NCBI GenBank assembly: GCA_001724275.1
Contig: MEDZ01000034.1
Location: 1-56,582, forward strand
From: Gemmatimonadetes bacterium SCN 70-22
Lineage (GTDB): Bacteria > Gemmatimonadota > Gemmatimonadetes > Gemmatimonadales > Gemmatimonadaceae
Reading direction: 5' to 3'
Length of the DNA stretch: 56,582 nt
The notes below the pieces were generated by a model that was not told where the DNA came from, did no database searches, and saw nothing but the letters and a program-made list of their open reading frames with translations. Positions within the stretch are counted from its first letter, which is position 1. Each line of letters begins with the position of its first letter. This document shows, in pieces, positions 1 through 56,582 of the stretch. The position numbers were made by a program, and so were the translations under genes.

Positions 1-651
1 GAGCGTGATCGACCCGACCTGCGCGAACTTGGAGATGACCTCGCTCGATTCGTCACGCTTGAGGTAGCGGGACAGCTTCCCCTCCGGCGTCTCGCGGAAT
101 AGACCGTAGAGGATCCCCGCGACCACGGCAACGGCGCCGACGAGGTACAGCGCGGTCATCCACGGCGCGCGCCGCCTGCCCACCACCGACATGTGCTCGG
201 CGGCAGCGTGGCGCGACAAGTCGGCCTTGGCCCTCGCCGCCTTGGCGGTGTCGGGCGGGGGGGCGTGCAGGGCGTTGGTGATGCGTGCCCACGCCTCGTC
301 GACGGTGACCGTGGCATGGCCGTTGGCGCGCGTGTGGTGCACCCCTTCGTGTCCCTCGAATCGGTGGAGCGCGGCCCGGCGCGACTTCTCTCGCACTGCC
401 CCCTCGTGCACCGCGTCGCGCAGGAAGCTCTCGAGGGCCTGCGGCGTCTGGAACTCGGTACGCTTCTCCCACGCGCGAAGGGTCGCGGTCTCGACGATCC
501 GGGGGGCGAAGGTGGCATCGTCGAGGTCGGCCTTGGCTTCCTCGATCAGAGCGTCGTAGTGCTCACGAAACAGGCGTTCGAGCGCGCGTTCGTCACCCTG
601 GCGGACTCCAGACAGGACGTCGTTGCTGATGGGAGTGAAGGTCACGGGCAT
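1..651 (-). CDS. Membrane protein with sigma-70 region 2-like N-terminus (3' end cut by window edge)
   Basis: The frame is open from ATG at 651 to the window edge (217 codons, no stop), so the C-terminus is missing. Residues about 8-95 resemble ECF sigma region 2: GDERALERLFREHYDAL, then a segment shaped like the core-binding helix (TATLRAWEKR) and a basic RDAVHEGAVREKSRR stretch. No region 4 follows. Instead there is a His-rich linker, one membrane segment at about residues 165-185 (LYLVGAVAVVAGILYGLF), and the start of a domain beyond it (SKFAQVGSITL) that could be a FecR-like fold. A membrane-tethered sigma-2-like/FecR-like fusion is inference; the visible part proves only the helical N-terminus and the membrane segment. 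It diverges from the exonuclease leader at 824. Confidence 0.6.
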   Translation of the reverse strand, partial: MPVTFTPISNDVLSGVRQGDERALERLFREHYDALIEEAKADLDDATFAPRIVETATLRAWEKRTEFQTPQALESFLRDAVHEGAVREKSRRAALHRFEGHEGVHHTRANGHATVTVDEAWARITNALHAPPPDTAKAARAKADLSRHAAAEHMSVVGRRRAPWMTALYLVGAVAVVAGILYGLFRETPEGKLSRYLKRDESSEVISKFAQVGSITL

Positions 652-810
652 GTCGTTCTCCGGTCGCACGAGTGTGGGGAAATGCTGCTACCACAGTCAG
701 CATTTGCCCCAGAGAGTGCAACGTGGGTTTCTCCCCCCTCGCGCTCGGGGGTTCCCTGACGCCCGCGCTCGCTTGGGGTCGGCCCGCCTCTCCGGTGTCG
801 GCGCGTGCGG

Positions 811-816
811 TAGATT
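811..816 (+). promoter_or_regulatory. TAGATT -10-like element for the exonuclease leader
   Basis: TAGATT lies 7 nt before ATG 824, matching the TANNTT element found before many starts in this window. No convincing -35 is visible at 17 bp. The spacing implies a transcript starting at or very near ATG 824. Confidence 0.4.
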
Positions 817-823
817 GGCCTCG

Positions 824-883
824 ATGCACGCCGCCCACTCCTGCGCCAACTCCTGCGCCAACTCCTGCGCCCACCTGCCATGA
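824..883 (+). CDS. Short Cys-rich leader ORF (19 aa, SCAN repeats)
   Basis: ATG 824 opens a 19-codon frame reading MHAAHSCANSCANSCAHLP and stopping at TGA 881-883, which overlaps the exonuclease ATG as ATGA. The body is a 12-bp tandem repeat (837-872, three copies) giving the in-frame tetrapeptide SCAN twice, then SCAH. The start lies 7 nt after a TAGATT element and has no Shine-Dalgarno sequence, as expected for a leaderless message. A leader peptide translationally coupled to the nuclease is plausible and recalls the Cys-rich leaderless upstream ORFs known in mycobacteria. A chance short frame over a minisatellite is the alternative. Confidence 0.35.
   Translation: MHAAHSCANSCANSCAHLP
837..872. 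repeat. 12-bp tandem repeat, 3 copies
   Basis: Unit actcctgcgcca, two perfect copies and a third with one change at its end. The unit length is a multiple of three, so copy-number change would preserve the frame of the overlapping leader ORF. Confidence 0.85.
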
Positions 884-1770
884 CCGCCGACCGAGAGGCC
901 GCCGAGGCGGCGGCCACGCTCCTCGAGGGGCATCCGGATTACCTCGTCCTGCGGCGCATCCCTCACCCGGAGCGGTACCACGCGGACGACGGCGACGCGG
1001 TACGGCTCGCCCTCTTCGTGGACGTGGAGACGACGGGGCTCGAATCGCGGCAGGACGCCATCATCCAGTTCTGCGGCGTCCCGTTCGAGTTCGACCCGTC
1101 GAGCGGGCGCATTCACCGGGTCCTCCCGGCCATCACGTGCTACGAGGATCCGGGGCGCCCGATCCCGCCGTTCGTCGTCGAGAAGACGGGGATCACCGAC
1201 GAGATGGTGGCAGGGCATCGCCTGGACGAGGGGGCGATCCGTGCCGCGTTAGGCAGCGCGGTGCTGGTGGTGGCGCACAACGCCGCCTTCGACCGCAACT
1301 TCCTGGAGCGGCGCCTTCCCGAGTTCGCCGACCGGTACTGGGCCTGCTCGATGGCCGACGTTCCCTGGGGGGCCTACGGCTTCGACTCGTCGAAGCTCGA
1401 ATTCCTGCTGTACAAGCACGCCCGCGTCTTCTACGAGGCGCACCGCGCCGACGAGGACTGCTTCGCGGGGATCCACCTGCTCGCGACCCCCTTCGCCAAC
1501 GGCGACCTCCCCATGCGCCTCCTCCTCGAGAGTGCGCGCCGTCCCATGTGGCACATCCAGGCCACCGGCGCGCCGCGGGAGCGGAACGAATTCCTCAAGG
1601 GGCGCGGCTACCGATGGAACCCCAAGCAGGTCGCCTGGTGGCGCGACGTCCCAGAGGCGGAGCGCGACGCGGAGCTGGCGTGGCTGCGCGAGGCCGTGTA
1701 CCAGCGCCCCGACGCACGCCCCACGATGGAGAAGCTCGACCTCAAGCGCCGCTTCGCCGAGCGTGCGTGA
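880..1770 (+). CDS. DEDDh 3'-5' exonuclease, DNA polymerase III epsilon-like
   Basis: A 296-aa protein with the RNase T/DnaQ exonuclease fold. ExoI motif FVDVETTG carries D48 and E50; the ExoII aspartate is D138 in AHNAAFDRNF; ExoIII is H188 with D193 (EAHRADEDC), giving the full DEDDh set of metal ligands. A C-terminal extension of about 75 residues (MWHIQATGAPRERNEFLKGRGYRW and following) is seen in stand-alone epsilon-like nucleases of unknown role; it has no PHP or polymerase domain. Expected activity is metal-dependent 3'-5' trimming of DNA or RNA in the cytoplasm. The start overlaps the stop of the 824-883 leader ORF, suggesting translational coupling. It is followed by a strong hairpin shared with the convergent dsbA-like gene. 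Confidence 0.85.
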   Translation: MTADREAAEAAATLLEGHPDYLVLRRIPHPERYHADDGDAVRLALFVDVETTGLESRQDAIIQFCGVPFEFDPSSGRIHRVLPAITCYEDPGRPIPPFVVEKTGITDEMVAGHRLDEGAIRAALGSAVLVVAHNAAFDRNFLERRLPEFADRYWACSMADVPWGAYGFDSSKLEFLLYKHARVFYEAHRADEDCFAGIHLLATPFANGDLPMRLLLESARRPMWHIQATGAPRERNEFLKGRGYRWNPKQVAWWRDVPEAERDAELAWLREAVYQRPDARPTMEKLDLKRRFAERA

Positions 1771-1783
1771 CCGCCGGAGCGGC

Positions 1784-1816
1784 GCGTGCCGCCTCCCGCT
1801 GGGGGAGGCGGCACGC
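1784..1816. terminator. Bidirectional hairpin between convergent genes
   Basis: A perfect 14-bp stem, GCGTGCCGCCTCCC / GGGAGGCGGCACGC, with a 5-nt loop lies between the stops of the exonuclease and the dsbA-like gene. There is no U-tract, so termination efficiency is uncertain; the position fits a shared terminator. Confidence 0.6.
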
Positions 1817-1841
1817 GGGACGAGCCGGCGATGTCGACCGG

Positions 1842-2618
1842 CTACTGCTTCGCGGCGCTATCGGTCGGGGGCGCGGCCGGCGCCGCCACAGCCTCGGCCT
1901 TGGCGCTGTCGACGTACGCCTTGAACTTGTCGAACGAGATGCTCCCCGGAACCATGCGCGACCCGATGATGAACGTCGGCGTCGAGCCGACCATGCGGCG
2001 CTCGGCCTCGGCACGGTTCGCCTGGATGTTCCGCAGGTAGCGCTGTTCGTCGAAGCACTGCTCCCACTTGTCGACGTCCAGTCCGATCGCCTTCGCGTAG
2101 TCCTTGAAGACCGACTTCGGACGCGAGGTGGCCTCGCCGTTCCACTGATCCTGCCCCATGAAGATGCGGTCGTGCATCTCCCAGAACTTCCCTTGCTCGT
2201 TGGCGCACGCGGCGGCGTGTGAGGCCGCCCAGGTGTTGCGGTGGCCGGGGAGCGGGTAGTCGAGGAAGCGGTAGCTGATCTCACCGGTCTCGATGAGGCG
2301 GGTGCGGACGTCCGGCTCGGTCAGGACGTAGAACTGGCCGCAGGCGGGGCACTCGAAGTCGGCGAACTCGAGCACCTGCACCGGCGCGTCCTCCTTCCCC
2401 AGGAGGTACCCCTCGGCCTTGGGGAGCGGGATCGACGGGTCGACCTTCGTGCTCTCGGGCGAGGTCTTCGGCTTCGTCACCTGATAGATGATGAAGATCC
2501 CCAGAACCGCTGCCACCAGTCCCAGCATGGCGTAGAAGCCCTTCTGGTTCCCCTTGGCACTCTTCTTCACCACGTTCGATGGGCGTCCCTTTCCGGCGTC
2601 CCTGGATTGCTTGGCCAT
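1842..2618 (-). CDS. DsbA-family membrane-anchored thiol-disulfide oxidoreductase
   Basis: A 258-aa protein with a short basic N-terminus, one membrane anchor at about residues 28-46, and a periplasmic thioredoxin fold of the DsbA/thioredoxin_4 class. The redox motif is CPAC (C90, C93) in EFADFECPACGQF; the cis-proline loop is seen in GSTPTFIIG near residue 215. Likely role: oxidising or isomerising disulfides of exported proteins. The start ATG 2618 has a good GAGGAGAC Shine-Dalgarno. An upstream in-frame start at 2768 would put 50 untypical residues before the anchor and would cross the putative promoter at 2723-2728, so it was not chosen. The C-terminal Ala/Pro tail is low complexity. Confidence 0.9.
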   Translation of the reverse strand: MAKQSRDAGKGRPSNVVKKSAKGNQKGFYAMLGLVAAVLGIFIIYQVTKPKTSPESTKVDPSIPLPKAEGYLLGKEDAPVQVLEFADFECPACGQFYVLTEPDVRTRLIETGEISYRFLDYPLPGHRNTWAASHAAACANEQGKFWEMHDRIFMGQDQWNGEATSRPKSVFKDYAKAIGLDVDKWEQCFDEQRYLRNIQANRAEAERRMVGSTPTFIIGSRMVPGSISFDKFKAYVDSAKAEAVAAPAAPPTDSAAKQ

Positions 2619-2722
2619 GTCTCCTCTGTCGTTGCCGTGGCCCCAGTGCCCTAACGGCTCGGCCCAGGCGGGCAGCAGACCGTCGCACGCCCCCGAACCG
2701 ACCGGGATGGGGTAAGCGGTGA

Positions 2723-2728
2723 ATTCTA
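2723..2728 (-). promoter_or_regulatory. TAGAAT -10-like element of the dsbA-like gene
   Basis: On the minus strand, TAGAAT stands 105 bp before ATG 2618 and differs from TATAAT at one base. A good -35 is not evident. It supports the downstream start. Confidence 0.35.
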
Positions 2729-2784
2729 GGATGCGAGACGGAGCGGAGGGAGTAGGGCGCCCCGACAAGGAGCCCTTCGGCGCT

Positions 2785-2790
2785 TACATT
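2785..2790 (+). promoter_or_regulatory. TACATT -10-like element
   Basis: TACATT lies 62 bp before the GTG of the alpha/beta hydrolase and fits the TANNTT pattern of this window. Confidence 0.3.
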
Positions 2791-2852
2791 TCCCGCGCCC
2801 GCCGCACCCCTGCTCCCATCGCGCGCCCCGTCCCCGAGCCTCCCAGCGAAGC

Positions 2853-3761
2853 GTGAAAGTCCCCACCGACCCCGACATGTTCCGCGTCCCCGTGGGGCCG
2901 GGGGCGATGCACGTCGACCGGTTCGGATACGGTGGGACGCCGGTCGTCCTCGTGCATGGATTCGGTACCTCGTCGTTCCTGTGGCGCGAGGTGGGCCCGA
3001 TGCTCGCCGTGCGACAGTGCAGCGCCTTCGCGGTGGACCTGTTCGGCTACGGAGAGTCGGACCGCCCGTTCGACGCCGACTTCGGCCTTCGCGCGCAGGC
3101 CGACTATCTGGACCGCGCGCTGACGGCGCTTCAGCTCCCGAGAGTCACCGTCGTGGGGATGGACGTCGGAGGGATCGTGGCGCTTCGGCTGGCCGCCGAG
3201 CGGCGCGACCGTGTGGAGCGAGTGCTACTGGTGGGACCGCCACCGCTCGACGACCTCCCCGGCGCCGAGATACGCGACCTGCAGCGCGAAACCGCGCGCT
3301 ACGCATTCCGCCTCTCGCGCGGACTGTTCGGCGCCTCATCGCTCCTGACGCCGTTCCTGGAGGCCTCGGTGGCCTCGGGGCGCCACATGCCGAGCGTCCT
3401 GGTGGGGCGCTACCTGGCGCCGTATCTCGGGCGTGACGGGGCCAATCACCTGCTGGCCCTGGCGGGGTCGCTCGAGGAGGACCAGGTCGACGACATGGAG
3501 CTGTCGGACGTGAAGACACCGACGCTCGTGGTGCGCGGGACCCGGGACCGCTGGTGCACCAAGGGAGTCGCGGAGGGGTACGTGGAGGGGCTCCCGAACG
3601 GGAAATACGAGCACGTCGACGAGGTGGGGCGTCTGGTCCCCGAGGAGGCGCCGGGGGAGCTCGTGGAGCTCATTTGCGGCTTCCTAGCAGGGGAATCGCC
3701 ATCGTTGCAGGGGCCGGAACGTTCCGTTCGAGGCGCGCGTAGCTTGGGCGGACGCGACTGA
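2853..3761 (+). CDS. Alpha/beta-hydrolase fold protein with atypical catalytic residues
   Basis: A 302-aa single-domain alpha/beta hydrolase. The oxyanion HGFG motif (35-38) and the nucleophile elbow GMDVGG (102-107) are clear, but the elbow holds Asp104 where lipases and esterases have Ser; Asp is the nucleophile in haloalkane dehalogenases and epoxide hydrolases. The acid is probably D232 (RGTRDRW). At the usual His position (G-H-x-x-P-E in most relatives) the sequence is EVGRLVPEEAP, with Arg260 replacing His, so normal hydrolysis is doubtful; H254 six residues earlier is the only near candidate. Substrate unknown. GTG 2853 is used; ATG 2877 is an alternative start. Confidence 0.75.
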   Translation: MKVPTDPDMFRVPVGPGAMHVDRFGYGGTPVVLVHGFGTSSFLWREVGPMLAVRQCSAFAVDLFGYGESDRPFDADFGLRAQADYLDRALTALQLPRVTVVGMDVGGIVALRLAAERRDRVERVLLVGPPPLDDLPGAEIRDLQRETARYAFRLSRGLFGASSLLTPFLEASVASGRHMPSVLVGRYLAPYLGRDGANHLLALAGSLEEDQVDDMELSDVKTPTLVVRGTRDRWCTKGVAEGYVEGLPNGKYEHVDEVGRLVPEEAPGELVELICGFLAGESPSLQGPERSVRGARSLGGRD

Positions 3762-3772
3762 GAGGTTAGCTT
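3744..3772 (+). promoter_or_regulatory. Promoter TTGGGC-17-TAGCTT
   Basis: A -35-like TTGGGC (3744-3749) and a -10-like TAGCTT (3767-3772) are spaced by exactly 17 bp, 32 nt before ATG 3805, which also has a GAGGA Shine-Dalgarno. The -35 lies inside the end of the hydrolase gene. Confidence 0.55.
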
Positions 3773-3804
3773 TCGGTCCTGTACTCAACCTACAACCCGA
3801 GGAC

Positions 3805-4080
3805 ATGGCGAAAAAAACCGTCCGTCGTCACACCACCCCTGCGCTCCCGACCCCGTTCGACGAGGCGCGCGACGAGCTGTTCCAGCACATCATGCGATGC
3901 GGCGTCATTGGCGCCGAGCCCGAGCATCAACTCGAGTGGTTCGACGAAACGATGAAATACCTGGCCGATCGATATCACGAGCTGTCGGCCGATCAGTTGA
4001 AGCAGATGCGGTTGCTTGGTGAGCGGTTCGTGCAGCCGCCCAAGCAGAGCAAGAACAACGAAGCGATCACCGCGGCGTAG
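3805..4080 (+). CDS. Small conserved-looking hypothetical protein
   Basis: A 91-aa soluble protein beginning with a basic MAKKTVRRH tail, then a predicted helical body (FDEARDELFQHIMRCGVIGA, then DETMKYLADRYHELSADQLKQM) and a disordered polar C-terminus. No signal peptide and no motif I recognise. It is a monocistronic unit with its own well-formed promoter, a GAGGA ribosome site and a classical intrinsic terminator, which argues for real, perhaps high, expression. The basic N-terminus plus acidic helices could suit a nucleic-acid or ribosome partner, but nothing in the sequence proves that. Confidence 0.75.
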   Translation: MAKKTVRRHTTPALPTPFDEARDELFQHIMRCGVIGAEPEHQLEWFDETMKYLADRYHELSADQLKQMRLLGERFVQPPKQSKNNEAITAA

Positions 4081-4089
4081 TTCACCCGG

Positions 4090-4119
4090 CCCCCTCTCCG
4101 ACGAGGGGGTCTTTGCTTT
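4090..4119 (+). terminator. Intrinsic terminator
   Basis: Stem CCCCCTC/GAGGGGG (7 bp) with a 6-nt loop, followed by TCTTTGCTTT. It closes the 3805 transcription unit and overlaps nothing on the opposite strand until the stop at 4122. Confidence 0.85.
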
Positions 4120-4121
4120 CC

Positions 4122-4625
4122 CTACCGTCCCGTCGTTCGTGCCCCGCGAACGAAGAGGGTGAGTCGAACCCCTCCACCGAGGGCGAGCTCGCCCCCCCAG
4201 GCGCGCCCGTGCCGTGGCCCCCCCTCGACCCCCACGCCGGCCATGACGCGTGGGCGCCACTCCTCGAAGCCGTCGTACATCGCGCTCAGCCCGCCCACGC
4301 CGTACACCCCCCACGGGGACTCGCGAAACGGGTCGAGGAGGAAGCGGGCGAAGAGGTCGCCGCGGGCGGCGGTGCGCGATGCGCCGTCGCGGTGCGCGAC
4401 CCCGCCAGCCACGGCCGCGCCCAGGCGCACGTAGAGACCCGCCGGGACATTCACGGCGACGCCGCCCTGCATCGACGGGGTGCTGGCGAGGATGGCGTCG
4501 AGGCGCCCCTCGAACTGTCGTCCGGCGGGGCGCTGCGCCGGGGCGGCGAGGGGAGCGACGGCGAGCCAGGCCAGGGCCACCGCGAGGCGGTCCCAGCGCC
4601 TCCGCCGTGGACGAGGAGCGTTCAC
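4122..4625 (-). CDS. Exported hypothetical protein, probable outer-membrane or periplasmic barrel
   Basis: GTG 4625 overlaps the stop of the phosphatidyltransferase as GTGA, so the two are translationally coupled. The 167-aa product starts with an Arg-rich n-region, a hydrophobic core (RLAVALAWLAVAPLAA) and an APA-Q signal peptidase site. The mature part is rich in short alternating strands ending in Gly (VYGVGGLSAMYDGF, VMAGVGVEGGPRHG, ELALGGGVRLTLFVRG), the look of a small beta-barrel or autotransporter-like strand set. No family is recognised. Coupling to a phospholipid synthase hints at an envelope role, which is inference only. Confidence 0.7.
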   Translation of the reverse strand: MNAPRPRRRRWDRLAVALAWLAVAPLAAPAQRPAGRQFEGRLDAILASTPSMQGGVAVNVPAGLYVRLGAAVAGGVAHRDGASRTAARGDLFARFLLDPFRESPWGVYGVGGLSAMYDGFEEWRPRVMAGVGVEGGPRHGRAWGGELALGGGVRLTLFVRGARTTGR

Positions 4626-5155
4626 GCGGCCCCGCGCTCGCGCTCCCGCCAGAGCATGAGCGTGTAGTCGACGATCGCCCAGGCGGAGGTGATGCCGACG
4701 AGGTTGATGAGGGTGCCGGCGCGGTGCGGCTGCATGAGGAGGGCGAGGAGGGCCAGCAGCTGCAACGTGGTGACGATCTTTCCCGACAGGCGGGCGCGGA
4801 AGGTGACCGGGCGCAGCCAGGGGACGATGCGCGCCACCAGGAAGCCGATGGCCGTCATGACGTCGCGCGAGATGAGCATGAAGTACTGTGCCGTGCCGAT
4901 CGATCCCTCGAACAGGAAGATGCAGACGGCGGTGAAGACGAACATGCGATCGGCGATGGGATCGATGAGCGCCCCCCACTTGGTGGTGAGCCCGGCGCGC
5001 CGTGCCAACCAGCCGTCGAAGAAGTCGGTGAGCGAGGCGGCGAGGATGAGGATCACGCGCGTCTCGGGGGCTGGGAACACGACGAAGGCCGCCGCCATGG
5101 CCAGGCGAGTGAGCGAGATCACGCTGGGGACGTAGAGGAGCACCCGCCGTTTCAT
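4622..5155 (-). CDS. CDP-alcohol phosphatidyltransferase (PgsA-like)
   Basis: A 177-aa integral membrane enzyme of the CDP-alcohol phosphatidyltransferase family. The full active-site signature D-x2-D-G-x2-A-R-x8-G-x3-D-x3-D is present: D44, D47, G48, A51, R52, G61, D65, D69. Length and context fit phosphatidylglycerophosphate synthase, which moves a phosphatidyl group from CDP-diacylglycerol to glycerol-3-phosphate, but the alcohol acceptor cannot be read from the motif. ATG 5155 was chosen because a TACCTT -10-like element lies exactly 6 nt upstream, implying a leaderless message; upstream in-frame codons run through the 7-bp repeat array and look noncoding. Confidence 0.85.
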   Translation of the reverse strand: MKRRVLLYVPSVISLTRLAMAAAFVVFPAPETRVILILAASLTDFFDGWLARRAGLTTKWGALIDPIADRMFVFTAVCIFLFEGSIGTAQYFMLISRDVMTAIGFLVARIVPWLRPVTFRARLSGKIVTTLQLLALLALLMQPHRAGTLINLVGITSAWAIVDYTLMLWRERERGAA

Positions 5156-5161
5156 GCCGAG

Positions 5162-5167
5162 AAGGTA
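5162..5167 (-). promoter_or_regulatory. TACCTT -10-like element, leaderless spacing
   Basis: On the minus strand TACCTT is followed by 6 nt and then ATG 5155. The same 6-nt spacing occurs at 22405 and 23793. Confidence 0.5.
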
Positions 5168-5241
5168 ACCCGTCCGTGTGGAGGCGGGGATGGGAGCGCG
5201 ACCGCGGGTGGCGGCGTGCGGCGGGATGGGGATGCGGCATA

Positions 5242-5339
5242 CGCAACGCGCCATCCGCAACGCGCCACGCGCCACGCGCCACGCGCCATCCGCAACGCGC
5301 CATCCGCAACGCGCCATCCGCCATGCGCAACGCGCAACG
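5242..5339. repeat. 7-bp tandem repeat array, 14 units
   Basis: Fourteen contiguous heptamers of the form cgc(a/c)a(c/t)(g/c): cgcaacg, cgccatc, cgccacg and one cgccatg. The array fills the divergent space between the phosphatidyltransferase and the membrane protein at 5408. Mixed unit types suggest duplication of a 14-bp pair followed by drift. It is not CRISPR: there are no spacers. Confidence 0.9.
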
Positions 5340-5407
5340 TGGAGCCGGGCGACGGCGCGAGGCGCTCCCTGTTGCTCGTGGAGGCGCCAACGTGGGAGAT
5401 TTGACGC

Positions 5408-6934
5408 ATGGCGCTCCCTCGCGAGTGGCTCATTCCCGGATACCTCGGCGTCTCGGTGGCGGTGCTGCTGTGGGACGTCGTGCTGGCGTCCCAGATTGCC
5501 CGCGCGCGACGCCAGTCGCGCCTCTTCCTGGCGCTGACCTCGATCTGTGCGCTATTCATCGTTCCGGGGGCGCTGATCGTCGTCGCCTCGAGCACGGTGC
5601 TGACGGGGCGGGCGATCTACCTCGTGGCCTGGGTGTGGCCCGCGGTCCTCCTCTTCTTCGTGGCCCAGAGCGGGTACGCGATCATCCGGCACCACGCGAC
5701 GCTCTTCTTCGGGCTCCCGATCTTCCTCTTCAACGTCACCCTGTTTGCCGCGGCGGTGGCGCGTTACGCGAGCGGCTGGGTGGCCGACCTCCCGGCGCCG
5801 CTGGTGGCGGCGGCGGTGGCGCAATCGGGGGCGATGGGCTTCGTGTTCGGGCGCGAGGCGCTGTCATCGCCGTGGCTCATCCTCCTTCCGCTCCTGGCGC
5901 CGGCCTTCCCGGCCCGCTGGCGGGTGGGGAGCGCGGTACGGGCCGCGCTGGCGGTCGTCGCCGCCGTCATGGCCACGCTCACCGTGATCGAGTTCCCGCG
6001 CGCGGTGTACGCCAGCGAGTCGTTCTCGGTCTTTGGGGGCGAGCGCCTGCAGGAGCGGCCGCGCGGCGACTTCGTCCTGGGGTTGCACGTCTTTCCCGCG
6101 CTCGACGGTGCGCCCCCTCCCCTGCCGTTGGCCCGCGACCTGGCGCTGGCGGACACGCTCGGCATGCGAGTCGTGAGCGTGACGGTGCTCCCGAAGGGAG
6201 TCGGGGCGATGGCGCTCGACTCGCTGGCGGCGTCGCTGGCCGACATCCGGCGCGACTCCGTGCTGCTGGTGGTCGCGCTCGGATACGGGAGCGATGAGGC
6301 GAGCGCCTTCCACGCCGATCCTGCCGCCCACCTCCGGCGCCGCCTGGCGATGGTGGACCAGGTGGTGCGCCGCGTGCGCCCCGACGTCCTGGTCCCGGCG
6401 CTCGACCCGAGTGATGCCGGGGCCCGGATGCTGGGCGGTGTGCCGGCGGCGTGGTGGCACGACTACCTGGCGCAGTCGGCGGCGCTGGCGCATCGCCTGC
6501 GCCCGCGCACCCGCGTCGCCCTCGCGGCGTCGACCTTCTCCCCGAGCGACTCGGCGCTGTACGCCTGGGGGGCGCGGCAGCCGGGGATCGACCTGCTGGG
6601 GTTCTCGCTCGCCCCGTCGTTCGGCGGCGGGGCCTCGCTTTCCGCGCGCATGCGGCTGGCGGAACGCTGGATGCGGGGGACCCCAAAGGAGCAGTGGATC
6701 TTCTCGGCCCGCGCCTACCCTCGCACGTTCGGCGAGCGGAACCAGGCGCGGGCCATCTGGGGGGTGCTGGCCTGGGCCACCAGCCAGCCCCGGGTGCGCA
6801 CCGTGATCGTGGACGGCGCGGGCGACTACGAGGCGCTGGTGGGGCTCCGCGACCCCGGGGGGCGCCTGCGCCCGGTGGTGGCGAGCGTGGCCCGCGCCCG
6901 CGAGGCGCTGGCCGAGTCGAGCGAGGGACGATGA
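5408..6934 (+). CDS. Polytopic membrane protein with C-terminal glycosidase-like domain
   Basis: A 508-aa protein. Residues 1-205 contain about six or seven hydrophobic segments (for example YLGVSVAVLLWDVVLA, YLVAWVWPAVLLFFVA, VRAALAVVAAVMATLTVI). Residues about 225-500 form a soluble domain with repeated beta-strand/helix pattern reminiscent of a TIM-barrel glycosyl hydrolase: FVLGLHVFPALD, LLVVALGYGSDEA, VLVPALDPSD, RVALAASTFSP, IDLLGFSLAPSF, QWIFSARAYPRTFGERNQ. I cannot name the family or catalytic acids with certainty. Membrane topology would place this domain in the periplasm. The stop overlaps the DUF2461 ATG as ATGA, so the pair is translationally coupled. Confidence 0.7.
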   Translation: MALPREWLIPGYLGVSVAVLLWDVVLASQIARARRQSRLFLALTSICALFIVPGALIVVASSTVLTGRAIYLVAWVWPAVLLFFVAQSGYAIIRHHATLFFGLPIFLFNVTLFAAAVARYASGWVADLPAPLVAAAVAQSGAMGFVFGREALSSPWLILLPLLAPAFPARWRVGSAVRAALAVVAAVMATLTVIEFPRAVYASESFSVFGGERLQERPRGDFVLGLHVFPALDGAPPPLPLARDLALADTLGMRVVSVTVLPKGVGAMALDSLAASLADIRRDSVLLVVALGYGSDEASAFHADPAAHLRRRLAMVDQVVRRVRPDVLVPALDPSDAGARMLGGVPAAWWHDYLAQSAALAHRLRPRTRVALAASTFSPSDSALYAWGARQPGIDLLGFSLAPSFGGGASLSARMRLAERWMRGTPKEQWIFSARAYPRTFGERNQARAIWGVLAWATSQPRVRTVIVDGAGDYEALVGLRDPGGRLRPVVASVARAREALAESSEGR

Positions 6935-7650
6935 CGATCTTTCCGGGATTCACCCCCGAGGCGCTGGCGTTCCTGCGCCAGCTGAAGCGGAACAACGACC
7001 GCGAGTGGTTCAAGGCGCGCAAGGCGCAGTTCGACGCGTTGCTCCTGCGCCCGATGCAGCTGTTCGTCGAGGAGATGGACGTGCGGCTCGCCCGCGCCGT
7101 CCCCGAGATCCATGGGAGCCCGAAGCGCTCGATCTTCCGCATCTACCGCGACACGCGATTCTCGAAGGACAAGTCGCCGTACAAGACGCACCTGGCGTGC
7201 TGGTTCCCGCACCGGCGCGCGTCGCACGGCGTGGGGACGGAGACCCATGGGGCGGGCGCCGGGTACTACTTCCACCTGGAGCCCCGCGCCTCCATTGTGG
7301 CTGGCGGCATCTGGATGCCGTCGCGCCCGGCGCTCGGGGCCATCCGGGACCGGATCGCCGAGCGGGGCGGCGAGCTGGCGCGCCTGCTGCGCGCCCGGGC
7401 GCTTTCGGCGCGGTTCGGGGAGCTGAGCCGCGAGGGGAAGCTCACGCGGAGTCCGCGCGGCTACCCGGCCGACCATCGCCATGGCGACCTGTTGCGGCAC
7501 GTATCGTTCACGCTGTCGGCACCGGTGGACGACGACGAGGTGCTGTCGGCCGAGCTTCCGCGCCGGGTGGAGCGGGACTTCGTGGCGATGCGCCCGCTGG
7601 TCCGGTGGCTCAACGACGCCCTGGGATATCCGGCGAGCTCGTCGCGCTAG
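6931..7650 (+). CDS. DUF2461 family protein
   Basis: A 239-aa protein matching the DUF2461/TIGR02453 family by its N-terminal motif FLRQLKRNNDREWFKARK, followed by IFRIYRDTRFSKDKSPYKTH, the GYYFHLEP core and the GGIWMP segment. The family is about 220 residues, so this is full length. Its biochemical role is unknown; members occur in many bacteria and fungi. No signal peptide is present, so it should be cytoplasmic. The ATG overlaps the preceding stop as ATGA. The assignment to the family is firm; function is not. Confidence 0.85.
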   Translation: MTIFPGFTPEALAFLRQLKRNNDREWFKARKAQFDALLLRPMQLFVEEMDVRLARAVPEIHGSPKRSIFRIYRDTRFSKDKSPYKTHLACWFPHRRASHGVGTETHGAGAGYYFHLEPRASIVAGGIWMPSRPALGAIRDRIAERGGELARLLRARALSARFGELSREGKLTRSPRGYPADHRHGDLLRHVSFTLSAPVDDDEVLSAELPRRVERDFVAMRPLVRWLNDALGYPASSSR

Positions 7651-7704
7651 GGTGCGAGGAGGAGGTTCGGCAGGCGCTGCCATCGACGCTCGCCGCCGCG
7701 CCGC

Positions 7705-10323
7705 TCACCCCCTCCCCCGCACGATCCCCTCGACCCGCCGGTCGGGATCGAAGTAGCGGCGTGCCAGCTCGCGCATCGACGCCGGCGTGACGGCGCGCAG
7801 GCGATCGGCGAAGCGGTCGATCTCCTCGAGGCCGGCACCGTACAGCCACGCGTCGACCAGCTCGGCGAGGACGTTCCCGCCGGACTGCTGCGCGATGGCA
7901 TGGGTGCCTAACGCATAGGTGCGGGCCCGCGCCAGCTCCTGGTCGCTCACCGGCGCCTCGCACAGGCGGGCGAACTCGCGCAGGAGCCCCTCGCGCGCGG
8001 CCGCTTCCTTGTCCGGCGAGGTGCCGATGTACGCCAGGAACATGCCCGCGGCGAGGCGATCGCTGGCGGTGGCGTGCACCGTGTAGCAGAGCGACTGCCG
8101 GTCCCGCAGCTCGTCGAAGAAGCGCCCGCCCAGCCCGCTCGCGACCCCCGCCGTGAGGTGTGCCGCGATGCGGGCCTCGTCGGGGCGGGGGGGGGCGGGA
8201 AAGGCCAGCGCCAGCCCGGTCTGTGCCTTGTCGCGACTCTCGACGCGCTGGACCACGCGACCGGGCCACGCCGGGGTCGCGAACGGCTCGCCGCCGTGAA
8301 AGGCCAGGGCGTCGAAGGCGGTGGCGAGCAGTCGCGCCACCTCGGCCGGCTCCACGTCGCCGACCACCGCCAGGACGCACGGTGACGTGCGCACCTGCGC
8401 GTCGTGCCAGGCGAGGGCGTCGTCCACCGTGAGGGCGCGGATCGACGCCTCGCTTCCCATGGTGCCGCGGCCGTACGGATGCGCGCCGAAGGCCGCCTCG
8501 TTCGCGAGGCGGACGGGGTAGCGCATCATGTCGTCGCGCAATTGCGCGAGCTGCGAGAGGGCGATGGCCCGTTCCGTCTCGAAGGCGGCGAGGGGGAAGG
8601 CCGGCGAGAGGACGACGTCGGCGAGGAGGGCGATCCCGGCCGCGAGCCGCGGCGGCGTGACCGACAGCGTCCAGCCGGTCCCGTCGCTGGTGACCGTGGG
8701 GGAGATACTCCCCCCGAGCAGCTCGGTCTCGAGCGCGATCGCCTCGGCGTCGCGCCGGGACGTCCCCTTGAGCGTCGTCCGCGACGCCAGCGTGGCGATG
8801 CCGGCGCCCGCCGCATCCTCGCGCATGGCGCCGCCGAGGGCGTACATCCCGAGGTGCACGACGCTCGCCCCCGGCTTGCGCCTGACGAGAATCGGGACGC
8901 CGTACCTCGTGCGGAAGACGGAGACGGCCCCGTGCACCTGCTCGGGGACGGGGGCCGTGACGACGTGCGGCGGGGCGACGGGTTCCTCGGGGAGGGGGAC
9001 GCCGGGGAGCGTCGACGGCGGGGCCGCATCCAGGGCGGCGAAGGCGGCATCGGCATCGCGGGCGAAGCCGGGGGCCGAGGCGGGGCGATAGACCAGGAGC
9101 GAGGCCTGGCCAGGGTCGAGGTGGCGGTGCACGGCGTGCGACACCTCGTCGGGCGTGGCCTCCAGCATGCGCGCCGCGTAGGCGTCGCCCCACGCCCAAT
9201 TGCCTAACGCCTCCCACTCGGCGAGATGGTTGGCCTGCCCTTCCATGGTCTCGAGGCGCCGGAGCCAGCGCGACTCGAACAGCCGCTGGGCGCGGAGCAG
9301 GTCGGTCGGCCGCACGCCGTCGTCGCGCAGGGCCCGCAGCTCGCCCCACATCGCGCGCGCCGCCTCCGCCGCGCGCTCGGCGGGACCGGCCGCGTGCAGC
9401 ACGAAGACGCCCAGCTCGGTGGGCGTGTAGTTGTACGCCGCGACGCTGGAGGCCAGGCGACGCTCCCGTACCGCGCGGTACAGGCGCGACGCACGCCCGC
9501 TCGCCAGGACGGCCGCGGCGAGGTCGAGGAGCGGGGTGTCGTCGTGACGCGTCCCGGGGGTGCGCCACCCGAGGGCACACTGGCTCTCGGCGACATCGCC
9601 GGACAGCTCGCGGAAGCGGCGCCCGGGCGGGGCGATCTCGTCGGCACCGCGGCTCCGCGCGACCGCGCCGTCAGGGAGCGCGCCGTACAACTCGGTGATG
9701 CGCGGAAGGAGCGAGTCGGGGTGCACGTCGCCCGACACCACGAGGATCGTGTTGGACGGGCGATAGAAGTGGTGGTAGAACGCGAGGAGCTGGTCGCGTC
9801 GCAGGGCGCGCAGCGGCGCCTCGCGCCCGATGCGCCAGCGCCGGATGCGATGGCGGTCGTGGAGGAGCTCGTACAGCGTCTCGGTCGTCACCGCCCCGGG
9901 ATTGTCCTCCTTGCGCCTGGCCTCCTCGATGATGACCTCCAGCTCGCGGCGGAGCTCGTCGGCGTCGACGAGCGAGTGGGCGTACGCATCGGCCTGGATG
10001 GCGAGCCCGGCGTCGAAGCCCTCGATGGGGAGGACGGCGTAGTACGAGGTGTGGTCGTAGATGGTGGCGGCGTTGAGGTAGCCACCACTCGCCTTGGTCT
10101 GCCGGGCGATCTCGCCCACGCCCCGCGTCGGCGTCCCCTTGAAGTACATGTGCTCGAGGACGTGGGCGATGCCGACGACGTCGTCCGTCTCGTCGAAGTA
10201 GCCGGCCTTCACGTAGGTCACCACGGCCGCCACCGGAGCCGAGTGGTCCTCGTGGATGAGGACGGTGAGGCCGTTGGCGAGGACGGCGCGATGCACCCGT
10301 CCGGGGTCGAGCGAGCGGATCAT
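7705..10323 (-). CDS. M16 (insulinase/pitrilysin-type) zinc peptidase, fused two-half form
   Basis: An 872-aa protein with two tandem M16 halves. The N-terminal half has the inverted zinc motif HxxEH (H54, E57, H58 in GIAHVLEHMYFKG), with the distal Glu cluster in VIIEEARRKEDNP. The C-terminal half (from about residue 450) lacks HxxEH but keeps the R/Y substrate-binding motif in FFDELRDRQSLCYTV, as in inactive partner subunits. Fusing active and inactive halves is typical of one bacterial M16 subgroup. No clear signal peptide is visible from ATG 10323, although such enzymes often act on peptides in the periplasm. The TTA GGC octamer motif occurs twice in the gene (7906, 9202). Confidence 0.9.
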   Translation of the reverse strand: MIRSLDPGRVHRAVLANGLTVLIHEDHSAPVAAVVTYVKAGYFDETDDVVGIAHVLEHMYFKGTPTRGVGEIARQTKASGGYLNAATIYDHTSYYAVLPIEGFDAGLAIQADAYAHSLVDADELRRELEVIIEEARRKEDNPGAVTTETLYELLHDRHRIRRWRIGREAPLRALRRDQLLAFYHHFYRPSNTILVVSGDVHPDSLLPRITELYGALPDGAVARSRGADEIAPPGRRFRELSGDVAESQCALGWRTPGTRHDDTPLLDLAAAVLASGRASRLYRAVRERRLASSVAAYNYTPTELGVFVLHAAGPAERAAEAARAMWGELRALRDDGVRPTDLLRAQRLFESRWLRRLETMEGQANHLAEWEALGNWAWGDAYAARMLEATPDEVSHAVHRHLDPGQASLLVYRPASAPGFARDADAAFAALDAAPPSTLPGVPLPEEPVAPPHVVTAPVPEQVHGAVSVFRTRYGVPILVRRKPGASVVHLGMYALGGAMREDAAGAGIATLASRTTLKGTSRRDAEAIALETELLGGSISPTVTSDGTGWTLSVTPPRLAAGIALLADVVLSPAFPLAAFETERAIALSQLAQLRDDMMRYPVRLANEAAFGAHPYGRGTMGSEASIRALTVDDALAWHDAQVRTSPCVLAVVGDVEPAEVARLLATAFDALAFHGGEPFATPAWPGRVVQRVESRDKAQTGLALAFPAPPRPDEARIAAHLTAGVASGLGGRFFDELRDRQSLCYTVHATASDRLAAGMFLAYIGTSPDKEAAAREGLLREFARLCEAPVSDQELARARTYALGTHAIAQQSGGNVLAELVDAWLYGAGLEEIDRFADRLRAVTPASMRELARRYFDPDRRVEGIVRGRG

Positions 10324-10376
10324 GCGGGGAAGGGCGTGGAGGGGCGAGGCGCGGCGGCGACGGGCAGGGCCCGTCG

Positions 10377-11396
10377 TCAGCGCGGTGCCGCTGGCGGAGT
10401 CATTGCGCCTGGCGGTGGGGCGGCCTGGCAGGCCTGCCAGGCGCCGGGGCCGGCGCGCTCGAAGAAGCGCACGGCCAGGTCGCCGCGCCCCAGCCGCAGC
10501 AGGGTGCACGCCATGTAGCCCAGGGAGACCTTGTCGGACGGGTTCAGCTCGATGGCGCGCTGGTAGAACGAGCGGGCGAGCTCGGGCTGGCCGGTGGCGA
10601 GGAGGAAGGCGGCGAGCTCGCGGTGGGTGAGGTAGTTCTCCGGCTCGAGCTCGACGGCGCGTCGCAGCTCGGCGCTGGCCGTGCGGACGTCGCCGTCCTC
10701 GCGGGCCATGCGCCCCAGGAAGAGGTGCGGCTCCGCCAGCCCGGGGGCGTCGCGCGTGGCCGCGGCAAAAGCGTTGCGCGCCGTGAGGCGGTCTCCGGCG
10801 GCATAGGCCGCGCGCCCGTCGCGCAGCGCCGACGACTCGCGCGAGAAGGCGAGCGCGTAGTACGCCCCGGCGCCCACCACCGCGAGGGCGACGAGGGCGA
10901 CGACCGCGATGGCGAACGTATTGCTCCTGGCGGAGGCCGGGAGCGGGGGCGGGGGCGGGGGCGGAAGCGACTCGGATGGCGCGGCGGGCGAGGTGGCCAC
11001 CGGGCCGGTGAAGCGCACGTCGCCGGACGCGCCGCTCCCCATGTCACGCGACAGCACCTGCGCCATGCGATCGAACGCGGCCCGCGCGGCGTCGACGTCG
11101 GCGCTGGTGGGGGCGTACCCGTCGCCGAGCGCGCGCTCGGCGGCGGCGTGCAGGTCGACGAAGGCATGGGCGTCGTCGAGGGCCAGCAGGTTGCGCTGGC
11201 GGAGCTCGCGCACCACGGCGACACCGCCGAGGGCGGTGGTGCCGGCGAGGGCGCGCAGGGCACGCTCGGTCTCGGTCCACACCGCAACGAGGGCGGTGGC
11301 GAGCTCGCGTGGGTCGGTCGCCCGTGTCAGGCGATCAAACGGCGCGCGGGCCGCGTCGAACGCGGCCCGCGCGGCGCGTTGGCCATCCGTTGGCAT
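10377..11396 (-). CDS. Membrane-anchored TPR protein
   Basis: A 339-aa protein: an alpha-helical cytoplasmic N-terminus (about 1-140), a Pro-rich linker (SLPPPPPPPLP), one membrane segment (AIAVVALVALAVVGAGAYYAL, about 160-182), then at least three TPR-like repeats (GRAAYAAGDRLTARNAF; HLFLGRMAREDGDVRTAS; ELAAFLLATGQPELARSFY; MACTLLRLGRGDLAVRFF). The repeats should face the periplasm and serve as a protein-binding scaffold. It follows the other TPR gene by 23 bp on the same strand, suggesting a two-gene unit driven from 12.6 kb. Start ATG 11396 was chosen because upstream sequence in this frame overlaps the neighbour. Confidence 0.75.
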   Translation of the reverse strand: MPTDGQRAARAAFDAARAPFDRLTRATDPRELATALVAVWTETERALRALAGTTALGGVAVVRELRQRNLLALDDAHAFVDLHAAAERALGDGYAPTSADVDAARAAFDRMAQVLSRDMGSGASGDVRFTGPVATSPAAPSESLPPPPPPPLPASARSNTFAIAVVALVALAVVGAGAYYALAFSRESSALRDGRAAYAAGDRLTARNAFAAATRDAPGLAEPHLFLGRMAREDGDVRTASAELRRAVELEPENYLTHRELAAFLLATGQPELARSFYQRAIELNPSDKVSLGYMACTLLRLGRGDLAVRFFERAGPGAWQACQAAPPPGAMTPPAAPR

Positions 11397-11419
11397 CGTC
11401 GCGAGGGGTGGCGGTGGAC

Positions 11420-12532
11420 TTACGGAATGATCCGCAGGAGCCCGGCGTCGGCGCTGCCGCGAATGAAGCTCTCGGCATCGCCGGTGGGAATCACGATCCC
11501 CGTGAGCGAGAAGCCGCGCCGCGCCTCGTTGAGCATGAAGTCCTGCACCGACCGGCCGGTGAACGCGGCGCTCCCATCGCGCATCTGGCGGACGATGTCC
11601 TCCCAGCTGCCGTGGAAGGCCCGCCCGTCGCGCGTCATCACGCGGTGCGTGCGCTGCTCGGTCTTCTGATCCACGAGCCCGGTGAGCATGCTGCCGAAGA
11701 GCTCGAGCTGGTGCTTGACCTCGTGGTGCTCCTGCTCCATCGCGCGCTGCTCGATCTCGGCGAGCATCTCGTCGATGTCGTCGGGCTCGCCCGCCAGTTC
11801 GACCAGCCGCTCCTCCCACTTGCGGAGCTCCGGGTCGTCGTCGGGGAGGCGGTGGACGGTGCGCTTGAGCTCCATCAGCCGCCAGATGCCGAGCTCGTCC
11901 CAGTGATCCTCGGGCTTGGAGCGATCGAGGTGATAGAGGGCCGCCTCGTACTCGCCGCGGTCGTACAGGATGTTGCCCAGGTAGATGCGGGCCTCGACGT
12001 GCCCGGAATCGAGCTGCAGGGCACGCCGCAGCGTGGCGATGGCGCCGTCGTCGTCACCGAGGCGGTGCTGGCAGTATCCCACCAGCGCCACGCTCTCGGC
12101 CGAGTCGGGGGCCTGGCGGACCGCGACCTCGAAGTACTCCCTGGCGTCGTCGACGAACCCCTCGCGGAAGAGGGCGCGGCCGATCTGGAGCATGAGCTCC
12201 AGGTCGTCCTCGTAGCCTAACGCGAGGGTGGTGTGGAAGGCCTTCCGGGCGGCGTCCACGAGGCCCAGCTTGAGCAGCACCTCGCCGAGCCCGGCGAGCG
12301 CATCCTCGTGCTCGGGGTCGAGGACGAGTGCCTCCTCGAAGCTGCGCCGCGCCCACGCGTACTCCTCACGGGCCAGGCGCGCGTAGCCGACGCCGACGTG
12401 GAGCTCTACCGCGTGCGGATAGAGCGCGAGCCCCTCGCGCAGCACATCGAGCGCCTGGTCGTACTGCCCATCGTTGTAGAGCTGGTGGGCGCGCTCATCG
12501 TACTCCTCGGAACTCAGGAATGGAGTCGGCAT
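11420..12532 (-). CDS. TPR repeat protein
   Basis: A 370-aa soluble protein with about six TPR units in residues 10-215 (AHQLYNDGQYDQALDVLREG; GYARLAREEYAWARRSFEEA; GEVLLKLGLVDAARKAF; GRALFREGFVDDAREYFEVA; GYCQHRLGDDDGAIATLRRA; GNILYDRGEYEAALYHLD). The remaining 150 residues form a different domain with an acidic helical stretch and the segment THRVMTRDGRAFHGSWEDIV. No signal peptide. It starts at ATG 12532 behind a GGAGG site and a near-consensus promoter, the best in the window, suggesting steady expression. The partner is unknown. Confidence 0.8.
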   Translation of the reverse strand: MPTPFLSSEEYDERAHQLYNDGQYDQALDVLREGLALYPHAVELHVGVGYARLAREEYAWARRSFEEALVLDPEHEDALAGLGEVLLKLGLVDAARKAFHTTLALGYEDDLELMLQIGRALFREGFVDDAREYFEVAVRQAPDSAESVALVGYCQHRLGDDDGAIATLRRALQLDSGHVEARIYLGNILYDRGEYEAALYHLDRSKPEDHWDELGIWRLMELKRTVHRLPDDDPELRKWEERLVELAGEPDDIDEMLAEIEQRAMEQEHHEVKHQLELFGSMLTGLVDQKTEQRTHRVMTRDGRAFHGSWEDIVRQMRDGSAAFTGRSVQDFMLNEARRGFSLTGIVIPTGDAESFIRGSADAGLLRIIP

Positions 12533-12567
12533 CTCTCGAACTTCCTCCGCTTCGAGCGTGCTGGCCT

Positions 12568-12597
12568 ATTGTACCATTCCGAACGCGTGGGGTTCAA
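12568..12597 (-). promoter_or_regulatory. Sigma-70-type promoter TTGAAC-18-TACAAT
   Basis: On the minus strand: -35 TTGAAC (12597-12592), an 18-bp spacer, -10 TACAAT (12573-12568), then 35 nt to ATG 12532, with GGAGG in between. Both boxes match consensus in four or five of six positions. Confidence 0.8.
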
Positions 12598-12697
12598 TAC
12601 TCTCGTTCGCAGAACGTACGGCGTGGTGAACTGACGGCGCCTGACGCGCCCCTGAAACATAGCGCATCGTCAGGTGCGCTGCCGAGGCGGCTCCTGC

Positions 12698-13633
12698 TCA
12701 TGACGCATGGGGGGCACCGGACGGCACGGCCGCCGGGGCGTCCCCGGCAAGGGCCACGGCGATGCGACCGGCCAGCGCCGCGTTGGCCTCGAGGAGGGCG
12801 AGGTTGGCGCGGAGGGAGCGCCCGCCGGTGGCCCGCTCGACGGCGGCCAGCAGGAAGGGCGTGACGGCACCGCCCCGCACTCCCTGCGCCTCGCCCTCTC
12901 GTAAGGCAGCGCCGAGCGCACGCTCGACCTCGTCGCGGGGAATGGCGTCGGCGGCCGGGCACGGCTGCACCACCAGGAGCGCCTCGCGACGTCCGAGCGC
13001 ACGATGGGCGCGCTCGATCGCGGCCACCTCGTCCGGCGTCTCGGCAACCGTCGAGACCGGGAGGGCGCTCGAGGTGGAGAAGAAGGCCGGGAATTCGCGG
13101 CACCGGTAGCCGACGACCGGCACGCCGAGCGTCTCCAGCCGCTCGAGTGTCGCCGGAAGGTCGAGGATCGACTTGGCGCCGGCGCAGACGACCACGCGCG
13201 GCGTGCGGGCCAACGCCACCAGGTCGGCCGACTCGTCGTACGGCGGCGCCCGGTGCACGCCGCCGATGCCGCCCGTGGCGAAGACCCGGACGTCGCTGCC
13301 GGCGATTAGGGCGAGGGTGGCGGCGACGGTGGTCGCGCCGCAGGCGCCCTGCGCCATCGCGGGGGCGAGGTCCCGGGATGAAACCTTCCTAATCCCCTCG
13401 CGCGCCAGGAAGCGCTCCACTTCGGCGGGGATGAGGCCGATGGTCGGCACGCCATCGACGACGGCGGTGACGGCGGCGACGGCGCCCGCGCGCGCGACGG
13501 CCGCGGTCATGCGCTCGGCGGCCTCGCGATTGGCGGGGATGGGGAGTCCCTGGGCGAGGACGGAGCTTTCCAGGGCGACCACCGCGCGCCGCTGGAGGAG
13601 CGCCTCGCCGACGTCGGGAGCGAGCCGGATCAT
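12698..13633 (-). CDS. psuG: Pseudouridine-5'-phosphate glycosidase
   Basis: A 311-aa protein covering the whole PsuG/IndA family: ALESSVLAQGLPIPANREAA at the N-terminus, then VDGVPTIGLIPAEVERFL, the KVSSRDLAPA segment with the active-site lysine region, GACGATTVAAT, FATGGIGGVHR and CAGAKSILDLPATLE. It reversibly cleaves pseudouridine 5'-phosphate to ribose-5-phosphate and uracil in the cytoplasm. The usual pseudouridine kinase PsuK is not adjacent. ATG 13633 overlaps the stop of the serine hydrolase gene as ATGA, so they are coupled, an unusual partnership. Confidence 0.92.
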   Translation of the reverse strand: MIRLAPDVGEALLQRRAVVALESSVLAQGLPIPANREAAERMTAAVARAGAVAAVTAVVDGVPTIGLIPAEVERFLAREGIRKVSSRDLAPAMAQGACGATTVAATLALIAGSDVRVFATGGIGGVHRAPPYDESADLVALARTPRVVVCAGAKSILDLPATLERLETLGVPVVGYRCREFPAFFSTSSALPVSTVAETPDEVAAIERAHRALGRREALLVVQPCPAADAIPRDEVERALGAALREGEAQGVRGGAVTPFLLAAVERATGGRSLRANLALLEANAALAGRIAVALAGDAPAAVPSGAPHAS

Positions 13634-14550
13634 GGCCGCCTCGGGGGCGTCCCCCACGCGCGCACGATCGCCTCGCCCATCCGCGCCATGGTGAGCTGCG
13701 GCTCCGCGTCGAGCACCCAGCGCTGGTCGGCGTTCTCCCGGGTGAGGACGCAGGCGACGACGCGCCGCGTGAGGTAGAACAGCGAGCACTCGGTGCGCAC
13801 CGCGTCGGTGGCCCCCGTCTTGTGCGCCGCGCGGACGCCATCGGCGTATCGCTGCAGGAGCACGTTGTCCTCGTTGTGCGCGAGGACATCGAGCATGGCC
13901 GAGTCGGCGGACGGCGAGACCGCCTCGCCGCGCGCCAGCAGCTCGAAGAGGCGCGCCATCTCGTTGGGGGTGGTGACGCCGAGCCCGTACTTGACGGACG
14001 AATCCATCGCCACGCTCGAGCTGCGCAGGAAGGTCTTGGAGTGGACCTTGGTGTGCTCGAGCCCGAGCGCCTCCATCTTGTCCCACACCCGGCGGATGAT
14101 GATGCGGTCGAGGAGGATGTTGGTGGCGGTGTTGTCGCTGATCGTGGTCATGAGCCATGCGGCGTCGCGCACGGTGACCTCGATCCCGTCGTGCATGAAC
14201 TGCAGCGTGCCGGAGCCCGGGACCTTGTCGATCCCGAGGACGGTCAGGCGATCGTCGAGCGACAGCATCCCCCTGGCCACCAGGTCGTACACGGTGACGA
14301 GGATCGGGACCTTGATGAGCGATGCCGTGGGGAAGGTCTCGTCGCCGCGGCGCGAGATCGTGGCGCCGGCGTCGATGTCGCGGACCGCATAGCCGACGAC
14401 GCCGTGGTGCGCGTCGGCCAGGGCATCCAGGGCACGCCGCAGCGCCGCCGTGTCGGGGAGCGGCGTGCCGGCGGCCGGCGCCTGCGCGTCGGCGCGGCCA
14501 GCCGCCAGCAGCAACGACGCGAGGGCTGCGCCGGCCGCGCGGCGAATCAC
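13630..14550 (-). CDS. Class A beta-lactamase-fold serine hydrolase
   Basis: A 306-aa exported protein with a signal peptide (cleavage after ADA, near residue 22). It has the penicillin-recognising motifs S77-x-x-K80 (TASLIK), S138-D139-N140 and K244-T245-G246. However, the omega-loop between SDN and KTG carries SSSVAMDSSVKYGLG where class A enzymes have the deacylating Glu166 (ExxLN); no such Glu is seen. It may therefore be a D,D-peptidase-like or non-lactam hydrolase, or acylate beta-lactams without turning them over. GTG 14550 overlaps the upstream stop as GTGA, and its own stop overlaps psuG: a tightly coupled three-gene unit. Confidence 0.8.
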   Translation of the reverse strand: MIRRAAGAALASLLLAAGRADAQAPAAGTPLPDTAALRRALDALADAHHGVVGYAVRDIDAGATISRRGDETFPTASLIKVPILVTVYDLVARGMLSLDDRLTVLGIDKVPGSGTLQFMHDGIEVTVRDAAWLMTTISDNTATNILLDRIIIRRVWDKMEALGLEHTKVHSKTFLRSSSVAMDSSVKYGLGVTTPNEMARLFELLARGEAVSPSADSAMLDVLAHNEDNVLLQRYADGVRAAHKTGATDAVRTECSLFYLTRRVVACVLTRENADQRWVLDAEPQLTMARMGEAIVRAWGTPPRRP

Positions 14551-14780
14551 GCCACCGCGTCCGGGAACTGCTCGGCGCGCAGCGTGTCGAGCTTCTCTCG
14601 CTCCGCCGAGGTCGGGTCGTCCTTGGCCAGGACCTTGATGCGCTCGCCCTCGTAGCAGTCGAACGATTTCGTCGACCCCTTCGGGACGTGGATCTCGTGC
14701 CCATCCTCGAAGCGCAGGATCACGTTGAGGTGGTCGTTGTTGCTGTACTGCTTGCGGAGCTTCTTCGGCGGTGTCGGCAT
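14547..14780 (-). CDS. Small hypothetical protein, first gene of the psuG unit
   Basis: A 77-aa soluble protein, MPTPPKKLRKQYSNNDHLNV at the N-terminus, then ILRFEDGHEIHVPKGS and a charged C-terminal helix. Short beta-strands followed by a helix could form a small barrel-like domain; I do not recognise it. An in-frame ATG at 14819 was rejected because TATACT (14825-14820) abuts it and would be the -10 element. The stop overlaps the next GTG. Confidence 0.65.
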   Translation of the reverse strand: MPTPPKKLRKQYSNNDHLNVILRFEDGHEIHVPKGSTKSFDCYEGERIKVLAKDDPTSAEREKLDTLRAEQFPDAVA

Positions 14781-14819
14781 TAGGCGTCTCGTCAGGCGTC
14801 TGGAGGTCGGAAGCGGCAT

Positions 14820-14825
14820 AGTATA
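14820..14825 (-). promoter_or_regulatory. TATACT -10 element of the 14780-12698 operon
   Basis: TATACT on the minus strand lies 39 nt before ATG 14780. No strong -35 at 17 bp. It fixes the start of the first gene downstream. Confidence 0.5.
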
Positions 14826-15145
14826 GTGCGCGGTGAAACGCCCCCGCCAGCGTCCGGGCCCCGCTCCCGGCAGGAAGCCCGCCCACGCGCGGCGCCCCTC
14901 ACGCGCGCGGCTCGCCCAACCGGGCGTGCGATTGCGATGGCGTCCTCGGGTGCGCGGCGGCGAGGCGACACCGTTCGCCGCCCCCCTTTACGGGCGTGAC
15001 ACGGATCACGCCTCGCGCCAGCGCCGGCACAAAGATTCCGGCAGGACCGGAGGCTCGCCGGCGTTGGACGCTTATGGTGTCACCACCCTAGCTTACGCCC
15101 GTCCAGCGCCGGCCCCACGGCGCATCACCCCAGCCCGACACTGCC
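14826..15145. other. Divergent intergenic region, no gene seen
   Basis: About 320 bp between divergent genes. It holds the minus-strand TATACT element at its left edge and a plus-strand TAGCTT (15089-15094) 51 bp before ATG 15146. The rest is GC-rich with no convincing ORF or RNA gene. Confidence 0.5.
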
Positions 15146-15490
15146 ATGACCGTCCGCACGCTCGTCACTCGACTCGCCATCGTCGCGGCCCTCGCGGCCG
15201 CCGTCCCGTTCACCGCCGCCGCGCAGGGCCCGGCGACGCCGGCGGCGGCCCAGGCCACCGGCGCCCCGCGCCGTGACGCCAGCGTCGCCGGCGTCCGCTT
15301 GCAGGTGACGGCCGATGCCCCGCGCCCGGCGGCGCTCGCGGCGGCGCGGTCGGGCAGTGGCCAGGCGTTGGCGATCGTTGGAGGCGCCGCCTTCCTGGGC
15401 GGGCTGATCATCGGTGGCGACGCCGGGACCGCCATCGCGATCGGGGGGCTGGCGGTCGGCGTCTACGGCCTCTGGGTCTGGCTGCACTAG
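15146..15490 (+). CDS. Small exported/membrane hypothetical protein
   Basis: A 114-aa protein with a typical signal peptide (TRLAIVAALAAAVPFTAAAQ, cleavage AAA-Q) and a C-terminal Gly-rich hydrophobic hairpin (ALAIVGGAAFLGGLIIGG, then AIAIGGLAVGVYGLWVWL) like a glycine-zipper pair. Probably inserts in or associates with a membrane. It is convergent with the M20 gene, only 7 bp apart. Function unknown. Confidence 0.65.
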   Translation: MTVRTLVTRLAIVAALAAAVPFTAAAQGPATPAAAQATGAPRRDASVAGVRLQVTADAPRPAALAAARSGSGQALAIVGGAAFLGGLIIGGDAGTAIAIGGLAVGVYGLWVWLH

Positions 15491-15497
15491 CGCTCGC

Positions 15498-16520
15498 TCA
15501 GGCAGGACCGAGCCCTTCCCTCGCCAGCGCGGCGAGGGCAAGGCGCTCGTACGCCGCGACCGCGTCGGCCAGTTCGCGCACCGAGACGTGCTCGTCGGCC
15601 GTGTGCGCGACGTGCACCGAGCCCGGCCCGAACAGGTAGGGAGTCCCCCACTGGGTAAGGGCCGGGATGTCGGTGGCGAACGCGACGACGCTCGTCCGGA
15701 ATCCCTCCACGGTCGCCAGCCGCACGGGAGGGACCATCACCCCTTCCTCGAGAGTCGCCCGGTCGCCCGCCCACGCTCGCAGGAGGGGCCAGATCTCCTG
15801 CGCGGGCGTCACGAGCCGAAGCATCAGGCGCGCCTCGGCGCGCGGGGCGATGACGTTGTCGGCCACCCCTCCCTCGAGCTTCCCGATGTTCACCGTGGTT
15901 GGTCCCAGCAGCGGATCCTCGGGCCACCGGACCTCGTCGAGCGTGGCCAGGAGCTGCACCAGCTCGCGCGTGGCGGAGTGCCCCATCTCGGGATAGGCCG
16001 AGTGCGCCGCGCGCCCGTGGGTCCGGACGGTGACGCGCATCGCCCCCTTGGTCCCCACGGCGAGGGTGCTCTCGGTGGGCTCGCCATTGATGAGGATGCG
16101 CGACGTGGTCGGGCGCGCATTGGCGGCGTGCGCGCCATCGTGCGTCGTTTCCTCACCGATGACGAGGAGGAGCGCGACCGACAGCCCCCGTGCGCGCAGG
16201 CGCTCGGCGGCGAGGATCATCGAGGCCGCGATGCCCTTGGCGTCGCAGGCGCCCCGCCCGTGGAGCGTATCGCCGTCCAGGCGCGGCGGGATCCAGGGCG
16301 GGACGGTGTCGAGGTGGGTCGAGAGCGTGAGGACGGGATCGGCGGCGGAGGTGGCGAGCAGGGCGTCGCGCCCCTCGGCGACGGGGATGCGGTCGCAGTG
16401 CCACCCTCGCCCGGCGAGGAGGCCCTCGGCGACGGCGACGACGCCCCCCTCGTTGCCGCTGGTGGATTCCACTTCCATGAGGCGGATGGCGAGGTCCGCA
16501 ACCTGCCGTTCGAGCGTCAT
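15498..16520 (-). CDS. M20 family metallo-hydrolase (ArgE/DapE-like)
   Basis: A 340-aa cytoplasmic enzyme of the M20/ArgE/DapE group. Dinuclear zinc site motifs: H69-x-D71 in STHLDTVPPW, D93 in HGRGACDAKG, the catalytic pair E123-E124 in LVIGEETTHDG, then NGEPTE, and the C-terminal ligand His in HVAHTADEHV. The dimerisation/lid domain contains KGAMRVTVRTHGRAAHSAYPE. Candidates are acetylornithine deacetylase, succinyl-diaminopimelate desuccinylase or LysK-type enzymes of arginine/lysine synthesis; no biosynthetic neighbour decides between them. Start ATG 16520 follows directly after a copy of the GCCTAACG octamer. Confidence 0.85.
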   Translation of the reverse strand: MTLERQVADLAIRLMEVESTSGNEGGVVAVAEGLLAGRGWHCDRIPVAEGRDALLATSAADPVLTLSTHLDTVPPWIPPRLDGDTLHGRGACDAKGIAASMILAAERLRARGLSVALLLVIGEETTHDGAHAANARPTTSRILINGEPTESTLAVGTKGAMRVTVRTHGRAAHSAYPEMGHSATRELVQLLATLDEVRWPEDPLLGPTTVNIGKLEGGVADNVIAPRAEARLMLRLVTPAQEIWPLLRAWAGDRATLEEGVMVPPVRLATVEGFRTSVVAFATDIPALTQWGTPYLFGPGSVHVAHTADEHVSVRELADAVAAYERLALAALAREGLGPA

Positions 16521-16613
16521 CGTTAGGCACGGCTGGGGGCCGGCGCGCGTCGCGGGGCGCCGGCGCGCCCCAGGGGGACGCCCGGCAGGGCACGACCCGC
16601 GGGGCACGACCGC

Positions 16614-16886
16614 TCAGCGCAGGAAACGGCGCGCGAGCTGCTCGAGCCGTTCGTCGCCGGCGGCCACCGCCTCGGCGAGGATCGCCGCGACGTGCGGGCG
16701 CAAGCGCGACTCGCCCCAGTAGTAGCCGGTGGCCTGTTCGGCGGCGGCGGTGATTCCCTCGCGCGCGGCCTCGAGGATCGCACGCGCACAGGCGGCGTCG
16801 TAGTCCGGCGCGTCGGCCGGGGGGAGGTGGAAGTCGCGCTTCGGACCGGAGTCGTCGCGGTCGTCATCAACGAAGGCTCGGGACAC
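16614..16886 (-). CDS. Small hypothetical protein
   Basis: A 90-aa mostly helical protein (DYDAACARAILEAAREGITAA, then HVAAILAEAVAAGDERLEQL) with an acidic N-terminus (FVDDDRDDSGPKRD) and a YYWGE motif mid-sequence. GTG 16886 is the only plausible start and has no clear Shine-Dalgarno, which lowers certainty. It lies 93 bp upstream of the M20 gene on the same strand. Confidence 0.5.
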   Translation of the reverse strand: MSRAFVDDDRDDSGPKRDFHLPPADAPDYDAACARAILEAAREGITAAAEQATGYYWGESRLRPHVAAILAEAVAAGDERLEQLARRFLR

Positions 16887-16959
16887 GATGCCGGGCGGGA
16901 ATCGGGGGACGGGGGACGGGCGTGGAGCGCGGCGCGCTCCAGAAGGCCGGGACCTGGAG

Positions 16960-16965
16960 TAGATT
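16960..16965 (+). promoter_or_regulatory. TAGATT -10-like element of acnA
   Basis: TAGATT, followed by ACACG, lies 94 bp before the aconitase ATG and fits the TANNTT pattern. A -35 is not clear. Confidence 0.35.
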
Positions 16966-17058
16966 ACACGCAGCCTGGCGGCGTGCCGAGTGCCCCGCCA
17001 GTGGCTCAGCGACCCACTGCGCCGCCACTTGCGGCGCCCTCATCTGCGTGATGAGCCC

Positions 17059-19827
17059 ATGACACATCCGAACTCCTTCGGCAGCAAGTCCACCCTCACG
17101 GTGGGCTCCCGGTCGTACACGATCTTCCGCCTCGACGCGCTGCGCGCGCTGTCGAAGGGGAACGTCGACCGCCTCCCGTTCTCCCTGAAGGTCCTCCTCG
17201 AGAACCTGCTACGGGGCGAGGACGGGGCGTTCGTGAAGCGGGGCGACGTCGAAGCGCTCGCCAACTGGAACGTGAAGCAGCCGGTGGACAAGGAGATCGC
17301 CTTCCGCACCGCGCGGGTACTCCTGCAGGACTTCACCGGGGTCCCCTGCGTGGTGGACCTGGCGGCGATGCGTGACGCGATCGCGACGCTCGGCGGCGAC
17401 CCGACGAAGATCAACCCGTTGCAGCCCGTGGACCTGGTGATCGACCACTCGGTGCAGGTGGACGAGTACGGGACCGAGGCGGCGTTCCTCCTGAACGTGA
17501 ACCTGGAGTACGAGCGCAACGGCGAGCGCTACCAGTTCCTGCGCTGGGGGCAGGAGGCGTTCCGCAACTTCCGCGTCGTGCCCCCGGGAACGGGGATCTG
17601 CCACCAGGTGAACCTGGAGTACCTGGGGCAGGTCGTCTTCGCCTCGGCGAGCGGGGGCGAGACGCTCGCCTACTGCGACTCGCTGGTCGGAACCGACTCG
17701 CACACCACGATGATCAACGGCCTCGGCGTGCTGGGATGGGGCGTCGGCGGGATCGAGGCGGAGGCGGCGATGCTGGGGCAGCCGGTGTCGATGCTGATTC
17801 CCGAGGTGATCGGCTTCAAGCTCACCGGGAAGCTCCCGCCAGGGGCAACGGCGACCGACCTGGTGCTGACCTGCACCGAGATGCTGCGCAAGAAGAAGGT
17901 GGTGGGGAAGTTCGTGGAGTACTATGGCGACGGGCTCTCGTCGCTGGCGCTCGCCGACCGGGCGACGATCGCGAACATGGCGCCGGAGTACGGGGCGACG
18001 ATGGGCTTCTTCCCGGTCGACGCCGAGACGCTCAAGTACCTGCGCCTGTCGGGGCGGAGCGAGGAACAGGTGCAACTGGTCGAGGCGTACACGAAGGCCC
18101 AGGGGCTCTTCCGCGAGGACGGGATGCCCGACCCCGTGTACACGGACACGCTCGAGCTGGACCTGGCGACGGTGGTCCCGTCGCTGGCGGGGCCCAAGCG
18201 CCCGCAGGACCGCATTCCGCTGAGCGCGGTCAAGGCGAGCTACGCGGAGTCGCTGGCGGCGGAGAAGGCGCGCATGGCCAGCGCGATTCCGGGGGCGGCA
18301 AAGCCGGCCCCCGGCTCGGCCGAGGCGGCGATGGTGGCGGAGGGAGGGGCGGTGACCGTGGCGGGGAACGGCATCCCGTGCGAGTGGCGCGGCGAGCGCT
18401 TCTCGGTTCGCGACGGGTCGGTCGTGATTGCCGCCATCACGTCGTGCACCAACACCTCCAACCCGAGCGTGATGCTGGCGGCCGGGTTGCTGGCGCAGAA
18501 GGCGACGGCCAAGGGGCTCAAGGCGAAGCCGTGGGTCAAGACGTCGCTCGCGCCGGGCTCGAAGGTGGTGCGCGAGTACTTCGAGAAGGCGGGGGTGCAG
18601 CCGGCGCTCGACGCGCTGGGCTTCCAGATCGTCGGCTACGGATGCACGACGTGCATCGGAAACTCCGGTCCGCTCCCCGACCCGATTTCGCGCGCGATCG
18701 ACGAGGGGAAGCTGACGGTGGCGGCGGTCCTGTCCGGGAACCGCAACTTCGAGGGGCGCGTGAATCCGCAGACGCGCTTCAACTACCTCGCCTCGCCCCC
18801 GCTGGTGGTTGCCTACGCGCTCGCCGGGCGCATGGACATCGACTTCGACCGCGAGCCGATCGGCGTCGGCACGGCGGGCCCGGTCTTCCTGCGCGACATC
18901 TGGCCGAGCCCGAAGGAGGTCGAGGACGTGGTGCTGTCGTCGGTCAAGCGCGAGCAGTTCGAGAAGGAGTACGGCGACGTCTTCGCCGGCGACGCGCAAT
19001 GGCAGGCGATCCGCATCCCGACGGGCGACCGCTACGCGTGGGACGACCGGTCGACCTACGTGAAGCATCCGCCGTACTTCGCCGGGATGACGATGACGCC
19101 CCCGGGGGTGCAGCCCATCGCGGGGGCGCGCGTGCTGGGGATGTTCGGCGACTCGATCACGACCGACCACATCTCCCCCGCCGGGTCGATCGCGGAGAAG
19201 AGCCCGGCCGGGCAGTGGCTCCTGTCGTTAGGCGTGGCGAAGAAGGACTTCAACTCCTACGGCGCCCGGCGCGGGAACCACGAGGTCATGATGCGCGGTA
19301 CCTTTGCCAACATCCGCCTCAAGAACGACCTGACGCCCGGCCTGGAAGGGTGGTGGACGCGCACCGCGCCGGGGGCCGAGCCCACCTCGTTCTTCGAGGC
19401 GAGCGAGGGGTACAAGGCCGCCGGGACCCCGCTGATCATCATTGCCGGCAAGGAGTACGGCACGGGGTCGTCGCGCGACTGGGCCGCCAAGGGGACGGCG
19501 CTGCTGGGGGTGCGCGCGGTCATCGCCGAGTCGTTCGAGCGCATCCACCGCTCCAACCTGGTGGGGATGGGAGTGCTCCCGCTCGAGTTCACCGACGGCG
19601 GCACGCGCCAGTCGCTGGGGCTCACCGGCTTCGAGACGTACGCCATCGAGGGGCTGGCCGAGGGGATGACGCCGCGCGCCACCCTGACCGTGGTGGCTCG
19701 CACCGCGGACGGGAAGGAAACACGCTTCGCGGCGCGTTCGCGGATCGACACTCCGGAGGAACTGCAGTATTACCGCAACGGCGGGATCCTCCCATACGTG
19801 CTGCGGCATCTGGTGGGCGGGCGGTGA
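17059..19827 (+). CDS. acnA: Aconitate hydratase A
   Basis: A 922-aa aconitase of the AcnA/IRP1 length and order. The three cysteines that hold the [4Fe-4S] cluster are C463 (TSCTNTSNP), C529 and C532 ([14 protein letters not shown]). Other hallmarks: [47 protein letters not shown] and the C-terminal swivel motif [16 protein letters not shown]. It interconverts citrate and isocitrate in the TCA cycle. ATG 17059 gives the family N-terminus; the frame extends upstream but that part is not family-like. It is monocistronic, followed by three hairpins ending in a T-tract. Confidence 0.97.
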
Positions 19828-19832
19828 GGCGC

Positions 19833-19963
19833 CGCGGGAGGCGCTAGCTCCCGCGCCCCCGAGCGAGCCTCCCGACCGGGGAGGCGGCGGCGCGTCCACG
19901 CGCGTCGCCCGCCCGAGCCGAGCGGCGGCGCCATTCCCTCCGGGATGGCGCCGCCGTTTCTTT
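19833..19963 (+). terminator. Triple hairpin ending in intrinsic terminator after acnA
   Basis: Three stems in a row: CGCGGGAG/CTCCCGCG (19833-19855), GCCTCCC/GGGAGGC (19867-19885) and a 12-bp perfect stem CGGCGGCGCCAT/ATGGCGCCGCCG (19923-19956) followed by TTTCTTT. The last is the terminator proper and ends 9 bp before the next ATG. Confidence 0.8.
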
Positions 19964-19972
19964 CCGCCGGCC

Positions 19973-20905
19973 ATGTCCCCCCCTACCCCACTCACGATCC
20001 TCGCCAACCCCGTCGCCGGGAGGGGGCGGGCCAAGCGCCTGCTCCCCCGGTTGCGCGCGCTCCTGGCGGAGCGCGGCATTCCGCACCAGCTGCACCTGAC
20101 GGAGCACCCCCGGCACGAGCTCGCGCTCGCCGAGCGCGCCGCCAGCGCGGGAGCCGACACGATCCTCGCCGTCGGGGGAGATGGCACCTGGGGGAACGTG
20201 GTGCGCGGCATCCTGGCCAGCGGGCGGCGTCCACGGTTGGCGCTCCTGGCGGCGGGAACGGGAAACGACCTGGCCTACGCCACCGGGGTGCCGGCCCACG
20301 ACGTCGAGGCAACGCTCGCCATCGCCACGGGGACGGGTGAGCGCGCCATCGATGTGGGCGAGGTGGACGGCGTCCACTTCGTGAACTGCGCCGGCTTCGG
20401 CTTCGACGCCGAGGTCCTGCGCGCGACGGAGGGGGTGCGATGGCTGCGCGGGCACACCGTGTACCTCCTGACCGCGACGCGGAAGCTGTTCGGCTACCGC
20501 GGCTTCGCCACCGCCATTTCGTACCTCGACGCGTCGCGCGACGGGGAGACGAGCGCGTCATCCGCGCCGGGGGCCATCCGTCACCTGGCGGTGATCGTCT
20601 CCAACGGCCCGCGCTTTGGCGGCGGCTTCCTGATCGCACCGGGGGCACGCGTGGACGACGGCGCCCTCGACCTCATCAGGGTGCGCGATGGGTCGCCATG
20701 GCGGCGCCTCGCGGTCTTTGCCGGCGCCACGCGCGGAACGCATGTCGGCGCGCCGGAGGTGAGCCGGCACGCCGTGCATGCGGTGACGCTGGCCTTCGAG
20801 GCCCCGCCGATCTTCGACGCCGACGGGGAGCTGCACCAGGCGTCGGGAACGACCGTCACCGTGCGCTGCCACCCCGGCGCGGTGCGGCTGGCGGTGAGCG
20901 CCTAA
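19973..20905 (+). CDS. Diacylglycerol kinase-family lipid kinase (YegS/DgkB-like)
   Basis: A 310-aa protein with the diacylglycerol/sphingosine kinase catalytic fold. The nucleotide-binding elements are NPVAGRG (12-18) and GGDGT (68-72), followed by AAGTGNDLAYATG. The C-terminal beta-sandwich includes IVSNGPRFGGGFLIAPGARVDDG. It phosphorylates a lipid hydroxyl with ATP; diacylglycerol recycling to phosphatidic acid is the best guess. No signal peptide, so it acts on the cytoplasmic face. Its stop shares 4 bp with the stop of the convergent lipoprotein gene, within one GCCTAACG octamer that supplies both stop codons. Confidence 0.9.
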   Translation: MSPPTPLTILANPVAGRGRAKRLLPRLRALLAERGIPHQLHLTEHPRHELALAERAASAGADTILAVGGDGTWGNVVRGILASGRRPRLALLAAGTGNDLAYATGVPAHDVEATLAIATGTGERAIDVGEVDGVHFVNCAGFGFDAEVLRATEGVRWLRGHTVYLLTATRKLFGYRGFATAISYLDASRDGETSASSAPGAIRHLAVIVSNGPRFGGGFLIAPGARVDDGALDLIRVRDGSPWRRLAVFAGATRGTHVGAPEVSRHAVHAVTLAFEAPPIFDADGELHQASGTTVTVRCHPGAVRLAVSA

Positions 20906-21423
20906 CGCGGGCGGCGCACGTCGATCTTCTCCCCCACCACCGCCCCGAGCAACCCGCCGGCCGCGGCGCCGATGATGGCCCCCTTCAGCGTATTGCGCGT
21001 GCTGGCCACGCCGATCGCCGCCCCGGCCGCGGCGCCGATGATGGCGTCGCGCTTGGTGTTCTTGACCACGCCCGCCTCGCCTCCGTACCCCCCGCCGCTC
21101 GAACCGCCGTACACGGATTCGCTGGCGGGGGCCCGGCGCACGACGCGCGGCGCCGGCGCCTGGCGGTACACCACCTGCTGCGGCCGCGGCTGGTAGTACG
21201 GCTGGCCGTAGTATCCCTGCTGCGGATAGCGCGGCTGGCCATATCCGTACGCATAGCCCTGCTCCTCGGGCGAGACGTACATCTGCGGCTGGTACGGCTG
21301 CATCTGCGCGGCGAGCGACAGGTCGTTCTTGAGCGCCTCATCCATGCGGGGCGCCTCGCCCTTCGAGCAGGCCGCGAGCGCGGCGAGCGCCGCCAACGAG
21401 AACATCACACGAGCGATCTTCAT
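20902..21423 (-). CDS. Glycine-zipper lipoprotein
   Basis: A 173-aa lipoprotein: signal MKIARVMFSLAALAALAAC with lipobox LAAC, a Tyr/Gln/Pro-rich low-complexity middle (about 45-90, with YGYGQPRYPQQGYYGQ), and a C-terminal glycine-zipper pair (DAIIGAAAGAAIGVAS and GAIIGAAAGGLLGAVVGEKI). This layout resembles YMGG/Gly-zipper_2 outer-membrane lipoproteins of the SlyB/OmpA-linked type. ATG 21423 has a strong GGAGGATCCC ribosome site. Probable structural role in the envelope. It diverges from the peroxiredoxin gene across a 12-bp repeat array. Confidence 0.8.
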   Translation of the reverse strand: MKIARVMFSLAALAALAACSKGEAPRMDEALKNDLSLAAQMQPYQPQMYVSPEEQGYAYGYGQPRYPQQGYYGQPYYQPRPQQVVYRQAPAPRVVRRAPASESVYGGSSGGGYGGEAGVVKNTKRDAIIGAAAGAAIGVASTRNTLKGAIIGAAAGGLLGAVVGEKIDVRRPR

Positions 21424-21725
21424 GGGATCCTCCGGAATGACACGATGTGGGTGCACCCATGAATGGCACGCCCCGTGCCCCACGCGGACCCGTGGAATCA
21501 CAACGACTTAGCGTGAGGGGTGTCTCCCCTGCGGACAGTCGGGTGTCCACTCGGGGTCACGATGCGGGGAATGACGCGGGGAAGGACGCGGGGACAGACG
21601 CGGGGACGGACGCGGGGACGGACGCGGGGACGGACGCGGGCGGGCGACGTCACCGGCCGAGACGCTCCGTTGCGCGCCACCTGCACCGCCCGCCAACTTC
21701 CAGACTCACCTGCCAGGACACCAAC
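21424..21725. other. Divergent intergenic region with minisatellite
   Basis: About 300 bp between the lipoprotein and the peroxiredoxin. It contains the 12-bp array at 21561-21644. I cannot place a confident promoter for either gene; no RNA gene is seen. Confidence 0.5.
21561..21644. repeat. 12-bp tandem repeat, 7 units
   Basis: Unit gacgcggggacg; three perfect adjacent copies with variants on both sides. It ends 81 bp before the peroxiredoxin ATG. The frame of that gene is open through it, but the signal peptide at 21726 marks the start. Confidence 0.9.
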
Positions 21726-22313
21726 ATGCGATCCACTTCGATCGGGGGCGTGACGATGGCGGCCGCCATCGCGCTCGCCTTGGGGGGACCGTCGGTCGCC
21801 GGCGCGCAGCAGGCGGAGACGGGGCCGAAGGTGGGGGACGTCGCCCCCGACTTCACCCTCCGCGGCGTCACGAAGGACGGCCCCATGCGCGACGCGATCA
21901 CGCTCTCGAAGTACCGGGGCAACACCGTCGTCCTCGCCTTCTTCTTCAAGGCGCGGACAAAGGGTTGAACGGTCCAGATGGAGGCGTACCGTGATCAGTA
22001 CGCCACGACCTTCAATGGGGGGAAGCACGTCACCCTCATCGGGATCAGCGTCGATCCCGACACCACGCTCCAGTCGTGGATGAAGGACGCGAACTTCCCC
22101 TTCATCTTCGCCAGCGATGCCGACGGTGCGGTGGGAACGCTGTACGGGGCCTACCTCCCCGCGAACAAGACCGACAATCGCTCGCTGTACGTGATCGCCC
22201 CCGACGGCCGCATCGCGTACAAGGCGCAGCCGTTCCGCCAGATGTCGGCCGAGGCCTATACCGAGCTCGCGGCCGCCATCGACAAGCTGTCGCCCGAAGC
22301 GGGGAGGCGCTGA
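21726..22313 (+). CDS. Exported peroxiredoxin, predicted selenoprotein (in-frame TGA at codon 81)
   Basis: One frame runs from ATG 21726 to TGA 22311-22313 (195 residues) interrupted once by TGA at 21966-21968, codon 81. The N-terminus is a signal peptide (cleavage AGA-Q), then the AhpC/TSA start GDVAPDFTLRGVTKDG and VVLAFFFKARTKG. The TGA falls exactly where peroxiredoxins have the peroxidatic Cys of T-x-x-C, followed by TVQMEAYRDQY, as in BCP-like proteins. Downstream, VTLIGISVDPDTTL, FPFIFASDADGAVGTLYGAY and SLYVIAPDGRIAYK complete the fold. No Cys occurs anywhere else, so a 1-Sec mechanism is implied. A hairpin at 21983-22004 fits a bacterial SECIS. A nonsense mutation or sequence error at this one codon is the alternative. 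Confidence 0.8.
21966..21968 (+). other. Predicted selenocysteine codon (TGA)
   Basis: In-frame TGA at codon 81 of the peroxiredoxin, in the context TKG-U-TVQM. The family has the redox-active Cys at this position. The gene stays open and family-like on both sides of it. Confidence 0.75.
21983..22004 (+). promoter_or_regulatory. Candidate bacterial SECIS hairpin
   Basis: A 7-bp perfect stem GGCGTAC/GTACGCC closes an 8-nt loop CGTGATCA. There are 21 nt between the TGA and the loop, and G is the second loop base. From memory this meets the bacterial SECIS model (apical loop about 16-37 nt after UGA, G in the first two loop positions). An alternative weaker stem ACGGT/ACCGT (21969-21991) overlaps it. 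Confidence 0.55.
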
Positions 22314-22360
22314 GCGAGCCTCCCCGGCTCCCCTCCCCCGGGCTCCGCTCGCCCCGACGC

Positions 22361-22395
22361 ACCGCCCCGGCGCCCGTGCCGGGGCGGTCTGCGTT
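22361..22395 (+). terminator. Intrinsic terminator after the peroxiredoxin
   Basis: An 11-bp perfect stem ACCGCCCCGGC/GCCGGGGCGGT with a 6-nt loop, followed by CTGCGTTT. It separates the selenoprotein gene from the kinase. Confidence 0.75.
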
Positions 22396-22404
22396 TCGGC
22401 GATG

Positions 22405-22410
22405 TAGGTT
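22405..22410 (+). promoter_or_regulatory. TAGGTT -10-like element, leaderless spacing
   Basis: TAGGTT, then 6 nt, then ATG 22417. With initiation about 7 nt after the -10, the transcript would start at the ATG itself. No Shine-Dalgarno is present. Confidence 0.55.
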
Positions 22411-22416
22411 TGGGCC

Positions 22417-23757
22417 ATGACCGCCGCCCGCCACCTCGCCGAGTCGCTGTTCGACGCCGCCGTGCGCGCCGCCGACCCGTACGCCGCCACGCGCGCGACG
22501 CTGGAGGGACGCGCGTTAGGCGCCCGCCCCTGGATCCTCGCCGCCGGCAAGGCGGCGCTCCCGATGGCCCGGGCCGCGCTCGATGCGCTCGCCGTGGCGC
22601 GCCGGATCCCGGCCGGCGGGGTGGTCATCGCCGCCGACCTCCCCCGCGGCGCCGAGGGCGAGGTGACCCCGCTGGTCGCGATGGCCGGCGACCATCCGCT
22701 CCCCGGCGAGCGTTCACGGGCGGCGGCCGAGGCGCTCGGGGCCGCCGCCCGGCTGGTGCGCCCCGGCGACGACGTCCTCGTCCTCCTGTCGGGCGGTGCC
22801 TCGAGCCTGATGGCGGCACCGGTCGAGGGGATCTCGACCGAGGCGATGCTCGGGCTCTTCCGAGGGCTGCACCGCGCGGGGGCCCCGATCGACGTGATGA
22901 ACGCGTTCCGCAAGCGGGTGCTGCGATGGGGGGGCGGGCGGCTGGCGAGCGCCCTCGCGGGGGCGAAGGTCCAGGTCCTGATCGCCTCCGACGTGATCGG
23001 CGACGAGCCGTCGGCAATCGCCTCGGGGCCATGCAGTGCCGACCGCTGGCGGGCCGCCGACCTGATCGAACTGGCGCAGCAGCAGCGCCTCGGGGCCTAC
23101 CTGCCGCAGGAAGTGCAGACGTTTCTCGACCGCACGCTGTCGGGCGAGGTGGAGGAGACGCCGAAGCCCGGCAGTCCCGCGCTGGCGGGAGTCGAGGCTC
23201 GCGTGATCCTCGGGAATCGCCGCGCCCTCGAAGGAGTGGCGCAGGAAGGGATGCGGTTGGGGGTCGACGTCCGCGTGGCCCCCACGCCGATCACCGGGCG
23301 CGCGCGCAGCATGGGCGCGGCCATCGCCATGGCGGCGATGGCGGCGCGGAGTGCGGCGCCCATGCCGTCGCACCGCCCCCTAAACATCCCGTGCCGCCTT
23401 GCGCTGGTGTGGGGCGGGGAGACGACCGTCCCCCTCGGCGAGGGGCCGACCGGCACCGGAGGGCGGGCCCAGGAGTTGGCGCTGGCCGCGGCGCAGGCGC
23501 TGCACGAGCGTGGCGCGGAGGGGCGCGGGATCACCATACTCTCGGCGGGGACCGACGGGCGAGATGGCCCCACCGATGCGGCCGGAGCCGTCGTGGACGG
23601 CACGACGTGGACGCGCATCGCCCTGGCCGGGCACGCTCCGCTGCGCGCCCTCGAGCAGCACGATGCCTACCCGGCGCTCGACGCCGCCGGGGCCCTGCTG
23701 CGCACGGGGATGACGGGGACCAACGTGAACGATGTGGTGATCGCGCTGGTGGAGTGA
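22417..23757 (+). CDS. Glycerate 2-kinase (type II, MOFRL/DUF4147)
   Basis: A 446-aa protein with the DUF4147 N-terminal domain (ILAAGKAALPMARAAL; GDHPLPGERSRAAAEAL; VLVLLSGGASSLMAAPVEGI) and the MOFRL C-terminal domain (ALVWGGETTVPLGEGPTGTGGRAQELALAAA; ILSAGTDGRDGPTDAAGAVVD). It phosphorylates D-glycerate at C2 to 2-phosphoglycerate, often annotated as GckA/GlxK2 or hydroxypyruvate reductase. It feeds glyoxylate or serine-derived glycerate into lower glycolysis. The gene appears leaderless and stands alone between a terminator and the aguB promoter. Confidence 0.93.
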   Translation: MTAARHLAESLFDAAVRAADPYAATRATLEGRALGARPWILAAGKAALPMARAALDALAVARRIPAGGVVIAADLPRGAEGEVTPLVAMAGDHPLPGERSRAAAEALGAAARLVRPGDDVLVLLSGGASSLMAAPVEGISTEAMLGLFRGLHRAGAPIDVMNAFRKRVLRWGGGRLASALAGAKVQVLIASDVIGDEPSAIASGPCSADRWRAADLIELAQQQRLGAYLPQEVQTFLDRTLSGEVEETPKPGSPALAGVEARVILGNRRALEGVAQEGMRLGVDVRVAPTPITGRARSMGAAIAMAAMAARSAAPMPSHRPLNIPCRLALVWGGETTVPLGEGPTGTGGRAQELALAAAQALHERGAEGRGITILSAGTDGRDGPTDAAGAVVDGTTWTRIALAGHAPLRALEQHDAYPALDAAGALLRTGMTGTNVNDVVIALVE

Positions 23758-23792
23758 CCGCGGGGGACGTTGGGGTTTGGGGGCGAGGCCGA

Positions 23793-23798
23793 TAGTTT
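23793..23798 (+). promoter_or_regulatory. TAGTTT -10-like element, leaderless spacing
   Basis: TAGTTT, then 6 nt, then ATG 23805, the same arrangement as at 22405 and 5162. Confidence 0.5.
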
Positions 23799-23804
23799 CC
23801 TCGC

Positions 23805-24737
23805 ATGCCAAACGCCCCGTTCACCGTCGGTCTCGTGCAGGAGACTGCCGGCTCGCGCGACGTCGAGGAGAATGTCGCTCGCGCCATTGCCGGCGTCCGC
23901 AGCGCCCATGCGCGCGGCGCCCAGGTCATCTGCCTGCAGGAGCTGTTCAACGCCCCGTACTTCTGCAAGTCGCTCGACATCGACTGGTTCGACCTGGCGG
24001 AGCCGATTCCCGGCCCCACCACCGAGCGCATGAGGGCGCTGGCGCGCGAGCTCGAGGTCGTCCTCGTCGTCCCGATCTACGAGCGGCAGGCGGCGGGGCT
24101 GTACCGCAACTCGGCGGCCGTCATCGACGCCGACGGGACGTTGCTCGGGGTGTATCGCAAGATGCACATCCCGCACGACCCGCTGTTCGAGGAGAAGTAC
24201 TACTTCACCCCCGGCGACGCCGCCGACACCGCACCGCGCATCCCGGCGCGCTCGCGCGACGCCGGCGGGTTCCGCGTGTGGAAGACGCGCTACGGGACCA
24301 TCGGCGTCCTGATCTGCTGGGACCAGTGGTACCCGGAGGGCGCGCGCATCACGTCGTTGTTAGGCGCCGACGTCCTGTTCTACCCGACCGCGATCGGCTG
24401 GCACCCGGCGGAAAAGGCGACCTTCGGCGGGGCGCAGGTCGACGCCTGGCGCACCATCCAGCGGTCGCACGCCATCGCCAACGGCGTCTTCGTCGCTGCC
24501 CCCAACCGCGTCGGCTTCGAGGCGCACCCGGGGACGGATGGCATCGAGTTCTTCGGGCAGTCGGTGGTCTACGACCCGTTCGGGCGCGTGCTCGCGGAAG
24601 CGGGGACCGATCCCGCTGTCCTCGTCGCGACGTGCGACCCGGCGCTCATCGAGGAGACCAGGCGCAACTGGCCGTTCCTGCGAGACCGGCGCGTGGATGC
24701 GTACGGGGGGATCCTCGCCCGGTACCTGGGGGAGTGA
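23805..24737 (+). CDS. aguB: N-carbamoylputrescine amidase
   Basis: A 310-aa nitrilase-superfamily enzyme with the catalytic triad E46 (CLQELFNAPYF), K119 (GVYRKMHIPHDP) and C171 (VLICWDQWYPEGAR). These segments, including FEEKYYFTPGD and GWHPAEKATFGGAQVDAW, are specific to the N-carbamoylputrescine amidase branch. It hydrolyses N-carbamoylputrescine to putrescine, CO2 and ammonia. The next gene is agmatine deiminase, which makes its substrate, so function is well supported. The transcript looks leaderless. Confidence 0.95.
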   Translation: MPNAPFTVGLVQETAGSRDVEENVARAIAGVRSAHARGAQVICLQELFNAPYFCKSLDIDWFDLAEPIPGPTTERMRALARELEVVLVVPIYERQAAGLYRNSAAVIDADGTLLGVYRKMHIPHDPLFEEKYYFTPGDAADTAPRIPARSRDAGGFRVWKTRYGTIGVLICWDQWYPEGARITSLLGADVLFYPTAIGWHPAEKATFGGAQVDAWRTIQRSHAIANGVFVAAPNRVGFEAHPGTDGIEFFGQSVVYDPFGRVLAEAGTDPAVLVATCDPALIEETRRNWPFLRDRRVDAYGGILARYLGE

Positions 24738-24871
24738 GGGGGAGGGACGCAGGGCGGGCGCCTCGAGCGCGCCGCCGGCGGCGACGCGAATACGCTCGCC
24801 GGCCGCGCTCCACGGCAGTCTCTCCCTGACCTCGCTCGTTGCACCCACGCGCCAACTTCCGCCCCAACGCC

Positions 24872-25942
24872 ATGACGACGCCCGCATCCCCTCTTTCGTC
24901 TCCCGTCTCCTATCGCATGCCCGCCGAGTGGGAGCCTCATGCGGCGACATGGATCGCGTGGCCGCACCACGAACCGGACTGGCCGGGGAAGCTGGGGCCG
25001 ATCCCGTGGGTGTACGCCGAGATCGTGCGCGCCCTGCACCCGTACGAGCGGGTGGAGATCCTGTGCCACGACGAGGACGTGCGCGATGATGCGCGCGCCA
25101 AGCTCGCGGCCCACGGCTGCGACCCGGCGGGATACCGGCTCCACATCGTGCCTAACGATCGGGTCTGGCTCCGCGACTCTGCGCCCACCGGCGTGCACGA
25201 CGAGGCCGGACGCGTGGTCCTGGCCGACTGGGCGTTCAATGCGTGGGCCAAGTACGACAACTACGCGCACGACGCACAGGTGGGGCGGGCGGTGGAGGCG
25301 ATCACGGGGCTCCCCCGCATCGAGCCGCAGCGCCCCGACGGTGCCGGACGCGTGGTGCTGGAGGGCGGGGCGATCGAGACCAACGGGACGGGGCTCTTCC
25401 TGGTGACCGAGGAGTGCCTCCTCTCCCCGATCCAGGAGCGGAATCCGGGGCTGACCCGGGAGGGATACGAAACGGTCTTCCGCGATATGCTGGGCGTGCG
25501 CGAGACGATCTGGCTGGGAGAAGGGTGCGTCGGCGACGACACCCATGGCCACATCGACGACATCGCCCGGTTCATCGAAGCCGACACGGTCGTCCTCGCC
25601 TACGAGACCGACCCCGCCGACGAGAACCACCTGCGCTCGGCGGACAACCTGCGCCGCCTGTCGCTGGCGGCCCAGGGCGGGCTGCGGGTCATTACCCTCC
25701 CCTTCCCCCGCCCGGTGATCATGGACGGACAGCGCCTCCCCGCCAGCTACGCGAACTTCTACGTCGCGAACGGGGTGGTCCTCGTCCCGACCTTCAACGA
25801 CCCGAACGACCGCGTGGCGCTGAACACCCTGGCCGAGTGCTTCCCGGATCGCGCGGTGGTCGGGATCCACTCGGTGGACCTGGTGTGGGGGCTGGGGACG
25901 CTGCACTGCCTGACCCAGCAGGAGCCGGCCCCCGCGGCCTGA
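24872..25942 (+). CDS. aguA: Agmatine deiminase
   Basis: A 356-aa peptidyl-arginine-deiminase-like enzyme. Typical segments are MPAEWEPHAATWIAWPHHEPDWPG, NDRVWLRDSAPTGVHD, AFNAWAKYDNYAHDAQVG, EGGAIETNGTG, GDDTHGHIDDIARF and the C-terminal GLGTLHCLTQQ with nucleophile C346. It converts agmatine to N-carbamoylputrescine and ammonia. With aguB it forms the agmatine-to-putrescine route; an arginine decarboxylase is not in the window. ATG 24872 is preferred over an in-frame TTG at 24839, which lacks any ribosome site. Confidence 0.96.
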   Translation: MTTPASPLSSPVSYRMPAEWEPHAATWIAWPHHEPDWPGKLGPIPWVYAEIVRALHPYERVEILCHDEDVRDDARAKLAAHGCDPAGYRLHIVPNDRVWLRDSAPTGVHDEAGRVVLADWAFNAWAKYDNYAHDAQVGRAVEAITGLPRIEPQRPDGAGRVVLEGGAIETNGTGLFLVTEECLLSPIQERNPGLTREGYETVFRDMLGVRETIWLGEGCVGDDTHGHIDDIARFIEADTVVLAYETDPADENHLRSADNLRRLSLAAQGGLRVITLPFPRPVIMDGQRLPASYANFYVANGVVLVPTFNDPNDRVALNTLAECFPDRAVVGIHSVDLVWGLGTLHCLTQQEPAPAA

Positions 25943-26070
25943 GAAGCGGAACCACCACGCAGGGGCCCGAGGGGGTGGGGCCCCCCCTGATGGGCGAGGG
26001 TGAGGGAGCGCGGAGTGGGGAGTGGGGGGGGACGGACGTGGCGCGTTGCCAGCCTCGGCCGTCCGGCGTC

Positions 26071-26076
26071 TAGTTG
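26071..26076 (+). promoter_or_regulatory. TAGTTG -10-like element
   Basis: TAGTTG lies 20 nt before ATG 26097 of the binding-protein gene. It matches the TANNTT pattern except at the last base. Confidence 0.25.
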
Positions 26077-26096
26077 AGGTGACCCACCCCTCTCAC

Positions 26097-27209
26097 ATGC
26101 CCAGCACCTCGTCCCGTCTCCGCCACGCGGCGGGCGCCGTCGTCCTCCTGGCGCTCGCCGCCTGCTCCTCCTCCGAGACAGGAGTCCTCATTGCAGCCGC
26201 CGGCAACTGGGACGCCGGGTACGGCGAGATGAACAAGCGCGGGATCGAGCTCGCGGTCGAGCAGGTCAATCGCGATGGCGGCGTGCGTGGACGACCGCTC
26301 CGCGTCATCGAGCGCAACGACAAGGGCGAGGGGACGAGGGCGGTCAGCATCGCCGCCGAGTTCGTGGCCAATCCCGAGATCGTGGCCGTGGTGGGACACG
26401 TCAACTCGGGGACGATGATCGCTGCGGCCCCGGTGTACAACCAGGGGCTTCCCGCCGTCTCCACGACGGCGTCGACCCCCGACCTCACCGGGATCTCGCC
26501 ATGGGTCTTCCGCGTGATCTCCTCCGACTCGGTGAACGGGCTCGACCTGGCGCGGTTCGCCCGCTCCAGGGGATTCGAGCGGGCGGCGGTGCTGTACGAG
26601 AACAACTCGTACGGCCGCGGTCTCGCCCAGTCGTTCGAGCGCAACTTCGGCGGGACGATCATCGCCAGCGATCCCATCCCCTCCGAACGTGACGGCAATT
26701 ACGAGCCGTTCATCACGTGGCTCTCCCGTCGCAAGCCCGACGTCGTCTTCGTCGCCGGCACCGAGATCAGCGGCCTTGCCATCCTGCGGGAGTCGCGCCG
26801 GCAGCGCTTCGCTCCCGCCTTCATGGGTAGCGACGGGTGGACCGGAGTCGTGGTCGACACGGCGCTCGCCGAGGGGGCATACGTGGGCGCGCCATTCTCG
26901 GCGCAGGACCCGCGCGCCGACGCGCAACGGTTCACCGCCGCCTTCCGGGAGAAATACGGCATCGACCCCGACGGCAATGCGGCGCTGGCCTACGATGCGA
27001 CGATGCTCGTGGCCAAGGCGATCGCCGAAGGAGGGGCGACGCGCGCCGCCGTGCGCGACTGGCTGGCGGGGCGCACGACGGAGAAGCCGGTGCCCGGAAT
27101 CACCGGCCCACTCGCCTTCGACCGGTCGGGTGACGTGGTGGGCAAGGGCTACGTCATGACGCGCGTGCGCGGAGGGGCGCTCGTGGTCGAGGGGGCTCGC
27201 CGCTCATGA
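26097..27209 (+). CDS. LivJ-type periplasmic binding lipoprotein
   Basis: A 370-aa lipoprotein (lipobox LAAC, C23) with the type I periplasmic-binding fold of branched-chain amino acid/urea/amide binding proteins: [63 protein letters not shown] and FMGSDGWTG. Ligand unknown. No permease or ATPase of a Liv transporter lies nearby; instead the stop overlaps the start of a chemoreceptor gene as ATGA. This suggests that the binding protein serves sensing, handing its ligand to the receptor, in addition to or instead of transport. Confidence 0.88.
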
Positions 27210-28921
27210 TCAACGGACTCCTGCGGTTCCAGAGCATTCGCCAGCGGCTGCTGGTGAGCTTCACGCTCCTGATCGCGCTCTTCTGCGCGGCCGGGGTGGT
27301 GGGGCGCGCGGCCATTTCCCGCATGTCGGGGCTGATCGGCGAAACGCTCGAGTCGGTGCAGGTGGACGCCCAGCTGTCGTCGCGGCTTTCCGGAGCGGTC
27401 ACGCAGGAGCTGGCGGCGGCGCAGCGCTACCTCGAGTCGCGCGACTCGCTGGCCCAGTCGGAGTTCAGGCACCAGGCCCGTGAGGCGCACGCGGCCCAGC
27501 GGGCGATGAACCTCCTTCCGGGCCAGTCGGCGCGAGAGGCGGCGCTCGTGGCGTCGATCGACGCCCGGCTCTCGGACATCGAGGTGCGATATGCGCGGGC
27601 CCATCGCCTGGCCGACCTGGGCCGGCGCGACGAGGCGGCGCGCGAGGGGAAGGTGGCGGACGAACACGTCGACGCACTCCTCGATGACGTGCGCCAGCTG
27701 GCGACGCTCAAGGCGAGCGCGGTGGACACCGCCTCGGCCAAGCTGCGGCGCGACGCCGAGCGTCGCGGGACGTGGGTGCTGATCGTGATGGGGGTGGCCG
27801 CATTCCTCGGACTCATCGTCGTCTTCAGCACGGTCAACTGGATCGCGCGCCCGCTCCGGCAGCTGGCCCAGCAGGCGCGCGCGCTCAGCAGCGGCGACTT
27901 CACGGCCCAGATGGACGGCGACCTCCCGGGCGAGTTCCGGGAGCTGGCCGACGCGATGAACAGCGCCTCCGTCTCGCTATCGCGTGTCGTTTCGGTCACG
28001 ACGAGCACGGCCGACGACGTGGCGCACTCGGCGCGCGACCTGGCCAACGTGTCCGAGCAGATCTCCGCATCGGCCAACCAGATGGCGGCGTCGATGACGG
28101 AGATCTCGACGGGAGCGGAGAGCCAGGTGCGGCAGCTGCGGGCCATCGACGATGCGCTGCGCGCCATCCGCACCAATGGGGAAGACATGGTGCACAGCGC
28201 GGCGGAGCTGACCGCGCTCGCGGCCGCCATCGAGGAATCGGCGCGGGCCAAGCGGGCCGAGATCGCCCGCTCGCTGGGGATCCTGACGACGGTGCGGGAA
28301 ACGGTGCGCGAGGCCGCGTCGGAGGTGGACGCGCTCAACGCGACGGCCGAGGACATCAACAAGCTGGTGGGAGCGGTGGGGCGCATCGCCGAGCAGACGG
28401 ATCTCCTCGCGCTCAATGCCGCGATCGAGGCGGCCCGCGCCGGCGAGGCCGGGCGGGGCTTCGGCGTGGTGGCCGACGAGGTGCGCAAGCTCGCGGAGCA
28501 GGCGCAAGGGGCGGCCGACGACGTGGTCCGCCTGACGCGCGTGGTGACGACGCGAGTGGCGTCGACGACGCGCGCCATGGAAGCCGGCGTCTCGCGGGTG
28601 GCGGAGATCGAGGGCGTCTCGCGCGACGTGGACGCGGCGCTCGACAGCATCACCGCGTCTGCGGGGCAGACGCGCGCGGCCGCCGGCGGGACGGCGTCGA
28701 AGGCGGAGCGCAACGCCCACATCGTCGCCTCGGCGGCACAAAGCGTGGAGTCGATCGCGCGCACGGCCGAGGGGTACGCCGCCGCGGCGCAGCAGGTGAG
28801 CGCCTCGACCCAGGAGCAGAGCGCGGCGTGCGAGCAGATGAGCTCGGCCTCGACGCAGCTGCTGCACGGGAGCGTGCAGCTGCGCGAACTGGTCGGGGCA
28901 CTCCGCTCCAACGCCGCCTGA
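27206..28921 (+). CDS. Methyl-accepting chemotaxis protein
   Basis: A 571-aa chemoreceptor: TM1 at about 15-37, a periplasmic four-helix-type sensor (about 38-187, helical and Ala-rich), TM2 at about 188-212, HAMP ([18 protein letters not shown], about 214-265), and a long cytoplasmic coiled coil with the conserved hairpin tip [20 protein letters not shown] near 392-411, then [17 protein letters not shown]. Methylation-type Glu/Gln pairs flank the tip. No C-terminal CheR/CheB tether pentapeptide is visible. It should signal to CheA/CheW elsewhere. It is coupled to the binding lipoprotein gene, implying indirect ligand sensing. Confidence 0.93.
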
Positions 28922-28989
28922 GGGCGCCCGCGGTCATTTCCCGGGCCGGGCACGGCGGCGGGCGCGGCACCGGGCTGCCGCGCCGGGAA

Positions 28990-29004
28990 GGGGGCGTTGC
29001 CCCC
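28990..29004. terminator. Weak hairpin between convergent genes
   Basis: GGGGGC-GTT-GCCCCC, a 6-bp stem without a T-tract, between the chemoreceptor and the lipoprotein stops. Termination here is only a guess. Confidence 0.3.
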
Positions 29005-29021
29005 CGTCCCGCCCCGGCCGC

Positions 29022-29831
29022 CTAACGCCGCAGCTGCGAGGTGGCCCAGTTCTGCGGCTCGAACAACTCGACGGGGAGTCGCTCCCCCTCCTTCACGTTG
29101 GTGGACTCGCCGCGGAAATACAGGCGCCCGTCGCGATAGGCCCGCATGCTGAAGGCCACCGGGTAGCCGGCGACATTGCGGTAGTTGAGGTAGCGCGTCT
29201 CGTTGGTGGCCGGGCGGGCGCCGCGCGCATCGCGCACCATGACGCGACGGACGAGGAGCGAGTCGGTGTCGACCCAGAACTGTGACGACGTGCTGTCGCC
29301 CGACTCGGCCCCCACCACCCAGACCTCCTTCCCTTCCCACCGATCCTTGCGGGCGACCGAGAGGTCGAAGCCGAGCGAATCGAGCTGCATGATGGTCGTG
29401 TCGGGCATCTGGGTGTACACGTCACCGGTGAGGACGAGGAGGGGGTGCCACCCCGATTGGGTGTTCTGCAGCTTCCCGCCGGTGTACGCATAGAGATTGC
29501 CGTCGGCGTACAGCACCCCGCTCTTCGTGCTGAGGGGGAGGTAGTCGATGCGCTGCCGGCCGGGGAGGGTGAGGTACTGGTTCCACACCTGGCGCGTCTC
29601 GCGGCGATTCTGGGCGATGATGGCGACGTTCTGCTTGAACGTGAGCGTCATGTACCACTTGCCGATGTAGCGCGCGTTCATCTCCCGGATGACCGTGCGG
29701 CCGTCCGGCGCCGCGGGGACCGCGGCAGCGGTGGCGGGGGCGACGGTGGCCTTGCGCGCACACGCCGCCAGGGGGACCAGGGCTCCCAGGAAGGCGAGGC
29801 GCAGGGGGACGGGAGAGATGCGGAAGGACAT
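29022..29831 (-). CDS. Exported lipoprotein with LolA/LppX-like beta sheet
   Basis: A 269-aa lipoprotein (signal with lipobox LAAC, C24). The mature part has alternating strands: NARYIGKWYMTLTFKQNVAII, QRIDYLPLSTKSGVLYADGN, VARKDRWEGKEVWVVGAESG, FWVDTDSLLVRRVMVRDA and GYPVAFSMRAYRDGRLYFRGE. The pattern of sequential curved strands ending in a modified-lipid-cavity-like sheet resembles LolA/LolB or outer-membrane lipoprotein-sorting domains, but no signature proves it. ATG 29831 is used; GTG 29837 two codons upstream is equally possible. Its stop codon TAG is part of a GCCTAACG octamer. Confidence 0.7.
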   Translation of the reverse strand: MSFRISPVPLRLAFLGALVPLAACARKATVAPATAAAVPAAPDGRTVIREMNARYIGKWYMTLTFKQNVAIIAQNRRETRQVWNQYLTLPGRQRIDYLPLSTKSGVLYADGNLYAYTGGKLQNTQSGWHPLLVLTGDVYTQMPDTTIMQLDSLGFDLSVARKDRWEGKEVWVVGAESGDSTSSQFWVDTDSLLVRRVMVRDARGARPATNETRYLNYRNVAGYPVAFSMRAYRDGRLYFRGESTNVKEGERLPVELFEPQNWATSQLRR

Positions 29832-29880
29832 GCCCACGGTATCGGGCCCTCGTGGCGTGGAGACTGGGGTCGGGAGCGAC

Positions 29881-29886
29881 TAGCTT
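29881..29886 (+). promoter_or_regulatory. TAGCTT -10-like element of queC
   Basis: TAGCTT lies 26 nt before GTG 29913 and is likely to drive queC-queE-queD. Confidence 0.4.
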
Positions 29887-29912
29887 CGAGACGTTAACAC
29901 CAGCGTCACGCC

Positions 29913-30704
29913 GTGCCTAGACAAGCCAGCGCCCCACCCGCCGTCCTGCTCCTGAGCGGAGGGCTCGACTCCACGACACTCCTCGCGGTCGCCCAGCGCG
30001 ACGGCCATGCGGTGCACGCCCTGTCGTTCCGCTACGGCCAGCGCCACACGGCCGAAATCGCCGCCGCCGAACGGGTGGCGCGCCACTTCGGCGTGGCGCG
30101 ACACGTGATCGTCGATATCGACCTGCGAATCTTCGGCGGGTCGGCGCTGACGGCCGACATCGAGGTGCCGAAGGACCGGCCGCTGGACGACCCGTCGGCC
30201 GGGATTCCGGTGACGTACGTCCCGGCGCGCAACACCATCTTCCTGTCCTACGCCCTGGCGTGGGCCGAGGTGCTGGGGGCCGCCGACATCTTCATCGGGG
30301 TGAACGCGCTGGACTACAGCGGCTATCCGGATTGCCGGCCGGCGTACGTGGCCGCCTTCGAGCGCATGGCGAACCTGGCGACGCGCGCCGGGGTGGAGGG
30401 GACGCGACCCATCCGGGTGCGCACCCCGCTGATCGACCTCACCAAGCGGCAGATCATCGAGCTGGGGACGTCGTTAGGTGTGGACTACGGCCTCACGACG
30501 TCCTGCTACGACCCGGCCGCCGATGGCGCCGCCTGCGGCCACTGCGACGCCTGCCAGTTGCGCCGCCGCGGCTTCGCCGAGGCGGGGATTCCCGACCCCA
30601 CGCGCTACGCCGATTCGCCCGCCCCTGCCATCGCTCGCCCCGCGAACACCGCCGGTGCCAGCGCCCTCCCGTCTCCCGACTCCCGCCTCGCGTCTCGCCG
30701 CTAG
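29913..30704 (+). CDS. queC: 7-cyano-7-deazaguanine synthase
   Basis: A 263-aa QueC. The PP-loop ATP-binding motif SGGLDSTT is at 15-22; [29 protein letters not shown] and [11 protein letters not shown] are family hallmarks. A four-Cys zinc site lies in [16 protein letters not shown] and the following [10 protein letters not shown]. It makes preQ0 from 7-carboxy-7-deazaguanine, ATP and ammonia. GTG 29913 is the start. The C-terminus carries a Pro/Ser-rich extension not typical of the family. The stop is directly adjacent to the queE ATG. Confidence 0.96.
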
Positions 30705-31334
30705 ATGTACGCCGTCAAGGAGATCTTCTACACCCTGCAGGGCGAGGGGGTGCACGCCGGACGGGCCGCGGTCTTCTGCCGCTTCGCCGGGTGCAACCTG
30801 TGGACGGGGCGCGAGCAGGACCGCGCGTCGGCGACGTGCACGTTCTGTGACACCGACTTCGTGGGGGTGGGCCCCGAGGGGGGGCGCTTCGCCACGGCGG
30901 CGGAGCTGGCCGAGGCGGTGCGCCAGCGGTGGCCGTCAGGCGCGGGCGGGCGCCCCTACGTGGTGTGCACGGGGGGCGAGCCGTTGTTGCAGCTGGACGC
31001 CGCGGCGGTCGAGGCGCTGCACGCCGCCGGCTTCGAGGTGGCGGTGGAAACCAACGGCACGCAGCCGGCACCGCCCGGGATCGACTGGACCTGCGTGAGT
31101 CCCAAGGCCGGCGCGCCGCTGGTGCTGACGTCGGGCGACGAGCTGAAGCTCGTCTACCCGCAGCCCGACGCCCCACCCGAGCGTTTCGCGTGGCTCGATT
31201 TCCGCCATTTCTCCCTGCAGCCCATGGACGGTCCGCTGGTGGGCGAGCACACCGCCGCCGCCCTGGCCTACTGCCTCGCCCACCCCCAGTGGCGCCTCAG
31301 CGTGCAGACCCACAAGCAGCTGGGGATCCGCTAG
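30705..31334 (+). CDS. queE: 7-carboxy-7-deazaguanine synthase (radical SAM)
   Basis: A 209-aa Que[21 protein letters not shown], then an atypical radical-SAM cluster motif C-x14-C-x2-C (AGCNLW to CTFCDTDF), as known for this family, followed by [31 protein letters not shown] and ELKLVYP. It converts 6-carboxytetrahydropterin to 7-carboxy-7-deazaguanine. Its ATG follows the queC stop with no gap, so the two are co-translated. Confidence 0.96.
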
Positions 31335-31338
31335 TCTC

Positions 31339-31394
31339 GTCTTCCCGTCTTCTCGTCTTCTCGTCTTCTCGTCTTCTCGTCTTCTCGTCTTCTG
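31339..31394. repeat. 8-bp tandem repeat, 7 units, then C7 tract
   Basis: Unit gtcttctc: five perfect copies flanked by one variant on each side, filling the queE-queD gap, then a run of seven C (31395-31401) just before the queD ATG. The tract is pure pyrimidine/G on the mRNA strand, and no Shine-Dalgarno is present. Confidence 0.92.
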
Positions 31395-31402
31395 CCCCCC
31401 CG

Positions 31403-31780
31403 ATGTTGATCTTCAAGGAATTCAGCTTCGAGTCGGCCCACCGGCTCCCCAACGTCCCGGAGGGGCACAAGTGCGCGCGGTTGCATGGGCACTCGTTCCA
31501 CGTTCGCGTGTGCGTGGGCGGGGCGGTCGGGGAGAGGTCGGGATGGGTCATGGATTTCGCCGACATCAAGGCGGCGGTGAAGCCGGTCCACGACCGGCTC
31601 GACCACCGCTACCTGAACGAGATCCCGGGGCTGGAGAATCCGACCAGCGAGGTGCTGGCGCGATGGATCTGGCGAGCGCTCGCCCCGGCGCTCACGGGGC
31701 TGGCGGAGGTCCAGGTGCGCGAGACGTGCACGTCGGGGTGCATCTACCGCGGTGAGGACGAAGGGGTGCCCACGGCTTGA
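31403..31780 (+). CDS. queD: 6-carboxy-5,6,7,8-tetrahydropterin synthase
   Basis: A 125-aa QueD/PTPS-fold enzyme. Zinc ligands are H13 (FESAHRL), H28 and H30 (RLHGHSF); the catalytic Cys is C24 ([10 protein letters not shown]). VMDFADIK and LDHRYLNE complete the active site. It converts dihydroneopterin triphosphate to 6-carboxytetrahydropterin, the substrate of QueE. The gene completes the route to preQ0 except GTP cyclohydrolase I; QueF and later queuosine enzymes are not in the window. Confidence 0.95.
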
Positions 31781-31845
31781 CCGAGCGGACAAGGGGAACA
31801 TTCTTCCCGTGACGCGCCGCCTCTTTCGCCGTCGTGCACATGCGA

Positions 31846-31851
31846 TAGCTT
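31846..31851 (+). promoter_or_regulatory. TAGCTT -10-like element
   Basis: TAGCTT lies 41 nt before ATG 31893, supporting that start over in-frame codons further upstream. Confidence 0.4.
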
Positions 31852-31892
31852 GTGGCGTTGCCCTCGTCCCCGCACTCCCCCGCACTTCCGGA

Positions 31893-32522
31893 ATGCCCCG
31901 ATCCTTCTGCCTGACGGCCGTGATCCTCGTGATGTCGCTCGTGCTGACGCACGAGGCATCGGCGCAGGGGAGCAGCCGACGGGCACCCCGGAAGAAGCCG
32001 TTTGCGGCGTTCAACGAGTCCGCCCAGCGGCTCAAGGATTCTCTCGCCACCCGCCTGGCCGCTGTCCCCGCCCCCCCGTTGCTGGCGGTCTCGTCGCCGG
32101 TGGACGAATCGATCCTGCGTGACTCCGTGCTGGCGGTGGCCCGGTCGCAGATCGGGACACGCTATCGTCTTGGCGCGGAGGCACCGGGCAAGGCCTTCGA
32201 CTGCAGCGGGTTGATTCGCTACGTGCTTGGCGCCCTCCGGCTCGAGGTGCCTCGCACCGCCCACGAGCAGTCGAAGCTGGGACGCGAGGTGGCGCGCGAC
32301 ACGGCGCAGCTGCGCCCCGGCGACCTCCTGACCTTCGGGACGAAGCGTCGAATCACGCACATCGGGATCTACGCCGGGAACGGGCAGGTGATCCACGCCA
32401 GCACGTCCAGGCGACGGGTCATCGAGACGTCCCTGTCATCGTTGGGGCCGTCGCTGCTGCGGAACTGGCGCAGCGCGCGGCGACTGATCGATGTGGTGGA
32501 TGAGGTGCCGGAGGTCCAGTAG
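31893..32522 (+). CDS. NlpC/P60 cell-wall hydrolase
   Basis: A 209-aa exported protein with a signal peptide (VILVMSLVLTHEASAQ, cleavage ASA-Q) and a C-terminal NlpC/P60 domain from about residue 80. The papain-like triad is C104 (AFDCSGLIRYV), H156 (ITHIGIYAGNG) and the polar third residue H168 (VIHAS). It should cut D-Glu-meso-diaminopimelate or related bonds in peptidoglycan peptides. There is no LysM or SH3 binding domain. The gene is followed by an intrinsic terminator. Confidence 0.92.
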   Translation: MPRSFCLTAVILVMSLVLTHEASAQGSSRRAPRKKPFAAFNESAQRLKDSLATRLAAVPAPPLLAVSSPVDESILRDSVLAVARSQIGTRYRLGAEAPGKAFDCSGLIRYVLGALRLEVPRTAHEQSKLGREVARDTAQLRPGDLLTFGTKRRITHIGIYAGNGQVIHASTSRRRVIETSLSSLGPSLLRNWRSARRLIDVVDEVPEVQ

Positions 32523-32561
32523 GGCGAGACGAGGGGCGGTAAGGCGAGGTGCAGGAAGGGC

Positions 32562-32584
32562 GGGCCCGAACCGGGCCCTTTCTT
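32562..32584 (+). terminator. Intrinsic terminator
   Basis: Stem GGGCCCG/CGGGCCC with a 3-nt loop, then TTTCTT. It ends the NlpC/P60 unit. Confidence 0.75.
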
Positions 32585-32914
32585 ATGGGCGTCTACTTTG
32601 TCCCGCAAAGTATGCGGCCAGGCGATGCCGCCCGAGCGGCCGACCCGTGAATGGTCCGGAGCGTCTGGCCGGCGCCGGGCGTTGGCGCGTCGGCGCCCTG
32701 ATGCGATGGCGCCCAGTGTCCGTTTCCGGACGGTGCGTCCCACAACCGGACGGATTCCTCCCCCACCGACACTTCTTCGAGCCCCGGAACGTATTGTCAG
32801 GCAACGACTTCGCCGAAGGCACGCCTGGGCACGAGAATTTCCTAGGAAAGGCGACGAAACGCGACGACACCAAGCGGTTGTCCTATCCGCTGAACCTTCA
32901 GATCGATACCGCTC
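32585..32914. promoter_or_regulatory. Complex upstream region of the efflux operon
   Basis: About 330 bp without a credible gene before GTG 32915. It holds an inverted repeat TACTTTG-5-CAAAGTA (32594-32612), the palindrome GTCCG-4-CGGAC (32718-32731), two direct CCGGACGG repeats 20 bp apart (32726, 32746), and GGCAC-5-TTTCC (32828-32842), a partial match to the sigma-54 GGCAC-5-TTGCW promoter, overlapping the palindrome TTTCCTAGGAAA (32838-32849). An NtrC-type activator is encoded downstream, so an activator-plus-sigma-54 layout is possible; it is inference. Confidence 0.4.
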
Positions 32915-34162
32915 GTGGACATCAAGCGAGAAGCCCCGAAGAAGACCAAGCGCAACGTGCTCATCGCCGTGGGCGTGGTGGCACTGACAGCGACGACGCT
33001 GGCGCTCAGCAACCTCGAGGCACGCCCCCCGAGCGTGTCGCGGAGCGAGCTGTGGGTGGACTCCGTGCAGCGCGGAACGATGGTGCGGCAGGTGCGCGCC
33101 CCGGGGACACTCGTGCCCGAGAACATCCGGTACGTCGCCGCGGTGACGGCGGGGCGGGTGGAAGCGCGCCCGCTGCGCCCCGGATCGCGCGTGACGGCCA
33201 CGACGATCCTGCTCGAGCTGTCGAACCCGGAAGTGCAGCTGCAGGCCCTCGAGGCGCAGCGGCAGCTGACGCAGGCCGAACAGGACCTGGTGACGCTGCG
33301 CACCACGCTGGAGACCAACCGCCTCAACCAGGCCTCGCAGGTCGCGCAAGTCCGGACGCTGCGGGCGAACGCCCTTCGCGACGCGACGGTCATCGAGGGG
33401 CTCGACGCCAAGGGGCTCTCGTCGAAGAACGAGGTCGAGCGTGCGCGCGACCAGGTGAAGGAGCTCGACACGCGGCTCGAGCTCGAGGTGCAGCGCCTGG
33501 ACATCATGACGGCGGCCATGCAGGAGCAGCTCGCGAAGGCGCGGGCGAACCTGGAGCAGGTGCGCCAGGTGGCCCGCTTCCAGGCGGAGCGCGTGGCGTC
33601 GATGCGGGTGATGTCGGGGCTGGACGGCGAGCTGCAGACGCTCCCGCTGGAGCTGGGGCAGTGGGTGGTGCCGGGGCAGACGCTCGCCACGGTGGCGCAG
33701 CCGGGCCGGCTCAAGGCGGTGTTGCGGGTGCCGGAGACGCAGGCCAAGGACATCGTCGTCGGGCAGAAGACGGCGGTGGATACCCGCAACGGGATCATCC
33801 CGGGGAAGGTGATGCGAGTGGACCCCATCTCGCAGAACGGGACGGTCACCGTGGAGATCGCGCTCGAGGGTGAGCTTCCCAAGGGGGCGCGGGCCGACCT
33901 GTCGGTGGACGGGGTGATCGAGCTGGAACGGCTGGACAACGTGATGTACGTCGGCCGCCCGGCCTATGGGCAGCCGGAGCAGGCGATCGGGCTCTTCCGC
34001 ATCGAGCCCGACGGGAAGACGGCGACGCGCATCAGTGTCAAGCTGGGGCGCGCGTCGGTGAGCACGATCGAGGTCCTCCAGGGCCTGCAGACCCGCGACA
34101 GCGTCATCATCTCCGACATGTCGCGCTTCGACAACGTGAACCGGGTGAGAATCGACCGATGA
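32915..34162 (+). CDS. Periplasmic membrane-fusion (adaptor) protein, MacA/HlyD-like
   Basis: A 415-aa adaptor: cytoplasmic start, one membrane segment at about 13-31, then a biotinyl-lipoyl-like half-motif (RQVRAPGTLVPENI), a long coiled-coil hairpin (about 105-225, rich in LEAQRQLTQAEQDLVTLR heptads), the second lipoyl half (PLELGQWVVPGQTLATVAQP) and beta-barrel strands (VRVDPISQNGTVTVEIAL type). It bridges an inner-membrane ABC transporter to an outer-membrane duct. GTG 32915 is the start. Its stop overlaps the ATPase ATG as ATGA, making it the first gene of the operon. Confidence 0.88.
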   Translation: MDIKREAPKKTKRNVLIAVGVVALTATTLALSNLEARPPSVSRSELWVDSVQRGTMVRQVRAPGTLVPENIRYVAAVTAGRVEARPLRPGSRVTATTILLELSNPEVQLQALEAQRQLTQAEQDLVTLRTTLETNRLNQASQVAQVRTLRANALRDATVIEGLDAKGLSSKNEVERARDQVKELDTRLELEVQRLDIMTAAMQEQLAKARANLEQVRQVARFQAERVASMRVMSGLDGELQTLPLELGQWVVPGQTLATVAQPGRLKAVLRVPETQAKDIVVGQKTAVDTRNGIIPGKVMRVDPISQNGTVTVEIALEGELPKGARADLSVDGVIELERLDNVMYVGRPAYGQPEQAIGLFRIEPDGKTATRISVKLGRASVSTIEVLQGLQTRDSVIISDMSRFDNVNRVRIDR

Positions 34163-34884
34163 CCATGCCTAACGACCTGCCGGCCGCGGCCGCGGAGCCC
34201 CTCATCCGCATGACGGGGATCAAGAAGATCTTCTACACCGACGAGGTGGAGACGCACGCGCTGGCCGACATCCACCTCGACATCCATCCCGGCGAGTACG
34301 TGGCGATCAACGGCCCGTCGGGGTGCGGCAAGACGACGCTGCTGTCGATCCTCGGCCTCCTCGACACCCCGACGGGGGGGACGTACACGCTCGGGACCGA
34401 GGACGTCTCCGACCTCTCGGCCGCCGACCGCGCGCGCATCCGCAACCGGCAGATCGGCTTCATCTTCCAGGCGTTCAACCTCATCGGCGACCTCACGGTG
34501 TACGAGAACGTGGAGCTGCCGCTCACCTACCGCGGGATGGCGGCCGCCGAGCGCAAGAAGCGGGTCCTGGAGGCGCTGGAGCGGGTGGGGATGTCGCACC
34601 GCGTGAAGCACTACCCGTCGCAGCTGTCGGGGGGGCAGCAGCAGCGCGTGGCGGTGGCGCGCGCGGTGGCGGGCGACCCCGCCATCCTCCTGGCCGACGA
34701 GCCGACGGGGAACCTCGACTCGACGAACGGCGAGGCGGTGATGGAGCTGTTGCGCGAGCTGCACCGTGGCGGGGCGACGATCTGCATGGTCACGCACGAT
34801 CCGCGGTATGCGCGCCACGCCGACCGGTCGATCCACCTGTTCGACGGGCGCGTGGTGGACGAGATGGCGGGGGCCCCGGCGTGA
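34159..34884 (+). CDS. ABC transporter ATPase (MacB/LolD type)
   Basis: A 241-aa ATPase with Walker A GPSGCGKTT (52-60), Q-loop FIFQAFNLI, signature LSGGQQQRVAVARAV, Walker B ILLADEPTGNLDS and H-loop MVTHDP. The family pairs with MacB/FtsX-type permeases that move lipoproteins, macrolides or peptides by mechanotransmission. ATG 34159 (ATGACCATG) overlaps the adaptor stop; a second ATG two codons later sits in a GCCTAACG octamer context. Confidence 0.95.
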   Translation: MTMPNDLPAAAAEPLIRMTGIKKIFYTDEVETHALADIHLDIHPGEYVAINGPSGCGKTTLLSILGLLDTPTGGTYTLGTEDVSDLSAADRARIRNRQIGFIFQAFNLIGDLTVYENVELPLTYRGMAAAERKKRVLEALERVGMSHRVKHYPSQLSGGQQQRVAVARAVAGDPAILLADEPTGNLDSTNGEAVMELLRELHRGGATICMVTHDPRYARHADRSIHLFDGRVVDEMAGAPA

Positions 34885-35093
34885 GCCGGGACGCCCCGGC
34901 CCGGATGCGCCCCGGGGTGAGCGGGGCGCCCCGGCCGGTCGCGCCCCGCCCGGCCCGGCACCTCGCCCTGGTGCGCGACCTCGCCCCTCCACCAGCCGCC
35001 GGGTGGCGGCGGCTGGCGGGGACCGCGCTGGTCGTGTTCACGTTAGGCGCGGCCGTGCTGGCGGCGTTGCTGGTCTCGGTGCGCATCGAGTAG
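34881..35093 (+). CDS. 70-aa single-pass membrane protein coupled to the ABC ATPase
   Basis: GTG 34881 overlaps the ATPase stop as GTGA and opens a 70-codon frame to TAG 35091. The product has a Pro/Arg-rich cytoplasmic N-terminus (about 1-43) and a C-terminal membrane segment (GTALVVFTLGAAVLAALLVSV). It lies between the ATPase and permease genes and ends 48 bp before the permease ATG. It contains a TTA GGC octamer in frame. Small single-pass subunits or regulators are known for some transporters; here the existence of the gene rests on coupling, phase and the membrane segment. Confidence 0.6.
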   Translation: MSRDAPARMRPGVSGAPRPVAPRPARHLALVRDLAPPPAAGWRRLAGTALVVFTLGAAVLAALLVSVRIE

Positions 35094-35141
35094 CGGTACC
35101 GTTCGCCCGCCCGCTGGCGGGCCCGCTCGACGACGTCATCC

Positions 35142-37553
35142 ATGGACGCCCTCCTCCTCGACCTCAAGCTCGCGCTTCGCACACTGCGCCGCGCACCGGG
35201 CTTCACCGCCATCGCCGCGCTCTCGATCGCGATCGGCATCGCCGCGAACGTCTTCATCTGGACGCCGGTCAACGCCATCCTCGTGCGCCCGCTCCCCTTC
35301 CCCGAGTCGGGGCGCGTGGTGCAGCCGAGCACGTGGCGCACCGACGGGCGGCGCCAGACGTACGGCTCGTGGTCGGTCCCCGACTACGAGGACCTGAAGC
35401 AGCTTCCCGGTGTCTTCTCGGCGGTGGGCGCGCATGCCGAGGCCACGTGGAACGTGGGCGGGATGGAGGAGCCGGAGCGCATCCTCGGCGCGCGTGTCAC
35501 GGCGTCGCTCTTCCCCATGCTGGGGCTGCAGCCGGCGGTGGGTCGCTTCTTTCGCCCCGACGAAGAGACGAGCGGCGCCCGGGTCGTGGTGCTGGGCTCC
35601 ACGATATGGGAACGGAAGTTCGCCGCCGATCCGGGGATCGTGGGACGGAGCGTCACGCTCGACGGCGAGTCGTACACCGTGGTCGGGATCATGGCGCGTG
35701 GCGTCCGCTACCCCGAGATCCACGACCTGTGGGTCCCGCTGGCGGCCGGCGACGAACGCGGGCACCGCGACCGGCGCTTCTTGCAGGTGGCGGCCCGCCT
35801 CGCCCCCGGGGTCACGATCGAACAGGCCAACACGCGGGTCGAGGCGCTGATGCGGACCCTTGCCGAGCGCCACGGCGACACCAATGCCGGGTGGTCGGCG
35901 TGGCTCGTCCCGATGAACGACCTCGTGGCGCGCGAGGTCCGCCCGCTCTTCCGGATCATGCTGGGTGCCGTGGGGTTCGTCCTGCTGATCGCGTGCGCCA
36001 ACGTGGCCAACCTCCTGCTGGCGCGTGGCGCCGGGCGGCAGCGCGAGGTCGCGGTGCGGCTCTCGCTGGGCGCGCCGCGGCACCGCGTCGTGCGCCAGCT
36101 CCTCACCGAGAGCCTCGTGCTGGCCGCCATCGGCGGCGTGGGAGGGCTCCTGCTGGGGAGCTGGGGGACGGCGCTCTTCGTCGCCCGGCTCATGCCCACC
36201 ACGGTCCCGTACTGGATGCGCTTCGAGGTCGACGGCTTCGTGCTGCTGGTGACGGCGGCGGCGACGGTGGCGAGCGGGCTCGTCTTCGGGATCGCGCCCG
36301 CGGTGCGCCTGTCGAGCCAGTCGTTAGGCGAGACGCTCAAGGCGGCGGGCGGGCGCGGCGGGAGCGCGGGGGCGCGCGTCGGACGCCTGCGGAGCATGCT
36401 GGTGGTGGCCGAGCTGGCCTTGTCGCTGGTCCTCCTGGTGGGGGCCGGCCTGATGATGCGCTCGTTCATGGCCACCATGAACGCGAAGCTGGGCTTCGAC
36501 CGAAGCGGGATCCTCAACTTCCAGATCGCGCTGGCGGGGGAGCGCTACGCCACCGACTCCGCGCGCGCCGCCTTCCTGCGCCTCCTCGACCAGCGGCTGC
36601 GCGCCATTCCCTCGGTGACGTCGGTCGGGGCGATCGACTACCAGCTGGTCGCCAGTTGCTGCCGGCACACCGCCTACTTCCCCGAAGGCAAGGAGTATCC
36701 GCGCGCCACGGGACCACACGGGTTCATCGCACGCATCTCTCCCACCTACCTCGAAGCGATGCGCATCCCCCTGCGGCAGGGACGCACGTTCTCGGATGGC
36801 GAGGTCGCGACGGGGAGCCGCGTGGCGCTGGTGGACGAGGTACTCGCGCGGCGCGAGTGGCCGGACGGGGGGGCGCTCGGAAAGCAGCTGCGCCTCGACG
36901 CGACGACCGGTGAGCCGTACACGGTGGTCGGGGTCATCCCCCACGTCGTCACCCGCCAGGTGGGCGAGCCCGAGATGGCGCAACTCATGGTCCCGCTCCT
37001 CCCCGGCTATCGCGGGGAACGCTGGGTCGCGGTGCGAAGCGCGGGCGATCCCGCCGCGCTGGTCCCGGCGGTGCGCCAGGCGGTGCGCGAGCTGGACCCG
37101 ACCCTCCCGCTCGCCCGCATCGCGACGATGGACTTCGTCTTCCGCGACCGGATGTTCCAGCCCCGCGTGTTCGGCTCGATGTTCGCCGTGTTCGCGGCCG
37201 CCGCGTTGCTGCTGGCGACGATCGGGATGTACGGCGTGATGGCGTACCTGGTGGCGCAGCGGACCCCCGAAATCGGGATCCGCGTCGCCCTCGGGGCGAC
37301 CGCCCGTGACGTGATGCGCCTGGTACTCGGCGGCTCGCTGCGCCTGATCGCCCTCGGACTCGTCCTGGGCCTTCCGGCGGCCCTGGCCCTCTCGCAGCTG
37401 CTGCACGGCGCGCTGTACGGCGTGCGAACCACCGACCCCCTGACCCTGATCGGGATCCCGCTGCTGCTGAGCGCCGTGGCGCTGGTCGCGAGCGTCGTCC
37501 CCGCCCGGCGCGCCACACGGGTCGACCCCCTCCACGCCCTTCGCACGGACTGA
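35142..37553 (+). CDS. ADOP/MacB-family ABC permease
   Basis: An 803-aa permease of the duplicated FtsX type often called ADOP. Residues 1-21 (LKLALRTLRRAPGFTA) and TM1 (AALSIAIGIAANVFIW) are typical. It has a MacB_PCD periplasmic domain, then TM helices around 270-400 (LGAVGFVLLIACANVANLLLARG), a second periplasmic domain, and C-terminal TM helices (FAAAALLLATIGMYGVMAYLVAQ; ALVASVVPARRATRVDPLHALR). It should couple ATP hydrolysis by the neighbouring ATPases to periplasmic movement with the adaptor. The stop TGA is part of a 10-bp repeat array. Confidence 0.92.
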   Translation: MDALLLDLKLALRTLRRAPGFTAIAALSIAIGIAANVFIWTPVNAILVRPLPFPESGRVVQPSTWRTDGRRQTYGSWSVPDYEDLKQLPGVFSAVGAHAEATWNVGGMEEPERILGARVTASLFPMLGLQPAVGRFFRPDEETSGARVVVLGSTIWERKFAADPGIVGRSVTLDGESYTVVGIMARGVRYPEIHDLWVPLAAGDERGHRDRRFLQVAARLAPGVTIEQANTRVEALMRTLAERHGDTNAGWSAWLVPMNDLVAREVRPLFRIMLGAVGFVLLIACANVANLLLARGAGRQREVAVRLSLGAPRHRVVRQLLTESLVLAAIGGVGGLLLGSWGTALFVARLMPTTVPYWMRFEVDGFVLLVTAAATVASGLVFGIAPAVRLSSQSLGETLKAAGGRGGSAGARVGRLRSMLVVAELALSLVLLVGAGLMMRSFMATMNAKLGFDRSGILNFQIALAGERYATDSARAAFLRLLDQRLRAIPSVTSVGAIDYQLVASCCRHTAYFPEGKEYPRATGPHGFIARISPTYLEAMRIPLRQGRTFSDGEVATGSRVALVDEVLARREWPDGGALGKQLRLDATTGEPYTVVGVIPHVVTRQVGEPEMAQLMVPLLPGYRGERWVAVRSAGDPAALVPAVRQAVRELDPTLPLARIATMDFVFRDRMFQPRVFGSMFAVFAAAALLLATIGMYGVMAYLVAQRTPEIGIRVALGATARDVMRLVLGGSLRLIALGLVLGLPAALALSQLLHGALYGVRTTDPLTLIGIPLLLSAVALVASVVPARRATRVDPLHALRTD

Positions 37554-37590
37554 TGCAGAGTGATGCGGAGTGATGCAGAGTGATCGGGTG
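37551..37590. repeat. 10-bp tandem repeat, about 3.5 units
   Basis: TGATGCAGAG, TGATGCGGAG, TGATGCAGAG, then TGATCGGG and TGATG. The first unit contains the permease stop codon, and every unit starts with TGA. Confidence 0.85.
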
Positions 37591-37627
37591 ATGTCACAAT
37601 CTTCCTCGGGGTCGCGTACGCCCGTGT

Positions 37628-37650
37628 CGCGGGACGACGGTCGTCCCGCG
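37628..37650. promoter_or_regulatory. Large palindrome upstream of second ATPase
   Basis: A perfect 11-bp inverted repeat CGCGGGACGAC-G-GTCGTCCCGCG, 53 bp before ATG 37703. No T-tract follows. It could be an operator or an attenuating hairpin. Confidence 0.45.
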
Positions 37651-37702
37651 CGGCGTCGCACGCCGGTCGCCGCTCCCCCGCGCATCGAGCCACGCCTGAG
37701 CC

Positions 37703-38473
37703 ATGGCCCTCTTTCGATCCACCAAGCCGGCTACCCCCCCCGCTGACGACGAACCGCTCACCGGTCCCCTGGTCACGATGCGCGGGATCGAGAAGGCGTT
37801 CGACACGCCGGCGGGCAAGTCGTACGTCCTGCGCCGCGTCTCCCTCGACATCGCGCCGGGAGAGTTCATCACGATCATGGGGCCGTCGGGCGCGGGGAAG
37901 TCGACGCTCCTGTCGATCCTCGGGATGTTCGATGGCGCGTGGACGGGCGAGTACGCCTTCCGGAACCACCCCGTGCACGCGCTATCGGGCAAGGCACGGC
38001 TGGCGCTCAACCGGAAGCACATCGGCTTCGTCTTCCAGCAGTACCACCTGCTCGACGACCTCACCGTGGCCGAGAACCTCGACGTGCCGCTGTCGTATCG
38101 CGACGTCCCGCGCGACCGACGCGCGGCGATCGTGGCCGACACGCTGGACCGTTTCCAGATCGTGGGGAAGAAGGACCTCTATCCGAACCAGCTCTCCGGC
38201 GGGCAGCAGCAGTTGGTGGGCGTGGCGCGCGCCGTGATCGCCAATCCCTCGCTCCTCCTGGCCGACGAGCCGACGGGGAACCTCCACTCGTCCCAGGCCC
38301 GCGAGATCATGGAGCTGTTCGTCACCCTCAACCGGGCGGGGACGACGATCGTCCAGGTGACCCACTCCGAGGAGAACGCGCAGTATGGGAGCCGGATCGT
38401 GACGGTGCGCGACGGGTGGATCGTATCGGACATGAAGACGGGGGACGGGAGAGGGGAGACGGGCGATCGGTAG
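37703..38473 (+). CDS. Second ABC transporter ATPase, atypical D-loop
   Basis: A 256-aa MacB/LolD-like ATPase with Walker A GPSGAGKST (60-68), Q-loop FVFQQYHLL, signature LSGGQQQLVGVARAV, Walker B LLLADEPTGNL and H-loop VTHSEEN. Two departures: the D-loop reads NLHS instead of NLDS, and the residue after the signature is Leu where Arg is usual. Catalysis may be weakened, as in degenerate partners of asymmetric ABC pairs. Together with the ATPase at 34159 it could serve the single ADOP permease as a heterodimer; equally it may be an independent gene with a lost permease. Confidence 0.9.
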   Translation: MALFRSTKPATPPADDEPLTGPLVTMRGIEKAFDTPAGKSYVLRRVSLDIAPGEFITIMGPSGAGKSTLLSILGMFDGAWTGEYAFRNHPVHALSGKARLALNRKHIGFVFQQYHLLDDLTVAENLDVPLSYRDVPRDRRAAIVADTLDRFQIVGKKDLYPNQLSGGQQQLVGVARAVIANPSLLLADEPTGNLHSSQAREIMELFVTLNRAGTTIVQVTHSEENAQYGSRIVTVRDGWIVSDMKTGDGRGETGDR

Positions 38474-38559
38474 CGCGGGGGGCTGATCGGGCGTACGGGA
38501 GCGGGGTGGAGCCGAACCGGGCGCGCCCGTGCTCGCACGCCGGCGCGGGGCATTCCGGC

Positions 38560-38595
38560 GCGATGGGCGAGGCGATGGGCGAGGCGATGGGCTCG
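38560..38595. repeat. 12-bp tandem repeat, 3 units
   Basis: Unit gcgatgggcgag, two perfect copies and a third ending in tcg, in the gap before the NtrC-type regulator (104 bp before its ATG). Confidence 0.85.
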
Positions 38596-38699
38596 TGCGT
38601 AGCCCGCGTTCGGTCGCGTGCACATCTTCCCTGTCGGCCGCCCTCCCTTCCCGCTCCCCGCTCGCGTCGCGCGCCTTCCGTCTCCGATCGCCGTCCCCC

Positions 38700-40085
<1,386 letters not shown>

Positions 40086-40089
40086 CGAG

Positions 40090-41472
40090 GTGACGCCGAC
40101 GCCGGGGGCGCCAGCGAAGCCGGACGCGCCGGGGGCGCCGCGCCGGCGCCGGGCGCCCTTGTCGCACGAGCGGCGCGTCTTCCTGCTCGCGTTAGGCGCC
40201 GGGCTCCCGGGCGTGGTGGCCACGCTCGCCCTCCTCTGGTCGGGGAACTTCTCCTCCCAGGCCACCTGGACGCTGGGCGGCTTCGTGGCCGGCACGTGGC
40301 TGATCATCGCCTTCGCCCTTCGCGACCGGGTGGTGCGCCCGCTGCAGACGCTGTCCAACATGCTGGCGGCGTTGCGCGAGGGCGACTTCTCGCTGCGCGC
40401 CCGCCTGGAGCATGGCGACGATGCGCTGGCCCTGGCCCTCCTCGAGGTCAACATGCTGGGCGACACGCTGCGCTCCCAGCGCCGGGGGGCCCTGGAGGCC
40501 GGTTCGCTGCTGCGCGCCGTGATGGCCGAGATCGACGTCGCCATCTTCACCTTCGACGAGGGCGACGCGTTGCGGCTGGTGAACCGGGCGGGCGAATACC
40601 TGCTCAACCAGCACGTGGAACAGCTGGTCGGGAAGCGCGCCGCGGCCCTCGCCCTCGACACGCTCCTGCGCGGCCCCTCGCCGCAAGTGTACCACCGGTC
40701 GTTTCCCGGGCGCGCGGGACGCTGGGAGGTGCGGCGCACGACGTTCCGGCAGGAGGGGCGCCCGCACACGTTGCTCGTGATCGCCGACGTGACGAAGAGC
40801 CTGCGCGAGGAGGAGCTGCAAGCATGGCAGCGGCTGGTCCGCGTCCTGAGCCACGAGATCAACAACTCGCTCGCCCCCATCAAGTCCATCGCCGGGACCC
40901 TGCAGGGGCTCGTGGACCGGCAGGCGGCGTCCCACGATGCCGGCGGCGACATGCGGCGCGGCCTGTCGATCATCGCCAGCCGCGCGGACGCACTCTCGCG
41001 CTTCATGAGCAGCTATGCGCGGCTGGCACGGCTCCCGGCGCCAAGCAAGCGCGCCACCAGCGTGGGCGAGCTGGTGCAACGCGTGGCGGCGGTCGAGCAG
41101 CGCCTCGCGGTGCGCGTGGCGCCCGGCCCCGAGGCGGTCGTGCACGCGGATCGCGACCAGCTGGAGCAGGCGCTCATCAACCTCGTGCGCAACGCCGTGG
41201 ATGCGGCGATGGAGACGGCGGGCGGCGTCGAGGTCACCTGGCGGAGCGATGCCGGGCGCGTCGAGCTGCTCGTGCGGGACGAGGGGCCCGGCCTGGCCGC
41301 CACGGCCAACCTCTTCGTCCCATTCTTCACCACCAAGCCGCAGGGGACGGGGATCGGACTGGTGCTGGCGCGTCAGATCGCCGAGGCGCACGGCGGGATC
41401 CTCACGCTCGAGAACCGCCCGGACCGCGGCGGGTGCGTGGCGACGCTGTCGATCCCCGCCGAATCTCGTTAG
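40090..41472 (+). CDS. NtrB/NtrY-like sensor histidine kinase
   Basis: A 460-aa membrane kinase: two TM helices at about 30-75 (FLLALGAGLPGVVATLALLW; LGGFVAGTWLIIAFAL) with almost no periplasmic loop, HAMP (RPLQTLSNMLAALREGDF), a PAS-like domain (about 145-235), DHp with H255 in RVLSHEINNSLAPI, and an ATPase domain with N-box NLVRNAVDAA, G1 DEGPGL, F-box FFTTKPQG and G2 GTGIGLVLARQI. The phosphoacceptor context HEINNSL is typical of NtrY/NtrB kinases. The short loop implies sensing of membrane or cytoplasmic signals. It follows the regulator by 4 bp. Its TAG stop lies within a CGTTAGGC octamer. Confidence 0.93.
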   Translation: MTPTPGAPAKPDAPGAPRRRRAPLSHERRVFLLALGAGLPGVVATLALLWSGNFSSQATWTLGGFVAGTWLIIAFALRDRVVRPLQTLSNMLAALREGDFSLRARLEHGDDALALALLEVNMLGDTLRSQRRGALEAGSLLRAVMAEIDVAIFTFDEGDALRLVNRAGEYLLNQHVEQLVGKRAAALALDTLLRGPSPQVYHRSFPGRAGRWEVRRTTFRQEGRPHTLLVIADVTKSLREEELQAWQRLVRVLSHEINNSLAPIKSIAGTLQGLVDRQAASHDAGGDMRRGLSIIASRADALSRFMSSYARLARLPAPSKRATSVGELVQRVAAVEQRLAVRVAPGPEAVVHADRDQLEQALINLVRNAVDAAMETAGGVEVTWRSDAGRVELLVRDEGPGLAATANLFVPFFTTKPQGTGIGLVLARQIAEAHGGILTLENRPDRGGCVATLSIPAESR

Positions 41473-41837
41473 GCACTCGGCGGCGGGCCGCGGGCCGCCT
41501 GACGCGGGCCGAGCACGGCCCCCAGCTGCCACCTGGAGCGGCGGCGCGGCGCCGGCGACGGCGCCCCGCGCCATGGTCTCCAGGACGAGCGCCGCGCGCG
41601 ACGTCGGCAGGAGCAGCCGCGCCCCCCGCCGGCGGCGGCGCCAGCCGAATCGCACGCGCGCGCCGCTGGTGACGGCGGTGGGCCCCGGCGCCGGCGACGT
41701 CGGGGGCGGAACCCGCATTCGCGTCGAAAGTCCGCGTCGCCCCCCTCGCGCCGCGGCGTGCACCGAGGCAGAGTACAGCGCGAAGGGCGAGGCCTCCCCT
41801 CCCCTCCGACCGCTGCACCCCCGTCACGGAGGATCCG
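41473..41837. other. GC-rich intergenic region, no confident gene
   Basis: About 365 bp between the kinase and the S9 peptidase. Open frames exist on the minus strand, but they are Arg/Ala/Pro-rich and have no start signal or motif. A GGAGGATCC ribosome site for the S9 gene lies at the right end. Confidence 0.45.
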
Positions 41838-43853
41838 ATGCATTCCGCGCGACTCCTGCTCGGCGCCGTCGCCGTCGCGCTGCTCCCGTTCGCGAAGGGC
41901 GACGCCCAGCCCGGCGGACCGTACCTTCGCCTCGAGCAATACCTCGACTGGGAGGACGTCCAGTCGCCGCGGCTCTCGCCCGACGGGAAGCAGGTGATCT
42001 ACACCCGCCGCTGGATCGACAAGCTCAACGACCGGTGGGAGTCGTCGCTCTGGATCATGAACGTCGACGGCTCGAGGAGCCGGTTCCTCGTGAACGGCGG
42101 GTCGGTCGAGTGGTCACCCGACGGGCAGCGCATCGCCTACATCGCCCGCGGCGAGCCGGCCGGCGCCCAGATCTTCGTCCGGTGGATGGACGCCGAGGGG
42201 GCGGTGTCGCAGGTGACGCGCCTGACGGAGGCGCCCAGCGACATCCAGTGGTCGCCCGACGGGAAGTCGATCGCCTTCCGCATGGCCGTTCCGTACCGCG
42301 AGGCCTGGAGCATCCCGCTCCCGGCGGCCCCGAAGGGAGCCAAGTGGGTCGAGCCGCCGCGCATCGTGACGAAGCTCGACTACCGCCAGGACCGCCAGGG
42401 GTTCACCGACGATGCCTACCAGCACGTCTTCGTCGTCTCGGCCGACGGCGGGACGCCGCGGCAGCTGACGAGCGGCAACTGGGATCACGGCGCCCGGCAG
42501 TGGATGCCCGACGGCAAGTCGGTGGTGTTCAGCGCCAATCGCGTCCCCGACGCCGAGTACTCGTGGCGGCAGAGCGACGTATACGCGGTGGACGTCGCCA
42601 GCGGCGCCATCAGGCAGCTGACGACGCGCAGCGGCCCCGATGGCCAGCCGGTTCCGTCGCCCGACGGGAAGCTCATCGCCTACACCGGCTACGACTACAC
42701 GACCGACACCTGGCGTGACCAGCAGCTGTACGTGATGAACGCCGACGGGTCGAACCCGCGGCCACTCACGCCGCAACTCGACCGGTCGCCGGCGGGGCTC
42801 ATCTGGGCCGCGGACGGGAGCGGGATCTACTTCACCGTGGAGAACGAGGGGTCACGCAACCTCTACTTCGCCTCCCTCGGCGGGGAGGTGCGCCCGGTGA
42901 CGAAGGGGGCGCACGTCCTCACGGTCACCGACATCGGCAAGGGCGGGATCGCGGTGGGGACGGCCAGCACCGCCGCGAGGCCTAACGATGTCGTCACCTT
43001 CCCGCTGCTGCGCCCCGAGCCCAGGGCCATCACGGCGGTGAACGACGACATCCTGGCGGGGAAGACGCTGGGCGCACAGGAGGAGGTGTGGTACACGTCG
43101 GTGGACGGCTACCGCATCCAGGGATGGATCGTGAAGCCCCCCGATTTCGACCCGGCCAGGAAGTACCCGCTGATGCTGGAGATCCACGGCGGGCCGCACG
43201 CGATGTACAACGTGGGGTTCAACTTCGCGCGCCAGAACCACGCGGCCGAGGGGTACGTCCTGCTCTACACCAACCCGCGCGGCTCCACGGGGTACGGCAG
43301 CGCCTTCGGCAACGCGATCAAGAATGCGTACCCGGGAAAGGACTTCGACGACCTGATGGCCGGGGTCGACACGGTGGTCAATCGCGGCTACATCGACCCC
43401 GCGCGCCTGTACGTCTTCGGCTGCTCCGGCGGCGGCGTGCTGACGGCGTGGATCGTGGGACACACGGATCGCTTCGCCGCCGCCAGCTCCAACTGCCCGG
43501 TGACCAACTGGATGAGCTTCGTCGGGACGACCGATGGGCCGTCCTGGTACCGCAACTTCGAGAAGCCGTTCTGGGAGGACCCGAGCGAGCACCTGCGTCG
43601 CTCGCCGATCATGTACGTCGGCAACGTGAAGACGCCGACCATGCTGATGACGGGCGTTCTCGACCTGCGCACGCCGATGCCGCAGACCGAGGAGTTCTAC
43701 ATGGCGCTGAAGTATCGCAAGGTGCCGACGGCAATGATCCGCTTCAACAACGAGTGGCACGGGACGTCGTCGACGCCGTCCAACTTCCTGCGAACGCAGC
43801 TGTACCTGCGGAGCTGGTTCGCCCGCTGGCCGCAGCGGGTGGCGGCGCAGTAG
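41838..43853 (+). CDS. Exported S9 prolyl-oligopeptidase-family peptidase
   Basis: A 671-aa exported protein with a signal peptide (LLLGAVAVALLPFAKGDAQP). Residues about 30-380 are a TolB/WD40-like beta-propeller with repeated SPDGK, SPDGQ and MPDGK turns. The C-terminal alpha/beta-hydrolase domain has nucleophile S530 in FGCSGGGVLTAW, the acid in MTGVLDLRTP (about 613) and H641 in NEWHGTS. It cleaves short peptides, probably as dipeptidyl or acylaminoacyl peptidase in the periplasm. ATG 41838 has a strong GGAGG site. The next gene, a cytochrome c, starts 36 bp later. Confidence 0.94.
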   Translation: MHSARLLLGAVAVALLPFAKGDAQPGGPYLRLEQYLDWEDVQSPRLSPDGKQVIYTRRWIDKLNDRWESSLWIMNVDGSRSRFLVNGGSVEWSPDGQRIAYIARGEPAGAQIFVRWMDAEGAVSQVTRLTEAPSDIQWSPDGKSIAFRMAVPYREAWSIPLPAAPKGAKWVEPPRIVTKLDYRQDRQGFTDDAYQHVFVVSADGGTPRQLTSGNWDHGARQWMPDGKSVVFSANRVPDAEYSWRQSDVYAVDVASGAIRQLTTRSGPDGQPVPSPDGKLIAYTGYDYTTDTWRDQQLYVMNADGSNPRPLTPQLDRSPAGLIWAADGSGIYFTVENEGSRNLYFASLGGEVRPVTKGAHVLTVTDIGKGGIAVGTASTAARPNDVVTFPLLRPEPRAITAVNDDILAGKTLGAQEEVWYTSVDGYRIQGWIVKPPDFDPARKYPLMLEIHGGPHAMYNVGFNFARQNHAAEGYVLLYTNPRGSTGYGSAFGNAIKNAYPGKDFDDLMAGVDTVVNRGYIDPARLYVFGCSGGGVLTAWIVGHTDRFAAASSNCPVTNWMSFVGTTDGPSWYRNFEKPFWEDPSEHLRRSPIMYVGNVKTPTMLMTGVLDLRTPMPQTEEFYMALKYRKVPTAMIRFNNEWHGTSSTPSNFLRTQLYLRSWFARWPQRVAAQ

Positions 43854-43888
43854 GTGCGCGGGGCCACGGTCCGGGGAGCCGCCACGCG

Positions 43889-44620
43889 GTGACCAACGCT
43901 TGCCGCGCGCTGGTGCTGGTTGGGCTCGTCGCCACCGCGACGGGCCCGGCCGCGCGCGCCCAGGGGGCGACGGGGACGCCAGGGCTCTCGGCTGCCGCCT
44001 CGCGCAAGGCGGAGGCGCTGCTGCGCGACCACCTCCCGTGCCTGGGGTGTCACGCGCTCGGGGGGAACGGGGGGCGCATCGCCCCCGACCTCGCGACGGT
44101 GCGCACGCGTCGGTCGGCCGCCTACATTGCCGCCATCGTCACCGACCCCGCGGCAGTCGTCCCGGCAGCCGCAATGCCCCGTACCCCGATGCCACCGGCG
44201 ACCCGCGCGCTGATCATCCGCTACCTGCAAGCGCGTCCGGGATCGGCCACGGACGGCGCGCCGTCCGCGGCGCCAGCCGCAGCGGCGCCGCCACCACGCG
44301 CCGGCGACGGCGCCGCGCTGTACGCGCGCTGGTGCGCCGCGTGCCATGGCCCCACCGGAAAGGGCGACGGCCCCAACGCCTCGGCGCTCCCGGTCACGCC
44401 GGCGGCACACGCCGACGCCGCGGCAATGTCGCAGCGTCCCGACGACTCGCTGTACGACACCATCGCCGGCGGCGGGGCGATCATGAACCGGAGCGCGCGA
44501 ATGCCGGCGTTCGGCGAGACATTGTCCCCCGCGGAGATCCGCGCCCTCGTGGCGCACATCCGCACGCTGTGCCGCTGCCAGGGGCCGGCCTGGTCGCGCG
44601 ACGGGAGCGGGGCACGATAA
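43889..44620 (+). CDS. Exported diheme cytochrome c
   Basis: A 243-aa exported protein with a signal peptide (ALVLVGLVATATGPAARAQ). Two c-type heme sites: CLGCH (51-55) with a short first domain, and CAACH (149-153) in a class I domain with the Met ligand in SARMPAFGETLSP. An Ala/Pro-rich linker joins them. It carries electrons in the periplasm, likely with the octaheme protein encoded 3 bp downstream. GTG 43889 starts the signal peptide; no strong Shine-Dalgarno is present. Confidence 0.85.
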   Translation: MTNACRALVLVGLVATATGPAARAQGATGTPGLSAAASRKAEALLRDHLPCLGCHALGGNGGRIAPDLATVRTRRSAAYIAAIVTDPAAVVPAAAMPRTPMPPATRALIIRYLQARPGSATDGAPSAAPAAAAPPPRAGDGAALYARWCAACHGPTGKGDGPNASALPVTPAAHADAAAMSQRPDDSLYDTIAGGGAIMNRSARMPAFGETLSPAEIRALVAHIRTLCRCQGPAWSRDGSGAR

Positions 44621-44623
44621 CCG

Positions 44624-47056
44624 ATGGCGCGCAAGCGGAATCGCGGGGGCGACGCCCCCATCAGGCGCGTCAGCGCGAAGGACACCGCGGCCACCCCGCT
44701 CCCGGTGAGGCCGGGCGGGGGGCGCCGGCGCCTCCTCGCCGGCGTTGCAGCTGTAGCCGTCGTGGCCGCCCTCCTGCTCGCCGTCCGCCCCTGGCGATGG
44801 CTGGCGTCCGACGACGGCGGGGACGCCGGCGGAGCGCGCGTGCAGCTCCCGCTCCCCGCCGCGCGACTCGCCGCGGCCGGCACCACGCCCGATGACTTCG
44901 TCGGGGCCGAGGCGTGCGCGCGCTGCCACCGCGCCGAGTACGACACGTGGCGCCGGTCGACCCACGGGACGGCGGGGGGCGCACCGTCGCGGGCAATGGT
45001 CATCGCGGCGTTCGACGGCTCGGAGATCCGATTCCGCGACGCCGTCGTCATCCCCACGTCGGCCGGGGGGAGCTACCGCTTCGTCGTGCGGCAGGAAGGG
45101 CGCGGCGAGCGCACGTACCGCGTGGACGGCGTCATCGGCAAGGGACACATGCAGGGGGGCGGGACACAAGGCTTCGTCTCGCGCTTTCCCGACGGGACCT
45201 ACCGCTTCCTCCCCTTCGACTTCCACCGCGAGTCGGGGAAGTGGTTCTGCAACACGGAGGGGCGCTCGGGACGCGGATGGGAGCCGATCACCGCGACCAT
45301 GGCCCTGGCCGACTGCGGGGACTGGCCGCCCGCGCGCGTCCTCGGCGACGAGGTCCGGTACACGAACTGCCAGTCGTGCCATGGCAGCCAGATCACCGTG
45401 ACCCTCGACACGGCAGCGGCACGGCTGCGCACGCGCTTCACGTCGCTCGCCATCAACTGCGAGTCGTGTCACGGCCCGGGGCGGCGCCACGTCCAGCTGG
45501 TGCAGGACCCGACGGCGGTTGCAGCTGGCGACATCGGGATGGCCCCGCTCGAGACGCTGTCCAAGGACGGGTCGCTCGGCACCTGCTGGAGCTGCCACGC
45601 GCTCAAGGATCGCCTGCGCGGCGGGTACCTGGCGGGGGAGAAGCTGGAGGACTACTACGCCATCCGCACGCCGCAGCTGGGCGAGCACGCCCACCTGGCC
45701 GACGGCCGCGTGCGGACCTTCGCCTACCAGGAAGGGCACCTCTGGTCCGACTGCTACGTGAACGGCGGGATGACCTGCACCTCGTGCCACGACCCGCACT
45801 CACAGGGCTACCGCGACGTGGCCGGGACCCCGCTCGCCAGCCGGTTCGACGACCGGCAATGCACCTCGTGTCACCAGGCCAAGGCGGCCGCGCCGCAGCT
45901 GCACACCCGCCATGCCCCGGCGTCGGACGGGAGCCGGTGCGTGAGCTGCCACATGCCGTACCTGCAGGAGCCGCAGGTGGGGACGGCGCTGCGATACGCC
46001 CGGTCCGATCACGCGATCCCAATTCCGCGCCCGCAGCAGGATGCGGCGGCGGGGGTGACCAGCGCCTGTCGCGGGTGCCACATCGACCGCACCGAGGCGG
46101 CGCTCGACGCGCAGGTGCGCGCGTGGTACGGGGAGCTGAAGCCGGTGGCCGGCGGCATCGTTGCGGCGCAGCGGGTGGCGACGATGTCCGATCGCCGCGA
46201 GGCGGCGGCGACGGCCCTCCGCCCGGGGGAGCGTCACACGGCCGCGCTCTTCGCCGGCATGGCGCAGTTTGCCGAGCGATTCCTGGCGCCCGACATGCCC
46301 GACGTGGAGCGGGAGGTCATCGCGCGCCTCGACTCCCTGGCGAGCCACGCGGATGCCGACGTGCGGGCCCTGGCGCTGGCCTCGCTGCACCTGGCGGCGG
46401 GTGAACGGGGGGCGGTGCGACGGCGGCTTGCGTTCCACCTCCGCTCGCTTGGCGGCGAGGAGGCGCGCGTGCGCGCCCGATGGTCGCTGGTGCTCGGCTT
46501 CTTCGGCGACCGCGCGCGCAGCGACGGAGACGTCACCACGGCCGCCACCATCTACCGCAAGGCGCTCGAGATCGAGCCCGACAACCCGCGCACGTACCAG
46601 AATCTCGGCGTCGCGCTCTCACAGGGCGGAGCCTTCGCCGAGGCCGTGACCAGCCTGCGGCAGAGCCTCTCGCTCGATCCGCAGCAGCCGCTGGCCCTGG
46701 TGAATCTCGGGATCGCCCTCTCCTCGCAGGGCGACAAGAACGGGGCGATCGGCGCCTATCGCGACGCCCTGCGGCTCAACGCGCACGAACCGCTCGCCTG
46801 GTTCAACCTCGGCAACGCCTATTTCGAGCTCGGCCGTCAGGGCGAGGCCGAGGCGGCCTACGCCCGGGCCGTCGAGGCCGACCCGTCGCTGCCGGTGGCG
46901 CACTTCTACCTGGCCCGCACGCTCGCCAACCGTGGCGAGTTGGCCCGCGCGCTTCGCGAGGTGGAAGCCGGCCTCGAGTTCGCGCCAGGCGATGCCCAGG
47001 CGCTGGAGGCGCGCGAGAAGCTGCGTCAGCTCATGGCCGGCGGCGGCGCGAAGTAG
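44624..47056 (+). CDS. Octaheme cytochrome c with C-terminal TPR domain
   Basis: An 810-aa protein with a membrane anchor at about 35-55 (LLAGVAAVAVVAALLLAV), eight CXXCH heme sites between about residues 100 and 490 (CARCH, CQSCH, CESCH, CWSCH, CTSCH, CTSCH, CVSCH, CRGCH), and a TPR array from about 640 to the end (YRKALEIEPDNPRTYQNLG; LRQSLSLDPQQPLALVNLG; YRDALRLNAHEPLAWFNLG; YARAVEADPSLPVAHFYLA). The heme region resembles multiheme families that include nitrite or hydroxylamine enzymes, but no catalytic heme motif (CXXCK) is seen. It probably moves or stores electrons in a protein complex assembled by the TPRs. Its 3' end overlaps the convergent gene by 26 bp. Confidence 0.9.
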   Translation: MARKRNRGGDAPIRRVSAKDTAATPLPVRPGGGRRRLLAGVAAVAVVAALLLAVRPWRWLASDDGGDAGGARVQLPLPAARLAAAGTTPDDFVGAEACARCHRAEYDTWRRSTHGTAGGAPSRAMVIAAFDGSEIRFRDAVVIPTSAGGSYRFVVRQEGRGERTYRVDGVIGKGHMQGGGTQGFVSRFPDGTYRFLPFDFHRESGKWFCNTEGRSGRGWEPITATMALADCGDWPPARVLGDEVRYTNCQSCHGSQITVTLDTAAARLRTRFTSLAINCESCHGPGRRHVQLVQDPTAVAAGDIGMAPLETLSKDGSLGTCWSCHALKDRLRGGYLAGEKLEDYYAIRTPQLGEHAHLADGRVRTFAYQEGHLWSDCYVNGGMTCTSCHDPHSQGYRDVAGTPLASRFDDRQCTSCHQAKAAAPQLHTRHAPASDGSRCVSCHMPYLQEPQVGTALRYARSDHAIPIPRPQQDAAAGVTSACRGCHIDRTEAALDAQVRAWYGELKPVAGGIVAAQRVATMSDRREAAATALRPGERHTAALFAGMAQFAERFLAPDMPDVEREVIARLDSLASHADADVRALALASLHLAAGERGAVRRRLAFHLRSLGGEEARVRARWSLVLGFFGDRARSDGDVTTAATIYRKALEIEPDNPRTYQNLGVALSQGGAFAEAVTSLRQSLSLDPQQPLALVNLGIALSSQGDKNGAIGAYRDALRLNAHEPLAWFNLGNAYFELGRQGEAEAAYARAVEADPSLPVAHFYLARTLANRGELARALREVEAGLEFAPGDAQALEAREKLRQLMAGGGAK

Positions 47057-47588
47057 GCTTCGGGGGCGGCGTGGCCGCGCGCCGCACCTGGCGGACGAGC
47101 GTGCGCGCTTCGTCCAGCTCCATCGGCTGGCGGATCCCCTTCAGCTGGGCGTCGTCGGCATAGAGCAGGAACTGCCGCGTCCCGGCGCTGTCGACGCGGG
47201 AAAGGACGAGCGAGCCGGTCCCCAGCCCGGGCTCCTCGAGCACGACCCGCGCGCGCTGCACGCGGTCGTTTGCCATCCGGGCGCGCCTCCCGGGGCGCGG
47301 CAGCGCGACGGTGAGCCTGGCGGCGGAGTCGGCCCAGCGGCGCGCGTCGGAGGCGCGCACGGTGAGCGTCAGCGTACGCTCCGCCCCGGAGATGCCGATG
47401 CCGAGCGCCCCGTCCGGGGCCTGGCGCAGGACGACGGCGACGTCGCCGAAGAGGGAGCGGATGGGCGCTCGCACCTCCTGCGCCCCCAGCGGCGGTCCCC
47501 ATCCCAGGAGGACGAGGGCGCCCGTCACGAGGTGGCGGCGGCGCAGCCCGGCCTGCGGTGTGCCGGCTGCAAGGAGGCGTGGCGTCAT
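47031..47588 (-). CDS. Exported hypothetical protein
   Basis: A 185-aa protein with a signal-like start (LRRRHLVTGALVLLGWGPPLGAQ) and a mature part of alternating strands (AERTLTLTVRASDARRW; ARVVLEEPGLGTGSLVLSRVD; FLLYADDAQLKGI) ending in a basic, Pro-rich tail. No family recognised. ATG 47588 gives a sensible signal peptide. Its last 26 bp overlap the octaheme gene tail to tail, so converging transcripts would be antisense at the ends. Confidence 0.6.
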   Translation of the reverse strand: MTPRLLAAGTPQAGLRRRHLVTGALVLLGWGPPLGAQEVRAPIRSLFGDVAVVLRQAPDGALGIGISGAERTLTLTVRASDARRWADSAARLTVALPRPGRRARMANDRVQRARVVLEEPGLGTGSLVLSRVDSAGTRQFLLYADDAQLKGIRQPMELDEARTLVRQVRRAATPPPKPTSRRRRP

Positions 47589-47789
47589 CGGAATGCGGGG
47601 GAGAATCGGCACGTGGGAGTTGGTTGGTGCGCGGAGGGTAGCGCAACGGGACGGGGGTGTCACCCCGAGGGATGCCGGACGAAAGGGTGAGGGCAAATGC
47701 CGCCTTGGGCCACCGGCATTGCGTCGCGCGGGCCCGCGCGGGAGACCTTCGCGGCCGGCCCCATATGGCGGACGGTCGAGATCGTGGCA

Positions 47790-47795
47790 TATCTT
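47790..47795 (+). promoter_or_regulatory. TATCTT -10-like element of the TonB receptor gene
   Basis: TATCTT lies 48 nt before ATG 47844 and fits the TANNTT pattern. Confidence 0.35.
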
Positions 47796-47843
47796 CGGGA
47801 CGATTTTTCCCTGTGGTGATACACCATCTCCAAAGAGGTGTCG

Positions 47844-50735
47844 ATGTCTGCTACCCGGGTTCGTCTATTCGCCGTCATGTGCGTCCTCGCGCTGGCAGCC
47901 CGTCCGGTGCTCGCGCAGGGCGGCGCCATCAGCGGCAAGGTCTCCACGGAGGGCGGCACCCCCATTCGGGAGGTGCGCGTCCTCGCGATCAGCGCCAGCG
48001 GCCAGACGGCGGCGTCGGTCCTGTCGCGCGAGGATGGGACGTACCGCATCTCGAACGTCTCTGCGGGCACGTACGCCGTCGTGGCCCGCCGCATCGGCTT
48101 CAGCGAGGAGCGGCGCGACGGCGTCGTCGTCAGCGACGGCGGGACCGCCACGGTCGACTTCACGATGAAGGAGGTGGCCACCCAGCTCAATCCCGTCGTG
48201 ACCACGGCGTCGCGGCGGCCGGAGAAGGCGCTGGACGCGCCGGCGTCGGTGTCGGTGGTCGACGTGCGCGAGATCCAGGAGCGTCCCTCGGTGACGGTCG
48301 CGGATCACGTGCGCGGGGTTCCCGGCATCGACGTGAACCAGGGCGGCATCGCGCAGGCGAACGTGGTGGCGCGCGGATTCAACAACGCGTTCTCGGGCTC
48401 GATCCTGATGCTGCAGGACTACCGCTTTGCCGGGGTCCCCTCGCTGCGCGTGAACGTCCCGTTCCTGATGACGGGGGTGAACGAGGACGTCGAGCGCGTC
48501 GAGGTCCTGCTGGGTCCGGCCTCGGCGCTGTACGGACCGAACTCGGCGAACGGGGTGCTGCACGTGATCACCAAGTCGCCATTCGAGTCGCAGGGGACGA
48601 CGCTCACCGTCGACGGGGGCGAGCGCTCGCTGATGCGCGGGTCGATCCGCCACGCGGGCGTGCTGGGGAGCAAGGTCGGCTACAAGCTCTCGGGCGAGTA
48701 CTTCACCGCCACCGACTGGCACAGCGCCTCGGCGCGCGACACGCTGGGGAACATCCTCCCGAACTACGATCCGGGGGAGCCCGACGTCTTCCCGCCGCAG
48801 GCGCCCGGCGGGCGTGCGGGAAAGCCGAACATCCGTGACTTCGACCTCCGCAAGTTCACCTCGGAGGCGCGGGTCGACGTGCGTCCGAACGAGAACTCCG
48901 AGTTCGTCTCGACCGTCGGGTACAGCAAGGTCGGGAGCGGGCTGGAGTTGACGGGGGCGAACGGCACGGCGCAGATCAAGAACTGGACGTACCTCAGCCT
49001 CCAGCAGCGGGCGCGCGTGGGGCGGCTCTTCGGGCAGGTGTTCGCCAACCTCAGCGATGCCGGCAACGACGATTCGCTCTCGACCTCCGGGACGTACCTG
49101 CTGCGTTCGGGGCAGCCGATCGTCGACCAGTCGCGGGTCTTCGCCGCGCAGCTGCAACACGGGCTCTCGCTGGGATCGCGCCAGGACTTCGTGTACGGGA
49201 TGGACTGGATCAAGACCAACCCGCGCACCGGTGGGACCATCAACGGGCGCAACGAGGGCATCGACGACGTGACCGAGTACGGTGGCTACGTCCAGTCCAC
49301 CTCCAACCTCACGCGCAACTTCGACCTCATCGCCGCGCTGCGCATCGACCACAACTCCCTCATCGAGGGGTACCAGACCTCGCCGCGGGTGGCGCTCGTC
49401 TTCAAGCCGTCGGAGACGCAGAACTTCCGCGTCACCTACAACCGCGCCTTCTCGACGCCGGCCAACTTCTCGTACTTCCTCGACCTCATCCAGGCGCGCA
49501 ACATCGGCAACTCGGGCTACAACATCCGGGCGCACGGGAACCCGCCCAAGGAGGGGTGGGGCTTCAACCGGTCGTGCGGGACGGCGAACGGTGGCCTCTG
49601 CATGAAGTCGCGCTTCACCGGCGGCAACAACTGGGTGCCGTCGTCGGCCGCGGGCGTCTACAAGGGCGTGATCGCCGGGCTGCGCCCGAACCTCGTCGCG
49701 CTCCTCACGCCGTCGCTTGGCGCCACGCTGGCCAACTCCCTCGTGAATGGGCTCGGGAACGTGCAGCCCACCGACGCGCAGGTGGGGACGCGCATCGCGT
49801 ACCTCAACCAGGCCACCGACCCGTCCAAGGACATCCAGGGGGGCAACCTGGCCGACATCGGTCCGCTGGACGCGTCGTACAACAAGACGTACGAACTCGG
49901 CTACAAGGGGATCATCGCCAACAAGCTGCGCCTTGCCATCGATGGCTGGATCCAGAAGCGCGGTGACGTCGGCAACCCGGCGGGGCTGGCAACGCCGAAC
50001 GTCTTCTTCAACGGGCCGCAGCTGGGGAGCTACCTCGGGCAGCAGATCGTGCAGATCCTGATGGGGGCGGGGATGCCGCAGGCGCAGGCACTCGCGGCCG
50101 CGCAGCAGATCGCCCCGCAGATCGCCACCGCGGCGGCGTCGCTCCCCTTGGGCATCGTGCAGTTCAACAACGACACGTTCGCCAACGGCACCGACGTGTA
50201 TGCCACCTACACGTCCACCAGCAACCAGGAGATCACGGTCAAGGGGGTCGACATGGCGGTGGACTACGTCGCCAACGACTACGTGACGCTGGCCGGAACG
50301 TACAGCTGGGTGAGCGACCTGGTGTTCCGGGACATCGCAAGCTCCAACACCGCGCCGCTCATGCTCAACGCGCCCGACGGCAAGGCGTCGCTGACGGTGA
50401 AGTTCCGCGACGAACCCAACAAGTACGGCATCGAGCTGCGCTGGCGCTACATGAGCAGCTACCCGGTCAACTCCGGGGTGTACGCCTCGGGGGTCGACGC
50501 CAACGGGCACGCCATCCGCTTCCAGCGCCCTGGCTCCACGGCGTACTACATCTACGACGGCGTGCCGGCCAACAACCTGTTCGACATCGGCTTCAACTAT
50601 CGCCTGCCGTTCGGCTCGCAGGAGCTGCTCTGGTCGGTCAACGGGACCAACGTCCTGGACAGCAAGGTCCGTACGTTCCCCGGCTCGCCGGAGATCGGCC
50701 GGATGGTGGTGACGCGGTTGCAGTACTCGTTCTGA
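47844..50735 (+). CDS. TonB-dependent outer-membrane receptor
   Basis: A 963-aa receptor: signal peptide (VRLFAVMCVLALAARPVLAQ), an N-terminal carboxypeptidase-regulatory-like domain (GGAISGKVSTEGGTPIREV, about 27-105), a plug domain (SVVDVREIQERPSVTVADHV; VEVLLGPASALYGPNSANGV) and a long beta-barrel ending in Phe963 (VVTRLQYSF), as BamA requires. The substrate is not evident. The barrel has an unusual Ala/Gln-rich insertion at about 735-770 (QAQALAAAQQIAPQIATAAA). ATG 47844 follows AAAGAGG at good spacing; GTG 47838 is an alternative. A strong terminator follows. Confidence 0.94.
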   Translation: MSATRVRLFAVMCVLALAARPVLAQGGAISGKVSTEGGTPIREVRVLAISASGQTAASVLSREDGTYRISNVSAGTYAVVARRIGFSEERRDGVVVSDGGTATVDFTMKEVATQLNPVVTTASRRPEKALDAPASVSVVDVREIQERPSVTVADHVRGVPGIDVNQGGIAQANVVARGFNNAFSGSILMLQDYRFAGVPSLRVNVPFLMTGVNEDVERVEVLLGPASALYGPNSANGVLHVITKSPFESQGTTLTVDGGERSLMRGSIRHAGVLGSKVGYKLSGEYFTATDWHSASARDTLGNILPNYDPGEPDVFPPQAPGGRAGKPNIRDFDLRKFTSEARVDVRPNENSEFVSTVGYSKVGSGLELTGANGTAQIKNWTYLSLQQRARVGRLFGQVFANLSDAGNDDSLSTSGTYLLRSGQPIVDQSRVFAAQLQHGLSLGSRQDFVYGMDWIKTNPRTGGTINGRNEGIDDVTEYGGYVQSTSNLTRNFDLIAALRIDHNSLIEGYQTSPRVALVFKPSETQNFRVTYNRAFSTPANFSYFLDLIQARNIGNSGYNIRAHGNPPKEGWGFNRSCGTANGGLCMKSRFTGGNNWVPSSAAGVYKGVIAGLRPNLVALLTPSLGATLANSLVNGLGNVQPTDAQVGTRIAYLNQATDPSKDIQGGNLADIGPLDASYNKTYELGYKGIIANKLRLAIDGWIQKRGDVGNPAGLATPNVFFNGPQLGSYLGQQIVQILMGAGMPQAQALAAAQQIAPQIATAAASLPLGIVQFNNDTFANGTDVYATYTSTSNQEITVKGVDMAVDYVANDYVTLAGTYSWVSDLVFRDIASSNTAPLMLNAPDGKASLTVKFRDEPNKYGIELRWRYMSSYPVNSGVYASGVDANGHAIRFQRPGSTAYYIYDGVPANNLFDIGFNYRLPFGSQELLWSVNGTNVLDSKVRTFPGSPEIGRMVVTRLQYSF

Positions 50736-50752
50736 TCCCACCCGGTGTGCGA

Positions 50753-50792
50753 GGCGGGCAGGAGCCGATGGCTCCTGCCCGCCTTGCGTTTC
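50753..50792 (+). terminator. Intrinsic terminator after the TonB receptor
   Basis: A perfect 14-bp stem GGCGGGCAGGAGCC/GGCTCCTGCCCGCC with a 3-nt loop, followed by TTGCGTTTC. Confidence 0.8.
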
Positions 50793-50840
50793 ATCGCACG
50801 TGCGGGCGACGGGACAGGAGCCGGTACTGGCGCGCCGGGC

Positions 50841-50846
50841 TACCTT
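50841..50846 (+). promoter_or_regulatory. TACCTT -10-like element
   Basis: TACCTT lies 50 nt before GTG 50897 of the phosphodiesterase gene, and 12 nt before ATG 50859 of a 24-codon out-of-frame ORF that overlaps the gene start. Confidence 0.35.
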
Positions 50847-50896
50847 TCGCTCGTCGGCATGCACCCTCTCGCCACGTCCGCCCCACCCCCGCTCGC

Positions 50897-51691
50897 GTGC
50901 ACCCGCTACTCGACCTCACGGCGCGGCCCGTGATCGGCCATCGGGGCAACCGTGCCCACGCGCCGGAAAACACGATCGAGTCGTTCCGGCAGGCCGTCGC
51001 GTTAGGCGCGGACGCCCTGGAGTTCGACCTGCGCCTGACGCGCGACGGCGAGGTCGTGGTCATCCACGACCCTACGGTCGACCGGACCACGGACGGCGTC
51101 GGACGGGTCGCCGAGCTGACGCTGGCCGAGCTCCGCGGACTCGACGCCGGCGCCACGTTCAGCACCGACGGGGGGAAGACTCACCCCTACCGCGGCCGCG
51201 GGATCGGCATCGCGACCCTGGCCGAGGTGCTGGAGTCGCTCGACGCCACGCCGGTGCTCATCGAGATCAAGGTCGCCGAGGCGGCGTCGGCGACCCGGGC
51301 GGTGATCGAGCGGATGGGACAGGAATCGCGCTGCATCGTGTCGTCGTTCCAGGCGGGGGCGCTGGTCCCCTTCGAAGGGAGCCGCATCCCCATCGGCGCC
51401 TCGCCCGAGGCGGTGGCGCCGCTCCTCCTGCCGGCCCTCCTCGGGCGCCGCTTCACCGCGCTCCCCTTCCAGGTGATGTCGCTCCCGCGCTTCCACCGCG
51501 GGCTCCCGATCCCGTTAGGCGCCCTGGCGCGGGCCGCCGAGCCGGCGGGCGTCCCGCTCCACGTGTGGACGGTGAACGCACCGTCGGTGGCCCGGCGGCT
51601 GTGGCGGCGCGGCGTGCGCGGGATCATCTCCGACGACCCGGCCACGATCCTGCGCGAGCGCGAGCGGTTCACCGGGCGCTCCCGCCGCTAG
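50897..51691 (+). CDS. Glycerophosphodiester phosphodiesterase
   Basis: A 264-aa TIM-barrel GDPD enzyme: catalytic H15-R16 (VIGHRGNRAHAPENT), E24-N25, the metal/phosphate motif ALEFDLRLTRDGEVVVIHDP with its His, IEIKVAE, and the C-terminal VHVWTVNAP and GIISDDP. It hydrolyses deacylated phospholipid diesters to glycerol-3-phosphate and an alcohol. No signal peptide, hence cytoplasmic. GTG 50897 was chosen because the conserved fold starts right after it. Two TTA GGC octamers lie in frame (51001, 51514). Convergent with epsI, 10 bp apart, with no hairpin between. Confidence 0.92.
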   Translation: MHPLLDLTARPVIGHRGNRAHAPENTIESFRQAVALGADALEFDLRLTRDGEVVVIHDPTVDRTTDGVGRVAELTLAELRGLDAGATFSTDGGKTHPYRGRGIGIATLAEVLESLDATPVLIEIKVAEAASATRAVIERMGQESRCIVSSFQAGALVPFEGSRIPIGASPEAVAPLLLPALLGRRFTALPFQVMSLPRFHRGLPIPLGALARAAEPAGVPLHVWTVNAPSVARRLWRRGVRGIISDDPATILRERERFTGRSRR

Positions 51692-51701
51692 GATGGCGCG
51701 C

Positions 51702-52388
51702 TCAGGTCGCGGGGACGCTCCACGGGGGGAGCACGCGCGCGACCATCGGGACGAGCCCCCCGGCGACCTGCATCGCCAGTTCGTCGGCGCGCGCCAGGCG
51801 CTCACGCCACTCCGACGCCGTCGACTCCCGCGACGGGGCGATGGGGACCATGATGCGCACGAGCGCCTCCTCCGTTCGCCCGCGCGTGGCCGCGTCGCGC
51901 AGGAGGTCCCACTTCACGGCGTACTCGTTCCAGGCCACGCGACCGCGCCCCTGGTACCAGTAGTACACCAGCGCCTGCATGGGGCCGTTGGCGAGGATGT
52001 ACCGGTTCACCGTCACGCCGGCCCCCGCCAGCGGCAACCGCTGCGTCCCCGACTCCACGACCTGCCACCCGGCCCCCGGGAGGCAGTTGCGCGGCGAGTG
52101 GATCGTGCGCCCCGTGACCTGGGAGTCGTAGTAGCCGACGTACACCGAGAAGGCGCGCGTGGAATCGTCGCGCGCCCGGTAGATGCGATACGCGTAGTCC
52201 GACATCCCGGCAACCTGCTGCTCGTCCTCGCCGATCGCCCGGCGTTCGGTCACGAAGCCGGCGAAGTCGAGGCCGACGTCGTTCAACGGGCGCGGCAGCG
52301 TGGCGACGTCCTGCCGGCCCGCCCCCGCCACGAGCAGCCCCCCAGCCGCCAGGAGCAACGCCGGGAGATAGAGGCGCCAGTCACGCAT
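51702..52388 (-). CDS. EpsI-family exosortase-associated protein
   Basis: A 228-aa protein with a single N-terminal hydrophobic helix (YLPALLLAAGGLLVAGAG) and an EpsI/PF11984-type domain: YDSQVTGRTIHSPRNCLPG, GAGWQVVESG, NRYILANGPMQALVYYWYQGRGR and the WDLLRDAATRGRTEEALVRI segment. The family partners with exosortases in exopolysaccharide loci; here it directly follows the exosortase gene, overlapping by 8 bp. Its ribosome site GGAGGG lies in the last of three 15-bp repeats that encode the exosortase C-terminus. Confidence 0.88.
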   Translation of the reverse strand: MRDWRLYLPALLLAAGGLLVAGAGRQDVATLPRPLNDVGLDFAGFVTERRAIGEDEQQVAGMSDYAYRIYRARDDSTRAFSVYVGYYDSQVTGRTIHSPRNCLPGAGWQVVESGTQRLPLAGAGVTVNRYILANGPMQALVYYWYQGRGRVAWNEYAVKWDLLRDAATRGRTEEALVRIMVPIAPSRESTASEWRERLARADELAMQVAGGLVPMVARVLPPWSVPAT

Positions 52389-53322
52389 GGCGCCCTCCGG
52401 GCAGGCGCCCTCCGGGCAGGCGCCCTCCGGGCAGGCCCCGCCGCGCCATCCAGCGTTCCTCGATCGCCATCGCGCCCCGGGTGATCGCACCGAGGATGGC
52501 GAAGGCCACCAGGAAGAGGAGCCACCCCTCCGTCAGGTGCGAGAAGCCGTCGGCCAGCTTCGGGTCGACGAAGAGCACGAGGAAGCCGGTGACGAAGACG
52601 CGCACGCCGTTGACGACGACGGCCACCGGGATCGAGAGCGCCACGATGGCGAGTCGCGCGGCCGGGGACCTGAGGAAGAGTCCCCCCAGCAGGACGCCAA
52701 GGCTCAGGAGCGCGGTCAGCGAGCGGAGGCCGCTGCACGCCTCGGTCACGAAGAGGTCGTGCCCGGGAAGCCGGATCACGTTGCCGTCCAGCTGCACGGG
52801 CACCCCGCGCATGGAGAGCATGGCCGCCCCCATCTGCGAGGCCTCGAGTTGCAGCGGGAGCGCGAGCGCCCCCATCACCACATCGGGGAGCGGCACCGAG
52901 AGCGCCACGAGGAGGAGCGGGAGCCACCAGTGCCGAAGCTGCCGCCCCCCCCACCCCCACACCACCACGCCACCGAGCGCCAGGAGCATCGCGGCGCGCC
53001 CCACGAAGGCCTCGGCCGCCAGCGCCGCCACGTATCGGAATAGCACGGCGGCGACGATCATCGCGAGCCCGAGCGCCGGCGCGCGCTCGGCGTCGGGGGC
53101 ACGCCCCCGCTTCCATGCCAGCCAGACGGCCAGCGGGGCGAGCAACAGCCCGTGCCCGGCCTCGGGGTCGGTCCACCAGGCGCGCACCGTCCCGGCCAGG
53201 GGGGCGGCAAAGAGGGCCAGGAAGGCGAGGGTCGTCGCCGCCGTCACGGCGAGCCGGACGTTCGCCGGCTCGTCCGAAAGGGTGGCGACCCGTACCTGAG
53301 CCCCCTGGCGGCCCGCGATCAT
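52381..53322 (-). CDS. xrt: Exosortase
   Basis: A 313-aa polytopic membrane protease-transpeptidase with about eight TM helices. The catalytic set typical of exosortases is present: C196 (TEACSGLRSL), R241 (VVNGVRVFVTG) and H262 (GFSHLTEGWLLF). It should cut PEP-CTERM-like sorting signals of exported proteins and link them to the envelope or exopolysaccharide. No PEP-CTERM substrate or polysaccharide gene is in the window. The C-terminus carries three GGRLP pentapeptide repeats from a 15-bp minisatellite. Confidence 0.92.
   Translation of the reverse strand: MIAGRQGAQVRVATLSDEPANVRLAVTAATTLAFLALFAAPLAGTVRAWWTDPEAGHGLLLAPLAVWLAWKRGRAPDAERAPALGLAMIVAAVLFRYVAALAAEAFVGRAAMLLALGGVVVWGWGGRQLRHWWLPLLLVALSVPLPDVVMGALALPLQLEASQMGAAMLSMRGVPVQLDGNVIRLPGHDLFVTEACSGLRSLTALLSLGVLLGGLFLRSPAARLAIVALSIPVAVVVNGVRVFVTGFLVLFVDPKLADGFSHLTEGWLLFLVAFAILGAITRGAMAIEERWMARRGLPGGRLPGGRLPGGRHA
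52390..52434. repeat. 15-bp tandem repeat, 3 perfect units, with a Shine-Dalgarno in each
   Basis: Unit gcgccctccgggcag on the plus strand. On the coding (minus) strand each unit contains GGAGGG; the last one sits 4-5 nt before the epsI ATG, and the same bases encode LPGGR repeats at the exosortase C-terminus. Confidence 0.9.
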
Positions 53323-53394
53323 CCCACGCTCCTGGGTTGCACGTAATCCATTGCGCGCACGCTACTTACAATACTGGGCCCGCGCCACGCCCAC

Positions 53395-53964
53395 TCAGCG
53401 CTTCAGGACCTCGACCTTGAAGCGGTCGAGCCGTTCCATCTCGTCCGACAGTGTGGTGCGCCTGGGCGGCCGGCACGTCGCGTCCTCTCGGGAGCGGGAG
53501 GTGTAGCCGATCACCTCCGCGTAGCGACTGAAGTGCCGCTCCCCGACCGTGATGGTGTCGTCCACGTAGCGTAGCCGAAGCTCGCCGAACATCGGGGTGT
53601 AGGCAGCCGGACTGGCGAACTTGTACTCCTGCGAGACGCGAGCGAAGACCGGAGGGATGGCCCGCATGTAGTAGTAACCCGACCTGCCACACGGCCAGAA
53701 GGTCAGGAAATCGGTCCCCTTCACGATCCACCCCTTGGCCGTTTCGGGGACGATGGAATCCGTCCGGATGCCGCTCGCCACCGCCCCGCGGCGCAATTGC
53801 TCCGTTGCCGACTGCGCCAGCTGGGCCTGGAAGCGCGCACGTCGGCGATCATCCGCCGTCGCCCCTCCGCCGTCGCTACGCTGGCACCCCTGAACGACCG
53901 AGGTGAGGGCAAGGCACGAGACGGCCAGGGCGATGCGGAGTGTGGGGCGCGCGAGGTGAGGCAT
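53395..53964 (-). CDS. Lipoprotein of unknown function
   Basis: A 189-aa lipoprotein: signal LRIALAVSCLALTSVVQGC with lipobox VQGC, a helical linker (RRRARFQAQLAQSATEQLRRG), then a compact domain with FLTFWPCGRSGYYYMRAIPP and KFASPAAYTPMFGELRLRYV. One Cys pair (WPCGR and ATCRPP) could form a disulfide. No family recognised. ATG 53964 fits the signal peptide, and a minus-strand TAGATT lies 29 nt upstream. Confidence 0.65.
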   Translation of the reverse strand: MPHLARPTLRIALAVSCLALTSVVQGCQRSDGGGATADDRRRARFQAQLAQSATEQLRRGAVASGIRTDSIVPETAKGWIVKGTDFLTFWPCGRSGYYYMRAIPPVFARVSQEYKFASPAAYTPMFGELRLRYVDDTITVGERHFSRYAEVIGYTSRSREDATCRPPRRTTLSDEMERLDRFKVEVLKR

Positions 53965-53993
53965 GGGGGCGTGAGGAGCGGCGGTGACCGGCG

Positions 53994-53999
53994 AATCTA
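53994..53999 (-). promoter_or_regulatory. TAGATT -10-like element (minus strand)
   Basis: TAGATT reading toward the lipoprotein gene, 29 nt before ATG 53964, part of a divergent promoter pair with 54047. Confidence 0.4.
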
Positions 54000-54046
54000 G
54001 TAGCAATCGCCGCGCCACGCGGCTGGCTGGCGCCCGTAACGCCACG

Positions 54047-54052
54047 TACATT
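54047..54052 (+). promoter_or_regulatory. TACATT -10-like element (plus strand)
   Basis: TACATT lies 55 nt before GTG 54108, the other half of the divergent pair. Confidence 0.35.
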
Positions 54053-54107
54053 CGCGGCCGATCCTACCCCATGACGGGGAGAACGTCGCACTGCGCAGGA
54101 TGGAATC

Positions 54108-55244
54108 GTGGGAGCACAAGCTGACGAAGGGCGCCGAGTGCGCGTCGCGGTACTCGGCGCGGGGGCGTGGGCCCGCCTCGCGCACATTCCGGGCTACCGG
54201 CGTGACGCCCGCTGCGAGGTCGTGGCCATCTGCGACCCCCAGCGGCAGCTGGCCGAGGGCGTGGCCGCCGAGTTCGGGATCCCCGCCGTGTACAGCGACC
54301 ATCGGGCGGTGCTCGAGCGAGACGACATCGACATGATCGACGTGTGCACGCCGTCGGCGACGCACTTCGAGCTGTCGTGGGCCGCACTGGAGTCCGGAAA
54401 GCACGTCCTGTGCGAGAAGCCGGTCGCCTTCGACTTCCGCGACACCATCCGCGCGGCGGAGTTGGCGCGCGCGAGGAAGCTGAAGACCAAGCTCGGCTTC
54501 ACCTTCCGCTACGCGCCCGCCATGCGGTACATGAAACACCTGGTCGACAGCGGGTACATCGGGACCCCGTTCATCTTCAACGGCTTCGAGCAGAACTCGC
54601 AGTGGCTCGACCCGATGAACCCCCTGCGCCAGGTGGACGTGGATGCCGACCAGTCCGTGCTGCAGGTGTCGTCGCTCGAAGGGTACGGCGCCCCCATCAT
54701 CGACATCGGGGCGTGGATGGTCGGGAGCGAGTACCGGGACGTGGTGGGGACCATGCGCAACTTCATCCCCGAGCGCATGGTGCGCGCCACCGGGCGCGTG
54801 ATGCGCATGAACATCGACGACGGCGACATCTTCCTCGGTGAGTTCGCGAACGGCGCGTTAGGCAGCATCCAGACGAGCTTCGTGACGGTCGGGAACTACC
54901 CCGGCATCGAGGCCCGCATCTACGGCAGCGAGGGGGCACTCATCTGCCGGCTGGTGGAGGAATTCGGGATCTGCGAGTCGCTCAAGGGCGCCCGGCCGAA
55001 CGACGTCGAGTTCCGGGAGATTCCCGTCCCGCCGGATTTCTATCCCCCCGGGGGGAATCGCGAGGAGTCGTGGCGCACCCTCTTCTACGCCAACCTCACG
55101 GCCTCGTTCATCGGCGAGATCCTCTCCGGCGAGGACGTGAACGAGGGCGACTTCATGGACGGGGCGCGGGTGCAGGAGGTCATCAACGCCGTGGAAGCCA
55201 GCGTGCGGGAACGGCGCTGGGTGACGCTTCCGCTGCCGCGCTAG
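54108..55244 (+). CDS. Gfo/Idh/MocA-family oxidoreductase
   Basis: A 378-aa NAD(P)-dependent oxidoreductase: N-terminal Rossmann fold (RVAVLGAGAWARLAHIPGY), AICDPQRQLAEGVAAEFG, DVCTPSATHFELSWAAL, the conserved HVLCEKPVAFDF with catalytic-site Lys, and GFTFRYAPAM, followed by the C-terminal beta-sheet substrate domain. These act on sugars or inositols, but the substrate is not readable. The TTA GGC octamer appears at 54857. GTG 54108 gives a short N-terminal tail; it may be transcribed with the DUF885 gene 12 bp downstream. Confidence 0.85.
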   Translation: MGAQADEGRRVRVAVLGAGAWARLAHIPGYRRDARCEVVAICDPQRQLAEGVAAEFGIPAVYSDHRAVLERDDIDMIDVCTPSATHFELSWAALESGKHVLCEKPVAFDFRDTIRAAELARARKLKTKLGFTFRYAPAMRYMKHLVDSGYIGTPFIFNGFEQNSQWLDPMNPLRQVDVDADQSVLQVSSLEGYGAPIIDIGAWMVGSEYRDVVGTMRNFIPERMVRATGRVMRMNIDDGDIFLGEFANGALGSIQTSFVTVGNYPGIEARIYGSEGALICRLVEEFGICESLKGARPNDVEFREIPVPPDFYPPGGNREESWRTLFYANLTASFIGEILSGEDVNEGDFMDGARVQEVINAVEASVRERRWVTLPLPR

Positions 55245-55256
55245 GGAGGTACGCCC

Positions 55257-56582
55257 GTGCGAGACGCAAGACGGGAGACGAACGGCGATGGCGGGCCCGT
55301 GGGGAACGCACCCGCGGAGCGTGCACCCGAGGCGCATGCTCCCGCCGGGAGCGCACGCGAGGAAGCGACCGTGCGGCGAGACGCCGCCCTCGCCGCCTTC
55401 CTCGATCACTACTACGCGGCCCGGCCGGTGAACGCCACGTTCACGGGGATGCACGCCCACGATCATCGCTTGCCGGATTGGTCGGCGGCCGGGGTGGAGC
55501 GGATGGCCTCCGACATGCGCGCTCTCCGCGGGACCATCGCCCGGGTCGCGACACGCCCGCTCGACGACTGCATCGCCTCGCGCGACTGGCAGGGGATCGA
55601 CCTCGCGCTCGCCGACTCGTTCCTGCACGTGCAGCTGGCGGAGCTCGATGGACGACACTTCCAGCGCGGGAATCCGTCGCTCGTCATCGGCGAAGCGGTC
55701 TTCTCCATCGTCTCCCTGATGATTCGCGCCTTCGCGCCGCCGGACCAGCGCGCGCGCATGGTGCGCGAGCGGCTCTCGCGCATGCCGCGCTTCCTCGCCT
55801 CGGCGCTCGCGGTCGTCGCGGAATCGGCAGTCCCCGGCGCCTGGGTCGAGAAGGCCCTGCGGGAGTGCGACGGGGCCCGGGCGCTGCTCGGCGCGGGACT
55901 CGACCGATGGCGCGGCACGTCCGGGATCGCCGACGACCTTCGCGCGGCGCTTCGCCGGGAGGGGGATGCGGCGTTGGGGGCAGTCGAGGCCTTCGCCGCC
56001 GAGCTGGCGTCGCTCCCGCGCGAGGCGGCCCCCGCACCTCCCTGCGGCGGGGAGCTGCTGGCGCTCCTCGTGGCGCGCGGGCACTGGTGCGAGCGCTCCC
56101 TCGACGACCTCCGGCGTGAGGCGCGGGAATCGTTCGAGGCGGAGCGCGCGCGGCTGGACGCCATGGCACACGCAGTGCACCCGGAGGGGCTGGCGGGCGT
56201 GCTCGAACGGCTGGCGGGCGCGCATCCGGCGCCTAACGCGTATCTGCGCGCCTTCCAGGAATCGTGGGAGGCCTGCCGCGCCCTCTCGAACGCACGCGCC
56301 CTGGTCACCTGGCCCGACGCCCCCATCCGCTACGTCCCGATCCCCGAGGCCGCGCGTGAGGCGGCGCCCTCGCTGTACTACCTCTACTACCGCTCGCCGG
56401 CGCCGCTCGAGTGGCCGGCCGTGCACGACTACGTCGTCCCGCCGATCGACGCGCTCGAGGGTGACGCCCTGGAGCGGCACCTGCGCGCCTGGAACGACAG
56501 CGTGATCAAGCTGAATCACGTGGTGCACCATGGCGCCCTGGGGCATCACGTCCAGAACTGGTACGCCGCCCGCGCGCCGCTT
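55257..56582 (+). CDS. DUF885-family protein (3' end cut by window edge)
   Basis: GTG 55257, with GGGAGG 7 nt upstream, opens a frame that stays open for 442 codons to the window edge. After a Gly/Ala/Pro-rich N-terminus (1-40) the fold matches DUF885: RRDAALAAFLDHYYAARPVN, TGMHAHDHRLPDWS, and near residues 424-431 HHGALGHHVQNWYA, which corresponds to the family's H-E-x-x-x-G-H-H zinc-like motif but with His in place of Glu. Whether it is a peptidase is uncertain. No signal peptide is visible. Confidence 0.75.
   Translation, partial: MRDARRETNGDGGPVGNAPAERAPEAHAPAGSAREEATVRRDAALAAFLDHYYAARPVNATFTGMHAHDHRLPDWSAAGVERMASDMRALRGTIARVATRPLDDCIASRDWQGIDLALADSFLHVQLAELDGRHFQRGNPSLVIGEAVFSIVSLMIRAFAPPDQRARMVRERLSRMPRFLASALAVVAESAVPGAWVEKALRECDGARALLGAGLDRWRGTSGIADDLRAALRREGDAALGAVEAFAAELASLPREAAPAPPCGGELLALLVARGHWCERSLDDLRREARESFEAERARLDAMAHAVHPEGLAGVLERLAGAHPAPNAYLRAFQESWEACRALSNARALVTWPDAPIRYVPIPEAAREAAPSLYYLYYRSPAPLEWPAVHDYVVPPIDALEGDALERHLRAWNDSVIKLNHVVHHGALGHHVQNWYAARAPL

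Follow-up and report, generated by a model that had tools for sequence, protein, structure and literature searches.

The window analyzed here is a stretch of 56,582 nucleotides from contig MEDZ01000034.1 of Gemmatimonadetes bacterium SCN 70-22. On its forward strand lies a frame of 195 residues, which starts with ATG at 21726, ends with its true stop, a TGA, at 22311–22313, and is interrupted internally by a single stop, the TGA at codon 81. As the original prediction had it, this codon occupies the peroxidatic site of a peroxiredoxin (TKG-U-T) and is the only interruption; frame, positions and motif all held on rechecking. The features of the locus, together with one gene found elsewhere in the source genome, are as follows.

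21726..22313, + strand: predicted selenoprotein peroxiredoxin gene, 195 residues, Sec at codon 81 (frame, PF00578 match, 193 homologues)
21726..21809, + strand: predicted Sec-type signal peptide of about 28 residues (...SVAGAQ), cleavage site judged by eye (hydrophobic N-terminal segment)
21945..21968, + strand: active-site motif F-x-x-x-T-x-x-U (F74, T78, U81), with Phe instead of the usual Pro (homologue alignment)
21966..21968, + strand: in-frame TGA, predicted Sec, peroxidatic residue U81 (frame and homologue codons)
21983..22004, + strand: bSECIS-type hairpin, 7-bp stem GGCGTAC/GTACGCC, 8-nt loop CGTGATCA (folding, conservation, covariation)
22179..22181, + strand: codon of the invariant Arg152 (NRSLYVI), equivalent to the catalytic Arg of peroxiredoxins (38-sequence alignment)
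22361..22388, + strand: perfect 11-bp inverted repeat 3′ of the gene, a possible terminator with no clear T-run (repeat search)
L001:1640-2680, − strand: selD of the source genome (G000, contig C53) (profile match and in-frame TGA)

A tandem array of 6.4 copies of the 12-bp unit GCGGGGACGGAC also lies at 21564–21640, some 90 bp 5′ of the start codon. A search of the window against Rfam returned zero matches.

Read through the TGA, the protein matches the PF00578 profile at 91.7 bits, against a curated cut-off of 26 bits. The match covers residues 36–165 and thus spans both sides of the codon, which bears out the claim that family features flank it. The 195-residue product contains no Cys anywhere, leaving the TGA codon as its only possible redox center and agreeing with the proposed 1-Sec form. 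In principle, translation of the same stretch could give two products, a peptide of the first 80 residues and a C-terminal domain started anew at ATG 21978, which lies three codons past the TGA and opens a 111-amino acid ORF (21978–22313). However, the Met in question, M85, belongs to a conserved helix (TVQMEAYRDQ), each half would form only part of a peroxiredoxin fold and would lack the active-site residue, and the Cys homologues are made as one chain. Two separate products are therefore highly improbable.

Homologues are widespread in the phylum. A search through 179 genomes from the source organism's family found relatives in 170, and a phylum sample of 395 genomes gave strong relatives in 307, across several families. 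Those relatives that public records name belong to the Gemmatimonadota, Gemmatimonadaceae and Longimicrobiales among them, which agrees with the Gemmatimonadota-like host deduced earlier. Of 193 distinct homologues from Gemmatimonadota, 142 have TGA as the catalytic codon, 47 have TGC and 4 have TGT, with no other codon found; the column thus holds Sec or Cys in every sequence, and truncation at this point is seen in none. The placement of the TGA is accordingly beyond chance, as had been argued from the single gene. No further Cys occurs in the mature domain of 139 of the 142 Sec forms, and the catalytic Cys is the only one in all 51 Cys forms; by their sequences, these peroxiredoxins are 1-Sec or 1-Cys enzymes.

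A few individual sequences deserve mention. In the matches from three genomes (G137, G140 and G148; loci L108, L111 and L120) two TGA codons were counted, the second of which is probably the normal end stop. The source genome also has a Cys paralogue (L047; G000 C9:14317-14877) with the motif TPGCT and a further Cys in an apparent lipoprotein-type signal (LAGC). A TAG was suspected at the active site of this paralogue, and was ruled out since the catalytic codon there is TGC.

The hairpin directly downstream of the TGA provides further evidence. Published rules for bSECIS elements (PMC13188914) specify a loop of 3–9 nt, a stem of 4–16 bp, a G within the first two loop positions, a location 16–37 nt after the UGA and a minimum free energy of −7.5 kcal/mol or lower. 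In the window, the loop starts 21 nt past the UGA and has G at its second position, and the fold has an energy of −10.3 kcal/mol for the hairpin and −13.7 kcal/mol for 40 nt, all within these limits. Among the homologues, 84% of Sec genes conform to the rules compared to 14% of their synonymous recodings, while the corresponding values for Cys genes are 8% and 3%.

In codons +6 to +11 (GCG TAC CGT GAT CAG TAC), synonymous sites are 96–100% fixed, and this is seen only in Sec forms; in Cys forms the same codons are variable, and some sites favor other codons, such as CGC and GAC. The inner pairs of the hairpin are 99–100% paired. The basal pair shows compensatory G-C, C-G and T-A combinations and is unpaired in 22% of distinct sequences. 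The hairpin core is unique in the 4.7 Mb source genome, even with two mismatches tolerated. The 68-nt region folded whole is no more stable than its dinucleotide shuffles (z −0.17), and the 40-nt hairpin core does not differ significantly from shuffles (z −1.55). Because folding energy is not significant against shuffles, the SECIS assignment is based on conservation and not on energy.

The source genome, assembled into 84 contigs totaling 4.70 Mb and 99.98% complete by the tool's figure, encodes a full Sec-decoding system. All four components that the original prediction had asked for are present: tRNA-Sec (65.6 bits; called SeC with anticodon tca by ARAGORN), selA (528 bits), selB (313 bits) and selD (390 bits). 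The selD gene adjoins tRNA-Sec and has an in-frame TGA of its own (CAG-U-AAK), and its product is predicted from this to be a second selenoprotein of the genome; Sec-containing SelD is an established selenoprotein family (PMC2398784).

The distribution of this machinery follows that of the Sec forms. These counts are for the better-scoring relatives, with some weaker matches of the family search left out. Within the family, 88 of the 90 Sec-form genomes analyzed have selA and/or tRNA-Sec; of the remaining pair, G081 has no match to either but possesses selB, which brings the total to 89/90. None of selA, tRNA-Sec and selB was found in the last (G125), which is 78% complete, and this gap is probably due to assembly incompleteness. 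Both selA and tRNA-Sec are missing from 29 of the 32 Cys-only genomes analyzed in the family, and the single-contig genomes of this kind (G043, G044, G045 and G150) have no match to selA, tRNA-Sec or selB. The Cys-only genomes G027, G028 and G093 do have Sec machinery, as would be expected if other selenoproteins are present there.

These observations bear on two other explanations of the TGA. It might be a nonsense mutation that has created a pseudogene, or a miscalled TGC or TGT; annotation alone shows a broken frame, and draft genomes are numerous among the assemblies. However, 142 related genes, drawn from many independent assemblies, have TGA at precisely this codon, the frames are intact on both sides of it, the downstream hairpin is frozen and the Sec forms follow the presence of the Sec machinery, which together render mutation or error a practically negligible prospect. 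Alternatively, UGA might be reassigned to an ordinary amino acid throughout the genome, or a near-cognate tRNA might decode it with no selenium involved, given that a read-through frame by itself cannot reveal which residue is inserted. Against this, the terminator of the peroxiredoxin gene is itself TGA, only this one of the 14 PF00578 matches in the source genome has an in-frame stop, all non-TGA homologues have Cys at the column, and a full Sec system is present, while genomes without one nearly all use TGC or TGT. Decoding of this kind is thus very unlikely. The gene would instead encode a selenoprotein peroxiredoxin of the 1-Sec, TxxU type with a signal peptide, in which UGA81 is decoded as Sec, a reading to which we assign a probability of about 0.95 on the basis of sequence. 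The original observation was confirmed in all details that could be checked. The sequence shows the frame, the machinery, the hairpin, the conservation and a predicted fold, whereas Sec incorporation, export, peroxidase activity and the reductant of the enzyme are inferred.

Among 38 aligned sequences, T78 is nearly invariant, and residue 81 and R152 are invariant; T78 and R152 would complete the active site of a peroxiredoxin. An AlphaFold2 model of the protein has a mean pLDDT of 87, and the PDB entry that it matches best is 1xxu, a structure of the M. tuberculosis 1-Cys peroxiredoxin AhpE. AhpE is the closest solved fold (1xxu and 4x0x; TM-score by target 0.84–0.85, 31% identity) and likewise has a single peroxidatic residue, but it contains Cys and the active-site Pro, where the window's protein has Sec and Phe and, in addition, a signal peptide. 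There is also a resemblance to the thiol peroxidase BCP/PrxQ in the G-C-T that follows the active-site Thr (TxGCT in Cys homologues), although the window's protein differs in having no resolving Cys and in having Sec and a signal peptide. Modeling thus predicts a BCP/AhpE-like thioredoxin fold. The predicted signal peptide is upheld by the homologues, 192 of 193 of which keep a hydrophobic N-terminal segment, and export is therefore likely.

It has been established that TxxU Prx is a bacterial selenoprotein family (PMC2398784, PMC5029168, PMC13188914), so the premise that bacterial selenoprotein peroxiredoxins are already known is sound. Like this family (PF00578), the window's gene has a TxxU site, UGA at the peroxidatic residue and a bSECIS hairpin directly downstream. 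It differs in that its protein has a signal peptide, zero Cys and Phe in place of the Pro of PxxxTxxU, and in that its form is phylum-wide in Gemmatimonadota. The best NCBIfam match, the thioredoxin-dependent peroxiredoxin PrxU (NF040737), belongs to the same superfamily; membership in this equivalog was rejected, the score of 58.3 bits being below the cut-off of 270. No report on point about Gemmatimonadota selenoproteins was found in the open-access literature searched, and some of the genes may already be named in public annotation. As far as that literature shows, a TxxU Prx selenoprotein is newly placed in Gemmatimonadota.

It is conceivable that the protein is a thioredoxin-fold Sec enzyme whose main activity is not that of a peroxidase but, for example, that of a thiol:disulfide oxidoreductase, since the same Pfam family includes UxxC oxidoreductase Prx-like selenoproteins (PMC13188914, PMC2398784) and the active-site Pro is absent. 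However, the protein has neither a UxxC nor a CxxU pair and contains zero Cys, the TxxU motif and the invariant Arg are typical of peroxiredoxins, and AhpE is the best structural match, which makes such an activity unlikely. As a peroxiredoxin, the protein would be made and would act as follows. The hairpin just past UGA81 would guide SelB and Sec-tRNA-Sec, leading to the insertion of Sec. In the exported enzyme, the Sec81 selenolate, positioned by Thr78 and Arg152, would attack peroxide in the cell envelope. Since the chain is free of Cys, the reduction of the selenenic acid of Sec81 would then depend on an external thiol partner.

The homologues also contain information about the history of Sec and Cys in the phylum. 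A single clade for the Cys forms is rejected (p-AU 1.6e-5), and at least 9–10 Sec/Cys changes are needed on the tree. A model that allows only Cys-to-Sec changes lies 34–42 log units below the free model, compared to 1–9 log units for a model with a Sec root that allows only Sec-to-Cys changes. Two Cys forms branch close to the base, which leaves the state of the root uncertain. Many Sec forms share, whole or in part, the gene order acnA-dgk-Prx-glxK-nitrilase-agmatine deiminase, and so do Cys forms from genomes that have no Sec machinery (for example, G043, G044, G138 and G150). As the Cys forms are not one clade and some occupy the same locus, repeated replacement of Sec by Cys is implied. 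For the single local case tested, nesting of a Cys trio (G135, G138 and G150) within the Sec forms of its genus is not significant alone (p-AU 0.37). In one genus (g7; L303, L304 and L310), Cys and Sec copies stand in tandem, with the same neighbors as in the window. Because these copies lie side by side, a number of Cys forms may have arisen not by codon change but as the survivors of tandem paralogues.

The active site may have changed along with the catalytic residue. PxxxTxxU has been described as highly conserved (PMC13188914), and the missing Pro is typical of PF00578 active sites without defining the family. At this position, seven residues before the catalytic one, Pro occurs in 51/51 Cys forms but in only 38 of the 142 Sec forms, the other 104 having F, Y, I, V or S. 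About three independent pairs show Pro and Cys changing together and none opposes this, a consistent direction with too few pairs for significance. The association is thus a lead only, despite the strong counts, because few independent events inform it.

A 2006 survey counted zero Sec-to-Cys events in Prx (Table 1 of PMC1794560), and a 2026 review describes such events as rare (PMC13188914). The history suggested for Gemmatimonadota, to which we give an even chance, is the reverse of this published Prx trend: the Sec form would be old, and Cys would have taken the place of Sec on several occasions, repeatedly along with loss of the entire decoding machinery and sometimes at the same locus, and the near-universal Pro would be free to become Phe, Tyr, Ile, Val or Ser only while the catalytic residue is Sec.

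The Sec peroxiredoxin is a phylum-wide trait of Gemmatimonadota, and annotation under the ordinary bacterial code breaks such genes at the UGA. The family provides a great many natural exchanges between Sec and Cys, some of them at a single orthologous locus, in genomes with and without the machinery. These exchanges allow tests of the cost and benefit of Sec, of SECIS decay and of correlated change in the active site (Pro versus Phe/Tyr).

Follow-up and report, generated by a model that had tools for sequence, protein, structure and literature searches.

Evidence for a bacterial SECIS within the coding frame of a selenocysteine-containing peroxiredoxin of Gemmatimonadota

The window, by which we mean the whole stretch of DNA analysed (56,582 nucleotides; contig C34 of an 84-contig, 4.70-Mb genome), contains a peroxiredoxin gene with an in-frame TGA at its active site, and the question raised by this locus is whether the hairpin found just behind this triplet directs the insertion of selenocysteine (Sec). 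We are highly confident that positions 21983–22004 constitute a bacterial SECIS belonging to a Sec peroxiredoxin gene, with SelB-mediated Sec insertion at the TGA at 21966–21968. The relevant features, all on the forward strand, are the following.

21726–22313, forward strand: putative Sec peroxiredoxin gene (AhpC/TSA), 195 residues with Sec as residue 81 and an N-terminal export signal, terminating at its own TGA
21966–21968, forward strand: in-frame TGA predicted to be read as selenocysteine, within a TxxU active site (residues T-K-G-U)
21969–21982, forward strand: spacer of 14 nt from TGA to stem, constant in length in all homologues and partly variable in sequence
21983–21989, forward strand: 5' arm of the SECIS stem, GGCGUAC (DNA GGCGTAC), in which 3 of 7 pairs change on both sides while pairing is kept
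21990–21997, forward strand: apical loop of the SECIS, CGUGAUCA (DNA CGTGATCA), 8 nt, positions 2–3 carrying the motif G[U/G]
21998–22004, forward strand: 3' arm of the SECIS stem, GUACGCC (DNA GTACGCC), on the same basis as the 5' arm

The gene product matches PF00578 of Pfam with an E value of 4.5e-26 and 91.7 bits, against a cut-off of 26, when the frame is read through the TGA in translation. We have collected homologues from the same family, from a genome collection and from a phylum-wide spread, and read them in DNA, which after de-duplication left 186 distinct Gemmatimonadota sequences with TGA and 45 with TGC or TGT at the aligned site. The 186 TGA homologues, spanning many genera and several families of the phylum, align across the frame and keep it intact on both sides of the triplet, and the Sec of the TxxU motif aligns with the peroxidatic cysteine of the other 45. 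The protein encoded in the window has no cysteine at all, and a second cysteine is likewise absent from the aligned part of all 186 Sec proteins. Together with the signal-like N-terminal stretch MRSTSIGGVTMAAAIALALGGPSVAGA, noted by inspection of the translation, this suggests that the product most likely works as an exported peroxidase with a single Sec, an external thiol taking on the resolving step. A 12-bp tandem repeat (GCGGGGACGGAC, 6.4 copies) lies at 21552–21640, some 90 bp before the gene's start codon.

The Sargasso Sea survey (PMC1088965) already recorded Sec peroxiredoxins of the TxxU type, which figure in later lists as well (PMC13188914; PMC5029168). The window protein shares with this known class (PMC1088965, PMC13188914) the AhpC/TSA domain (PF00578), Sec at the peroxidatic position, the TxxU motif and the existence of Cys homologues, but differs from it in having a signal peptide, no second cysteine and no proline of the PxxxTxxU motif, the latter being replaced by phenylalanine at residue 74 (codon 21945–21947). 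This proline is present in 50 of the 186 Sec homologues, the other 136 having Phe, Tyr or other residues, in contrast to all 45 Cys homologues, which retain it; parsimony indicates several gains and losses. Since the proline is absent, the protein is filed as a TxxU peroxiredoxin rather than as a full PxxxTxxU member, and the gene is, judging from its sequence, a Sec peroxiredoxin of the TxxU type that departs from PxxxTxxU in the protein. The name of the PrxU equivalog (NF040737) was rejected, as the score of 58.3 bits falls short of the curated cut-off of 270.

The published model of the bacterial SECIS (Zhang and Gladyshev 2005, restated in PMC13188914, Fig 2) calls for a loop of 3–9 nt, a stem of 4–16 bp, a G within the first two loop positions that is usually followed by G or U, a distance from UGA to loop of 16–37 nt and an energy of −7.5 kcal/mol or lower. 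We have coded these constraints directly and applied them to the hairpin, which satisfies all five: the loop has 8 nt, the stem is a perfect one of 7 bp, loop positions 2 and 3 are G and U, the loop lies 21 nt from the TGA and the energy of the bare hairpin is −10.3 kcal/mol. The stem begins at the 15th nucleotide after the TGA, so that the geometry described in an earlier note made from the sequence alone (the 7-bp perfect stem, the 8-nt loop with G in second place and the distances of 15 and 21 nt) is borne out in every detail; the note took these distances to be those required by the published bacterial SECIS model. Within a stretch of 41 nt the RNA folds into exactly this 7-bp hairpin plus a minor stem of 3 bp, at −13.7 kcal/mol.

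Taken as a single sequence, such a fold is close to what chance provides. Dinucleotide shuffles folded at least as well as the 41-nt stretch in 13 of 200 cases, a hairpin conforming to the SECIS model and at least as stable follows 71 of the 910 TGA triplets of the GC-rich window (7.8%), and when the next 20 codons are recoded synonymously, 16.4% of the versions carry an equally good hairpin, since the codons preferred for E-A-Y ... Y-A complement one another. These figures speak for a rival explanation in which the TGA is a normal stop codon, or arose by sequencing error or by mutation in a pseudogene, with GC-rich DNA folding into the hairpin by chance. However, an active-site TGA shared by 186 distinct homologues, with an intact frame on either side, is at odds with this explanation, as is the Sec machinery described below, which is present in the genome and co-occurs with the Sec forms; we thus consider it extremely improbable. 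As the single-sequence hairpin is near chance, the case for a SECIS rests on comparative evidence. An Rfam scan of positions 21500–22600 gave chance-level matches only and none to a SECIS family, and no similar DNA was found in a phage collection.

The comparative evidence consists in part of compensatory changes in the stem, which the earlier note had proposed to look for in homologues. The outermost pair, formed by the third bases of codons 86 and 93, is G-C in 112 of the 186 Sec sequences, U-A in 25, C-G in 17, A-U in one and unpaired in 31. On a protein tree built without the SECIS segment this pair shows 20 changes, of which about 12 are swaps from one Watson-Crick pair to another on both sides, as counted in one parsimony reconstruction of a short protein. 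Changes on both sides were likewise observed at two further pairs: pair 2 goes once from G-C to A-U by way of two amino-acid changes in L171, where one Ala becomes Thr and another becomes Val, and pair 4 goes to A-U, a G-U form being also present. In a 50-sequence alignment, none of 500 shuffles reached the observed covariation score or percentage of paired positions, and sliding the partner by 1–3 columns destroyed the covariation signal; RNAalifold, given no structure beforehand, arrives at this 7-bp stem too. At four of the seven positions the pair never varies and therefore yields no covariation evidence. The earlier note had held that a lack of covariation, or loss of the hairpin in close Sec-containing homologues, would speak against the hairpin; what we find is covariation, and a stem with 6–7 paired positions in all Sec homologues. 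In 25 Sec sequences (L105, L099, L275, L279, L285 and relatives) the outermost position is A-A, and 6 bp therefore seem to suffice there.

A further set of results concerns the contrast between Sec and Cys homologues. The inner six pairs are intact in 185 of the 186 Sec sequences but in only 3 of the 45 Cys sequences. Every Sec homologue has G at loop position 2, followed by U in 179 of them and by G in 7, so that the sole alternative to GU is GG, as the published G[G/U] rule allows, whereas 37 of the 45 Cys homologues have GC at these positions. In agreement, codons 87–92 of the Sec set are nearly fixed (GCG 99%, TAC 100%, CGT 96%, GAT 98%, CAG 100%, TAC 98%), as compared to a maximum fixation of 94% among conserved codons outside codons 82–96. 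Such conservation could in principle reflect protein constraint on the YRDQY residues combined with codon bias and have no RNA role, since the Sec proteins indeed show little or no variation at Y88, R89, D90, Q91 and Y92, and this near-invariance partly accounts for the scarce variation of the inner pairs and of loop positions 4–8. Nevertheless, the fixed CGT and GAT are locally uncommon (CGT 14 against CGC 148; GAT 20 against GAC 130), Cys homologues with the same Arg89 and Asp90 mostly use CGC (84%) and GAC (74%), and covariation of the outer pair links codon 86 with codon 93, which leaves protein constraint by itself with a very small probability in our judgement.

Several observations stand beside this comparison. 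Codon 84 (21975–21977), outside the hairpin, is CAA in 84% of the Sec and CAG in 91% of the Cys homologues; CAG is the common codon, and the window gene itself has it. The genome also retains a Cys paralogue (L024, G000:C9:14317–14877), which is 53% identical and whose codons differ over the SECIS region; a TAG recorded inside this paralogue is merely its terminator. Tandem Cys and Sec copies a few tens of bases apart occur in G038:C38, G021:C146, G025:C83, G031:C7, G036:C14, G037:C19 and others of genus g7, and in G028 both copies are Cys forms.

Two secondary proposals of the earlier note fared less well. One was an alternative pairing, ACGGU with ACCGU (21969–21973 with 21988–21992), which could be the functional structure or form a two-state switch with the hairpin. 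Both halves are present in the window species and overlap the stem, but across the Sec homologues one of the pairs is an A-C mismatch in 86 of 186 and a second has other mismatches in 47 of 186, with no covariation, and we give this pairing hardly any credence. The other was that ACA and GGT, rare codons just ahead of the TGA, fit constraint on the RNA; these are not conserved, occurring in only 20 and 17, respectively, of the 186 Sec homologues. The constrained uncommon codons sit instead after the TGA, namely CGT and GAT in the loop and, in relatives, CAA at codon 84. The preferred reading remains that of a 7-bp SECIS stem closing an 8-nt loop, and the SECIS-like identity put forward by the earlier note is upheld by the five constraints, the covariation, the tie to TGA as opposed to Cys codons and a full Sec machinery.

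This machinery comprises a tRNA-Sec (65.6 bits, with its anticodon UCA confirmed by ARAGORN) and the genes for SelB (313 bits), SelA (528 bits) and SelD (384 bits), with selD adjoining the tRNA-Sec gene (loci L017, G000:C53:11412–12332, and L001). Within the family and among the matches listed, selA was detected in 81 of 90 genomes with a Sec peroxiredoxin, as against 3 of the 43 that have Cys forms alone (Fisher p 1e-21). The nine Sec genomes without detected selA are mostly fragmented or incomplete, although three of them are listed at 91–96% complete, and missing sequence may account for the absence of selA there. What the computation shows directly is the structure, its covariation, its tie to the TGA and that the genome holds the machinery. 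In the window ARAGORN also reports a 97-nt tRNA-Ala at 30324–30420 with the anticodon AGC, unusual in bacteria, which is probably a false positive.

The selD gene (G000:C53) itself is crossed by an in-frame TGA, behind which the short hairpin GGUC-CGGGU-GACC can form, and SelD is therefore probably a selenoprotein here. Its SECIS would be served by the same SelB and resembles that of the peroxiredoxin in that a short stem of GC type (GGUC/GACC) stands behind a TGA in frame and that G is the second base of the loop (CGGGU); it differs in the shorter stem, the 5-nt loop and the lack of evident sequence similarity. A covariance model of the peroxiredoxin SECIS run over the genome returned the known site, the Cys paralogue at an E value of 0.5 and one chance-level match, so that this sequence is not common to other genes of the genome.

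From what is known of Sec decoding in bacteria, the binding of SelB, the recoding of the UGA and the action of the peroxidase may be pictured as follows. With the ribosome at the UGA (21966–21968), SelB carrying Sec-tRNA-Sec would bind the G/U at loop positions 2–3, presented on the 7-bp stem, and would deliver selenocysteine in place of termination; in the resulting exported peroxidase the single Sec would attack the peroxide. Being itself part of the coding sequence, the stem dictates the choice among synonymous codons there, and sometimes the amino acid too.

The element thus has the features of a bacterial SECIS in general, standing in frame just after the UGA with a 7-bp stem, an 8-nt loop carrying G and then U or G at positions 2–3, a 21-nt spacing and an energy under the threshold. 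It differs from the generic one in that four inner pairs and nearly the whole loop (CG[U/G]GAUCA) are frozen phylum-wide, beyond what the model requires: these four pairs and loop positions 4–8 vary hardly or never in the 186 Sec sequences, and neither loop position 6 (the third base of GAT) nor the preference at codon 84 is demanded by the published model. Based on this frozen loop and inner stem, we tentatively raise the possibility, in our estimate rather unlikely, that the SelB of Gemmatimonadota reads more bases than G[G/U] and represents a lineage-specific recognition class; linked to this would be a tolerance of Sec peroxiredoxins for loss of the active-site proline, which is never seen for the Cys forms of the sample.

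Both the kind of element, a bacterial SECIS, and the protein family, Sec peroxiredoxins, are already known, and it is the instance that appears, on sequence grounds, new and well supported. No description of this gene from Gemmatimonadota, Gemmatimonadetes or Gemmatimonas was found in the open-access literature, judged by title and abstract, and within the literature searched the Sec-Prx SECIS is apparently undescribed for the phylum.

For the phylum, these results suggest that a predicted exported selenoprotein peroxiredoxin is widespread in Gemmatimonadota, and gene finders that take TGA as a stop will split or drop it. The 186 Sec and 45 Cys versions of one segment amount to an unusually clean natural data set for the bacterial SECIS, in which the rules for loop and stem, as well as those for the exchange of Sec and Cys, are therefore directly testable, and in which the RNA constraint switches on and off with the Sec or Cys codon.
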